DNA from: Rhododendron vialii
Taxonomy: Eukaryota > Streptophyta > Magnoliopsida > Ericales > Ericaceae
DNA length: 64,000 bases
Direction: 5' to 3'
Assembly: GCF_030253575.1 (NCBI RefSeq)
Contig: NC_080563.1
Span: 38,295,501-38,359,500 of the forward strand
Below, piece by piece: positions 1 through 64,000 of this stretch. Positions within the stretch are counted from its first letter, which is position 1. Each line of letters begins with the position of its first letter. The position numbers and the translations under genes are program-made. The notes below the pieces were generated by a model that saw only the letters and a list, made by a program, of their open reading frames with translations, was not told where the DNA came from and did not search any database.

Positions 1-1564
1 AGACATAATTAAAGGATAAGAAAACTTGAGATCTGTTTGGTACTATTGTCTTCGTTTTCTTTGTTTTCCAAACAAAACGCAACGAAAAATTGTCAAAAAC
101 ACCCGGTATCCTTATCAGTGTTTCGTGAAAACACAAGAATTCCGGAATTCAAAAAACATCTTTTCGCACTTCACGCAATGCAGATTTGTTTTGAAAAATT
201 CTCGATGTTGGTTTTTCAAAACTGTTCGTACGTTTTTCCTGTTACATTCAAAATCACAAGTATTGATCAATATGACAACAGAGCCGAAAATGAAAACGAT
301 ACAAAATAGGAAAGCAAAAGCCAGAATATCTCTCTCTTTTATGTAGAAGTCTAGAAGAATATAAGAACTGTTTCTCTATCTCTTAAGTAGAAGTGTAGAA
401 GAATATAAGAACTGTTTCATTGACAAGAAATTAAACAAGTTTTCAAGCTAAGCCCCCAGCATCTCTTTATAGGGTACAAATACTCTGTTACATCTAAAAT
501 CTCAAATTAAGGGGGAATGCTAAGCTATCCCCTCTTGTCTGGGATACCGTATCCCCCTAGTTTTCACCATAAGAAAGTATAATATGAACCATAAGAAGAC
601 GTAACAAAAAATCACAAACTGGCAGAACAAAATGACACCATAAAATGGCATACAGTTTACCAAACGAAGACGCAAAGTTTTCACTACATCACGAATAACA
701 TTTTTCAAAATGGCATAAAATTCAAAATCATTTTTTTTTACAGTGTCCCCCATCATAACATTCACCGCAAAATGATATACCGTTTGCCATGAAAAGCCGT
801 ATCATGTTATGTTTTGGTCACACCACAGGAGGGGGAGTACCATAGAATTTCCCTGTTTAAGCATTAGAGCACAAGTACTGTTTGATTGGCAAGAAATAAA
901 AAACTTCAAGCTAAGCCCATAGTATCTCTTTCTAGGGCACTATCCCTACCTCTTTCTTCACTCCTTACCTTTCTTGTATATGGTATAACCGAAAGGGGCC
1001 TACCCCTCTTTAACTTTAGAGGCACTGAAGTCTCAGATTCACTTATAGTTCTGCAACTTTACAAGGGCCAATTCTAAAGGTGAGCTAACAACATCTTCTA
1101 TCATGTTATTTCTGGTGCATTCCAGCTCCTATTATGATTGTTTAGCATCAAGCAGCTTACTTCTAAGAAGTTACCTTTTTTTGGTTCTTTTGAATTTTAC
1201 TCTGAAAATTGAACTGCTACCAAAATCTAAGTTTTGGCAAACACTCACTTGAGTGTGTAGTTTAAGTGGTTGGAGCTTTAGGGTTCGAGCTTACGGATAT
1301 GTAGTTGTGCTAACTAACCCAACATATTAACCTACCGGCAAGAGGCTTTTGGCCCAACGGCATTCGGAGTGCACTTAGGTACCAGGAGAAAGAAGGTCAA
1401 AAGTTCAAATCCTCCCTTCAAGGTGCTAATTAAAAACTAACCACTACCTATCATTTCATAAACGGGTCCCACTTGAATCAAAAGATGCATTTTAGCCATC
1501 CTATTGCTCTAAAGAACATCCAAGGGGAATTGACTTATTATTCAACGTTGCTACTCACACAACA

Positions 1565-1892
1565 TGTATACACAGATTGCGTGCACAGATCCAGTGTGGG
1601 ACTCATTACGGATCCCACACAAACAATCCAAACCATTCATTAATTGTAATACATTTTTCAAGGGTCCTCGCAAAAAATCAGCTAATTCCGATACCTATAA
1701 GTGCTCGATCCAATCATCTAAGTTTTTATTCAGATTTCAGGACAATGAAAAGTTAGATGGTTGAATCGAGTATTTATAGGTATCGGATTGAGCTGATTTT
1801 TAGCGAGAGCTCTTGAAAAAATATTTTACATTTAATGAACGGCTCGGATCGTTTGGGCCCCACACAGCGATCTGTGCACGATTTGTGTGTCA
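1565..1892. mobile_element. Foldback MITE with long imperfect inverted arms
   Basis: The left arm (cgtgcacagatc near 1580, then ccgatacctataagtgctcg) returns as its reverse complement on the right (cgagtatttataggtatcgg, then gatctgtgcacg near 1875). The two halves fold on each other over about 150 bp per arm. There is no coding capacity. It looks like a non-autonomous DNA transposon, family unknown. Confidence 0.65.
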
Positions 1893-2213
1893 AAAGTCTG
1901 TGTCAACAGATTTACTGCTTATCATATGATGCAAGGTTAGACCTACTTTCTCCAAATCTATATTCTATCAACTGCTAAAACATGCAAATTAACAAATAGG
2001 AGAAAAGTTAACTAGAACTGCAAGTGGGTCCAAGCTGACAACTTCTATGGCTAGAAAAAGGTCAATTTGCTGATAACTTAATCAGGAGGAAATTTAGTTA
2101 AGCCTACTTTTATTAACAAAGATGACGGTTAAGTTACAGCCAGCTTCATCACTTAGATAACACTTCATACTAGTAGTTACTGGTGTTGAAGTAGCAAAAC
2201 AAAACACAAAACC

Positions 2214-2440
2214 GAGGGGTCGGCGGAATGCTTGCCACTTGGTGACTAAAGGCCTCGGGAAACCTTTTGATCTTGGGTTCGACTCTTATGGGTGTGTTGC
2301 CTGCTATCAATACCGGCATTGCGCCAATAAATAGCGGGATTTTCCCTGGATTTAATTGGGACCCTCGCTACTGAACAGTGAAATTGATCTCCGAATTAGA
2401 AGGTCCATTTGGAAGGATACCGAGTTATAAAAAAATTAAC
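2214..2440 (+). mobile_element. tRNA-derived SINE
   Basis: A B-box-like motif ggttcgactc lies at about 2275-2284, preceded at tRNA-like distance by a weak A-box-like stretch (ggcggaatgcttg). The body continues through gggaccctcgctactgaac and aattgatctccgaattag and ends in an A/T-rich tail (ataaaaaaatt). This is the layout of plant tRNA-derived SINEs. A truncated relative of the 3' half is at 5135-5245. Confidence 0.65.
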
Positions 2441-2709
2441 AAACCACAGCTCGACAATGTCCCAAACTTGATTAAAGCAGCCCACATTGAGTGATTCTTA
2501 GGCTTAAGAGAATTGATTTATGTATGGTCCCATTACTTCATGATTCTTCTTTCTCCACTGGCAACCCACAAATGGAAGAGTGTGGTGGCAGGGACTGAGA
2601 AAAGGGATCAGCTACTTTTAGAAAACTTTGATCACGTTTCATTGAAAGATTAGGGAAGAGAATGAGCCAAAAGAAGTGAAACCATAAAAGAGATGTAACT
2701 GGGTAAGAT

Positions 2710-2873
2710 GTGCGGGTTCGGATTCTCTTCGGCCCAAGTTTTGAACTGGACGGAACAGTCCAAATCTGGATCTTCCATTGATCGATTTGGTCAGATACGG
2801 TAAATGAACGGTTCATATTTGAAATGTCCCGTCTAGTCCAAAACTTGGAACGAAGGGGATGCGATCCCAAGAT
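2710..2873. mobile_element. MITE copy (ttcggattctc family), copy 1
   Basis: The left end reads gggttcggattctcttcggc followed by ccaagttttg. The right end contains tagtccaaaacttggaacg, its approximate inverse. A longer relative lies about 430 bp downstream at 3130-3383. Confidence 0.55.
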
Positions 2874-3129
2874 GTGGATTGATTGGATTTCCGTAACTAT
2901 CAGAAAGTTTTTAATGAAAGGAAGGGTTAGCAATCACTGGCAAAGAGAGAACCAAAATAGACAATGAAATTAACTTGAGTGAGAAGGATATCTTCACATC
3001 ATGATTAAAGTCAATCAGTTAGGTGCAATTTATAATTGCGCTTGCTTTAGTTGTGAGATGGTCACCAACTGTGAACTTTTAGGAAGAGACACATTAAAGG
3101 GGGAAAAACAGATAGAAAGAAACAAAAGA

Positions 3130-3383
3130 AAAGGGTTCGGATTCTCTACGGTCCAAGTTTTGGATGGCACGGGACAGTTCAAATTTGGACCATACATTGG
3201 TATAATAATGGTTTGGCTTTGCTCATATATTCTTACCGGTAAGAGTCAATGGTTCGGACTTGCTCCGATGCTCTTGCCGGTACGAGTATCCGAACAAATC
3301 CGAACCATTATTTGCAACAATGGGTCATCCATATTTGGAATGTTCCATCCAGTCCAAACTAAGGACCGGAGAGGATCCAATTC
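3130..3383. mobile_element. MITE copy (ttcggattctc family), copy 2, with extra central foldback
   Basis: The left end gggttcggattctctacgg and right end ccagtccaaactaaggacc match copy 1 at 2710-2873. The centre carries an additional palindromic block: aataatggtttggc near 3207 pairs with ccgaaccattatt near 3310. This suggests one element inserted in another. Confidence 0.5.
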
Positions 3384-4412
3384 GAAAGAAAAACAAGTTG
3401 ATATGCCATGACTAATGGCATTATTATTATGGGCTTCTCATTTTCTTCAACTAGCTAACATATAATGCGCACTTCAGCCCATTAAAAGCTGAATGTGGTC
3501 AAAATACCAGCATTAAACCATACCTATCTTACAAAAGGTGCACCCATACGTGTATGTTAAGTATACCCACAATAAGGATGGCTGCTCACCTAAGTTGGGG
3601 CAAAAAACTATGAAATATTTGCATTGTTTAGGATAAGTTAACCCATGAAGCATTCCAATACTCCCTAGGGGGAAGGATGCTCAACAACTCCAGAGCTCAA
3701 TGAATTCGGTTTGCATTTGTTTCAGTTGACAAAATGAAAGGTAAGCATTACCCAAATATGTTCACCTACATTATCTGGACTAATGCATTATCCGCAAATA
3801 TCGATCGTTGTAAATCTCTCAAGACACTCGGTTGGATAAGGGGATAAAACCCGTGTCAGACACGTTTAATTGGTCGTGTAGCAAACATATTTCGCTATTC
3901 AGATTTCCTTTTTTTTTTTTTTTTGGTAACTAGATTTCCTTTGAGTTATGCATAGACCGTGACACTTTTTAACTCCATTGGTCTTTGAAAGATAGATACA
4001 GTAATTTTGAGTTTGGATGTGCCCTATTGTCTTAGAGATAAAAATAAGATGAACCACCACTTATGTACCAAGAAAGCGAAGAACAAAAAGGCCAAAAACT
4101 GACAACACGAAAAAGAGATCAATCAATAAACAGAGCCTATACACGCCTATAAAAGTCAAAAATACATAATTTGTCAAGGAATGGATCATAGGTTGGTTTG
4201 CACTCTCTGGACTCGCAACTAAACAAACTACGATATCTAGTGTTATTGCCATGACCTCTCTCTCTTTTTTTTTCTTTTTTTTTTTGCATAATATGGAGTG
4301 AATCAAACGCAAGTTGCATTTCTTTCAACTAGGTATTCTCATAGCAAGTATAACTCAATTTCTCCAACGAGAAGTTCATATGATCAATAAGCTTTCTTCA
4401 CAATAAGGGTGT

Positions 4413-4545
4413 GAAGCGAAGTCCCACATCGCCTGAGTACCAAAGTAATATGAAGTATACAAGCTTGAGAGCACCCTCACTTCAATACCTAGCTTTTGGG
4501 TTGAGTTCTACCCAAAGGGAACAATACGGGCCCTAATACCACAAA
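4413..4545 (+). mobile_element. LTR-like fragment of a TRIM retrotransposon
   Basis: The segment (cgaagtcccacatcgcctga, then ccctcacttcaatacctagc and gttgagttctacccaa) closely matches the two terminal repeats of the miniature LTR element in the expansin intron at 18320-18665. Only one copy is present, so it is either a solo terminal repeat or a fragment. It is a fossil. Confidence 0.55.
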
Positions 4546-4697
4546 CACTTAATACCATGGCCTCTTATGACAGTTTAGGGCTAATCCATAAGAAATGCCA
4601 TTTGCTTTTTCTTAAGTTGATCTGACATACTCATCAAAAGATGCAAATTGAGAAAATGTAGCAGTTCTAAGGCAATGGAAAATCAGAAAAGGCAGAA

Positions 4698-4875
4698 TAG
4701 TAGTCATTTGGTTTAGCAGCCAAGAGCCTAGAAGCATTTGGTCTGGAGTTCGACTCCTACCCGCGTGCTATTGATTCCAATGGAGAGCAGTATCTTACCT
4801 AAAAAGGAGTCTTACCAGTACGAGGAACGGGAACGTGGTACACCCACATACCTAAGTTGTGGTACGCTAGGGATA
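4698..4875 (+). mobile_element. Possible SINE
   Basis: A B-box-like ggagttcgactcc lies near 4745 and is followed by a body of about 120 bp without coding potential. It resembles the layout of the SINE at 2214 but differs in sequence. Assignment is tentative. Confidence 0.35.
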
Positions 4876-5134
4876 GGCTCCTATAGATCATAACGTTTTA
4901 TCAAATTATCCATACAAAAAACATGTCTTAAGAGCATTTGACATTTTTCTCCCACCAAAATTCCATGCTCTCTAAATTTTTACTTTAGTAAGTTGATTTT
5001 TCTAAAAAACTTTGTGGGATCGCTTTGGATCGCTAAATTTACCGTATTGAAACAGTAGTGTACTATGTTTCGGAACGTGCATACCAAAACATAATTCATT
5101 AGGGTATGAAAGTTCCCATGTAACGTAGGCAAGG

Positions 5135-5245
5135 CGAGTTCATATAGGGGGCCGGCTTTAATGGGGACACCACATAGTGGACGGCTGGATCGATCTCCCG
5201 ATTAGTAGGTTCATTGGGCCGAATACCAAGTAATCAAAATAAATA
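5135..5245 (+). mobile_element. 5'-truncated SINE (same family as 2214-2440)
   Basis: The stretch ggctttaatggggacaccac, then gatcgatctcccgattagta and gaataccaagtaatcaaaat, aligns by eye with the 3' half of the SINE at 2214-2440. The tRNA-like head is missing. Confidence 0.55.
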
Positions 5246-5515
5246 TAACACAAGAAGTTGACAATTCACAACCTGAAAGCTATATTCCCATACTGCCTAA
5301 ATTTCAAGAGAAAAATATTGAACTCTTATGTACCAAAAGAAATAGATAGCAGGAGTAGGGGTATATAAGTTGGCAGTGTAACTTGATACAGAACACAAGA
5401 AGGTTCAAACATTATGTCAAACCGCGTAGATATTAGTTATTACAATCTTAAGTTTCAAGCATATAAAATACAGTGGTAAAGGTTATTCAGATATAGGCTA
5501 AGGAAACCCACCAAG

Positions 5516-8133
5516 TTATGGGTGCTCAGGAGGTGGTGAAGGCCTTGGGATGTAAGGCATGAGAGGAGTGCCATGCTGGATAGGTCCAGGTCTTATGGAT
5601 GTCATTGAACTTGGAACTGGATCGATAGGCTCATAGTCTTCCAGATTTACACTTCCTGATTGATCACTTTTATCGGTGCTTGAAGTGTGACCGATCTCCT
5701 GTGATTGGAAAAGAGGGAAAAGAAAGGACGAATAGAGCACGTCAGAGTCATAAAAAGGAGAAACCTTGCTTAAATTTTGGGGTCCGTTAGATTTGGCGGA
5801 AAATGTTGTTCCCAGGGAGAAATATTTGGAATGGTGGTGATGGTTGTGTGGGGGCCGGAGGCAGCAGTGATGGTGGCTGTGGTTGAGGGGTACTAGTGAT
5901 GGGGTGGTAGTAGCGCTGATCCGGAAAAGTTCGCATGCAAAAAGTTCAGTCAAAATTAATTCATTTCCGTTAACAGTGCAAACAATTTTCCATTTTCCCT
6001 TGATTTTCGTTTCCGTATAGTACCAAACAACAGAAATAGAGAAAAAAATTCATGTACTAAGTTATCTGGAAAGAAACATTGTACTAGCTTCATAAGTTCA
6101 AACGGACTCGTATATCCCTAAAGCTATGCAGTTCATTGTGTGTACCTTTAGCTTCCTGCTTCCTGTCATGACTCCCGTATCATCCTCGTGGCGAGTAAAA
6201 GCCATATCTGGTTGAGTTAAACATAAGTTTTTTAGCAAGCAATATTATATGGAACGAAGAGAGATAAACGTCTCATTGAGAATCCAATCAAAAACCAAAA
6301 GTTGGAACTAGAGTCTGAAGTTAAATGATGGAGAAAGCTACCATAAGCAACAGACCAACTGTCACAAATGAAGCAATTTCTCAACATAACAGAAGAAATC
6401 CGAAAAGCCTTCATTCAAACATCGTGCCTAATACGGATTTCTACTTCCTGTTTTGATTTTCTTGGGGAATGGAGAACAAAAACGAGAAATCGTTTGGATT
6501 CGAGGTCTGCCATTCCTCAAACTCCCTCTGAAAGTGATTCAAAAGCTCCGGTACAAGACCCAAGTAGGCAGGTTGAGGTCCTACGAGGTGCATGAAGGCT
6601 AAAAAGAACCAAGATAGGACTCATGGCACTCGCCAACAATGGGGCAGACTCGTGGCTTTCGCAATCCTTGGTATATCTATTGTTGAGCACTCTGAATTAA
6701 GTAGATCAAGTTTGTTTTTCCCTTTCCGGCTATACATGGAGTTCGATTAAGGTGATATTAAGGACTGTTGGTACAAAAGCAGATAGACTTAAAACTTAGA
6801 TACGTGGAACAGTAACAAACGATACGAGCATACGCGAATTTTTCAAAATCATTTTAGGTGATAAAAACATTAAGGAAGAGCTTAAACCACTGGCCTAACG
6901 GGCATAAAGCGGACTGAGAATTGCATACGAGCCCATATGTAGCAGGAATTGGTCGATTTGCATGCGACTTTTTAGTCTCTCCGGTATACAAGAGTAGCAA
7001 AAAACCGATGTGTTGCAGCTGATATGCTGTGTTGCGGGTGCAACTTCTGTTTATAAACTACAGGGAACAGTTTGTTTGACCCGATATGAGCATGAGATTG
7101 GACCATATATCCAAGGTGAGAAAATGTCCAGCTTTGCTCAAAATATTTACAACTCCAAGATTATATTTTTTATCCGCAAAAAATAATTTCTACAACTCAA
7201 GATTAAACGTCAGTTAGATATATAATCTCAAAAAGTGTGATATACAATACTGGAATCCGTTTGATATTATTAATCCGATGACTATTAATCTTATCAAACA
7301 AATATGCGCTCATAGAACAATTAACTCAAATGAAGCAATATCACAAGAAACCCAACTACCCAAAATTACTGGTGTTTTCGTATCGGGATACGATCGAGTA
7401 TTGTTTTTTCATTTTATGAATCTTAACGTAAAATAAGCTGATATACAATTAAATGTTAGTTTTACCTAATTACAGTCTAAAAGTTTGTTGCACATATGAA
7501 AAGTAAGTGTTTTATATATCAAAAATTATGTTTTTTAAGAAAATTTCCAAAGTCTCCAAAGTGAGGTATATCACATATAGGCTTTCGGGTGCCTTGGTCA
7601 AGGAAAGAACCCTTAGCTAATTCATTGAAAACATGATCGAAATATGTTCCTTCTTCTATTGAGCTCTAATGGATTGAGTTTTGGCTTTCTTCGAATGGTT
7701 TAAACGTCGCAATAATTTGATCAAACAATTTACTACGCATTTGGGGTTCTACTTCTTAAAATACCGGTATGAATTTTTTCAATAAGTAATCGCAGGATAC
7801 ATACCGAATCGGGATAGAAGAATATAGCGTAAGGCACGTTACCGTATTGTTGGATTCCTATAATTAAAAAGAAGTCGTCTTCGGAAAGGGACGTTGCGAA
7901 TCAAAGGGTACGTACCCGTATCCATATCGTAGGTTTTTAACAACCATAAAATTATCACAACCAAACAACCATGGAGTAACACAAATCATGTAACCACCAT
8001 AAAATTAAATTTTCAGAAAAAAACAGAGCCATAGAAGTTTACCAGTAGTAACAGAGGAGGAGCTTCCACCAATGGAGAAACTAAGCAACACCAAAGCTGT
8101 CCCAGCCACCCAAAACGCAAAACCACCCTTCAT
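5516..8133 (-). CDS. Small secreted peptide precursor (111 aa), family uncertain
   Basis: Three exons on the minus strand: 8133-8043, 6207-6146 and 5698-5516 (stop TAA). Junctions are GT-AG and phases match (91, 62 and 183 nt). The start is the ATG at 8133, which opens a clear signal peptide (MKGGFAFWVAGTALVLLSFS, small residues after it). The mature part contains a basic stretch (GSRKLK, about residues 46-51), then an acidic run with an Asp-Tyr pair at residues 72-73 (LEDYEPIDPVPSS), and a Pro-rich tail (HGTPLMPYIPRPSPPPEHP). Size, signal peptide, dibasic site and acidic-flanked Tyr are features of plant post-translationally modified peptide hormones, where Asp-Tyr is a sulfation target. I infer an apoplastic signalling peptide. 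The tail does not match the RGF, PSY, CEP or PIP consensus as I remember them. Intron 1 is 1.8 kb. Confidence 0.72.
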
Positions 8134-9267
8134 AATCCCAATAGATACCTACAATTAACCAAACTAAACTATCTCTTCAACCCACCAAAATCTCTATATG
8201 TAACAGAATACGCCTCTGAACAGATCTATGCCCTTTACAACCTCACAAAAACCTGCTTAAATAACTCAACCCATTTCAGATTTCCCTCAGGGAATGGGAA
8301 AAAAAATATACTTTAAAACGAGAAAGAAATCACCGGCCTTTCGTCACACTTAGATTTTCAGGTGATTTCAGTACGCCAAAGTCGACCTGAAAATCTGGAG
8401 ATAGCCCATACCGGAATATAGACAAACAGTAGGAGTATTTTGATATATATTTGGTGTTGGATTGGTGTATAAATATATGGGTTTAATGTGGGTTTTTGTT
8501 TTGAGTAGCAGAAACAGTGGGGAATGTGGCGAAATGAATGCGGGAGTTTGTGGGGAAATGCGAGCCCTTCTTAATGTGGGCAGAACAGGGGACTGGTTTT
8601 CGGGCACGACACAAGCGGTTCTGAGATTCTTTAAACTTGGAGTGGCGGTAAAATGAAAAATATTAACCCCTTGCCACGCACGATGCTTAGAGTTATGTCA
8701 TCTCTTGCATTTACTAGATGAATATTAGAATTCGCTTGGTATTTCGACTCCCTTTCTAGTAAAATGGTTTTAATGATAAATCTTTCGATTTGGGAGATTG
8801 TTGACGCGTATCTAAAACCAAGTAATTAAAGAGTAAAACTGGTTGACCTGAGTTATGGGTGTTGAGATCCCCTGCAACTAACCGCTTAGTCTAAATAGTT
8901 TTAAAACTCAATTTTATTGCGCTTTGGAAAAAAAAATTTAACCGATTAATTTCAAAACTCTAGACGTAACGACCGGGCATAACCCCTAGTGGCCCCAAAA
9001 TTTGAAATGCTTGGCCTCTGTGATAATAAAACTTGTGACTTCATAGAGTAGCACTTATTGTTTTCAAACAACCACTTGGCTTGCAAAACTGTTTTTGAAA
9101 ACAAGTTTAATCATCCATTTTTGAGGGACGAGAGTAATAAATTGTGTTTAATAAAAACTGCGGTTTTTTACCAAATTTATCAATGGAGTAAATAATCTTC
9201 CATTACTTTCATGTACTGCATGTTTGATTTATCAATAGTCACATAATCCGCATGTATGAGCAATAGC

Positions 9268-9367
9268 GGATCCGCGAGCATGAAAACGACTTTTGAAAAT
9301 ATTTTAAATTACTAAAAGGATCCGCGAGCATGAAAACGACTTTTGAAAATATTTTAAATTACTAAAT
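9268..9367. repeat. Perfect 50-bp tandem duplication
   Basis: The unit starting ggatccgcgagcatgaaaac occurs at 9268-9317 and 9318-9367 with only the last base differing. A diverged relative occurs in TAF4 intron 2 near 38262-38345 (gcgcgagcgtgaaagcgtc), so the sequence is probably part of a dispersed repeat. Confidence 0.85.
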
Positions 9368-10935
9368 TTATGAGAATAAAAATTGAGAGCGATGACACAA
9401 AATAAGGATTGACATTAAGACTTAACCAATAAGAAAATAACTATTCAAATCTCCAACCATGTTGTTTGGCTTAATAACCAACTTTTTTATTTATTTTTGG
9501 TAACTTGGCTTATAAATTGTCTTTATTCATAAAAAATTATATTTTCTTAGTTTTCAGTTAAATTGTTGTGGATTACAATTCGTCTAAATGAGAGGAACCG
9601 AAAAAATTAGAAAATTATGATCCAAACTCAAAATATTCCAAAAATACGTATCATGAACACCGCTAAAGTAGTGGCTGAAATGTCATTGTCATGTTTTCGC
9701 TAAACTGAACAGACTAAAACCCATTCTCGCGGATTTCTAGGTAAATCATTCTCCTCACATATATCAACTAAAATATCATTTAACGTAAATAATTTGACTA
9801 TTGTTATCAGCCTATAGTCCAATAATATAATGTGGAAACATATGATCCTAACTACCATAGTATGGCAATCTCTCCTATGAAAATGAAGTGCATAACTACC
9901 CCAAAATCCAACACTCACCGAAACTGAATTAATCTTATGCCCCCATGCCCAATCTCCACTGTCATCAGAGAGGTTAGAGCAACGGACAAGAACATAATAT
10001 ACTCCATAAAGAAATAAGAACATGCAGGTATGGCATCACGGAAATACGGAATATTACATCCAAAGTCAAGGCTCCGAGGAATTTTTGGGTGTCAAGCGAG
10101 TACCTCATGGCGATACCCGTCGGCGATCTCAACCGTTCAAACGTGTTTTGGACAGTTTAGATTTATTCCATCTCTCCCCCCTCACCCCACCACTCTCTCC
10201 TTTCTTTTTCTCTCTCGGAAAATCCGGATCGTTGAAATCGCCGACGTCGTGGTACCCACCCGGCACCTAGAAACTTCTTCTCCAAGACTCCATTCTCTAA
10301 TACAGGTATGGAATACTTCGACTTTAAACCAAACATTAATGATAAAGAATTCAAAGCAAGCAAATCTGAATAATGATAAAAGATGAGGCTCTAATTCAGG
10401 TATGGAATAAAAGAGCATTTGGATCATATTTTTTAGCTCTGGATGAAGCCCATTTTGAAGGAACAGTAGGCCTTGTTGTACCGGGTACAGGAGGCCTCTA
10501 AGTCTAAGGCCCTGCTTGGATGAAGGGAAAAGAGGAGGGAAAAAATTAGCAGGGGTATATGGGGAGGGACCCACCTGTTTTCCCCGTTTGGCAAACCCAA
10601 TTTCTTTCCCTATTATTTCTTACCCCCTTTTCGTTTTGCCCAATTGTAGTGATTGTCCGGTATAAATTTTGGGCTCCTCTTGATGAGCCCAAAAATATTC
10701 CAGTTGTGGAGGTGTGTTTTGTGGACGAAAATACCCCTCGTTATCCCCCTTTTTCCATCCATCATTCAATCAACTTTTACTTTTTATTCTACCCAAAATC
10801 ATAATTTTTCATCAAACCTATCTTAAGACTTCTTATTTAATTTTCGGGCTCTCTTAGGGTGCTCATTGAAAGACTTTAAAGCCAAAAATTCATTATGACC
10901 ATTTAAGATAAATGATCAAAAAAATAAGAGTTTCG

Positions 10936-11360
10936 CACCGGTTCAAACAGATTGAAAATTGAAACACTTAATTTTTAATTATATTTTTTAATATATAAAT
11001 GGTGTAAAAAAATAAATATTTCAATTTTTAATCCGTTTGAACCGGTGCGAAGATCTAAGTTTTCTGATCATTTTATCCTAAATGGTCATAATTAAATTTT
11101 GACTCTATGGCTCTCGTTGATTAGCTGTAAAAGATATTTAATTCTACGACTTTCTTAAGGCTAATCAACGAGAGCCATAGGGTCAAAATTTAATTATGAT
11201 AATTTAGGATGAATTGATCAGAAAATTAAAATCTTTTCACCAGTTCAAACGAATTGAAATTTGGAATACTTAATTTTTTAACTATATTTTTTAATATATA
11301 AACTGTCTAAAGAGGTTGAAAAATTAAGTGTTCCAAATTTCAATCCGTTTGAACCGGTGG
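10936..11360. repeat. Nested palindromic AT-rich element, copy A
   Basis: The arm gcaccggttcaaacagattg near 10937 returns as gtttgaaccggtgcg near 11037. The arm ttgactctatggctctcgtt near 11099 returns as aacgagagccatagggtcaa near 11166, and ccgtttgaaccggtgg recurs near 11345. Several hairpins are therefore stacked inside the larger TIR element. Confidence 0.65.
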
Positions 11361-11699
11361 AAAGATTGTTTGGTTCAAACACTGTGTTCGGTTGGGCTTT
11401 TTGAGTTTTTATTTCATAATGAAATTTTGAATGCAAAAAAGTTGTGGGGACCAACAAGTGCTGACAAAGACCGAAAATCTATCTATTCTACTTTAAAGTC
11501 TGACTACAACCATATAGTGTACAGTAAAAATGGAGATGAAGTTGGAGAGAGAGAGAGAGGGAGAGAGATGAAGTTGGGACAGAACTTTTTGTCCCACTTG
11601 CTGACACGCGCAGTAAAATTCGTGATTTTTTTTTTTCCTTTCTGCCGACTCACAGATATAGGGACTCACTCATCTTTAAAATAACTCATTCAATCACAT

Positions 11700-11965
11700 G
11701 TTTTTATATTTTAACTCAAAAATTTCAATCCAAAATTTAGTTTTTTGATCATTTTATTCTAAATGATCATAGTTAAATTTTGACTCTATGACTTTCGTTG
11801 ATTAGCCCTAAGAGATATTTGATTCTACAACTTTCTTAGGGTTAATCAACGAGAGCCCTAGAGTCAAAATTTAATTATGACAATTTAGAATAAAATGATC
11901 AAAAAACTAAAGTCTTTCCACCTGTTTAAACGGATTGAAATTTATAACACTTAATTTTTTTTTTA
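11700..11965. repeat. Nested palindromic AT-rich element, copy B
   Basis: It repeats the core of copy A: ttgactctatgactttcgtt near 11779 and its inverse aacgagagccctagagtcaa near 11848, flanked by aaattt-rich arms. It is diverged from copy A, so the two are probably old. Confidence 0.6.
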
Positions 11966-12696
11966 AAACCTAAATTTTATAAAAAAAATTATTTAATAAT
12001 AATACTAAATTCGTTAATTTGTTAGTAGAAAAAATATTACGGCTTAAGTTGTGAAAGAATAATTAAATTTGCAATTACATATAAAACGTAATACATAATT
12101 AATTTAGGGACTGCACAAGGGTAAAATGGTCATTTGATAGCTTTTTATATTATCCATCATTCCTTATAACCCCTATTAATCCTCCATCCAAACTAAGTAT
12201 TATTTAATCACTCTTCTTTAATACATCATTCAAACAACCTACTATTTAATTTTCCCTCCATAAACATCACATCAATGTGGGTCATCCCTTATTAACTAAT
12301 ACCTCCTACTATCTTATCCCCTTATTAACTAATACTCCTAATTTTTTTTCCGCATCCAAACGGGCCCTAAAGTCAAGATGAGGCTCTAATTCAGGTATGG
12401 AATAGAAGAGCATTTGGAAATACTAAGGATTCAAACTGAGAAACTTCAATAGCGATAATTTGGAAGTAGGATTCAAAGTTGTGAGCCCTGCTTTCAAATC
12501 TTTGTCGGGTATTAATTATCAAAACACGTCTTTAGCCGTCATTTTCCCTTCAGATTATATTTTTTAGCTTAGGATGAAACCCATTTTAAAAGCACCTGGG
12601 TACAGAAGGCCCTCGAAGTATGTAGAATTTAGAATACATCTATTTTCACAAATCTCTATTCACGTAAAGTTTCTTTTCAATTTTCATACAAATTAA

Positions 12697-13130
12697 GGCT
12701 CCATTTGTTTCGATGTAAAATGCTTTACAATGTAAAATATTTTCCATGTAAAATGTTTTTTTTCAGAAAACAATCTTTCAAGCTTTTATTTTCCAGTGTT
12801 TGGTTGGCACATGAAAATATTTTAAAAAATTAACAAAATAGTGTAAAGAGAGTGAAAGAGACTCAAACGGTGGAGAGATCCTGGAATATTGGAATTAAAC
12901 GTGGGTTAGGACTGACGATCGAGGAAACTGAGCAGTGAGAATTACAGTAGAAGACAGTAGGTTCATTTCGGAAAATAACTTACGGAAGATTTAAGGGTAA
13001 GTCATTTTTATCTAATTGATGGAAAATATTTTACATGTAAAATGTTTTCCTAATTTTTTACACAACCAAACACCGAAAAATAGGTAAAACATTTTACCGG
13101 AAAACATTTTACGCCCAAACAAACGGAGCC
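12697..13130. mobile_element. TIR MITE, 434 bp, TAA target duplication
   Basis: The ends are GGCTCCATTTGTTTCG and the inverse of aaacaaacggagcc. TAA precedes and follows the element (12694-12696, 13131-13133). Subterminal motifs tgtaaaat and attttaca are repeated many times in both orientations, typical of transposase-bound MITE ends. There is no coding capacity. Confidence 0.75.
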
Positions 13131-13351
13131 TAAGTGCAAATTTCCAAAGACTTACCCACAACACCAACAACTTACCCACGACGCGAAGCTGAATAAAAAC
13201 AAAAGAATTATACAGATGGTAGATTTAGTACGAAATCAAAGCAACCACTTCATGCAGGAGCTTCTCTGTTGTTATTCTCTTCGGTCTTCACAGCAAATGA
13301 AAGATTGTAATACACAAAAAGGGGGCACAAATTGAGGATCAAACATAATGA

Positions 13352-13919
13352 TCAGAAGCTGCGAGAAAGATACGGAGTGCGCCGCCTTGCCCAATCGGAG
13401 ATGCTCCAGAATTGTCTGTTCTTGGTTTTGGAACCAGCTAGCTCTGTTTCATTTCTATTCAGCATTTCCCATAGCACATGGACATCCTGGTACTCGCAAG
13501 TCCTCACTTCTTGCCGAAGCTTCACTAGTCCTACAGGAGTGTATAGACACGTTTGATTGGTCGAATTAGACGTAAAAGTGGAGTATCTGCGAGATCTTAA
13601 GTATAGCTAGGGAGACGTTGTTAACACAAATTGAACAATGCCACATTGTCACGCGTTTACAAATACGGGCGAAACTAAATTTTTTTGACAAACGGGGTTA
13701 ATGCGTAACCCATATATTTTACTTTCAATTGGACAAATCCATTTCCGCATACGAGCATTAGCCATTTCCACAGTCAACAGAAAACAACGAACTTGTATCC
13801 ACAAAATTGAGAGGCAAATCAGAAAATCCATCCTTACCAGTTTTGCGAATCCCAACACCCTTGGCGACAACGATCCAAATTCTCCGCATAGGAACCACCA
13901 TCTTGCGCCACCACCTCAT
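13352..13919 (-). CDS. Conserved small plant protein of unknown function (86 aa)
   Basis: Two exons on the minus strand: 13919-13838 (82 nt) and 13530-13352 (179 nt, stop TGA). The donor is CTG|GTAAGG and the acceptor TGTAG|GA; the phase-1 junction restores a Gly codon. The product starts MRWWRKMVVPMRRIW (basic and Trp-rich), continues through VGIRKTG|LVKLRQEV across the junction, and has CEYQDVHVLWEMLNRNE in the middle and a basic aromatic C terminus ending SRSF. The LRQEV...CEYxDVHVxWEML core resembles a family of short uncharacterised plant proteins I recall from other eudicots; I know of no assigned role. There is no signal peptide. The intact frame across a clean intron argues against a pseudogene. 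Confidence 0.68.
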
Positions 13920-14838
13920 CGCGAAAAAACCACCCCCACCGGCTGCAACCGTTGTGGCTTCAGACCCTGAGCAAATTGAATCATAATATGAAGCGACGAT
14001 GCTATCGAAACATTCCTTTAGCTATTTCTTTGATGTTTGTGGTGAAAAGAATTTTGTAATTCAAATCGTTTCGATGGGAAAAAGAACAAAACTACGTACG
14101 AACCTAATTTTTAAAATAAGTTGTTGAATAACTATGAACCTTTTTTGTTTCTTTTAGCTTATTTTGGTTTACATTTTGAATTTTCTGCACTCGAGACTAT
14201 GACTATGACAAAATCTCAATCCGAAGATTTAATAAGAAAGGTTTGTTAATTAAGAAATCTTTTTTTTAGTCTCAGATGATAAGAAATTTAGAATCAGTAA
14301 TGCGTTTTTGAGAATCAATAATGCGTTTTTGAGCTTGTATGTCCATTTGTGGTTTTGCTCGTTTTCTAGTTTTCAGTAGATTTAGCTCTTACCAACTATT
14401 ATGATTATTTCATATGAGTGCCATTAGGCTTCTTGGAATGAAATTTGTTGTTGATAAAAATAAATAAAAATTCCAACATTTGACTGAAAAAACGGGCAAC
14501 AAATATGAGGAAAGAAAATGAAAAGAAAAGGACACAAATTTAAAAAACAACTACGGTCACAATTGTGTCCGAAGCTCACCGATATGCATCCGAATTATGT
14601 CCGATAGTTGAAAAATAAAAGTTAGTTCAAATGTTGTTTGTTTTATGCATTGCCAAAAGAAGAGAGACAGGGAGATAGAGAGAGAGAGAGGGGCTGACAG
14701 AGGATAGAAGTTAGGCGAACTCACGTATTTATCGAACGGTTCCGAACGCAATTGTTAATCCAAATTATGTCTGAAAATTGTGTTTCATACTTAAATTTGG
14801 AAAACAAAACTTCAATCGAATGTTGTTTGTTTATGCAT

Positions 14839-14840
<2 letters not shown>

Positions 14841-14887
<47 letters not shown>
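14841..14887. repeat. (GA)n microsatellite
   Basis: About 23 uninterrupted GA units. Similar GA/CT tracts occur at about 17859-17894, 21120-21154, 24469-24503, 24580-24614, 33404-33437, 58990-59018 and 62170-62195. Confidence 0.95.
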
Positions 14888-14891
<4 letters not shown>

Positions 14892-15307
14892 ACGGAGCAG
14901 AGAGCAACGAACTTGGCGAGTAGCAGCAGATTTTCACTCAGTTTCTCTCTCTAAAACCGATGTCCGCCGGCTGCCTGGAGGGGGTGAGCTGTGGTCTGGT
15001 GGTCACACTGGAATCTGATATTCTGATGAGTGATGGCTGGCCAAAATCTCCAATCTCTTTCTTAAAGAGAAACCGACGAGTCGTGCGATGCCACGGGTCA
15101 TTCCCGACGGTTGGGGACCGTGTCCAGGTCCAACGTTCGCTGGTCTCGTTGATTTTTTTCGACGTGATTTTCGGATTCTTTTTTTTTTTGGCCTTTTGTC
15201 GCCACGTGTCGGAGAGACGATTGGTCGAAGACAACTTAGGACTTGTACCCTGCCATGTGGATGTATCATTGGATTCGTCCTTAGTGGGACAAACGTGTTT
15301 TCTTTTT

Positions 15308-15631
15308 GGGCGCTGCTATTCGCAGCCCTCTATTTACTCCCATAGCCCGTTAAAAATTTCTAATTATACTCGACAGTTAGTTACCGAAATTGAGATATAT
15401 TTTTAGCATCCAATTACCGAAATATAATATTTTTTTCAACAGATGTTTACCGAAAATGCATGTTCGGCAGTTGTTTACCGAAAGTTGAACATATTTTCGA
15501 CATGTAGTTATCGAAATATAATCTTGTTTTCAACAGAAATTTACCGAAATGCTATTTATGATTTTCAACAACCATTTACCGAAATGTAATGGGCTACGGG
15601 AGAAAATAAAGGGCTGCGAATAGCGGCGCCC
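15308..15631. mobile_element. hAT-like MITE, 324 bp, with internal 33-bp minisatellite
   Basis: The terminal inverted repeats are GGGCGCTGCTATTCGCAGCC on the left and GGGCGCCGCTATTCGCAGCC on the right when inverted, one mismatch in 20. An exact 8-bp duplication ttcttttt flanks it (15300-15307, 15632-15639), the size typical of hAT. The interior carries seven copies of a motif close to TTACCGAAAT at 15381, 15414, 15447, 15475, 15508, 15541 and 15576, about one every 33 bp. Confidence 0.85.
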
Positions 15632-15657
15632 TTCTTTTTTTCCCTTCTTTTTTTTTT

Positions 15658-16038
15658 GGCTTAATTTCAAAAACACACCCTCAACTATTACGTTTTTGCA
15701 ATATCACTTTCTCAACTAAAAAACTAGCATACATGACCCCCTCATCTATCAAAACTAAGCAACTTCACCCCTTCTCTCCACTTCTGTTAATTTTTTGGAT
15801 AGAATAGGGGCAAAAGACAAATATTCCGTTAATGTAAAATTAGGGCAGTTTTACGTGTCTGACTGTCTGTCATCTCTCACACGCACATCTCTCTTCTCTC
15901 TCCCTCTCTATCACTACGCCCATAGGGGTCATGTTGCTTAGTTTTGATAGTTGAGGGGGAGCATGTTGGCTAATTTTTAAATTGAGGGGGTGATGTTACA
16001 AAAAAACGTAATAATTGAGAGGGTGTTTTAATTAAGCC
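15658..16038. mobile_element. TIR MITE, 381 bp
   Basis: The left end ggcttaatttcaaaaacac, then ccctcaactattacgttttt, is mirrored at the right by aaaaacgtaataattgagag and gtgttttaattaagcc. It lies 26 bp after the preceding MITE, in T-rich sequence that obscures the target duplication. There is no coding capacity. Confidence 0.75.
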
Positions 16039-16497
16039 TTTTCCCCCCTCAATAATGGGGACTGATAATAGACCGTTGAAGTTCGGTTTGGCAAGTTAGA
16101 TCATCCACATTAGACTTATTTATGAGTTGAATTTAGGGTAATGATTTTCGAAGTATACTATTTTAGATGCACTCCAGAATTTGTGGTCAGTGTTATTGAT
16201 TTGAGGTCAGGGCCCCGCAATTGAGTTTGAGACCCTTTGAGAGTGAAACCTCAGCCATTATGTCCTTTTTCCATTTCGAATTACCCAAATCATTCTACAC
16301 AGTTCTCTTACAAGTCTTGAGTACTGCTTTTTAAAGTTTTCGTGTGTCATTTGCCAATCCTAACTGTAAAAAAGCATACGATTGGAAATTTTCCGAACAA
16401 TAATAGCGTATATATATGTCGTTATTGGTTACTAATTCTCAAGCACCTTAGATCTGATTAGTTGTATCTAGTGGAAGACTGGCAAAGTGGAGATTGG

Positions 16498-16695
16498 CCT
16501 TGGACAATGAATTTTGTGAAATCGTGTCACTGCCATATTGCATCACCGATCGATCCATTTATGTTTGGCAGCATGTGCGTGAGTCGGGTCCAAGCCGAGC
16601 CGGCAGTGCCAACATGAGTAAACATGGATGGATCGGTAATTCACGGTGTCAGTGTGCCACACGATGTTGCCATTTCACAAAATACTCTTTATCTT
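16498..16695. mobile_element. Foldback MITE
   Basis: The left arm (ttttgtgaaatcgtgtcac, then accgatcgatccattta) pairs with the right arm (taaacatggatggatcggta, then gccatttcacaaaa). It is an imperfect palindrome of about 200 bp without coding potential; the superfamily is not clear. Confidence 0.55.
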
Positions 16696-16930
16696 GACAA
16701 ATGGTATATGAAAAACTCAGTGCTAGTCATCTAGCGGGAAGAGCATAAAAATTAGAAAGAAAATGAGTCTTGTGCTAGTCATCTAGCTAACACATTTTCT
16801 TTTTGTGTTTTCCTTGCTTCTGCTCATACAATGAATATTTAATTATCCAACTTTTTAGTTCATCACTAACACCACAAAGTAGCCACCACGAAAAGAGTTC
16901 ATGTTACTAACCCAAGCTGGACATGACTCT

Positions 16931-17061
16931 GGGACCCTGTAGTGACTTGCTCACTACATGGGTGTAGTGATCATCCGGACCGTCCGCTTCCCCAATTAAT
17001 GGTTCATATCTAAACCATTGATTATCGACATGAACGGCTCGAATTGCTCACTACAGGATCC
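16931..17061. mobile_element. Short TIR MITE
   Basis: The ends gggaccctgtagtgacttgc and the inverse of gctcactacaggatcc form short inverted repeats around about 100 bp of non-coding sequence (ccattgattatcgacatgaa). Confidence 0.5.
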
Positions 17062-17810
17062 TTGCTCCCAGTTGGACATACATAGCATCCGTCTTGATCC
17101 CGTGCATGGCATGGGTGCGGAGTTCAAATCTATTTCTACCTATTATCTATAGATTGGCCATAGATATAGGAGGATGTAATATTAAGAAGCACTCAATTAT
17201 TTGGTGGATTGCCACAAACGTGCAATTAATCATTATCGGGAAAAAGGCACAGCCCCTGGCGTAGATTGCGTACAATTTTCCATCCTTTTCTTTGTTTGGT
17301 TAAAGTCTAATTATGGTTGTTCTCCTTTGAAGTACACAAATTTTTATAAGAATCAATTAAATCACGGTCCTAAAACCACTCCCTACATATGTTCTCATCC
17401 GTCACATCATCATTCATTATAGACAAACGAGTTGTCTTTGAATAAATGTATTACTGCGTTTTTTCAAATTTCAGGACGAGAACATAAAACATCTATTCTA
17501 ATGAAGGAGTACATGCTAAAGAATAGAATCTATATTTAGCTTACTCTTTTTATAATGTGTTTTTGGGTTTTGTTTATTTTTGCTTTGTTTCTGATTATGC
17601 ACACTGCACATTCCTATTGCATGTGGAACCCTTGAATTTTGTGAGTGGATGTAAGTTTGGGTGCATAAATTTTGGTGTGGTTGTAGCATTGTAGTAAAAA
17701 AAAAAAGTTAAAAAAAAAGAAAAAAAGAAGTCCCTTTTCTTTCTACACACTTATTAAAAGCAGAGCCCCCCTTTTTTTTTTGGATCCTCAAAGCAGAGCC
17801 CCTTGGATTC

Positions 17811-17820
17811 CTATATTTAA
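17811..17820 (+). promoter_or_regulatory. TATA-like element upstream of expansin
   Basis: The sequence tatatttaag lies about 250 bp before the expansin start codon and just upstream of a CT-rich leader. The position suits a core promoter with a 5' UTR of about 220 nt. This is inference from sequence only. Confidence 0.35.
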
Positions 17821-17857
17821 GGCTCTATGTTTATCCCTGTCTGCCACCACCAACACT

Positions 17858-17897
<40 letters not shown>

Positions 17898-18069
17898 GCA
17901 ATGAAGCCAAATGCAGGCGCCAATCTCTTTTTGACTCAAAGCTTTCCTTTTCCCACTAGAATAGAGAGGAAAGTAGATAGTAACAAAATAGAAAGAACGA
18001 GAGGAGCAATAGAAGAACCTCTTCCAGTTTAAGAACGACTTCAAAGAGAGCTTTTTTATCAGACCTCAG

Positions 18070-19501
18070 ATGGGTGCCGCCTTTCAGGCCACTGTGATCT
18101 GTTTGATTTTACTTCATGGATGCAATGCCGCTGCCCAAGATGATGAATGGAAGTCCGCCACCGCAACGTACTCCAAAGAAACCGAAGGCTCTATCATCAT
18201 AGGTACTATACTACTACTTTTTTTTTTTGATCAGCTACTAGACTACTTCCTTCCTTGGCACCTACTTAATAGTCTCTCACATTTGTGAAATTGTCCCAAA
18301 TACTACTAGCGCGCGCACTCACACATCTGTGAATCGAAGTCCTATATCGCTTGGGTACCAAAGTCATGTGAAGAATATAAGCGTGAGGGGCGAGGGCAAC
18401 CTCACTTCAATAGCTAGTTTTTAGAATTGAGTTCTACCCAAGATCATGTAACATGGTATTAGAGCCGGGTATGCCATGGATGGGTATGGTGCGTATTCCT
18501 GGCTTGCACGCGCAGGTGCTGCCAAGTAAGCACGCTGGGTGTGAGGGAAAGTGTAAAGCAAAGTCCCACATGCTTGGGTACCAACGTAATATGAATAATA
18601 TAAGTGTAATGGGACCCTCACTTCAATAGCTAGCTTTTGGGGTTGAGTTCTACCCAAGACCGTGATGTGAAACTTCGCTTATATGCTTCATATTACTTTG
18701 GTACCAAGCGATGTGGGACGTCACTTGACATGTTTTCTCTCAATACCTTGCTGTATGAAGAATTACTTACTGGTTACACATATTGCAGAAGGAGCTTGTG
18801 GGTACGGCGACCTTCACAGGAGCAGCTACGGAAAGTACAGCGCAGGGCTAAGTAGTATGTTGTTCAACAGAGGGAGCACCTGCGGGAGTTGCTTCGAGGT
18901 GAGGTGCGTCGACCATATCCTGTGGTGCCTACAGGGAAGCCCATCCGTAACTCTTACTGCCACCGATTTCTGTCCCCCGAATTACGGGCTTCCGGCTGAT
19001 TATGGTGGGTGGTGCAATTTCCCCCGCGCACACTTTGAAATGTCGAAAGCTGCCTTTGCTGAAATCGCAGAGAAAAGAGCTGACATAGTTCCGGTCCAGT
19101 ACAGGAGGTAACAACATTAATAACTCACTCATTTGTTTGTCCAGAAATAACATGCAACAGAGGGAAAATGAATTCATGTTGATCCTCAATTGAGCAGGGT
19201 TAAGTGTGAGAGAAGTGGGGCAATAAGGTTTACCGTTTACGGGACATCATTCTACTATCAAGTCCTCATCACCAATGTAGGATCGGATGGGGAAGTCGTT
19301 GGAGTCAAAGTGAAGGGATCCAAGACAGGGTGGATACCCATGGGAAGGAACTGGGGACAGAATTGGCAGTGCAATCTCAACCTCTCCGGACAGCCTCTCT
19401 CGTTTGAGGTCACCACCAGCACTGGAAGAACAGTAACCTCCTACAATGTTGCTCCACCAACCTGGAGATTTGGTCAGACATTTCAAGGAAAACAGTTCTA
19501 G
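18070..19501 (+). CDS. Alpha-expansin (EXPA), divergent type
   Basis: Three exons: 18070-18202, 18789-19107 and 19198-19501 (133, 319 and 304 nt; 251 aa), GT-AG junctions with matching phases. Expansins are secreted wall proteins that loosen cellulose-hemicellulose contacts without hydrolysis. A signal peptide covers about residues 1-22. The six-stranded double-psi beta-barrel domain starts at GACGYG (46-51) and keeps the Cys pattern ([27 protein letters not shown]). The C-terminal CBM63-like domain runs from VKCERSG to the end, with Trp residues in [13 protein letters not shown] and a typical [12 protein letters not shown] end. Length is normal. Two oddities: the region before GACGYG lacks the usual AHATFYGG pattern ([13 protein letters not shown] instead), and the family HFD motif reads HFE (126-128). 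Intron 1 (586 bp) contains a miniature LTR element. It could be an EXPA20-like clade member; clade assignment is from memory. Confidence 0.92.
18320..18665 (+). mobile_element. TRIM (miniature LTR retrotransposon) in expansin intron 1
   Basis: Two similar direct terminal repeats (about 18330-18450 and 18555-18665) share gcttgggtaccaa, acctcacttcaatagctag and gttgagttctacccaaga. They are separated by about 100 bp with no coding capacity. Just after the first repeat, tggtattagagccggg looks like a primer-binding site for initiator Met tRNA. This is the layout of a TRIM, LTR kin without proteins. The repeats differ clearly, so the copy is not recent. Confidence 0.75.
18666..18725 (-). mobile_element. 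Inverted partial TRIM terminal repeat
   Basis: The inverse of this stretch reads cccacatcgcttggtaccaa, then agtaatatgaagcatataag, matching the terminal repeat of the adjacent TRIM in the opposite orientation. It is either a second insertion or a rearranged end, still inside expansin intron 1. Confidence 0.55.
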
Positions 19502-20067
19502 TATCAGACAGATATTTTAGGTAGTATACTTTTACAAGTCAGGCGGTTAATCGAACAAGAAATGTCTACCCACGTGGAAGATATCACCTTGTAGTCATTC
19601 ACTTACCCAGGCATATCCTTGGGGTTAACATCATCGTTACAAGACGATGAGAATATTTGAGAAAGACCTCAAGTTATTCATCCGGCTTAAAGAAGAGCCT
19701 TGATGTTTCTTTTTTGCAAAATACAAGTAGCAATATATATAGAGTAAACATGCGGAGTCAAATTCAGATATGTTTACATGGAATATTCTCTTCCAGAAAA
19801 AAAGATGAAAACTGATGTGAACTGCTGCAGACTATATCGGGAAATGATGAATTGCACATATAACCAACAGCTAAGAGGCAACAAAAATTCCTAATTCGAT
19901 AACAAACCAAGAGTATATAAATTTATTCTATTTTCCAGCTTCGCTCCAGTCTAAGAGTCTGATATGCATATAATGGAAGGGCTAATATGCACTAAATTTT
20001 CTGTGGACATACACATATACGTATCTGTATTAGAAATCTCCTGAGGCTGGGGATGAAAACAGCATAC

Positions 20068-20469
20068 CTCTCCGGTACCGAGGAATAAGAATGAGTGGTC
20101 AGCTAAGGTTCCACCGACCAATTTCAGAGCCGCAATGAGCCCAGCAAGTAGCACAGAAGCCGTACCCTGGAACAAAGGCAAGTGCTCAAATATAAAATAC
20201 TCTTAAAACATGGGAAATGATTTTGACACACCCTTTTTTGTTAATGTCACTCATTTGCAAGTGTATTTTTGCATCAAAAATACACTTGCAGAGGAGTGGC
20301 GTTAACAAAAAAGGGAGTGGCAAAATCAACAGCCTAAAACATATACCAAATCTCTACCTATAAAAGATGATCGTCATGCTATAGCTGTATATCATTGTTA
20401 AACACCAGGATGAGTTGTACAATATTTCGCCAGCAGCTCAAATGCATTGTGGTTTGCAAAATCTTCAAA
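20068..20469 (-). pseudogene. NADP-malic enzyme gene fragment, two exons
   Basis: Two adjacent minus-strand exons match the NAD(P)-binding region of plant malic enzyme. Exon A (20469-20385) encodes FEDFANHNAFELLAKY and, after a 1-nt insertion in the codon following TTH, LVFNNDIQ; it is 85 nt where 84 would keep frame, and CAG is followed by CT rather than a GT donor. Exon B (20166-20068, 99 nt) is intact: [20 protein letters not shown] through FLFLGTGE, with a good TTCCAG acceptor and GTATGC donor. The glycine-rich GTGE start of the dinucleotide fold is visible. The exon before (substrate region) and the exon after (AGTGIAELIAL in the family) are absent nearby. The retained intron shows this is a genomic fragment, not a retrocopy. 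Confidence 0.85.
20220..20331. mobile_element. Near-perfect foldback element in the malic-enzyme fragment intron
   Basis: The left arm (cccttttttgttaatgtcac, then ttgcaagtgtatttttg) is mirrored by the right arm (caaaaatacacttgcag, then ggcgttaacaaaaaaggg). It forms a hairpin of about 50 bp per arm with almost no loop, in the intron between the two malic-enzyme exons. Confidence 0.75.
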
Positions 20470-20479
20470 CTGATCATTT

Positions 20480-20710
20480 GGGGTTAAATAAACAACAACA
20501 TAACAGAACCCATTTAATCCCCAATCATTGGGGGTATGGGATGATTGGAGACATAGCTAACCTTTGGCAATATATGCACAAAGTGACTGCTCTCAGAATA
20601 CCACTGAACCAGTAGCCCCCCTAAACCTCCAAGAACCGACGAGCTACATGGACGTTTTGTTGTAGAACCATGCCCCCAAATCAAAGCCAATTAGCATTAT
20701 TGTAAAAACA
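20480..20710 (-). repeat. Dispersed repeat, copy 1 (second copy at 31970-32190)
   Basis: The two copies share atccccaatcattggggg, gcaatatatgcacaaagtg, cctccaagaaccgacgagct and catgcccccaaatcaaagcc with modest divergence over about 210 bp. Read on the minus strand it ends in a ttgttgttg-like tail (plus-strand aacaacaacataac), which suggests a SINE or the 3' end of an RTE-type LINE. This copy begins about 10 bp from the malic-enzyme fragment. Confidence 0.6.
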
Positions 20711-21115
20711 TGTAAGCCAAATAGGAAAATTAAGGAATCTATGATTTCAAGAATGTGGATACTGAAAACTGGCCTGATTGAGGATTTGGAGAGAGAGGAA
20801 TGGCAGAGTCTTTCAAAATCTGTCAAATCTGTCAAGGGATGCTTCTGCTTGACAAAACCTGATTACTGGGGATATTTGTGCCTGCCTTAGCTCCTGGAGA
20901 AGGGTTAAGGCCTCTCCTCAGTACCTAGCTGTTGCTGATACTGCTGATGGGTGAACTCCTCCAAGGGCTTTATTATTATTCTTTTGATAAGTAAAAGATT
21001 ATATTATCAAAAAGGCATTAAGGGAATGCCACCCATATACAATTGAAGGCCACAAGACGAAAATCAGATATTTACTCTCTGAATTCTCTCTATATTTTCA
21101 AGCCCGGTTTGGCAA

Positions 21116-21157
<42 letters not shown>

Positions 21158-22130
21158 GTACACGTCTAAGTTCAGCACAAAATCAGATATTTAATTTTAC
21201 TCTCTGAATTCACATCCCAAAATGACCCTGACCATGTGGATAGTTTACACACACGTCAACTAAAACCAGGGTAAATCCAGTAAATGTGAACAACATTACA
21301 ATGACTATATCACCCCTCCTCACAAAGCTAGGAGGCCTTCAATTAAAGGGCTCCATTGGAAAAAAAGCCACCGAATTGGATATCATGTTCTTATATATAG
21401 GTGTTTGGCTACGGTTAGAGGCATCCGACATTGCTTCTACAACAACGACTACCAGTTTAATGGTAGTGAATAAACCATTGAGCAGTTCTGTACATAAGCA
21501 TCTAATGCAGTCAATAAAACATGCCAATGATAAGTTGATAACATGATAACACAACAGGTAAATAATGTATCTGCAATGGCAACACGTTCAAAATGTGGAT
21601 ACCCAACTGGTAAATGATTATAAAATGATAAGAGCAATGATATACTGCCATTTCTGAATGTTCACTCTATGAGTGTGGTAAATAAGAGTGTGGTAAATAA
21701 TGTTTTGCAACCTATTTCCATCAAGAGACCAAACAATGTAGAGAATTTTCCCTTGTTTTTTCTCAAAGGTAAGCTGATTTATCAAACTGCTTGGCTGCTA
21801 CAGAGACAACTACAGCCATAATAACAGCTTACCAAAAGCATCAAACTGAACAGTAGACAACATAGCCAGCTTGTACCACATCAGTGGGTGTAGTATGCTT
21901 TTATCAGCCATTTATTTCTTATGTCCCTTTTGATGAATTAAAACCAAAGGCCAGAGCTAGTTCGGGCCATTCCGCATCCTCTTGCCAAAGTTTCCATATG
22001 CACAAAAACCGCCTGCTCAATTTCCATTGCTACATTTGCGTAGTCCAATTGCCTTTTAGAAGGATTAGTGGTGATAACATCTTGCCCTTCCGTAACATGG
22101 TAAGACTGATTCATGCAATGGATTCAAGTT
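20711..22130. other. Intergenic, no gene seen
   Basis: AT-rich sequence with one (GA)n tract at about 21120-21154. It probably includes the 3' UTR and terminator of the minus-strand PPR gene that ends at 22131. No protein-like frame was recognised. Confidence 0.4.
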
Positions 22131-23678
22131 TTAGCTTCCTACTAGCTCTTCCTTCTCTAAGAATGCAAGATGTTCACCATAATATTTCTCAGCTTCCTGC
22201 CTCACAATAGCTAACAAACCAGTTTCTCCTTTGGATTCTAAACCATTAATCAATATTCTGAAGGATGACTTATCTGGCTCACATCCAAGTGATTTCATCA
22301 AGAAAAAGCACTCCATTGCCAGTTCTATCATGTCAAAACTCATCAAATTCTCTAGCAGCACATTGAATCCCTCAATATCATGCTCCATACCAGTTTCTGT
22401 CTTCAATTCCGTGAACAGAAGATCTACCTTTTCATACAACTCATTGCTTCCCAGAACTGATATAATTTCCCCATATAGTGAGATTTGAGGTTTATACCAA
22501 TGCTCGTTCTGAACAACCTTGAAAACCTAGATGATGCAATGGCATTTGTTGGAAAATGTTAGTAGGGACTAAGTAGTGAAACAAAGACAACAAGTACACA
22601 TATTAATCAACGAAATAACAGCAATTGCAGAAAACCATTGTAAGTGGAAAGAAAACAAAAGGTCAAAGAAGAATCTATCATTCAGTGGACAAAATAAACA
22701 ACTCAATCAATCTCTCATTCACCAAAGACAAAATATATGGACAACTCAATTGTTGACTACAGATATAAAAAGAGAGGAGTTGCCCACTGTTATTTGGTCC
22801 ATGCAATTGCAGTCGCCTAACACAATTCCTCAGCATGTGTATATACTTTGCAAGCTATTAAACTATGTTACCAGGTGTTCATTTGTATTTAGATGAAATG
22901 TGGTGTCTCATAATCAAGGTTTTGAATCCCTACCAAACCAGCCGGTACGTACCGGATTTGTGTGAAACTGGTACCCTAGTCTCCTAATTCCGTTCCAGCG
23001 TCAATATCGGTCCTTACCAGAGGGTACCAATCATTCCGGTCAATCTTGGAGCCTACAAAATCCCCCATCATCAGATGGTGTGTTCCAATGCATGCCGGGG
23101 GTGTGAGTAATGATTTTCATAAAACTGGAACTCAATTGTGACAAACAAGTAGTTTTGCTCAAATTGCTGGTACAGAGAGAAGATAAAGGTGGAGCATAAG
23201 GAAAAGGGGGAAAAGAGAGAACCTTGAGGGCCAAAAGGCATTCGTTTTGGCGGAGAAGTTCATGAAGAACGGCCATCATATCTAATTTGAGTAACCTTGT
23301 AAACTTGGAAGAAAACACCACGTCCAGAGACAGAGACTCGCTGCAGGGACGGTCTTGGGCTGCTGCTGCTGCTGCTCGCTTCAGAGCCTGAATGGTTTGG
23401 ATAGCTTCGATGCTGAGATTCCTTCCTCTCTGGAGAGGCTTTCGGTTCTTGCTCCTGTCCTTCATCGTTATTCTTATACAACTATCAGTACTAGTTGTAG
23501 TACCCCTCTTTCTTGTTCCTTTATTGTTGCTACTGCTTCCAAATCCAAGTGACAGCATCTGCTTTTCCCATGGTCTGGTGTGTCGAATTTTGGGGAGCTG
23601 CCTATTCGTATCCCAAAGATTAAAGCTTGCGAAAAAAGGTGTAGTAGGAAGAGTGGTCTTGATTGCACTCCAATTCAT
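22131..23678 (-). CDS. THA8-like organellar PPR protein (283 aa)
   Basis: Two exons on the minus strand: 23678-23223 (456 nt) and 22526-22131 (396 nt, stop TAA), joined in phase 0 (GAGGGCC side CTCAAG|GT; CTAG|GTTTTC). The product has a basic, Ser/Thr-rich N terminus compatible with a plastid or mitochondrial transit peptide. It then has the hallmark KDRSKNRKPLQRGRNLSIEA with IQTIQALKRA (about residues 73-101), and helical repeats with FNVLLENLMSFDMIELAMEC and CEPDKSSFRILINGL near the C terminus. Short PPR proteins of the THA8 type act in organellar group II intron splicing; the specific target cannot be read from sequence. An alternative start at Met41 (MLSLGFG) would shorten the leader. The family is usually 200-280 aa. 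An alanine run (six) follows the RNA-binding-like segment. Confidence 0.87.
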
Positions 23679-24467
23679 CGTTCTCTATATGAAGTTTGCA
23701 ACAGCCGCTGTAAGTAACGCATGTATGAATAGCCCATTGATACTCACTCTAAAACACGATATTTCACTCGTATTTGATGAACACAGATATTGATCCTAAC
23801 ACACTAAAGTGTCATATGCATAGCTATAGCATTAGTTTGAAGCACCAACCACCCTGAACTTAACAATAGTGGAAATTTAAAACCAAATCGTAACAATACT
23901 CAACATTATATTTCACCCAAATACCATCAGAATAAACCTCAAACCCTCCATGAGCACATTTCTAGTGTGGGTAATTTGAAAATAGCACGATAATGAAAGG
24001 CTAACATTGAAGCATAGGTATGGGTACGGGGTGCTGGTACGGTACGGGTGCAGTAAAGCAGGGGCAGACCAAGGGGGTGCAAGCAGGGGCCTGGGTCCCC
24101 GCCAACCCCCAATTATCCCACTATTTCTACTGCATTTTAGGTTTTATAAAAAAAGATCCCCTCAAAATTACGGGGTTTTTTTTTGTGTGTGCGCGGTAAG
24201 TATGTTATTATTATAAAACGATGATATTTTGTGATTAACATATGAATACAAGTGATTTGGTCCTCACACAATAAGAATCATGCGTCCGTTCCTGCAGGAA
24301 AGTAGGGTACGGGTACAGCAAATTAATTACGTACATATATTTTACAGTTTTAGCATGCTTCATTAGACATAACAAGCATAAGATATTTTACCAATAGAAG
24401 CAAGATAACAGAAGCCATTTCCATAAGCAAAAACATGGAGGTGAGTCAATAAACAGAGGAAATAAGA

Positions 24468-24504
<37 letters not shown>

Positions 24505-24566
24505 AGAAATAAGGAGAGATTGCACTTACAGCTGCCGTCTGCCGGAGTCTTTTTCGCCGATTACTC

Positions 24567-24617
<51 letters not shown>

Positions 24618-24729
24618 TGCGTGGGGAAATTTGGTCCAAGGTCTTTAATTATACTAACGGTCCTTGTTGTTTCCAATTTGCACCAATTAGGTCTGTATTT
24701 TTTCAGTTGGGTCAACTAAGGATATGTAG

Positions 24730-24920
24730 AGTTCGCGTCCAGAGTCACAAAGTTTGCGGGCATAGTAATATTTTGCGGCTAGAATTTTAAGTTAAAAGCG
24801 TAAATGCTGCACACGACAAACGACTTCAGAAAAAGTTTGCGTCCAGTGTCACAAAGTTTGCGGCTTGAGTTTGAACACGACTTCGACAAAGTTTGCATCC
24901 AGAGTCATAATTTTTCCAGC
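24730..24920. repeat. Three diverged copies of a gtttgcgtccagagtcac motif
   Basis: The sequences gttcgcgtccagagtcacaa, gtttgcgtccagtgtcacaa and gtttgcatccagagtcataa occur in series about 60-100 bp apart, each followed by a gtttgcgg-like stretch. This looks like a decayed tandem array in the body of the element that ends at 25050. Confidence 0.55.
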
Positions 24921-24949
24921 CATGAGGTAAGAGTTTGCAACTGGATTAT

Positions 24950-25050
24950 TCTTAGCTTTGTCAGGAATATGACGTCGTTCTCCTTATCCTATTGGTCTTT
25001 GTAACAATTTCAAAGATTAATAAAACTTTTTTTGCCTTCAAAAAAAAAAA
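24950..25050 (+). mobile_element. LINE 3' end with poly(A) tail (fragment)
   Basis: The end tctttgtaacaatttcaaag, then attaataaaactttttttgc and a run of A, parallels the 3' end of the LINE-derived element at 38050-38112 (atctttgtaatctgttttc, then attaataaattttctttgc and poly(A)). It is a short 5'-truncated copy. Confidence 0.6.
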
Positions 25051-25731
25051 TGTAAAACAATATGGAGTTCAGAATGGATTATCCATTAATGTATGGCTGA
25101 ATAATTGGCACCCTCTATATACTCTATACAAAAAACACAAAAAGGGAAACAGTTAACATTTGTAATGGCAGCTGGAAATGACCTAGGGCGAGAAATAAAT
25201 GTGACAATTTAGACATTATCAATTACACCCTTTTGATTTTGTTCTTAACATTACTAAGGAAGACCGTTTGAATAGAAACCTACGCAAGCCGCAAGCGGTT
25301 GCTATAATCGGTCGTCCCTTCCTCCACCCTTTTCGATTAGCAAAAAAAAAAAAAATTCTGTGACTTTAGATTTCGGCATGCATGTAGGACACATCAAGAT
25401 GTTATTGAATGGTTTGGGAAGCAGTTCGCTAGATACGAGGAATTAACTTCAGCACCGAGAAATTAACCTAATATCAAAGAACTTCAGCTTTCTGAGTTTT
25501 GCTCTTTCTCAGTCATTTCAATCGTTCACTCAAATAACAAGGAATTATGTACAGGCAACTTATGAATAACAAAATTCAAAAACGGAACTGTGATTCTCCG
25601 TCACTGGAAGTGAAAGAACCTGCAACTATGGAGAGGGTCAAAAATCTGCTAGTATCTCTTCCATCTAGGTCATTTTTCTCTTCTTTCCTTTCTAATTCTG
25701 CAGATCTTGCAGAACTCAACAGACTCGATAA

Positions 25732-28700
25732 CTAATCAATACTCGCTTTCTTCAAGCTAGCCACGTACGTCAGATATATGCTCCAAATGTACGAAAAACA
25801 GCTATTCATCAATGGCTGCCAATAAAACATAGAAAATTTCAGTTGATCAGTTAGCAAAACAAGTCCCAAAAGTAGACTTCTAGGTATATAAATATGTTCA
25901 ACCATGCAACAATACCAAAATGGTAATTGCAGTCCCTTTGTTATTCTACACCTTTTTTTACCTTGCTTTATTCATGGGAATTTACAATATTACATTTTTA
26001 TGTTGAAAAAAGGAACCAATAAAAAGACAATGCTGTAAATACACATGAATACAGACAAAAAAGCCTTATCCTATAAAGGGGAGTGCAAAACTCAATACGC
26101 AGAAATAAAAAGAAGAAGCAATTGGGCAGAACCAATCATGGAAGTGCTGAAAAAACTCATAGCAAAAAAACCCTCAAATAGAAGTCTTGTGAAAATTCAG
26201 GGCATCTAAACTGTGGTTATCTCTTCAAATTCAACATCAAGGATCCAGATGTTACCTGTAAGTGGACAGGAATGACTTTATAAGTAAGAAAATCACACAT
26301 CGGCCAGAACATAAGACCATTCATCAATGTTGGAAGAAGATCTCGCTCCAATCTGGCTACAATCTCGTTCCCACTTTCACCTGAGATAGGAACTAACACG
26401 ATTACTCATATGGTTCAAAAATTGAAGTCGATACATTTTGCACAAAAAAGCAGGAAACTGAAAATACCACAAAAACTGGGAGAAAGAACAAAAAAAACAA
26501 CAGAATTTTTTTTTATTGAAGTGGAATTTTTTTTCTGAAAATCCTGCGATTGTGGAAGTGGAACCCCAGGTTTTTGTCCAGAAATATAAAGTTCACAAAA
26601 AAAAAAAAGAGGCTGGAGCAGAAATGCTTTTAGCATATCATGCCCGAAAAAAATCGTAATATACAGTGGGAGGATGGTAATTTTCGGCAAGATCCAACTT
26701 CGCCAGAATTGATCTAACCTTCCCAGTTTGATTGCATATAACCCACAAAGCTCCAGCACTGTTGCTGTTAAGGCAAACTATCCCCATAGTATTGTATTAG
26801 GAAAGTTTTGTGTTTGTTAAAGCTTCATCAGTTCATCTAGAGGTGTCCAAATTGGGTACCAATTTCTATATTTGGTAACTTTCTGTGTTTCACTGGCTAG
26901 TGATTTAAAGGAGAATTAGCCAAACTTAAAACCAAAACACATACACCTGCCTTATACTGCAGCACTAAGTCCTAAAGTGGGCCCCCATTGTTAAGACGAG
27001 ATTTCTATTGAACATGCAACTCTGGATTCATTATACTTGGGAATTAGATTTTTTTATTATTATTAATGGAATTAGCTTAATTAACTACCTAGTTGAATGT
27101 AGTTCACTGTTATAAGTAGATTGTAAGCCATTAGTGTACCTTGTAAAGCTGCATTGTAGGAGAAGAAAACACCATTAAGGCAGGGTCCATAGAGAGCCTG
27201 TCCCATACACAGTTTCTTCAAGGTAGTTACTACGTCTCGCTTTGGTAGGATTCTTCCTATGAAGTTAAACCACAAGTGCTGTGACGGCCCTACAAGAAGC
27301 ATCCCAAATCCAGCCATGCGCAATGTCCTTGCTGAGTCAAACGAACCAGCAGGTGGCAACGTAATTATCTGACATTGAATACAACAATAACTGATTTAGT
27401 GAACACGAGTATTCAGATCTATAGAAAGATGAACTCATTCCTTCCATTGCATTTTCATTGGATTTAATTTTGTTTTTCTGTTTGAGTGGGAACTGAAATG
27501 ATTTGAGTGGCCTACGATGACAAATAGACAGCTCCATCGACAACCCTTCCCTGCCCCAAACTTTTAGTCTATCTTTTAGTTGTGTCAATACATCCAATGG
27601 GCATTCTTCTGAATTCCTGAATTGAAAGTCTTACGCTTTTCCTTATGTAATACACACGACAATGTCTGTTGTTCAAAAAAAAGGACACAACTATGCCTCA
27701 TTTGGGAATTGAATCTTGTCCTTCAAATTCAATAATGTCGCACATTCCCATCAAGTGCTTGATGAAATGCTTCAAAAAAATAACGACTTACAATGAACAG
27801 AATCTGCATTGAGACTATTACCCTTAAGGCTGAGAATATGCTATGATTACCATTCCTATACAAGCAAAGTTCAGTGCCTCGCGCCTACTGCACACAAAAT
27901 TACACATACTCTTCCTGTACAATGAAGTATTAGCTCCGGACATAGTTATATAAATACCATAACCATGCACATTAATTACGTTGACAACCAATAATGCCTC
28001 ATAAAGCATTGTGTTAATCTGTGCGCTAACATAGTGCTTTTCACAATGAATGTGCAGCTGTTTCAAAACTCAGTTGACCAATTCTGATAAGACGCTCGTG
28101 ATACTTTACAAATATCATCCACAGATGTAGTTATATAGAAACCATTACCATGCACCTTATTTACATTACGGACCAGTGATGCCTTATCAAGCATTGTGCT
28201 AAGTTGCTAACAAGAGTGTAATGTGGGTTAACATGCTTTAAAATGGTTCTATGTTTTTTTGAGGGATCCAACTTCTTAGCCGTTGGACCACAGAGAAGCC
28301 GGTGCAGTGTAACGTGTGTTAACATGCTTTGAAATGGTTTACATTTTCCTAAAGGATCTGACTTCTCAGCAGTTGGACCGCAAAGAAGCCGGTGCACTTC
28401 AATCTCAATCATTCATCTCGACAAAATTTGGTCCAGATTGTAGAAAGTATACGACAAGCAAGACAACCTTCAGCAAATCTGGATCATAAAAACACATATG
28501 GACGGCTGCGATTATGCAAACAGTCCTCAGAAGTCCAAAAGCGGACTACAAACAAGCCGGATTCTTTCCTGAAAGTGCATATTATAACGAATGTACAACT
28601 GTCAAACTACCTCATTATTGCATTCCTTAACAAGACCCTCGACTTAATTTGCGGAGATTTGCATCAATACCCAACCCATATCCTCTAAATGTCATTACAA

Positions 28701-29142
28701 GCAACGTCATTACAAGCTGATTGGAAATGCAACCAGATGAAAGCTCCTGAATTAAATAACCTATACTACTAAAATATATGGCTATTATGGGACATGGGTT
28801 TTGTTGCTATACCTGTGATGTCAAGTCGGCAGCAGTGTAAATAAGTGAAGAAGTGATAGCTTTTGTGATGACAGGACGAGACTCGAGCATGCCCAAGTAC
28901 CATTTCAGAAACCCCATCCTCGAATCAGAACTAGACGAAGAAGAATACGAATGGGAAGGAACTGATGAAAAGCAGAAACGGCGAGGGGTTTTCGAAACCC
29001 TAACAAAACTACCGAGGTGGTGATGCGTTCGAGTGTAGATTCTTCTCCATTGTTGGTGGTTTTGGTGGTGCTTGGTGATTGGTTGAGGGTTGGGGCAGAC
29101 GGTGGTACGTCGGAACCGATTGATAGAGGCGATGATTCGCAT
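25732..29142 (-). CDS. Mpv17/PMP22-family membrane protein (255 aa)
   Basis: Four exons on the minus strand: 29142-28813, 27368-27140, 26380-26256 and 25815-25732 (stop TAG); 330, 229, 125 and 84 nt, all GT-AG with matching phases. The protein has a basic His/Ser-rich leader (about residues 1-75), then the family domain: GFLKWYLGMLESRPVITKAI, SFDSARTLRMAGFGMLLVGP, HLWFNFIGRILPKRD, ALYGPCLNGVFFSYNAAL, LMFWPMCDFLTYKVIPVHLQ and the C-terminal PLMNSCFSYIWSIYLTYVAS. Four hydrophobic helices are evident. Members sit in the peroxisomal, inner mitochondrial or plastid membranes and are thought to form channels; the leader here suggests an organelle rather than a peroxisome. The terminal exon is only 28 codons and lies 440 bp past exon 3. 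A G-box-bearing MITE sits about 230 bp upstream of the start. Confidence 0.92.
27949..28398. repeat. Two overlapping tandem duplications in Mpv17-like intron 1
   Basis: The segment around 27949-28050 (ataccataaccatgcacatt; aagcattgtgttaatctg) recurs diverged at 28128-28220 (accattaccatgcacctta; aagcattgtgctaagttg). Immediately after, 28218-28304 recurs at 28305-28398, sharing gttaacatgctttgaaatgg, gttggacc and agaagccggtgca. Both duplications lie in intron 1. Confidence 0.7.
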
Positions 29143-29359
29143 GTTGATGATGTGTGGGTCTCTTTTATTTTTCCTTGATTTGCGGGGGTGAAATTGGGAA
29201 CGGAAACGAATTTGGATTGGATGCGATTGAGTTGGAGAGCGGTGAGGTTTTTGGATCGAGATGTGAGACCGCGGTGCAACCGAGTCACAGTTGAGAGAGA
29301 GAGAGAGAGAGAGATTATGGTGGCGGGGAATTAGAAATGAAAGAGTGTCAATGTCGATG

Positions 29360-29585
29360 AATTTTTAATTGCCGGGTGGGTACCACGTGGTGCCCGCTCA
29401 ACACATCCGAGCCGTCTATTGTGATTTTGTATAGCTCAAATTTTGAGAGAGAAAAATGAGAGAAAAACTGGTGGGATGAGAGGAGAAATAGGGTTTTAAT
29501 CTGAGCCGTCCAAAAGTGTATCGGACGGCCCAAACGTGTTGAGCGGGCACCACGTGAGATATACCCACCCGGCAGCGAAAAATTT
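29360..29585. mobile_element. G-box MITE, copy 1
   Basis: The ends tgccgggtgggtaccacgtg and the inverse of cacgtgagatatacccaccc form inverted repeats, with an aattttt-like extension on both sides. The interior carries gagccgtccaaaagtgtatc. Each arm has a CACGTG palindrome. A second copy lies at 31382-31607. It is non-autonomous and lies upstream of the Mpv17-like gene. Confidence 0.8.
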
Positions 29586-30189
29586 CTCGTCAATGTCAAT
29601 GACTCATTTGTTTTGGCTTTAGCAAAAAATAAATGTCAAAATTATTTTTATTTGTGCTAAAATTATACAGTAGTACATAAAAATAGAATCTTTGTACCAT
29701 GTGTTAGGTAGGTGGTGAAAAGATGATTTTTGAGTCCTAACCTTCAAAAAATCAATGAAGCTCTCCATCCATACAAGTACAGATGGAGAGGGTGGTATTC
29801 TCACTCCCATCCCTCAGTGAAGGCAGAAGTTTTTGCTCTGCAAAGGGTGAGGGTGGGAATTTAGGGTTATGAATAATTTCTGACCCCCTAAATAATTTGT
29901 TAACCCCTAGCTAACACCCCACTAATGTATATGATGTGACTGGAAAAAAAAAAAAACAGACGTAGGCTTATAGAATCATATACAATTGAATTGAATTGCT
30001 ACAAATGAACCCTCACCCTTCTATGACAAAAATACTACACCAAGTGCACAAATTTTCAACTGTGGTCACTAACTAATCATGGCCAACCCAGTCACATTCT
30101 AAACTGGGTCTTCGAAATATATGACAATTGTTTCGCTAACACCCTTCTTTAAGAATGAAAGACCCGAAGTTATTTAACATGAAAGTCCG

Positions 30190-30421
30190 CAAGTATTGTA
30201 GAAGTTGAACTGTTGCAACGGATATTATTTTCTCTTGTAATTTTTGTGTGATGGACACCCAAGTTGTAATACCCCTGCGTATGACTGTCAAAGGACTGGA
30301 TCAAATTTGGACCCTACATCTGGACTCGTGATTCGTATTTGCCAATTGGCTCTTCAATTGCCACAAGTTTAACAAATCCACCAGCCTCTCCAACTAGGTA
30401 TGGCTGTATTTTTAAAGGACC
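30190..30421 (-). pseudogene. NFU1-like (NifU C-terminal domain) exon remnant
   Basis: After an acceptor-like tttgtttcatttag, the minus strand reads PLKIQPYLVGEAGGFVKLVA and IEEPI, then shifts frame by one missing base to give KIRITSP. About 43 unmatched bases later it resumes as GITTWVSITQKLQEKIISVA and TVQLL. Order and spacing match the C-terminal domain of plastid NifU-like NFU proteins (family pattern IRPYLVGAAGG..L..IEEPIVK.RITGPAAGV, then TQKLREKIP.IAAVQL), which build or carry Fe-S clusters. The frame breaks and the insertion mark it as a pseudogene. No other exon of the gene was recognised nearby. Confidence 0.72.
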
Positions 30422-30468
30422 TAAATGAAACAAATGAAGTGTACTTGAGTGATTTGGGCATAGATATT

Positions 30469-30560
30469 GAAGTACACAGCAAACTACTCCTATATAAGCT
30501 TCTTTGTGAACACTGAAGTACACAGCAAACTACTCCTATATAAGCTTCTTTGTGAACACG
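30469..30560. repeat. Perfect 46-bp tandem duplication
   Basis: The unit beginning gaagtacacagcaaactact occurs at 30469-30514 and 30515-30560 with only the last base differing, just upstream (minus sense) of the NFU1-like remnant. Confidence 0.9.
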
Positions 30561-31381
30561 ATAACAACACTAAATCAATTAACGACCCAAGAATATGTTG
30601 TCGCTACCGAGGTACAAATTTCGTGAAATATTACCAAACTATATCAGTTATGAGGACAAACTTTTATTTTATGTGAAGTGAATATGATAAGACACTGGAA
30701 AGAGATGTTCAAAATCTAGTCAAGACATTCTGCTCTCAATAAGTGTCGATCCATCACTATTCCAATTACACTATGTCCACTCATATCTCCAAATAACATA
30801 ACGAGTCTACCAAAATTTGATCATATACAGCCCCTGTTGCTCTATGTGACTAAAAAATCAGGGTTCTAAGTGTAGTAGCAGTACTAGCATATCGTCTGGT
30901 CTACCGGCATAGCAGAATTTTGGACTCCAATACCAACATTTCAAGAACACCAGCCGATACGGTGGTATACCGTCCGACGCATGCCCCTCTAAACAATACA
31001 GATATGTATCCCAATACCTTATTCGAAACAATGCTGAAACTCTTGCCGAACTACATAAACAAGAGCTCGGCCCATACAAATATCTTTGTTTCTCCGAAGA
31101 TTCACCACTTCCGACACACAATGTTTAACAGGGATGTGAGACATATCTAAGGAAAAATGCCACTCTTTTCGTCGAGGCATAGCATTTCTCATTTGAGGCC
31201 TCTGTTCCTGCCCAACTTTGTTGATTATATTTGTATATAGTACGTATCTATTTGCATCAAGGATGGTATTGCTCCTCGTAGAAGATCCCAAATGATGTAA
31301 AGGCCCTCGTAAACATTTGAAATTCCTTTTCGAGCACGTAAAGTGTGTTGTATGATCATATATTCATATCCTAAGAACGAA

Positions 31382-31607
31382 CAAATTTTCAGTGCCGAGC
31401 GGGTACCACGTGGTGCCCGCTCGCACATTCGGGCAATCCATTTCATTTTTGAACGGTTCGGATTTGGAGAGAGAAAAAGAGAGAGAAAGTGTTGGAGTGA
31501 GAGGAGAGAGATGGTTTTAATCCGAGCCGTCCAAAAGTGTATCGGACGGCTCAGATGTGCCTAGCGGGTACCACGTGGGATATACCCGCTCGGCACTAAA
31601 AAATCTC
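31382..31607. mobile_element. G-box MITE, copy 2
   Basis: The ends gtgccgagcgggtaccacgt and the inverse of acgtgggatatacccgctcg match copy 1 at 29360-29585, as does the interior gagccgtccaaaagtgtatc. Each arm again has a CACGTG palindrome. Confidence 0.8.
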
Positions 31608-31969
31608 TCCCTAAGAACCAATACATAAATAAATTTCTAAAGTGGTAATGCAGCACCACAATGCAGAAAACAAGAAAACGATCAACTAGTTCACAAACAT
31701 GTTGAAACCACACTTAAGTGTTAAAAAGATATAAAGTCATATTTTTCTAAGAGCAATAACTTGGTGCATATATTGCATAGATCTATCTCCACCCAATCCA
31801 TCAATTGGGAATTACATGGAGTCATGGACACTGCCATCGTTATGGTTATTGAAAAATAACAAACTTGCAACATTAGTGTTAAGTACACAATTCTTCCATC
31901 AAGGAATTTCAAGCCTGATATTATTTCACGAAGAGGAAGTATTTGGACTTCTAACATGCAATAATACAA

Positions 31970-32190
31970 CAACGACAACAACATAACATAACCTATCTAG
32001 TCCTCAATCATTGGGGATATGGGAGGGGGATGATTGGAGACAGATATAACATTTGGCAATATATGCACAAAGTGGCTGCTTTCAGAATACCACTAAAACA
32101 ATGGCCCCGCTAAACCTCCAAGAACCAATGAGCTACAAGTACGTTTTGTCGTAAAACCATGCCCCCAAATCAAAACCAAATGGCATCAGA
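31970..32190 (-). repeat. Dispersed repeat, copy 2 (first copy at 20480-20710)
   Basis: Shared blocks with copy 1 are cctcaatcattggggatat, gcaatatatgcacaaagtgg, cctccaagaaccaatgagct and catgcccccaaatcaaaacc. The plus-strand start aacaacgacaacaacataac corresponds to a short-repeat 3' tail on the minus strand. The malic-enzyme fragment next to copy 1 is not present here. Confidence 0.6.
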
Positions 32191-33112
32191 AAAAGTAGGC
32201 TTAGAGACCCAAATCAATTTATGTGTACATGACCATGCTTTTTTCATTTATAGTTCAGAGCATCGGTATGTACAAGAAAAAAAAAAATTAAGATGTACCT
32301 AGTATTTTGCAATGGTTGTACGCCCATTCACCAAGCCCATTTATCAAGAACAGCACATTTGAGAGCAGAAATTCACAGTTTTGAAACAGTTTTTTTATTC
32401 ACTCTACCAAGCCCGCATGACGTTCTACAGCTATAAAAGAAACTTATCCCAACACTTGATATACTCTGTAGAAGTACGTCTAAAGAACTGAAAAATGATA
32501 GTTTTGATGATGAAAGACAAGAATTTTCGTGGAGAAAAATCCAAGCACCGCGACAAAGAAGATCGACCTGAACTAAACTAGGTAAAACAAAATCCGTAGC
32601 CTAATTTTAATCGTATACTACTCGGATAACAGATGAGCTTTTTTATACCTGAAATGTGACGCAAGAATTAATTCCCAGAGAATTGATGGGCGTTTTGTAA
32701 ACAAGGTGTAGCAAGATATAATATGCATGCACACACTCGCGCGCGCACACACATATAGAGAGAGAGAGGGGGAGAGAAATCTTGGGGTAAACTGGACGAC
32801 GACTGCTGTTGATCTTTCCCAGCTTGGGCGGGTCCATATTTGGGGGCGACTAACGTGGACAGGGTAATAGCTCGCATGTTGAACCTGCGAAGTTCTTAGT
32901 CCCTCGCAAAGAAGTGTAATTGGTAAATTGTGAACACATTCTGGATTTATTTCTTAATCGAAACTGTTTAATTTGTAGATCTTGTTAAGAAGATACAAGT
33001 TGTGGAAGATCATGTGGATCGAATACCGGTTGATAAATAATCAAAGAAGACAAGTGCGGATTTATTTTTCTGAAAATAGAATTGGCCACACTTGATCACA
33101 CCTCTCTCCATG

Positions 33113-33120
33113 TATATAAG
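33113..33120 (+). promoter_or_regulatory. TAF4: Possible TATA element of TAF4
   Basis: The sequence tatataag lies about 250 bp upstream of the start codon and is followed by a CT-rich leader. This suits a short 5' UTR. It is inferred from position only. Confidence 0.35.
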
Positions 33121-33360
33121 CCAGGGCAATCATCTCTCTCTCTCTCTCCCTGATCTCTGCATCCTGTATTTCATCGCTGATTGGCGATTTTACACTGTTT
33201 TCCTCACTCTCCCACTTCCAATTCCCCTCCAAGTAAAGCACCAAATCCGGATTCCGAAGCAGAAAAGATCCAGCAAGAACAACTGCATCGCATCCCATCA
33301 ATTTGCCCTAGCATATAGTAGCACAAGCGCTAAATTACGAACCCCTAATCAAAGTTCGTG

Positions 33361-33401
33361 ATGGACCCCTCCATAATGAAGCTCCTCGAAGAAGACGAGG
33401 T

Positions 33402-33438
<37 letters not shown>

Positions 33439-36400
33439 AGAAGTGAAGAGTTTTAATCGTTCTAATACAATTCGTTTTGTAGGACGAAACGATGCATTCA
33501 GGGGCTGACGTGGAGGCGTTCACAGCTGCACTTAACAGGGACATAGAGGGCGATAATACCTCCACATCTCAACCCTCTGATTCAGACACTGGTGCGTATT
33601 CCTTTCATTCCTCTGATTCAACCTTCAATCGATAATAACCCCTCAACCCTAACTAAATGGAGTGCAAAATTAGGACTTTCCCTAGTTTTGTCTGTTTTTA
33701 CCTTTGTTGAAATCCATTCTTGTCTAATAAGTTATTTTCCTCTTTGTTGCTTGTAAAGTGTTGCGGATTTAAATTTTACTTATCTAGTTTCAATTTTGTT
33801 ACTTTAGCTTATACGTAGAGTGAGCTATAAGAAACATGATCCTGGGTTAGCTTAGGAGCTTAGTCTGTAATTTGAAAGCAGGGTTTTAGCTTATACCTAG
33901 TGTTATACTGTTGTGTCTTCCTCCCATTTGTTAGTTATCAGATCAATAATAACCCTCAAATTGCGCTAACTAAATGGCGTACAAAAATTAGGACTTCCCC
34001 TATTTTGTGGTTTTTTACCCTGTTGAAATCCAATTTTTGTTACTGAGTTTATTTCCCTCTTTGTTGGTTGTAAAATGTCTTGGATCTGACTTTATCTAGT
34101 TTAAATTTTGCAACTTTAGCTTATACTTTGTGTGAGCTATTAAGAAAAAGATCTTGGGCCAGCTTAGGAGCTTAGTCTGTGATTTCAAAGTAGGGTTTTA
34201 GCTTATACCTAGTGTTAGACTGTCATGCCTTCCTCCCATTTGTTACTAATCAGATCAATAATAGCCCTCAAATTGAGCTAACTACATGGAGTACCAAAAT
34301 TAGGACTTCCCTATTTTGGGGATTTTTTCTCTGTTGAAATCCAATTTTTTGCCAATCAGTGTGTTTTTCCTCTTTGTTGGTTGTAAAATGTTGAGGATTT
34401 AAGTTTATATATGTAACACCCCAAAAATTCAGAGACATTAAAAAAATTGAAAAGAGATTTCCAGTTGGTTTTCCATTTCGAAGCATTTAAAATTCAAAAA
34501 GTTTTGTCAATTCCAACACAATCAAATCACAACATACCAACCTTAAAGTAATTTGCCAGATTCTCTTACTGTACAATATTAAAATAATTAATTGAAATTA
34601 CAAAGCAATTAAGGGTGTAACTAGGGTTCGATAATATCTTCTTTGGTCAACATTAAATCATTCTTTGCCTACGGCCCTTCTGTTCCGTCTTCAATACCTT
34701 ACGTTCGAGTTACCAGGGCAACATAGTACCGTGAGCGATGACACTCAATAGCCAAAATCCACCCGAAACCCATAACTTACAAACAAAGGCATGTACAATA
34801 CAGTTAAATTAAAAGGCAAATTAAGCAATAAGATCAAATTCAATTACTAGCCATTAACTCAGTGAATTCTAGAATCTCAACCTTTGAGAAACATCCTCCC
34901 ATGCTAACCACTAGGACTATGGCTATTCGTGATACCGCTCCTCCTTGCTTGCCCTAACCGGGAGCCCTAATGAAACGACCTAAGTTATTTACTTAGTCGG
35001 AGTCATCAACCACCTCGCAAGGATGAATTCCCAAGGGAACTAACTGTAACCACTGGGCCCACAAGGAACTAACCGTAACCTTGGGAGTATATAGACCATA
35101 ACCTGGTACTATAATATATATCATCCTTTTATCTCCTATTCAAAAAGAGCAATCGCGTAATGCCATATCCTAAGGTTTCGAATCGACCATCAACTGCCAT
35201 ACCCTGGCTTCATTTCTCCTCTCCCAAACTAGACTCTGTGGATAACCTCCAACAGATCCGGATTGACTGGGTAACCTCCAAAAATCCCACGTAAACATCA
35301 TTCCTCTGGCTAACCCCCAATTACCTCATCTCCTATCTTCCGATTTCCTTTAACTTAAAAATCGTCTATGTGATCTTCTATCTAAGTACACCAAACCCCT
35401 ATGAACCTAATGTCCATTCTAAGTACAACAGCATTTCACACAGTTTAACATTTTTACTTAACATGCTAACAGACTAACAACAATTAATTTCACAATAAGA
35501 ACAAATCATGCAAAACTAACATGCAATAAAAATTTATCATGTCATCGAGTTTATCATGCAAATAAATTTATCATGCGATTAAACTAAGATTAAACCGGAA
35601 ATTTATTAACCGTAGGACTTATAATGTTATCACTTATTCATTATGGTGGTTTAAAAGCTATTCAAACTCAAGGGGACAAAAAGTAAATAATCTAATTAAG
35701 TTTTCAATATTCCAATGGCCACTTTATTCAAAAAAAAAAGAAACATGGTTTTCGGCCGGGTGCGACCGGCGACGTCGGGTCCGAATCTTATCATACCGAA
35801 ACAAAAACAAAAATCATTACGGAACATAATATATACGTAGGGAGGTGAGTTCCGGACTACCTCTTGTCCGCGAAAAGGTTTTCGGAGGGGTTCGGTGGCA
35901 GGTCGAGGCTGCGGCGGAGCTCAGCTAAAATGATGGTGAGAGGATGAGCGGCGGCTGGAGGTGGCGGTGGTGCTGACCGGTGGTGGGATCCGGTTGGGGG
36001 TGAGCGTGGTCGGATGGTGATAGTGGTTGGCTGGAGGTGATGGAGGAGTTCGGGTGGTGGGAGGAGGTGGCGGGTGATGATGGCAGGTGGCAGTCCGGTT
36101 GGTGAGGTGGAGAGGTGGTGGAGGAGTTCGGTTGGGAAGAGGAGGAGAAGGTGTGGTGTTCGGGTGGTGACGAGAGGTGGCGATGATGGCGAGAGGTGGT
36201 GACTATGGAGGCCGGCTGCCCCCTCTCTCTCTCTCCCACACTGCGTGCTCTCTCTCTTTCTGCCGTGGGTGTGTATGTGCTGGGAACAAAAACTAAAAGG
36301 GAGGAAAGGGGTTATAATATTGGGTTTGGATCTTGGCATGGGGGGTTTTAACTCTTGGGTCATGATGTGTTGTCTCACTTGGAGGGAATTAAGGAGAAGA

Positions 36401-39400
36401 ATGGGGGATTTTGTTTGCTCCCTCTCTACCGAAAAAAATGAAGGATGGGGGAAAATGATCCGGTGCAACGCACGAACACATTAGGAAAAACCACTTGCCG
36501 GATACGCGTGCACACGATCGATTACGGAAATAAAACTGGTGTGACGACATAAATAATTTTTTGAGCAAATAATATTTTGATAATTATTATTATTTATAAA
36601 AAAAAATACCGGGTCTTTACAATATAGTTTGAGTTGAAGTCCAGATGGCAGGGATGGGCTTTGACAATATTGATATTAAGGCATTGGGTGGGAGGTCTGT
36701 GATTTTAACTTGTTCTAGCAGAGACGAAATGGAGAAAATGGTTAAAGAACGCTGTCTTCAAAGGTGGTTTTCTGAAACTAATCCGTGGGATGGTCAAGCG
36801 GCGTGTGCTGAAAGATTTGTTTGGTTGTGTTGTTATGGGACTCCGCTCAATGTATGGAGTAATACTTCCTTCCAATCTATTGGGGAATTATGGGGTTCCT
36901 TCATATCTACAGACGAATCAACACTGAAGATGTCATCTCTTGCGGAGGCTAAGATTCTAATCGCCACAAATATTTTCAAGGAAATTGACGAGTGGATTAC
37001 CGTTGATGTCGAAGGTAAGAGCTACAAAGTTAAGGTGATGGAAGATCCGTGTAACCAACCACATGAAGCGGAGAAACAGATTCCAAGAGTTAGTCTAGAT
37101 ATTTCCTCGAATTCAGAGGAAGAATCAAAGGAAGAGGAGGAGGACGATGTGGGGGTTATTCCGGTGTCTATGAGTGCAACCAATGGGTCCTCTTCAAATG
37201 CGGAGCTGGACGTTGTTCACAGAAGCGAATCCCATTGCAAGTCAGTAAGTGGTGGCGTCGATACTAGACTCAATGAGGTCAATCTTGATGAGGATAATAT
37301 GCTTGTGGCCGACTCTGAACCTTCGGAGTCTTTTCAGGGTAGTGAGGATAGTGAAATAGCTGCAAAGGAAAAATCCCAAACCTTTTATGATGGAGCAATT
37401 GTTGCGGGGGATAATACTCCTTGTTCAGAAGATGGCGCAATGGTATATGACCCTGCTTCAGAGGTTGCGGAACCTAATGAAGGCTTTTGGAACCTATCAA
37501 AAGTAGGCTTTTTAAATGACAAGGAAGTTGAGGGCATCCATCTTTTTGTTGACCTCAACCCAGTTGAGGAGGCTAAGAATTCAGGGAAAGAAAAATGGGA
37601 ACAGAAGTCAGTAGACAATATTTTGGGCATTCCAAAACCCAAGAAGAGGGGTGCAAGTAAGAATCACAAATCCAAGAAGACAGGCGGAAAAAAGAAGCAA
37701 AAAAGCATTGTGTTTAGATCTGCGATTGCTGCTGCGGCTTTATCCACTTTTTCCGGAGACACTAACAGGTTTCACCTGGATGATGCAAAGGCTGCTCGGT
37801 CTATCGACAAAATCTTGGCCGAAGATTATTTGGGTGATGATGAGGAAGTTTTAAGTAAACTCATGATTGATCATTAATCATCTCAGGGGCATGTGGTTGG
37901 GTGTGTTTTGTCTCTTCTTTGGGTTTTTGGCCCGGGTTGGCTTCTTGCCATCCACGGGTGGTTATTTTCCCTTTTGGTTCCTAGCAGCATGGCATATGAT
38001 TGTCAGAGTTCTCTTTGCTCTATTTGATGCCTCGTGCTTCGGATCCTTTTAATCTTTGTAATCTGTTTTCAAAAATTAATAAATTTTCTTTGCTGTTCAA
38101 AAAAAAAAAAAATAGTTTAGTTTTATAACTTAGTGTATACTTAGTGTGGGTTATTAAGAAACATGATACTGGGTCAGCTTAGGAGTGCTTAGTCTATAAT
38201 TTCAAAGTAGGGTTTTAGCATTTTATACTTTTCACATGCTAGGGCTAAGTCACATAGTGCTCCTGCGCGAGCGTGAAAGCGTCTTTCAAAAAAATCCAGG
38301 ATTACTTAAATTCACGAGAGCGAGAATTGAGAGTGGGAGCAAGGGTCCTACTGAATGATTAGGAGACTTAGTGCTATTGTAAACTTCCCGACGGCTACCT
38401 GGATCTGATTATTGGGTAGGATTAAGTATACCTTCCATTTGATAGTAATCAGTTCAATAATAACCCTCAAATTGAGCTAACTAAATGGAGTGCGAAATTA
38501 GGACTCTACTTATTGTTTGTTTTTCCGTTGTTGAAATCCTTTTATGTACAATAAGTCTGTACTTCCTCTTTGTTGTTTGTAGAAGTTTAAGGATTTGAAT
38601 TGACTTAGTTTTAATTTCATAACTTTAGCTTGTGCTTGATGTGAGGCTGTGAGCTATTAAGAAACATGATCCTGGGTCAGTGTGCAAAGGGGTTTTAGCA
38701 TTTGCTACTTTTTCACATGCTAGGGTAGAATACCGAACAACAATGTTTGAGTGGTCGGAAATGATAAGGGGATACGTCCTACCGTACCTTGGGACATATA
38801 AATTTGTACCTCCTCCATACTAACTAACAGCCCCCTCGGGGGATGGTGAGAAAAGAAAAGGAAGAACCGAAGAAGAAATCCTATCACTTTTTTGGATGGA
38901 TAAAGAGGTGAGGCATGGTGAAAAGTGAAAAGAAATTGTGTGTTTAGTGGTATATTTTTGTTTCCCACGAATTGGTGAGATTTGATGCCAAACTCCAATC
39001 TTTTATTCTCACCCTTTCTCACCATCCAAAGGGGCTGTAAGAGGAAGGGTTTAATTATACCGCATCCTCCAATGTACTGTATGTGCATATTTTTTTAGGA
39101 TTGGTTGTCTAATGGATATGTAATCCTTGCCCTGTTGCGGGGCAAGGTCATACACAATCCAATACTAGATTCTGTGTAGACTAGCAAGTATTTTGTTTTT
39201 CACATTCACAAGTGTAACTTCAAAGTGTCGGGAAGGAAGAGGCTGTGTATTTGTTGTTTCTATTGTTATGGAGTGAGTGGTTATTTGTGGGGACGAGCTT
39301 GTTCATACAATAGACATTCATTTTCTAACTTTCTATGCCCACTTGTACAAACTTTGCTAACACGAAAGTTTAGCGAAAAAACTGCCTAATTTAAGCTTAC

Positions 39401-42400
39401 CAAATGCCAAAGAAGCAGCTCTGGGGACCCTTTTCTCTCCTCCTTCAGTATCCCTCGCATTTTTTGCAGAGGTTGATGAAGGCTTGAAATTCACTTCTTT
39501 GCCCGGTTGAGAACCAAAAAAGCCACATCGATTCCCCCTCATTCATGTTTCTCTCGGGCCTTCTCAGCCATTAGTTTCCATTCTGACAGCATATCATCCC
39601 CTCCAACAGCAGCTCGGGCAGCAACATTTGCAGCTGTGGCCTGCATCTTGTATCCTCGTCTTTGTTTGCCTGCATATGTCGTAAAAAGATTTAAAAAATA
39701 ACCATTTTCCCTCCTTTTAGTGGTGAATGTTCTTCTATCAATCCTCAATGTTGCATGGAGTGTGGAACGGGTATCTAATGTGAATATGTGCCTAAGTGCC
39801 TGATATGTATATCCTCAAATGCATATGCTTTATGATTGGTTGTCTTATGGACATGTAATACTTGGACTGTTGCATGCAAAGGGTGAAAATAGAGTTCGCT
39901 TGGATTGATGATCGAATCGCGCGTCTAATCTGACTAATCAAACAGGCCGTACATCATCTGATTCAAATTTCTCTGTAGAAGCCAGCAGTGGGTTTATATT
40001 TGCGTAAACCAGCTTGTATTTTTATTTTTGACATTCGTTAAGTGGACCTTTCACTGTGTCAGGAAGGAAGAGGCTGCGCATTTGTTGTTGTTATTGTTGA
40101 CGCAGTGAGTGGTTATTTGTGCAGATGAGCTTGTTGATAGCTATTGACATTCATTGTCTAACATTTTAGGAAGGGAGAGGCTGTACCTTTTGTTGATTTT
40201 GTTTGACAAGTACCTTTTGTTGTTCTTATTGCCTATTACTGGTTGAGGGTATGCTGTAAGGAATTCCCGTTGGAAGGTCAATGCATTAACAATTTGACAT
40301 AGAATGCAAACCCATTTTAGTTGTACCGGAGAGGAATGGGCTCACGGAGGTTTATATTTAAGTTGCAAAATAGGACTTAGGTTTTAAGGGAAGGAAGAAG
40401 AAGAAGGTGAGATAGGGAAAAGGAGGAAGAAAGAATAACTAGGGTAAAGATGTAGGGGCATAATAAGCTTCTCTACCAGCCATGTATTTATGATGTTATG
40501 ACCTGAAACAAGAAAATAACCTACCCTGTAAAATCACTAGCACAGACTAACAGCAAAAAAACTAAAATATAACGCTAACAACTATAATGTTTTGGCCAGT
40601 AGCTATGGATTATGAACTCATTTTGGAAAGCTAGATTTATACTGGATATGAGTAGGAAAAAAAATTATAAAATGTAGTAAGCTTGTTGTTTTGACCGATA
40701 GCAGAGCATGTACACGAGAGTTCGTATGTGGGTTTCTTATTGATGTATACCGAACAGGATATTGTATTATCAACATACTTCTCTTTCTTTGATTTGTGGT
40801 AGACTGGTAGTGTATGTTTTAGTCAGTTTGTTCATTGAGGATCATATTTCAAAGTTTCCTTTTGTATATTATGGGACTAGTCTGCTCAAGTGGCCTTCAT
40901 ACTTGGATTTACTGCCTTTGACCCTTTGGACACTTTGCTAGTTATTTTTGTTCCCTTCTTAGAAGCATCTTGATTGATTATTGATTGAGTATTGCACTTA
41001 ACAGCAGCTTTATCTAAAGGAATCTATCGCACTTCCAGTCAGTTATTTCCCCCATGGCACACTTCCAGCCAAGATGAAACAGCGAATTCTCGAAGTCAAC
41101 AAAATCTGAATGGGTCCCAGCAACAGGCTCAACATTCATCTGAGACGGATCTAAAGCAACATGGATCTGGTCCTGAGAATCAGCGGCAACAGATTGACAA
41201 TCAATTGCTAGATGATCGTCGACAACGGCAAGCAGAACAAAATACCCTCCATTTTTCTAGACCACCCAGCATTCATAATTCTGAAAAAAATCCCGAGTTA
41301 CCAAAAATTAACCAACATGCAGCGGCAACAGAACAGAAGCCCGGGAATCCACGTGGACAAGTGCCTTTTGGCCTGTTGCTACCACTCTTAACACCTCAAC
41401 TAGATAAAGACAGATCCATGCAACTTCAAACTGTTTTTAATAAACTGAAGGTGGATCCCAGACGTTGACTTCTATTTATCAACTTTACGAGTCTTATGAA
41501 TGTCTTACGTTGGATAATCTTTTGTGATGACTCTCCAGCTGATGGGGTAAAATTTCATTTTTATTCAGAAAAATGAAATCTCCAAAGATATCTTTGTCCA
41601 GAACATGAGATCTATTGTTGGGGACCAGATGCTCAAGATCGCAGTGTATAAATTACATGCTCAGGTAATCATAAATCAGTTATTTGGTTGGAGTTACATA
41701 TTACTTAATAAAAAAAAAGTGTTCTACAAAGTTGATTCTGAAAACCACAAAGATTATCTAAACTATACTTTGATTGGGGTTTTGCTGAAACCAAACAGGG
41801 AAAACAGGCTCGAAACTCGCAGACTGGACCCAACCAGTTATCATTACAATCCCAAGCTTCTGCACAAGAACAGCATCAGAAAATGCAAACTGTTGGTCCT
41901 CATCAGGGAAATGTTCCCCAGTCATTTGCACAACTTCACCAGAAGGGAGGCACCAGTGACATGTCACATATCCCGTCTTCTGCATCACAACTGAAATCTG
42001 ATTCAGCCAATTCGACAATGGGCAAGAAGCCATCTTTTCCAATTTATGGAAGTGCAGGCAATAGTTATCACCCATTTTCTGGATCTAATGTTAATGCTTC
42101 AGCCGCATCTCTCAAACAGCAACCCCATGATTCACAAATGAGGCAAGCTTCAGTTCATCAAAGCATTGATGCAAATCAGGTCAGTGACATCAACTCAGGC
42201 TGAATATTTCTAAATTCAAGTGGCAAACTTATTTAGGTGAAGAGTACAACGGTGAAGAATCTTTCTAACTTGATAAAATAGTAAATCTTTGCAACAGAAT
42301 TTGGTTCATTGGCAATCATCAACTGGTCAAGAGCAGAAAAATGGTGCTCAATCATCGATGGCTTACGTTAAACAAGAGCCTGTTGATCAGGGGAATGAGC

Positions 42401-45400
42401 AACAGTACAAATCACTTCTGTCTTCCCCCAGGGGGTTGTCTTCTTTCTCCCCTTCACAGGCACATGGGAATGCAATGACAGGAACTTTAAAGGATGATGC
42501 CCTTGAGATGCATTCCGCCAGGATGGGGTTCTCCGGGATTACAAGTACGGTGCCTTCTAATACTGCATCTTCTTCTATGACAGCACAGCTGGACCCCAAT
42601 AACTCGGTAATCTTAACGGGATCATTTACACTTACATGGTTCTGTCTTATTCTAAGATTCTCTAATGTGTGGATTGAACTTCAGGATGAGATAAACGAAA
42701 TGTCCCACCACTTACAAACGCTCTTAAACAGTGAAGAATGTATAGAAGATTTTTAGGAACATTTCGGGTTTCTGTTGGTGTTCGTACATTTTGACTACTA
42801 GATCTGATGTTTGTCTTAATTTCAGTCGTCCAGCTATTTTGATTGCCTGATTGTCTTTCGCTGCTAATTGATGGCTAATCAATCTGGATAGTGTGTACTC
42901 TTTAATCATTAAATCCTGTAGTAGTGTCAGAGAGTTTCTATAGAGGTTTATGTGTGATTGCCTTTTAGAAACTTTGAACCTGATAAAACCTGATTTTTAC
43001 CATAAAATAAACTTCACATTCCCGGAATTTTCGTCGATGGGTTTGGGTCGTGGCAGCTACTGATCTTATATTCATTGCTCTTCTCAAACTAAGAACAGAG
43101 AATATTTATCCAGCAATTTTAAAAGCTACTTCTAAGGGTTTTTTGAAGTGCTTATTTCAAGACAAAGGACAATTAAATATAAAGGCTCAATTTGCAGCTC
43201 TATAGGGCATTCTTGCATGTACATGCAAGAGGCCGGCAATGACATAGATGGTCTATATCGACAGGGCCCTCGTAAATACATCCAGTACATTGTCGTATGT
43301 GTATAGTCCATAAATATAGCGATAGCGCGTGGTTGATTTTCAACATGACTTTGTCAGCAAAAGAATAAGCATTTTGCAGGAAAATTCTTTCATAGAACTT
43401 ATTTATCATTGGAGAATCAGTTCTCCTGCGTTTGCTTGACTCTTCAGTTTTCCTTCTCTTGTTTTTTATGCGTTACTCTTAATTTTTGATGTCTTATCAT
43501 TTTTAATTGACCTCTTCCTTTCTTTTATGTTCAAAGCTCTTCCCTTTCCTATTAATGGGATTATTAATTGTTCTCTTCGGAAAAGGAACTTTTTTGGTTT
43601 ACTATAATTTTCCAAAGTATTCACGATTAATTACTTTGTTGTCATATTTTTGCTTCCGGCTGTCCATTGGCTTACTTGTTGCTTTCATGTTTTATCAGTT
43701 AAGTTCTCGAATCCCATCTGCACTTACTCCAGTTGGACCTGGAAATAATGCAAAGACTCCCCCGAAAAGGCCTCCTATTGGTCAGAAGAAACCACTTGAA
43801 TCCCTTGGTTCGTCGCCACCTCTATCAAGGTGTATTTCTTTAGCTGACGAAACTGAAAATCAGTCTTTGATTGTTGGTGCACTTTTGTTTCTCACTCACT
43901 ATCATCAACCTTTTTTTTGTTATATCTGACAGTAAGAAGCAAAAAGTATCTGGGACCTTTGCGGATCAAAGCATCGATCAACTCAATGATGTAACTGCTG
44001 TTAGCGGAGTTAATCTTAGGGTACGATGTTTTGCCATCATCTTTCTGGAATGTCAGTTAATAGCGCTCTCTAATGGTATGCTAGCCTACAACTATATTTT
44101 AGTATGAAACTCCAGATTGCCTCTTCCTATGGTGGGGCAAAACACATGTTATATTTACCTATATCTGTATATTGTGCAGAATTGATTACAAGGCACTATA
44201 GCTAAAATATAGCGTGTCCATTCATTTCTACCTCTTTCACCATGGGCCCACATGTAGCAATTCAATGCATCATGATTTGAAATAAATAGATGAAATAAGA
44301 TCTGCACCATTGTAGAAGCAGTGCTAGCCATTTAGCTATTGAACCCTTAGTGATGGTCTAACTAAACACGCTTTGCAGATACTTTAAGAGGAGCTCACAG
44401 TTCTTTGATATGCTGTGTAATGTAGGAAGAGGAAGAACAGCTGCTTTCCGGGCCCAAGGAAGAAAGTCGAGTTTCAGAAGCATCTCGAAGGGTTGTGCAA
44501 GAAGAAGAAGAAAGGCTGATTTTGCAGAAAATACCCCTTCAAAAGAAATTGGCAGAAATCAGTTAAACATTCGTTTTGTGATGAAAATTTAATCTCTGTT
44601 GAATTTATGAATTTTGTTTCTGGAGAGAACCAATTTTTTGAAGCATGCAGCTTGACAATTTGGAATGTGTATCGTGGCAGTGTCAAAATGCGGTGTGAAA
44701 AGTTCAAGCAATGATGTGGAGAGATGCTTGTCACTGGTGAGATTCTTGACCAGTATGCTTTTTTCCTTGTTAATCTTGCACCTTTCTTATGTAACTGAAA
44801 GTCCAGTGTGTAGAGGAAAGAATGCGTGGGCTGATAAGTAATCTGATCAGACTGTCAAAGCAGGTTGGTCTTTTTTTGCCTTATCGTTTTTTTCTTTCCT
44901 CTTTGTGAAAATGAGTAGTCAAAGAAATGAAAGTTGATTTTGACCCAATATGTTGACATGAACTCTTGTAGCGGGTTGATATTGAGAAGCCAAGGCACCA
45001 AACTATTGTAACTTCAGATGTTCGGAAGCAGATCTTGGCGATTAACCAGAAAGCCAGGGAAGAATGGGAGAAAAAGCAGTCGGAAGCAGAAAAACTCCAA
45101 AAGCTCAATGAAGTGAGTTGCTCTTGCAAATTCAATTTATTTTGTGCATTTGCCTGCTTAGATACATGTGTTTTAAGTGTTATTTAAATGATTGCAGCTA
45201 GATGGTGATGCTGGAGTTGATGGTGATAAGGAGAGAGATGATGGTCGTGTGAAAACACTTAAGGTATTGAGCATGATTTTGCGGTACACAGACTCTTAAC
45301 TCTTCCAAATGTAGATTTAAGCACCTGTCTTGGACGCCAAGCAAGCATATTTTGTAATTATAATTTGCCATGAACTTTGCATACAACTTATATATTACTC

Positions 45401-46153
45401 GTGATACACCTAAATGCACCTTGTATACACTATTTATCTTAGAAATTGAAGGAATATTTTAAGAATATGAATTTTACAGTGGGTCCCTGTGACCTTGAAA
45501 TGAAAATTGGAGGAATTGAGCACTTAAGACACATATTCGCATTAGATACCTGATCCACACTCCATGTAACATAGAGCATGATTGACAGAAGAATATTCAC
45601 CACTCAAAGGGGGGGAAATAGTTTTTTTTTTTTCAACTTTTACTACATATGCAGGCAAACAAAGACGAGGATGACAAGATGCGGGCCACAGCTGCAAATG
45701 TTGCTGCCCGAGCTGCTGTTGGAGGGGATGATATGCTGTCAAAATGGCAGCTAATGGCTGAGCAGGCCCGACAGAAACGTGAAGGAGGGGGAGTCGATGT
45801 GGCTTCTGGTTCTCAGCAGGGCAAAGAAATGAGTTTCAAGCCTTCATCAACCTCTGCAAAAAATGCAAGGGATATTGAAGGAGGAGAGAAAAGAGTCCCC
45901 TCAGCTGCTTCTTTGGCATTTGGTAAGCTTGAATTAGGCAGTTTTTTAGCCAAATTTTGGTGTTAGCAATGTTTTACATGTGGGCATAGCTTCTTAGTAC
46001 AGAGGTTTTCGAAGATGTCGACTTATTTTATAGTATAAAATTTATGAAGGAACCATTTTGTTGATGGCGGTATTTCCTTAGTTGTGCTACATTTTTACCA
46101 AATAGTGGTATTTCCTTCGTTGTGCTACAAGTTTATCAAATACACCATGGCGG

Positions 46154-46215
<62 letters not shown>

Positions 46216-47612
46216 TGTGAATTAGAAGTCTCTCATATGCCTGAGTGCAGAATGTATTGTCCATTTAAACACGTCACAACGATGATTTTCTTCTCTTGCA
46301 TTAGAAACAGTATTTGATAAAAAGAGTAGTCAATGATTCATATTAAATTGCTTGGTTTTTGCAGTCACTAGTATGTTAATCAACGTTGACAAATGTAACT
46401 GGGGAAAAGTATTGCCAAGTCAGCTGAGATTTGAATGATTTGTTAAGTAACCCTTAACAGTAGGGTTTGTTAGCAGAACATCATTAAACCATATTGCATG
46501 AAACTTTTTTTTTTTGGATTAAACCAATAGCATGAAACTTGAAGCTAGAGAATACCATAATTTTTAGTTGCTCCTTAAAATATTGTTAGGGCAGAACAAG
46601 TTCACGCAAGAGAGTATTCATTGGTAGACTCTCAAGGAAAGAGAATTAATGTGTGAATATTCCGGATAACTAATCTTTTCAATTGATTCCTTTGCGTATT
46701 ATTAGCTTAAAAGACTGCAAACATATTGTTAATGTGTTTTGTGCAAGTTTTTGTTAGTTGCGTCAGAAAGCTCAACTTGTTTGGTAAAGTAGCTATCATT
46801 AGTTTTTGTGAAGTTATTGTTCGGATACCCTTTTTGTGCATACATATTCAACTTGAAAGATTGTGGTGTAATTTTTCGATTTCTATTTTAGCAGCTCAAA
46901 TGAGCGGCTCCATTTTTCGGGGTCCAATTAGCTGAAAAGTCAAATGAGTGATAATTCAGAATTGATTGCAAATGCCTTTAGTTAACTTAGTTAAGTAAGC
47001 TAGCTTATAATTGCCCTTTGTTCTGTTGGAAATTGATTCTTCTCAGAGTGTATGTCGAGTTAATTAACAACTTCCTAGTTCCGGGACCAATTATTACCTT
47101 ATCAGGACCATATAATTATCATTTCTTGGAGTTGCAAGTCTTCAAATTTGAAGGCAGAATTTCAGGCAAATTTGGAGGTTTGGTGAGGAAAAATCAGGAC
47201 AATTACCAAGATACCTTTTTGTTTTATGTTATTTCCTTGCATGATTGTTTGTTCACATTGTCAAAATAAAACAGGGATACAGCTCAGTTCATTTAACAGC
47301 ATCTATGAACACTCTTCAATATTTTGGCACGTCTAGGGAATTGAATGGAGCCTTAGTGTGGTAAATTTCCGCGAAATGATAGTTTGTGTTGCTTGTTCCA
47401 TTTCACGAGTTCTGATTTTAACCCTTGTTCTGTCAATAGGGTCGAGTAGGAAATTGGCGAGGAATCAAGTTGTGGTGCCTCAAACTAAAGCCACTCCCTC
47501 TATCTCGATTAAGGATGTTATTGCTGTCCTCGAAAGGGAGCCCCAGATGTCGAAGTCTACAGTGATGTATCGCTTGTATGAAAAAATGCGTGGTGATGCT
47601 GTAGCTGAATAA
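33361..47612 (+). CDS. TAF4: TFIID subunit 4 (TAF4), 15 exons, about 831 aa
   Basis: Exons: 33361-33399, 33483-33591, 41005-41450, 41569-41664, 41799-42179, 42298-42606, 43699-43829, 43933-44020, 44426-44561, 44681-44736, 44807-44863, 44972-45112, 45198-45263, 45655-45922 and 47440-47612 (TAA). All introns are GT-AG and all phases close. The product starts [20 protein letters not shown], the plant TAF4 signature. A Gln-rich region follows, then the RST domain at about 167-230 ([20 protein letters not shown] through [12 protein letters not shown]). The TAF4 histone-fold and conserved C-terminal domain comes from exons 8-15: [57 protein letters not shown] and [23 protein letters not shown]4 pairs with TAF12 within TFIID in nuclear transcription initiation; RST binds transcription-factor motifs. 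Intron 2 is 7.4 kb and packed with insertions. Confidence 0.96.
34412..36621. mobile_element. Solo LTR of a Gypsy-type retrotransposon, 2.21 kb
   Basis: It starts TGTAACACCCC and ends GGGTCTTTACA, the TG...CA pattern of an LTR, flanked by the identical 5-bp duplication atata (34407-34411 and 36622-36626). No internal region or second LTR is present, so it is a solo LTR left by recombination. Length above 2 kb and the TGTAACACC start suit chromovirus (Tekay-like) Gypsy elements; family assignment is from memory. The intact target duplication suggests moderate to young age. It is a fossil without protein-coding function. Confidence 0.85.
36631..38112 (+). mobile_element. LINE-derived element carrying only an ORF1-like frame
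   Basis: It is bounded by a 7-bp duplication atagttt (36624-36630, 38112-38118) and ends in poly(A) after attaataaattttctttgc. The uninterrupted frame 36645-37877 (410 codons) starts [20 protein letters not shown]. It contains a plant L1 ORF1-like segment ([51 protein letters not shown]), then an acidic middle and a Lys-rich stretch [23 protein letters not shown]1 binds element RNA. The N-terminal RRM expected in this ORF1 type is missing, so the copy is 5'-truncated. No reverse transcriptase lies between ORF1 and the 3' tail. Confidence 0.78.
39096..40168. repeat. Direct repeat pair flanking the inverted exon-14 copy
   Basis: The segments 39096-39332 and 39832-40168 share gattggttgtctaatgga or variants, ggaaggaagaggctg, gagtggttatttgtg, gagcttgtt and gacattcatt in the same order. 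They bracket the inverted TAF4 exon copy at 39333-39799 almost exactly. Confidence 0.7.
39333..39799 (-). pseudogene. Inverted duplicate of TAF4 exon 14 with flanking intron
   Basis: The minus strand matches 45511-45993 in order: upstream intron (ttagatacc, cacactccatg, attcaccact), acceptor catatgcag, the exon body (39669-39401) encoding [20 protein letters not shown] and [20 protein letters not shown], donor tttg|gtaagc, and about 65 bp of downstream intron (attaggcagttttt). At least one single-base loss (gaggatacaag versus gaggatgacaag) breaks the frame. It lies antisense within TAF4's own intron 2, so TAF4 splicing should skip it. The original is at 45655-45922. Confidence 0.93.
46157..46219. 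repeat. Compound (CT)n(GT)n microsatellite in TAF4 intron 14
   Basis: About 20 CT units run straight into about 10 GT units. The adjoining low-complexity frame is not a gene. Confidence 0.95.
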
Positions 47613-47830
47613 CAATTCCCGGATGCAATCGTGATTCCAGCAAGATGTGCAGCTTGAGTTCTTTAAAAGGCAAGGCTTGCTAAGATCCAATGCTAATCTG
47701 TTGTTTCCAAAGGCACATTTATAATGATTCCGTAGTTCCAGTGACGTGTTGAGCTTGAGTTCTTTAAAAAGGCTTGCTAAGATCCAATGCATTGTTGTTA
47801 CCAAAGGCACGCTCGGCAACTGTAATTTTA
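47613..47830 (+). repeat. TAF4 3' UTR with a ~95-bp tandem duplication
   Basis: Segments 47628-47728 and 47729-47820 share gcttgagttctttaaaa, aggcttgctaagatccaatg and ccaaaggcac in order. They start just after the TAF4 stop codon and so are probably transcribed as 3' UTR. Confidence 0.75.
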
Positions 47831-48282
47831 TGTATTTTTTTGTGCTTCTCCATGTGCTAGCAAGGAAGATTGCTAGTTTATGCTTGTAATGCCGATTTGC
47901 TAATATGCAAATTGAGTTCTGTATTATAAATGCAACATAATGTCTTGGGTTTTTTTTGTGTGCACTATGTATCTCTAATATCAAGTAGAGCTTTCGAGTC
48001 AGCGTGTTGTGACCACAAATCTTTTTTGTTACTTTTTCTGGACTGGCGATCTGTAATTTGAGATTGACGTTGCCATTCTTTTCAAGATTGGTCGGTATTT
48101 TGCTACCACTATTGTATGCCTTCAGGGATGCTTCCAATTTACCACCCGTCGAGCACGGAAGTTGGCCTTTAGGTGCCAAGTGGAAGGGTTGTTGCTCAAT
48201 GGATAGTTAAACTGTTGTGTTTTGCCAAAAAGATACTAATAAAATCTACTGAGATTTGGTGTGTTTTCTCCGGAGGAAAAAA

Positions 48283-48440
48283 TAACTAGAATAGCATTCT
48301 TCAAAATTTTGAACACTACCGTCTTTATAAATTACTCGTGATTGCTTGTATGATGAGGTATCACATATTTTCTTTGCAGATTGAGTAGTCTGTCATAGAA
48401 ATTTCTGGGCTTGTATCAAAAAGAGGTATATTTTCTGTTT
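48283..48440 (+). repeat. Left arm of an inverted repeat pair around the zinc-finger gene
   Basis: It matches the inverse of 53163-53365 over acgacggtaatg-like and gattgcttgtatgatgaggt, then atcacatattttctttgcag and attgagtagtctg. The two arms lie 4.7 kb apart and enclose the 49552-51397 gene. The family is unknown; the run tttctttgcag looks like a splice acceptor and could indicate a gene or element fragment. Confidence 0.75.
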
Positions 48441-48489
48441 TTTCCTGCTGCTACATGCACCAGACAGACTATTGCCTTCATTTTTACAA

Positions 48490-49185
48490 ACGTAAATGCA
48501 TTCCGTTCAATTTTACAAACGTAAATGCATTCCGAACAGGTTTAATGATTTTCATGATTTTGACACAATTAAAGTATACGATGAGTTTTACAAAATGAAC
48601 AGTTCCGACCATTAAAATGAGTTTCGCTTGTGCCCAAAATCAACAACTGCACGGTGCAGTTTCCAGCTGGGGACTGCCGAGAAGCCAACTTCATCTCTTG
48701 GTGGGAGGAGTTTCGGCAGGACGAAATGTTGAAAAAAGAAAAATCATAATGCTCTTGGAAAGGTGTTTTGTTTGATGTTTATTGCTTGAATTTATAAAAG
48801 TATACTCCAATAGTTGTACAATACGGGCCGTGTGGCATAACGAAACTGTTATTTTGCACATCTTGTTGAGAACATTAACCTTGCAAAATCACGAAAATAG
48901 GATGCCGATTAGCCTTCTAGAAAAATCTTGAAAATCAGATGCCGATAAATACCTGTTCGTAATGCATTTATGTTTGTGAGAAACAGTTCGATCTCATTCA
49001 ATCAAACCCATATATACAGGTAAATTCATTTCAAACAGGTTAATGATTTTCATGATTTCTGACAGTTGAGATTCTCAACGAGATTTACAAGACATCTCAC
49101 ACGGTTCCGATCATTCAAATGAACCTCTCACTTGTGTCCAGAAATTGCCGACTGCACAGTGCAGTCCCCCGAGAAGCCAACTCCT
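48490..49185. repeat. Complex repeat block: inverted ends and direct copies
   Basis: The sequence acaaacgtaaatgcattccg occurs twice in tandem (about 48488 and 48518). Its inverse cgtaatgcatttatgtttgt is near 48958-48978, giving an element of about 480 bp with inverted ends. A direct relative of its left part (aacaggttaatgattttcat; actgcacagtgcagtc; gagaagccaact) recurs at 49035-49185. No coding region was seen. Confidence 0.6.
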
Positions 49186-49551
49186 TCAGAGTTTTAGTTT
49201 ATTGCAATATAAGTTAACCAAATATATAGGCAAGACCTGGACGTCACTCAAATTGGAACGGTTCATGTTTCTGGGTGTTGACGGTTTCCAGAAACAAAAA
49301 AGACAAAACACCAGTCACCAGCACACAACAATAGAAGAGTTCAAACCAAAGGCAAAGGGCATATTATAGACATACTTCACCCAATTTATACTTAAGAAAT
49401 CCCTCAGGGACATATCCCATAATGATGTTTCACACAGTTGAAACTAAATCATCTCCCTAGTCTAGAACAGGCTCAATAACAACACTGGAAAAGATTCCAA
49501 CTTCAGCACATCGATAGCGGAAGGAACAACATTACAAAACCCATTATCACA

Positions 49552-51397
49552 TTAGGCCTTGAGATGGGGAAAACATGCGAAGAAGTCGGCCTTGGGGTGC
49601 TTTGCTTCAGCATGTTCCTTGCACTTCACTTCTGATGTGGTGCAAATGAATGTCTGCATGCACACCTTGCACTGCATTCAACAACTATCACTCATTAGAG
49701 ACATCGTAAATACACCAAAAAACTCAGTCAATAGTAACAAGGGCAGTTGGCCCAGCAGTTGTTTAACTACACTTATTGCAATTAGTTTATGGTTTGCGAG
49801 TTGGTCAATACCCTTTCTGATGGTTGGATGGGATCCTTCCAACATATGACCAAAAAATTCAAGCAGGAGTATTTATTTGCCTTAAAGATAGACTAATTGC
49901 TGAGAAAATCATTAATTTTTTCCTTTCCCCTTGCTGTGTGAATCCAACGGCATAAAAAAGATTCACTGTTCTCACCTAGTATGTAAAGCTGAAAACAAGT
50001 GAAGTTCTTCATATGTGATCCACCAATGCCAAGAATCCAAGATAAACAACTAAACTACTTAGAAAAATAAGGTTGCATGAGAGCATGCTCCAGAGAATAG
50101 CAGTTTTTTGCCACTTTCTGCTGGATTGACAATACAATAACTATTGATTTGACACAATACTATGCGGAAATTGAGAAGCAACAGAGACACTAGCACTGCT
50201 GCTTCTCTGTTAATTCTTGCCAGTCCCCCAAATTTCACCAAGTGGAGGCAAAAGAAAAAAATTAAGGGATTCTACTTGATCACACTGAAAAAGATGATAC
50301 GAGAATCATCCCATAGTTTCCTTTTCCCTTAAAAATCCCTCCACGAAATTATAGATCCTAAATCAGCCTCACTGGGCATAAGATGGATGCTATGCAGCCA
50401 TAATCAAACAGGCATTCTGAAAGTATCTTACTCAAACCTGCTCCAACAATATAAAAAGGTACTAATTCATCTTGATAAGGTTTATTTATGTATTTTTTGG
50501 TCCACCACTAACCCAAAAAGTCAATTGGGTTCTCAAGCCATAACCTTATTCAATGAAGTACACATGAATTTAAACAAAAGAACAATTTCATCCCACACCT
50601 TCCTTTTTTTATTTTATGTTAATCATACCACACCTTCAACTTGGTGTTTGTATCGCGTTACTTGAACTTCTTTAACTCCTATTAACTAAACCAAACCAAG
50701 CCTCAAGTCCCAATCACTTGGGTCCTGTCACACGAATTAATTTTATTGAGCTTTGTCGAGAGCATCGTAATATCAAAAAACCCTAGATCCTTTTGAACTA
50801 CTGCCCCAAAAGTCAAACTTGAGGACAAATTCCTTCCCAATTTGCAAATTTACGGACACAAATACGAAAGAAATTAGGATAAAAAACATCAAAACTGAAA
50901 TTGACTTCAATTAACCGAAGCACAGCCTAATCTATCTACATATTATGTCGTGATCAAGACAGAGAAATAAGAATAAGAGACGAATCAACCTGGATCGACA
51001 TAGCTTTCTTGTTGGTCTCAAGCTGACTCCCTGCCCACATATCAAATCATCAGATCAACATCAAAACCCCTCTAAAAACCATTAATTTTACACCTAATTA
51101 CCAAAAAAGACAAAATTTAAAGACAGTACTACAAGGAGAAACAGATGAAAAATCCAAAAGAAGACGTTTTTATACATCATCAAATCGTTCGCACAGATCA
51201 ATCGACAGATCAACGAAAATCAAATGCATCTTTAACAGAACAGAATGAACACCACAAAAAAAAAAAAAAAAAAAATCGATATTCGTGTGATTGTACGTGT
51301 ATACGGAGAAATTGTGCGTACCCTTAGCGCCGGCTTTAGACTTCTCGAGATTCTTCTCGCGAGCCATCTTGGCCTTCTGTCCGTTGCCTCCGCCCAT
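49552..51397 (-). CDS. Small zinc-finger protein, At2g23090 type (78 aa)
   Basis: Three exons on the minus strand: 51397-51322, 51030-50990 and 49671-49552 (stop TAA); 76, 41 and 120 nt, GT-AG, phases closed. The N terminus is 4F5/SERF-like (MGGGNGQKAKMAREKNLEKS, GS|QLETNKKAMS). The C-terminal half is a C2H2-like finger: Cys40 and Cys43 (CKVCMQTFIC), His59 and His64 (EHAEAKHPKADFFACFPHLK). The length equals that of the family. Its molecular role is not established; a nucleic-acid or protein-binding role is inferred from the finger. The gene is enclosed by an inverted repeat pair at 48283 and 53163. Confidence 0.93.
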
Positions 51398-51820
51398 GGC
51401 TGCTGCCGCTGCTGATTTCGAAAACCTAGATTCGATTTGTGAAATTGGAAACCCTAATTTGAGCTGCGTGCCCCCTTTTGCCTGTGTATGGGTTTGGGGG
51501 CCGAAGAATTGGGGGACGCGGTGTATATATAAATAATTCGAGCTTGGACCGTGTATTTATTTAACGCCCACCTACTTTTATTTTACTAGACTAGACTAGA
51601 CTAGAGATAGAAATATATGAGGACCAGAAATAATTTAATTGCTTCAGGACAAAATAAATATACAAGAAATAAAAAGGAAGATTAGATGAAACAAGTTATG
51701 GAGGACAGCAGCACCACGTTGGCCTTATCACTTGTTTGACTACGCCTCTATTGTGTGGGGTTCCACGTATTTATGTCGAACTACTTTGGCTCTGGTGTAT
51801 TGGGTGTGGACTTAGGGATG

Positions 51821-52000
51821 ATGCCAAGTGGGGTGCCGAGCGCTCGCATCCGGTCGTTCATCTCGGTACCAACAATTCGGGGATCTAAGCGCATACAGAT
51901 TTGAATTCGGTCAAGATCTAAATTGTTGATTCTCGACCTTTTTGTGCCGAGATGAGTGACCGAATGCCCGCTTGATACCCCACTTGGCAGAAGGGTACTC
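51821..52000. mobile_element. Foldback MITE
   Basis: The left arm (gccaagtggggtgccgagcg, then cggtcgttcatctcgg) pairs with the right arm (ccgagatgagtgaccgaatg, then taccccacttggc). The central part includes aacaattcgg and aattgttgat. It is about 180 bp and non-coding. Confidence 0.7.
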
Positions 52001-52367
52001 GGCAACGTCCCCAGGTCTGGTGTATTGTGGGGGTATTTGTTGCACTTGAATTTACTAAAGAAAAGTTGCCTACACAGTAATAATTAGAAAGAAATATATA
52101 GTATTAAAAGCAAATACATTCAACCCACAAGTCAAAAGCATAAATTATGCCAGATAAATTTACCCAAATTTTTTTAAGATAAAAAGATAATCATAAGATG
52201 CGGAATATTGAACCGAAAAGTTTGACATTTTGGACTCCTAGGTCCCTTTCCAATGCTTGTTCCCTTTCATCTCGTTTGACAAGTATGAAAAAGTGCTGGT
52301 AGTCGCTTTCATGGTTTTTTAATCACCACACTTTTTTTTTTTTACCTTATTGCATGTAAATTAGCTA

Positions 52368-52531
52368 CTCCCTCCGGAAGGATTTGTTTGTTCCCTTTTT
52401 GATTTATATTGACTGTTCAATTTCAAAATCAATAAATGAGATTATGTAAATTTTCAAATCAATGAATTAGATTTAGTTTTCTTAATAAGTTGGAAACCTA
52501 AGATTGGACAAACAAATCGAGACGGAGGGAG
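52368..52531. mobile_element. Stowaway-like MITE, 164 bp
   Basis: The ends CTCCCTCCGG and the inverse of CGGAGGGAG are the canonical Stowaway (Tc1/mariner) terminal motif, flanked by TA on both sides. The interior is AT-rich with a partial inverted repeat (ggatttgtttgtt versus gacaaacaaatc). Confidence 0.85.
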
Positions 52532-52915
52532 TATATTCTTTAATCTTTATAAGAAAATCTTTTTAATGGAGGGTACTGCGTATGGTTATTTATAGAGGTG
52601 AATCGCAACGAATCAAAAGTGTTTTGGACGGTCCGCATGTCAATGAAATTTTTTCGAAGAAGAATTTCATTTTTTCTCCGAAATAGTTTCATTTAAATCC
52701 GAACCGTTCAAAGCTGAATTGGACGGTCGAGATGTGGGGACTGCTTGAATAAGTTTATCTCGTTGTTTATCCATGGGTAAAAAAAGGGTTCACTTTTGAA
52801 TGCGCAAAACCCAAAAAGAGGTGGGTTATATGGAACAAAAAAAATGTGAAAATTAATTTCCGAACGTCTACCTTAAATAAATAGTTAAATACAAAGTTTT
52901 GGATAAATGAAATTC

Positions 52916-53165
52916 CAGCATCACACGAAACGCGTGTCAGCCTGACTTCGGGTTGGTGTTGTGCAGTCGTGCTGCGCACCTCTGAGCCGTTGAATTGTGC
53001 ATTCATTCGACGGTTCGAATCTCATCTCGACAACTAACGATTGAGAGCTGTGCACTTCACTGCACAGCACAATCCGACGGCTCGAAGGTGCGCAGCACGG
53101 TGCTGTGCATCTCATTGCACAGCACCAACCCGAAGTCAGGCTGACACGCGTTTCGTGTGATGCTG
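52916..53165. mobile_element. MITE with 43-bp terminal inverted repeats (CAGCATCACACG family), copy 1
   Basis: The left end CAGCATCACACGAAACGCG, then tgtcagcctgacttcgggtt and ggtg, is repeated without mismatch as its inverse at the right end. The interior holds gagccgttgaattgtgcatt and a diverged inner palindrome (gtgctgcgcacc; ggtgcgcagcac). Relatives are at 53380-53500 and 55685-55925. Confidence 0.88.
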
Positions 53166-53365
53166 AAAATATACCTCTTATTGATACAAGCCAGAAATTT
53201 CCCTGAGCAGACTACTCAATCTGCAAAGAAAATATGTGATACCTCATCATACAAGCAATCACAAGTAAGTTGAGTAACTTATAACGACGGTAATGTTCAA
53301 AATTTTTTTTTTTTGGTAAACTATGTTCAAATATTTGAAGTATGCCATTCTAGTTTTTTTTTTCC
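53163..53365 (-). repeat. Right arm of the inverted repeat pair around the zinc-finger gene
   Basis: The inverse matches 48283-48440; see that entry. Copy 1 of the CAGCATCACACG MITE abuts its end exactly, so the MITE probably inserted into this repeat. Confidence 0.7.
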
Positions 53366-53379
53366 GGAAATGAACGGCT

Positions 53380-53500
53380 CTCTATCATTGGTTGCCGAGA
53401 TGAGATCTGAGCCGTCGGATGCATGATTCGACGGTTCGAAGGTGTGCAGCACGGTGCTGCGCACACCATTGCACAGCACCATCCCCAATTCGTGTCAGCA
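53380..53500. mobile_element. CAGCATCACACG-family MITE, partial copy 2
   Basis: It retains tgagccgtcggatgcatgat, tcgacggttcgaaggtgtgc, agcacggtgctgcgc and a right part (gcacagcacc, cgtgtcagc) of the family but lacks a matching left end. Confidence 0.6.
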
Positions 53501-54319
53501 TAAAGACCTCCTTTAATATGCATGGCTTAGGTAAATCTTGGGCCAGGCTTTCCATTTGTTTTGGGCCGGGTTTTCCATTCGTTTTGGGATTTTCTATTGG
53601 GCCTCTCACAATGGGCTTATTAACTGGGCCAATCCATGCAAACTATTGTGTTTCTAGACTTTCTCTTTTACTCAAAAAATGAGTTAGCTATAATGCGGGT
53701 GTAAGATTTTCGATGGGGCAATGGGTAGAATTTATCACTTTTTTTTTTTCCCAATTATATTATGGGTAAGAAGGAAAAAGAGAGAGAAAGAAACGAAACG
53801 AAACTGCAGTTTATAGCTGATATATATATAGCCAGGTGCGCCCAATGCATTCTGCTTTGGTGCATTCGTCATCGCAGCAGAGTTTAACCATCAATGCGTT
53901 CTGTTCAAAACATCAGATATTGTGTTTCGTGAGAAAGTGTCCCCTGACGAACCTCTTGCTTACTCGAATTAGCTAATTTGAGAAGCGTAATTGAGAAATT
54001 TGAGCAAACTCGATTTAATTTTGATCGATTAAAGTGAAGGCCCATGAATTTCGATTCTTAATTGTATTAGTCCCTGTTATTGGACGATGGTCGGTGTTGT
54101 AAAATACCCCTATACCTTGTATAATTTATGCATGGTCCCTTTCACCACCATCCCACCACACACCAAAAAAAAAATCTGCATTCCTAAAATACCAGGATTT
54201 GAAGAAAAATTATTTGGTTCTTTTAGAGCAATGCTCAGCAATGCCCGGGGAGCCTCCCACACTATAAACTTTTGTGGAACCCACCGCAAAGTATGTGGAT
54301 TATTCTGCACAACTGTGAT

Positions 54320-54716
54320 CAGGGCCGGCCCAGGCTCAAGAGATCTGTGCCTCAGGCATCCAAAAAAATTTAAATTTTAGGGGCACTCCAATATTATTTG
54401 TAATTTAGTATATTTATTATTTGTTCGTTTTACAATACAAATGTCTTTGCTAGCTCAGTGGTAAGTTGATTTTAGTTTATGTGAAGTGTCCGAGATCGAG
54501 TCTTTTGGGCCGTTTTTTCTTTTGAAATATTATTTTTCCAAAAATAATGCTATTGTAACTGTTAGGTTTTAAAACTAAGTCAAGTAGAATTCAAGCCACC
54601 CACTTTGGCTGTTGGTGTTAATATAAAGAAACATTTCTGTCGTTTAATTCCAAAAATGCATAGGGCACCATCCCACAATTTAGCATTGAGCATCCAAATC
54701 TCTTGAGCCTGCCCTG
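54320..54716. mobile_element. hAT MITE, 397 bp, with 8-bp target duplication
   Basis: It starts CAGGGCCGGCCCAGGCTCAA and ends with the inverse of CAGGGCAGGCTCAAGAGAT. The exact 8-bp duplication actgtgat flanks both sides (54312-54319, 54717-54724). CAGGG ends and the 8-bp duplication are diagnostic of hAT. Inside, 54443-54515 looks like a tRNA promoter (tagctcagtggtaag; gagatcgagtc). Confidence 0.9.
54443..54515 (+). mobile_element. tRNA-like segment inside the hAT MITE
   Basis: The segment tttgctagctcagtggtaag resembles a tRNA 5' half with an A box. The sequence gagatcgagtctttt 50 bp later resembles a B box and T loop followed by T residues. The acceptor stem does not pair convincingly, so it is more likely a SINE head or captured tRNA-like piece than a functional tRNA. 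Confidence 0.45.
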
Positions 54717-55684
54717 ACTGTGATATGGGAGAGGTTGATAGAGTGGAAGCGTTGAACACAGTCTCTAAATTTGAGGCAAATAAAATTGCTTTAATTACAT
54801 GTTAGTCATTGTCAAGGCCATCATTGGAAGAGATTATTGAACTAATTAACGTGTTTTGAGGAAAATCTCTGAAGCAATCTGAGATTTACTTCAGCAGAAC
54901 TGAAATTATCTTTGATCCGGATTACAAGAGATAATTTGGGAAAATTCAAGTCAAGAGTATTTAATGTTGGAAGGGCCTTTACCACCATTTCAGGCCCTTT
55001 AAAGCATAAATAATGCACGTTAATTACTCCTTAGGAGCACAGATCAAAGGAAAAGCACCATTTTTTGCTTCAAGAAAAAGAAAAGGACTTATTAAAGCAC
55101 AAAATTAACTAGACTATATAAACTTCCCATTGCTTTTGTTTTTGCTAACAACAAGCATGAAAACAAGAAACCATAATCAACCCTAAGGGATTAGGTAGAG
55201 TGAAAATGAATAGTAAGTGTTTGTCTTTTTATGAGACCGCAAGTTCGAATTTCACGGAAGCCAATCATTTCAAATCTTGGGATCATTCGAGAGTTTGTCC
55301 GGTCGTTAACTTCCGAACATCGAAAATTAATCAAGCTGCGCGTAAAGTGGGCCGGACATATCTTATTTATTAGTAAAAGAAAACATAATCAGGGCTACAC
55401 GTAAGAGGGTATAGACTAGAGAGAGAGAGAGGAACATACTACTCCTAATAAAGTTGTGGCGATTAATTATTCCTTTCATTTTCGTTGCTTTTTTGTAGGG
55501 TAGTTTCAAGTCTGAAAGGGAGATGATCACATGCATCAACCCCACTGAAATTATGGCATGGCATGCCTTATACTAAAGTAACAAAACATGGTTTTAAAAT
55601 GGGATGTGATAAACTTTCCTATACTTTATCCTCCAAAATAGTACTCATTTAATACTCTCCTTGACTTCTTATCCAACCAACCAC

Positions 55685-55925
55685 TTAGGCTTTGATTGGA
55701 GAATTGGAGATGGTATTGTACAGTGGTGTGCGCAGTACCGTATTGTACACCTCTGAATCATTAGATTGGGCGTTCAACAGCGCGGATCTTATATCAGCAA
55801 TGAACGACTCTTGATCGTTAATTGCCGAGATGAGATTCGAGCCGTCAAATGCACGATCCGATGGCTTGAAAGTGGGCAGCACGGTGTTGTGCACCTCATT
55901 GCAAAACACCAACCCGAAGTTTGAA
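55685..55925. mobile_element. CAGCATCACACG-family MITE, diverged copy 3
   Basis: Shared blocks with copy 1 include gtgtgcgcagtaccgtattg, gccgagatgagattcgagcc, gggcagcacggtgttgtgca and caccaacccgaag. The terminal 20 bp of copy 1 is not preserved at either end. Confidence 0.6.
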
Positions 55926-58674
55926 ATTTGGGGATGGAAAGGAAAAGGATGGAAAATTTTAATGCCTTGGTCTCTTCCCTTTTCAAAAAAAATTTAAAAA
56001 AAAATTCCTCCTAGATTCCTTCTAGATTCTTCCTACTTCCAACATTTCTCTCTCTATATCTTTCAACTTATTACCCCTACTATTTTTCAAAAAAATTTCC
56101 AAATATCAATCCAAATAAAGCATTAAAATTTTAAAAATTCTCTCTTCCTTTGTTTGGTTGTTAAGGAAAGAGAGGAGAAAATTTCAAACACAAACTCAAA
56201 TTTTTCTTCAACTTTCCCTTTCATTTTCTTCTTAATCATTTTCATCCTTTTCCACTTCCATTCCCAAGTTCCAAACAATGCCTTATAGTTTCCGACACGT
56301 CATTACCTCTATTTAAAGTAGGATGTACGGTTTTACATATTCGAATAATGTATACGTAACAAATCCCTAAATTGAATGGACAGTCATTAGCATAAGGGGA
56401 AAGAAATCCTAGGGTTGACGTTGAACTTCAGGCTTAACTAGCCGGCGCCTAATTCTCATTCATGAGGAGTAAAGATAACCTAGGAGTTGAACCATCCAAT
56501 TTCCTGTAGATCCTCAGTTCAACCGAGCAACTCAGCACATCCACTCCAAATACGCACATGTCAATCCCAATGGGCTGGCTTAACCTGAGTTCGAGGTTTG
56601 CTTTCTTCTAAAATCTCGGATCGATTTTCGTTGCAGCCATTTTTGTTTTCTGTCATATTTATGTAATCATTTGATTCATTTTGCTCTTATCAATACAGCT
56701 ACTACACCACCTTTCTAAAGGTTATATAGGGAAGCATTTTTTATTTTTCTCTTTCCTAGTCAACAAGTTAGAAACTGCCCGTGAATTATGGATGTCGATC
56801 ATAACGGTTTCGGATTGGCATTGCGGTGCTGTCGTGGCGCAATAAGGGTTTTTTTTTTTCCGACGGTCGCATATGTCTGGATCAGTTTTTTTATTAATTT
56901 CTTCTTCAATCCGGTTAAATGCAAGAAATTCATGCCGAGATTAAGGAATACGCAAGTTTTTTTTTCCTTACGACCGGACCCTAAAAATCAAACTCTGATC
57001 AATTGTATGAAAAGTGGATTCACCAATAACTGGTCCAACCCTTGGGTTGGCGCAATAAAGGTTAGGCACCTTCTGTAGACCGAAAACAAAAAAAACTGGT
57101 GAATCCATAGTTGGGTCGACCCAAAAATAAGAAGACGGATTCTTGGCAGTTTGTCGAGAAACTACACCCATTTTACACACCAATTACACACATTCACAAA
57201 AATGTTAGGGAAACATTTGTGTGAGTGTGTGCGCATTTAGGTGCGTTAAAAATGGATGTGATTGTATAATTAACTTACTAACCCCCCAATTCCCCCTAAC
57301 CCCGCTGATGTATAACTTGTAAGTGGAATTCCGCATAGATTTATTTGTCCAAGTTGTGCACTTTAGTTCAAATACATTTTTTGTAATTTATTCTTACCAA
57401 TCTAAAGTTGTAAGATTTCTTCCCTAAAAAAAACCCTTATAATTTTGTATAAATAAAAATTACATTTAGATAACAAATGAAAAAGAATGTGAAAATTAGT
57501 ATATAAACTTGGGTTTAGATTTTTAGGAAGTTTTTTGGGGTACCGAGTAAAAAAAGAGATAGAGAAATGAGAGTAGTAAATGAAGAAAAAACTTATTGAG
57601 CTTGCGCGCAGATAAAGAGGTTTGTTTTAGAGACCTAAAACAAGCATAGTCATACTATTTTTTTGGTTTTTTTTTTTGAGATTGAAGTAATTTAGCATCT
57701 TTAGTAAATTAGTAGACTAACTAAAATTAGTCTTTTTAAAGAAATATATTTTGTTCATTCATAACTCTGAAGTGAGTTGGGGCAATTGACGCCTTTGACC
57801 TCCAAACCTTAACTAGTAAGGTTTTACTTAAAAAAATCATTCAGTCCATCGTAATGATCACATGGTTGGACAACATTTTTCTCAATGACAACAGATTACT
57901 AGTATTTTGTAATTATTTTAATTTTTCTATGAATGATATAATGTAATGATGACCATGGGATCCAATTTGATAAATAAAACATCACAAATCACGAGAAGGA
58001 GACCATCACACATAGACATGTTTGGTTATTATTCTTGCTTATTCCCTAGAAAAATAAGTACTACTTCTATTAAAATATCGTATATTTCTTTTCTGTACAG
58101 ATTTTAATTACGCAGTGTTGATTATTTTAACTAATAATACTCTGTTGATCTCAATTTGTTACTTTTTGTTGAGAGTTACTCTCAGAGTGTTAAACCAATC
58201 GGAGTGACGTCACTTTAAATTACCTAAATTTTTCAATGTATACTGATACTTTATATGTGATTTTCATTTTTTTTAAATATAATTAATTGAAATTTAGAAA
58301 ATAAGATTCATGTTGTATAACTAAACTATTATTAATTAAAAACATACAAAATCTTCTCTAATTATGATAGAACGAGAGACAGCCAAATTAGAATGGAGGA
58401 AATAGATAACAAAAATGGAGGAAATAGATAATAAAAAAAGCCAAATAAGCAAAGACATCTAACTATTTTTCCTTATCATAAAATGTACTTCACATATATT
58501 TATGAGAAAACTAACGAATCACTAATAAGCTTAATAACATAATTCTTTAATAATATTCTTTGTTCGCGTTCTCAATCCTTCGTTGTCACAAATTTTAATA
58601 CTACTGCTAATTTAGGACGTTTTCAAAGGACGTTTCGTACTCGTACTTTTACTCTTCACACATGCGTACATTGA

Positions 58675-58836
58675 GGCTCCGTTTCGTTAAGAAAAATAAG
58701 TACTCCGTAGTTATTTTCTGAATTAAAAGTGACGTATTATGAGAGAATGATGTATCTCGTAAAACGAAAAATAGTATCTTTTTTTTTCAAAAAATAAGTA
58801 TTTAAAAAATAGTAAAATTTTTAGCGGAACAGAGCC
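58675..58836. mobile_element. Short TIR MITE upstream of ACBP3-like gene
   Basis: The left end ggctccgtttcgtta and the inverse of the right end (agcggaacagagcc) form imperfect inverted repeats around an A/T-rich core with aaaaataagta in both halves. It ends about 245 bp before the ACBP3-like start codon. Confidence 0.6.
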
Positions 58837-58990
58837 TACGTGACTAAAATAAACCGGGAGGCAGGAACCAAACGAGGCTTGAGACCGAGGCCAATCAAAT
58901 ACGCAGGAGACCCCCTTCTCCAAGAAAGCATGAGAATATGCTTTGCTCTATTATGCGTGTGAACTACTCCGTACTTCTATATCCGTCATT

Positions 58991-59022
<32 letters not shown>

Positions 59023-59081
59023 CCCAATTCTCGTCCGTTCTTTCCACTTTCCTCTTGTAATAATCTTTGACAATCGTTCAA

Positions 59082-62000
59082 ATGGAGCTTGTTCAGGAGC
59101 TGTTTATTACGGCGTTTGTTGCCCTCATCTTCTCCTTCTTCCTCGCCAAACTCGTCTCAACAGCTACCACCGGTGACTCCAAACGAGACCTGGGGTTGAA
59201 AGAATCGAACGACGCAGTTCATGATGGACAGATGGTACTCGTGGAGGAGAAGAAGTTCGACGGAGGATTAAGAGTCCAGAGCAGTACTAGAAGCACGAGA
59301 AAAGTCCGATTCGCCGACGAATCCGTTCAGAAAGTAGATAAATTCGAAGCCTTTGACGAGAAACGGTGTCGTTCTGGCCAGATTGAGGCATTAGGCGTGC
59401 CAGTGGGGTCCACGGAGGGACAGTCGAAGGCGGTGGAGACAGTCGGTGGTGTTGTTGGGATTAAGGAAGTGGATGACGTGGCTGATTTGGGTGGATTGGT
59501 TGTTGAGGAAAAGGCGGAGGGTAGGGTTGAGGTAGTGGAGGAGGTCGGGGGAGCGTCGGAAGGAGAATTGGGGAGGGAGGCGGCGGGTATGGGCGGCGTT
59601 GGGGTTGGTGGAATTAAGGATGGAGGGTTGGTGGGTAATTTGGATGGTTTGGTTGTTGAGAGAGAAGGTAGTGAGGGAAAAGTGGGGGATGATGTTGAAA
59701 GTGTCAGTATCAAGGAAGAAGGGGTAATGACTAGTTTGGATGGTTTGGTTGTTGAGAGAGAAGGTAATGAGGGAAGAGAGGATGGTGATGTTGGAAGTGT
59801 TATTATTAAGGAAGAAGGGGTAGTGACTAGTTTGGATGGTTTGGTTGTTGAGGAAGAAGGTAGTGAGGGAAAAGAGGGGGATGGTGTTGAAACTACTAAG
59901 GAAGGGGTAGTGACTAGTTTAGATGGTTTGGTTGTTGAGGAGGGTGGTGAGGGAAGAGAGGCGGATGATGTTGAAAGGGTTGTTAAGGAAGGTGATGGAG
60001 GGACTAATTGGGATGGATTGGGTGGGAAGGAAGGGGGTGAGAGAAAAGAGGCGGATGATGTTAACGAAGGAAATGAGAAAGAAGATGCGGGTGATATTGG
60101 AAAAAGATGTGAGAGAATAAAGGGTGATGATATTGAGAGTGAGAATAAGGAAGAGGGTTTGGTGACTGATTTGGATGGATTGATTGACGAGGAAGGTGGA
60201 AAAGAGGCGGATGATGTTGAGAGTGTGGTTAAGGAAGGAAGCCCAATGGCTGATTTGGTATTTGAAGGAAAAATCGTCAAGAACGCGGATGGGGATGTGG
60301 GTGATGTTGAAAATGTTGTTAAGGAAGGAAATGAAATGGATGTTTTGGGTTTCGAAGGAACCATTGTTGAGAATGCGGATGCTGGTTGTAAGATTGATAG
60401 TGGGTCAGCGATTGATGACATTGCAGTCGCTCAAGATGCTAAGGTTAGTGATGTGGAGAGTGGGATTGAAGGGGGATTGAATAAGGGAGATGTAAAGGAG
60501 GAGAAATCGGTTGGTGGTGAGGAAGATGATGATTGGGAGGGGATTGAGAGGAGCGAGTTGGGTGAGGTTTTTGCTGCAGCTGCTAAGTATGTTGCCAGTG
60601 GGGGAAAGGATGACCGGTTGTCGAGTATGGGTAGTGATGTTCAGATGCAGTTGTATGGGCTTCATAAGGTTGCCATGGAAGGGCCTTGTCATGAGCCTCA
60701 ACCCATGGCGATTAAGATCTCTTCCCGTGCCAAATGGTATGAAACTTTCCTACAATGGAGTGGTATTCTTAATGATTGGAATTGTTTTGTTCAATGTTTT
60801 TTTTCTTTTGGATATGTATGCTTGTCAATTTGTGTAGGAAAATATAATTTGCTCAATTTAGATGTATTGGGTGGTGTAAGAGAAAGACATCAACTCAACC
60901 TGCAATGGGGGAAAAATAGTGTTCATCTATAGATAGCCATTGAGGTAGGTGTAATTTCTGTAACTATCCGTTATGGGTTTAAACTTTAAAATCATATTCC
61001 TCTTATGACATTGAGGTAGATACAACTTCTGTAACTATCTGTTAAGGCTTTAAAAGCACATTCCTCGATGATAAGAAATATGAGGCAAATGAAATAAACA
61101 ATACACAAAGGCAAAAATGGAAACAAGGAATAACTATTTGCTATGATCATGTTGGGAATGTTGTCAAACAGAGAATGATACATTTCCACATCCTCCCTTG
61201 TTCTGTTCCGGTCTTCACCAACTCTTTTTACTTTTAACAAGACCAATTCATTAGTTCCAGTTAATTTAGCTGTAATGATGCCATGTAAGGAGATTTTAGT
61301 CCAGAAACCAGGCATCTAAACGGACAAATAAAATGGTTATGAAATGCTCTAAAAATGCCTAACTACAGGGCTAGCAATTAATCACTTTAAAATGCTGCCA
61401 AGCAGAAAGAGTAGAATTCAAATGGTCTTCCTTTTGAACAGAAAGTTGGAGAGATATTCTGAGTTTCCCAGCATGCTTTAACTTTGAACATAGTCTTCCA
61501 CCCTTTAAATCTAGTAATCGTTTTCCTTAGTCATCTGGTTTGCAGACAAGTTAAAGACTGCCTCTGTGCACTAGTGTCTAGATTTAGAACAGTGAAACTT
61601 AGGTTTGAAAAAGACCACACATAAGTACTCTTAGAACTTTGGAAATCTGGAAAGATGTACTGAATGAACAAAAACATTAGGTCATGCCCTCGAACAAATT
61701 TCAGGGTGAAGTTTGATTGCTAGTTATAATAACAGGGTTGACAGCTGCTATGTGTGAGTGATGGACGGTACTGGTTACGTTGTTGAAGGAATGCGTGGCA
61801 AAGGATGGGGAACATGGATCCAGAGGTTGCTAGGGAGCAGTATATTGCCTTACTTTCAGATAAAGTTCCAGGATGGATGGAAGGAAAATCATCTGTAAGT
61901 ATTTCTGTGTAGAAATGTATGGTTCTCCTACATTCCAATGACTTAAATCAGTGTCTCAGAATGAGTGGCTCATGCACCAACTTGGATGCAATTCATTCGA

Positions 62001-62312
62001 CAGGGAGATGATTGTGCAGACTCTTTAGAATCTGGAATACATGCTGCTCCATCTCGTGAAATAAGCACCGATCTGCACAGTCAACATCATTCTACAAAGA
62101 AAAGGTAACCTTATTCGCGTATTCATATTAGTTAGACTTGACTTTTGGTCAGAGCTAAATTTGGTCCCCTAGCTCTCTCTCTCTCTCTCTCTCTCGGTTT
62201 GGTGATTATATTGTGTTTTTCTTGTCATTGCATTTTTTACGTCATTTTCCCTTTCTCTTTTTGCCTCTCCTGCAGAGAATTGGAAGATTATGGCGCTGAT
62301 GGAGGTGTATGA
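59082..62312 (+). CDS. ACBP3-like acyl-CoA-binding protein with expanded acidic repeats (632 aa)
   Basis: Four exons: 59082-60736, 61789-61894, 62004-62104 and 62276-62312 (TGA); 1655, 106, 101 and 37 nt, GT-AG, phases closed. The ATG at 59082 opens an N-terminal hydrophobic segment (MELVQELFITAFVALIFSFF), a signal anchor as in plant ACBP3. The acyl-CoA-binding domain spans about residues 493-585: LGEVFAAAAKYVASGGKDDR, MQLYGLHKVAMEGPCHEPQP, then W|NAWQRMGNMDPEVAREQY and VPGWMEGK. It binds long-chain acyl-CoA esters and phospholipids. No ankyrin or kelch repeats are present, which separates it from ACBP1/2 and ACBP4/5. Between anchor and domain, residues about 124-436 are eight or nine degenerate acidic repeats around LDGLVVEEEG..EG...DDVE. 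Arabidopsis ACBP3 is, as I recall, about 360 aa, so this one is much longer. Intron 1 holds a ~72-bp tandem duplication at 60940-61065. Confidence 0.93.
60940..61065. repeat. ~72-bp tandem duplication in ACBP3-like intron 1
   Basis: Both halves contain cattgaggtag, cttctgtaactatc or ttctgtaactatcc, a gttta/gcttta stretch and cattcctc, in the same order, with about 20% visible difference. Confidence 0.65.
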
Positions 62313-64000
62313 CTGGGGGCTCGAACTCTGTAAATAAAGGGATAATTGTAAGTTCGTCTATCTTGCTTCCACATCTACTGGTGATCTAGATTTACAATGT
62401 TGGTGGTTTGGAAAACAATATTTTGTTCCCTCGGATATAGACGACACAGCAGTATCATTGTATCCATTCCTCTATACCCGAACTCAAGAAAGCCTCGTCC
62501 TAGGTTGGGACTCTTTAACAATTGGTGTCAGTCAATCTTCTTGTCATGCAAAATGCGCGAACTTGGTTCATTACCCTTTGAATTTTCAATGTTGTGCACT
62601 ACTTTTCCATAGTCTCTCTTATTTCTGCTGCATTTTTATACGTTATCGCATAAAGTTTATTTTTTCTTTTCTAATCTTGACTTTCTGTTGGTTTTCTTGA
62701 GAAATCATGTGTAGATAGAGCAGTAAATAAGTTAAATCACACAAGTTAACTTTATTTAACTTGGCCTTTGCAATGTTTCAGGACAAAGATTGATAATAAG
62801 CATTGGGTTGCTTGTTGATTTCCCCTGACATGGGTTTATTCTTCTGCCTTTGCATCACAAGGAGGAAGACTAGTTCATCCTGCCAAGCACAAGGAGTGTG
62901 TGATTAGTAAAAGTATTGCTAGCTGTCGTGCCATTTCCATTGTTCTTCGTTTTAGTTTTCTATTGTTCTGTATTTGAATTTGATTTCTCCCGACGTGGGA
63001 TGTCTATGAATATGGTTGTGAATGCTGCATATACGTGTATACAAGTCATTTGTCTCTCCAAAGATCCATCACGAATTAGTAAGTAAATAACTGATGGTTG
63101 CTCTTATTTTAATCCTGTGGTTATGCTTATTGTATGGTTGGATTCGTTTTCCATTAATGGTCCAAATTTTCGATAAAAATTTGTAGCAGGAATTTTGTGA
63201 AAGGAATCCAAGTAGGTATGCCAATAATGCCAGTATTTGATCTGAAATTATTTTTGGGGTTATGATCTCCCCTCACGTTTCATTATGAGGAAAGGAAGTA
63301 GTACAAGAAAGCTAAATCTTAGTATGTGGACAATGTCATGAAAGCTGTTGTAGCTTTGTAGGTTCTCTTACTTGAGCTTAAAATTTTTAGGGCGTTGCTT
63401 TTGAGATGCTAAGATAGCATCTTCAATGGTACTGGTCATTTTATAGGAACCGAAGCCATTTTTTGGTTTGTTATAGTGTTATATTTTGTCAAAATTTGGT
63501 AAAAAGTGCTCTACGGTACTTAAAGCCATTATTTGGCCGCTACCACTTGTTGCCGTTCCCACATATCAGAGCAATTGGATTGCTTCCAAGAGCTATAAGA
63601 TCACAACCCTCGAAAGAAATGGCCAAGTTATTTTTTGGCTCCCAAAGTGACTTTCCATATTTTTTGAAGCCAAAAAAATATGAATTTGGCTCCCAAAATG
63701 GCTCCCCATGTAAGATGCTTTAACAACAATCTTAGTATAATTGTTTAACTCATCCTGTCGTGGAGTTGATCTTTTGAACCTAAGCTATGTCGTCATCTAA
63801 CACAAACTCTTAAATTGTTCAGCCTAATCGTTTTATACCAACAGCATTGTAATTAAATTTTGATTTACAAAGGGCCCATTAACTTTTAAAGTAAATATGC
63901 TTTGTAACTCGGAATTTATTACTAGTAAAGTAAATGAGTGTTTTGATATTGTTAGACGATGGCCACCTCCTAGTCCCCTTAGCTCTATCCTTGAAATCAA
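62313..64000. other. ACBP3-like 3' region and intergenic
   Basis: The first few hundred bases are probably ACBP3-like 3' UTR. A possible old repeat at about 63400-63725 contains aagatagcatcttc and catgtaagatgc as weak opposite-sense ends and two ggctcccaaa motifs. No coding region was recognised. Confidence 0.4.

What the first reader, a model, noticed from the sequence alone, without database searches (positions are those of the whole stretch)
39333..45993. TAF4 exon 14 duplicated in inverse orientation inside TAF4 intron 2, bracketing exons 3-13
The copy (39333-39799, minus) and the original (45511-45993, plus) each span upstream intron, both splice sites and downstream intron. Within one TAF4 pre-mRNA they are complementary over about 470 nt with a 5.7-kb loop. 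Inverted intronic pairs are known to promote exon circularisation in plants and animals, and long hairpins feed small-RNA production. Here the right arm contains a coding exon, so pairing could mask exon 14 splice sites, favour circular RNA of exons 3-13, or make siRNA against exon 14, which encodes a conserved part of the TAF4 C terminus. Such an arrangement inside a TFIID gene is unusual.
Basis: partly seen in the sequence, partly recalled or inferred. Interest (0 to 1): 0.78.

Follow-up and report, generated by a model that had tools for sequence, protein, structure and literature searches.

The report
Inverted exon copy inside plant TAF4
In an unidentified plant's TAF4 gene, a decayed backwards copy of exon 14 sits in an early intron between two copies of the intron sequence beside it, which looks like an old DNA-repair scar; it could fold back on the real exon, but nothing here shows that it does anything.

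Summary
Window 39333-39799 (minus) copies 45520-45989 (plus): 421 of 475 columns identical, E 1e-161. My 15-exon, 831-aa TAF4 model confirms the exon numbers; exons 3-13 lie between the arms.

Beside one junction donor and target share 9 nt (P about 0.01). Only 12 nt are unassigned, so transposon ends have no room; retained introns exclude a retrocopy. I read it as a repair or template-switch scar: tandem duplication with inverted filler copied from about 6 kb away, a kind reported in plants.

The copy is a pseudo-exon with two frame-breaking indels and stops in all three frames. Substitutions show no selection for pairing (15:11, p 0.56). The arms could pair strongly (-755 against -172 kcal/mol), but circular RNA, siRNA and exon skipping are untested; a review says that comparatively few plant circRNAs have complementary flanks (PMC7248317, passages). 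Most likely a neutral, spliced-out scar. The home genome could not be searched.

The parts
33361..47612 (+). TAF4 gene, 15 coding exons, 831 aa
   Evidence: Hand-built model, every intron GT-AG, no internal stop; Pfam TAF4 and RST
33592..41004 (+). TAF4 intron 2, which holds the copy
39064..39332 (+). X1: left copy of the direct duplication of intron-2 DNA
   Evidence: 39084-39147 and 39166-39335 match X2 at 79.7% and 79.4%; the left edge is approximate, set by the shared nine letters
39333..39799 (-). Inverted copy of the exon 14 region (left arm)
   Evidence: 421 of 475 columns identical to 45520-45989
39401..39669 (-). Pseudo-exon 14: both splice sites kept but antisense to TAF4, stops in all three frames
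   Evidence: 1-nt deletion, 2-nt insertion and 19 substitutions in 267 sites
39812..40168 (+). X2: right copy of the direct duplication, about 95 nt longer in its middle
39065..39073 (+). Nine letters shared with the donor just beyond the copied tract (possible microhomology)
   Evidence: P 0.0096 for nine or more in 20,000 random 40-nt window pairs
45506..45514 (-). The same nine letters on the donor strand
45520..45989 (+). Donor region (right arm): end of intron 13, exon 14, start of intron 14
45655..45922 (+). TAF4 exon 14, 268 nt, residues 686-774

Best explanation
It is an old DNA-repair or replication template-switch scar. While a break or stalled fork in TAF4 intron 2 was being mended by the cell, the growing strand copied about 470 nt of the opposite strand around exon 14, some 6 kb downstream, and then rejoined near the start of the local sequence, perhaps through a short match. 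The result is X1, inverted filler, X2: a tandem duplication of intron sequence with an inverted templated insertion. Shown: the flanking duplication, the orientation, the copied intron flanks and the lack of room for transposon ends. Inferred: one single event and the repair route. Since then the copy has decayed inside a spliced-out intron. The RNA hairpin is possible but probably usually pre-empted, because intron 2 can be removed once exon 3 is made, about 4.5 kb before the right arm is transcribed (inference).
For: The insert fills the space between the halves of a direct duplication: X1 homology ends at 39332-39335 where the insert begins at 39333; X2 is recognisable from 39812 (39820 in the local BLAST), 12 nt after the insert ends. 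Donor and target share nine letters beside junction 2 (P 0.0096, one post-hoc test; the random pairs could include the homologous arms themselves, which makes P larger). Intron sequence is copied on both sides of the exon, so it is a DNA copy. Divergence of X1 from X2 in the two local blocks (41 of 229 sites) and of the intronic parts of the arms (27 of 197) does not differ (p 0.29), as one event would give. The copy has indels and stops in all three frames, and 15 of its 19 exon differences are at codon positions 1 and 2, as expected if most arose in an unconstrained copy. Passages of PMC7407515 say that faulty break repair in rice likely causes insertions of 10-1000 bp, among them tandem or partly tandem duplications and short duplications from ectopic donors; passages of PMC7971508 ascribe rice tandem duplications to repair of adjacent nicks.
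Against: X1 and X2 are only about 80% alike, X2 is about 95 nt longer, and an internal motif recurs a third time, so X may have been repetitive before the insertion. A forced global alignment gives X a larger distance (K2P 0.269) than the intronic arm parts (0.152). At junction 1 the best shared word is 6 nt, ordinary for such windows. The event cannot be polarised, because no relative without the insert could be searched. The filler is longer and its donor further away than in the rice cases as summarised in the passages read.
Confidence: 0.75

Rival explanations
1. Two steps: X was already a tandem repeat, and the filler was inserted later at the junction of its two copies, for example during repair of a break there.
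For: X holds a weak internal repeat with a third copy of its motifs; the global X1/X2 distance is larger than that of the intronic arm parts (0.269 against 0.152); the same intron has another tandem repeat at 33628-34411.
Against: The duplication meets the insert at both edges; in the locally alignable blocks divergence is the same (p 0.29).
Confidence: 0.13
2. A working RNA hairpin: the antisense pseudo-exon pairs with exon 14 in the pre-mRNA and causes circular RNA of exons 3-13, exon 14 skipping or small RNAs. This concerns present action and could be true of a repair scar as well.
For: Very stable potential duplex with uninterrupted matches of 58, 33, 28 and 28 nt; arms flank exons 3-13; exon 14 skipping would shift the frame; in human genes exons looped out by stable pairings are included less often (PMC8052449).
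Against: No excess of pair-keeping changes (15:11, p 0.56); the copy gathers indels; intron 2 can leave before the right arm is made; comparatively few plant circRNAs have complementary flanks (PMC7248317); TAF4 stays intact.
Confidence: 0.07
3. A transposon captured the exon 14 region and carried it into intron 2.
For: Intron 2 also holds a DUF4283 open frame with a poly-A run, LINE-like; foldback repeats occur elsewhere in the window.
Against: Only 12 nt between X1 and X2 are not donor sequence, so element ends have no room; two short inverted pairs near by do not coincide with the borders of the insert or of the duplication.
Confidence: 0.03

Closest known systems
Tandem duplications and insertions from patch-mediated break repair in plants (Vaughn and Bennetzen 2014; Schiml et al. 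2016; both seen only as cited in PMC7971508 and PMC7407515)
   Same: Direct duplication of local sequence; insertion copied from another place
   Different: Filler is inverted, about 470 nt, from about 6 kb away in the same gene, and holds a whole exon with both splice sites; in the passages read, non-tandem insertions come from within 200 bp and the share of tandem duplications falls to 5% by 200 bp, although single ones reach 4.9 kb
Microhomology-mediated template switching (FoSTeS/MMBIR; recalled, from no call)
   Same: Inverted templated insertion at a tandem-duplication junction
   Different: Inferred from one old locus; only one junction has a notable match
Inverted-duplication origin of plant MIRNA genes (PMC3237417, PMC1790633; search listing only)
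   Same: Target-gene sequence duplicated in inverse orientation
   Different: Both arms lie inside the gene itself, 5.7 kb apart; small RNAs not shown
Circular RNA driven by pairing of flanking introns (PMC7248317, passages)
   Same: Complementary sequences on both sides of an exon block
   Different: The right arm includes a coding exon; the loop spans eleven exons; comparatively few plant circRNAs have such flanks
Competing pre-mRNA structures born by duplication in mutually exclusive exons (PMC6071210, abstract and section list)
   Same: Duplication creates pairing partners in one pre-mRNA
   Different: Those arise with tandem exon duplications; here the copy is inverted and cannot be spliced from this strand at its inherited sites

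Membership tests
Plant TAF4 (TFIID subunit) | TAF4 domain and RST domain in an intact reading frame | tested here: met
   Pfam TAF4 residues 521-820 E 1.4e-80; RST residues 168-228 E 3.9e-20 (two further families below their cut-offs); 831 aa without stops
Repair-made tandem duplication with ectopic filler | Direct duplication of target sequence on both sides of the insert | tested here: met
   X1/X2, about 80% in two local blocks
Repair-made tandem duplication with ectopic filler | Filler copied from an identifiable donor | tested here: met
   467 nt match the exon 14 region; 12 nt next to X2 not assigned
Repair-made tandem duplication with ectopic filler | Microhomology at the junctions | tested here: inconclusive
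   9 nt beside junction 2 (P 0.0096, post hoc); junction 1 best is 6 nt, ordinary
Repair-made tandem duplication with ectopic filler | Ancestral empty state in relatives | not tested
   The genome search 'own' unanswered in 9 tries; no plant collection among the other tools
Transposon-captured gene fragment (Pack-MULE, Helitron) | Element ends and a short target-site duplication around the cargo | tested here: not met
   12 nt of room only; flanks are long direct repeats; two short inverted pairs found, neither at the borders
Retrocopy | Introns absent | tested here: not met
   Intron 13 and intron 14 sequence is included
Intron-pairing circular RNA locus | Complementary sequences flanking the exons | tested here: met
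   Arms flank exons 3-13
Intron-pairing circular RNA locus | Back-splice junction reads | not testable with these tools
   No RNA reads
Inverted-repeat small-RNA locus | 21-24 nt reads from both arms | not testable with these tools
   No small-RNA reads; Rfam scan of 33000-48000 gave 0 matches at gathering scores

The most novel reading that the evidence does not exclude
A repair scar has given TAF4 a built-in kinetic switch: when intron 2 is spliced slowly, the antisense pseudo-exon pairs with exon 14 in the same pre-mRNA, masks both of its splice sites and closes exons 3-13 into a loop, yielding a circular RNA or a frameshifted TAF4 in place of the full protein.
Probability: 0.07. Interest if true: 0.7.

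Novelty: new member of a known kind. Interest (0 to 1): 0.3.

Why it matters
It is a readable example of how one repair event can place an antisense copy of a coding exon inside its own gene, a starting point of the kind proposed for self-targeting small RNAs or structure-driven splicing. That TAF4 kept its frame while the copy decayed suggests that even a 470-bp complementary pair around eleven exons can be tolerated. RNA reads from this species would show directly how well splicing protects against such pairs.

Tried and rejected
Selection for pairing: tested by GU-compatible against pair-breaking transitions (15:11, p 0.56); unsupported. Third codon positions differ less than introns (4 of 89 against 27 of 197, p 0.023), which could hint at kept pairing or at constraint on the original. 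Without a poorly aligned poly-T block this is gone (4 of 89 against 19 of 185, p 0.16), so I do not use it.

Transposon capture and retrocopy: not favoured. Allelic or assembly duplicate: not favoured, from the divergence. Rfam scan of 33000-48000: 0 matches at gathering scores. PHROGs scan of the DUF4283 open frame: 0 families.

Other copies in the genome, paralogues and relatives could not be tested: the genome search 'own' was sent nine times and never answered. The species is not identified.

Literature: ten searches over open-licence PubMed Central papers. In the titles and abstract starts that they listed (a part of the hits in most searches; for example 12 of 904) I saw no report of an inverted exon copy inside its own plant gene. 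That is no proof of absence. A first gene model with exon 2 one base short gave stops and was corrected.

Full report
Observation. The inverted pair is real. BLASTN aligns 39333-39799 to 45989-45520 with 421 of 475 identical columns and 13 gaps. The repeat finder splits the same pair into four blocks. Of 11 inverted matches of at least 80 columns in the 64-kb window (this one included) it is the longest and the only one that overlaps the TAF4 coding span. Several others are local foldbacks, for example around 10.9-12.0 kb.

Gene. I built TAF4 by hand from the window: 15 exons, 33361-47612, 831 aa, no internal stop, every intron GT-AG. Pfam finds TAF4 (E 1.4e-80, residues 521-820) and the plant RST domain (E 3.9e-20, residues 168-228); two further families stay below their cut-offs. 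Three solved chains match: the TAF4 RST domain 7ac1, TFIID subunit 4 in 6mzm, and weakly 1h3o. Exon 14 is 45655-45922, 268 nt, residues 686-774, within the TAF4 domain. Its length is not a multiple of three, so skipping it shifts exon 15 out of frame. Intron 2 spans 33592-41004 and holds the copy.

State of the copy. The exon-like part is 39401-39669 on the minus strand. Both splice sites are kept, but they are antisense to TAF4 transcription, so they cannot serve in this pre-mRNA. Against exon 14 it has a 1-nt deletion, a 2-nt insertion and 19 substitutions in 267 compared sites; all three frames contain stops. Substitutions fall 8, 7 and 4 at codon positions 1, 2 and 3. A constrained original and a free copy would put changes at positions 1 and 2. 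With its open frame, 45520-45989 is taken as the original.

Origin. The new result is the flanking duplication. The DNA left of the insert (X1, about 39064-39332) recurs right of it (X2, about 39812-40168): 39166-39335 matches 39995-40168 at 79%, and 39084-39147 matches 39820-39882 at 80% (alignment). X1 stops where the insert starts, and X2 is recognisable 12 nt after it ends. X2 is about 95 nt longer in the middle, and X holds a weak internal repeat. Just beyond the copied tract the donor strand reads TCCTCCAAT (45506-45514), and the same nine letters stand at the start of X1 (39065-39073); X2 has them with one change. In 20,000 random window pairs 0.96% share nine or more. This is one post-hoc test; junction 1 shows nothing unusual. 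Divergence of X1/X2 in the two local blocks (41 of 229 sites) and of the intronic parts of the arms (27 of 197) is compatible with one age (p 0.29), though a forced global alignment makes X look older (K2P 0.269 against 0.152). I conclude that one event, a tandem duplication with inverted templated filler, is most likely. With recalled plant rates of about 2.5e-9 to 7e-9 per site and year, a distance of 0.15 means very roughly 10-30 million years (inference).

Known counterpart. [quoted passage not shown] PMC7971508 (passages) calls most rice insertions tandem duplications made by patch repair; their share falls from 70% to 5% by 200 bp and stays at 5% for longer events, the longest being 4.9 kb. 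Of the two primary papers one was not held and the other was not requested. This locus fits the kind and stands out by inversion, distance and whole-exon content.

Does it act? If both arms are in one RNA they would pair strongly: -755.2 kcal/mol against a mean of -171.8 for 10 shuffles, with uninterrupted matches of 58, 33, 28 and 28 nt. But the left arm leaves with intron 2, whose 3' splice site is made about 4.5 kb before the right arm, so ordinary co-transcriptional splicing would usually separate them (inference). Pair-keeping changes are not in excess (15:11, p 0.56). A lower divergence at third codon positions (p 0.023) depends on a badly aligned poly-T block (p 0.16 without it). A review says that comparatively few plant circRNAs have complementary flanks (PMC7248317, passages). 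In human genes stable pairings that loop out exons are depleted, and looped-out exons are included less often (PMC8052449, passages); the first point speaks for tolerance being unusual, the second for a possible effect. Ivanov and Pervouchine (PMC6071210, abstract) propose how duplications can create competing structures, but for tandem exon duplications. Nothing here shows circular RNA, small RNA or skipping, and nothing rules out a low level of any of them.

Limits. One species, unidentified; no relatives, no reads; nine unanswered genome searches. The age, the single event and the silence at RNA level are inferences.

Verdict. A correct observation; its interpretation is mostly untested; best read as an old repair scar of a known kind.

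Noticed in passing
36633-37874 (+), poly-A at 38099-38112: A 414-codon open frame with a DUF4283 domain (E 1.4e-9) in TAF4 intron 2, followed about 220 nt later by a 14-nt poly-A run: it looks like the first ORF of a LINE with no room for a second. A simple search for a target-site duplication found no exact match.
   Followed up: partly
33628-34411 and 38113-38680: A tandem repeat of about 313-nt period at the start of intron 2 (82.5%), with a third, more diverged copy directly after the poly-A run.
   Followed up: partly
10877-11961: Nested inverted and direct repeats forming foldbacks (roughly 78-87% identity), perhaps a foldback transposon cluster.
   Followed up: no
59064-60926 (+): Open frame of 621 codons with an acyl-CoA-binding domain match (E 1.3e-10) preceded by internal repeats (59613-60238); the opposite strand is open for 367 codons at 59330-60430.
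   Followed up: no
48303-48435 and 53165-53306: Inverted pair, 143 columns, 88.8% identical, downstream of TAF4.
   Followed up: no
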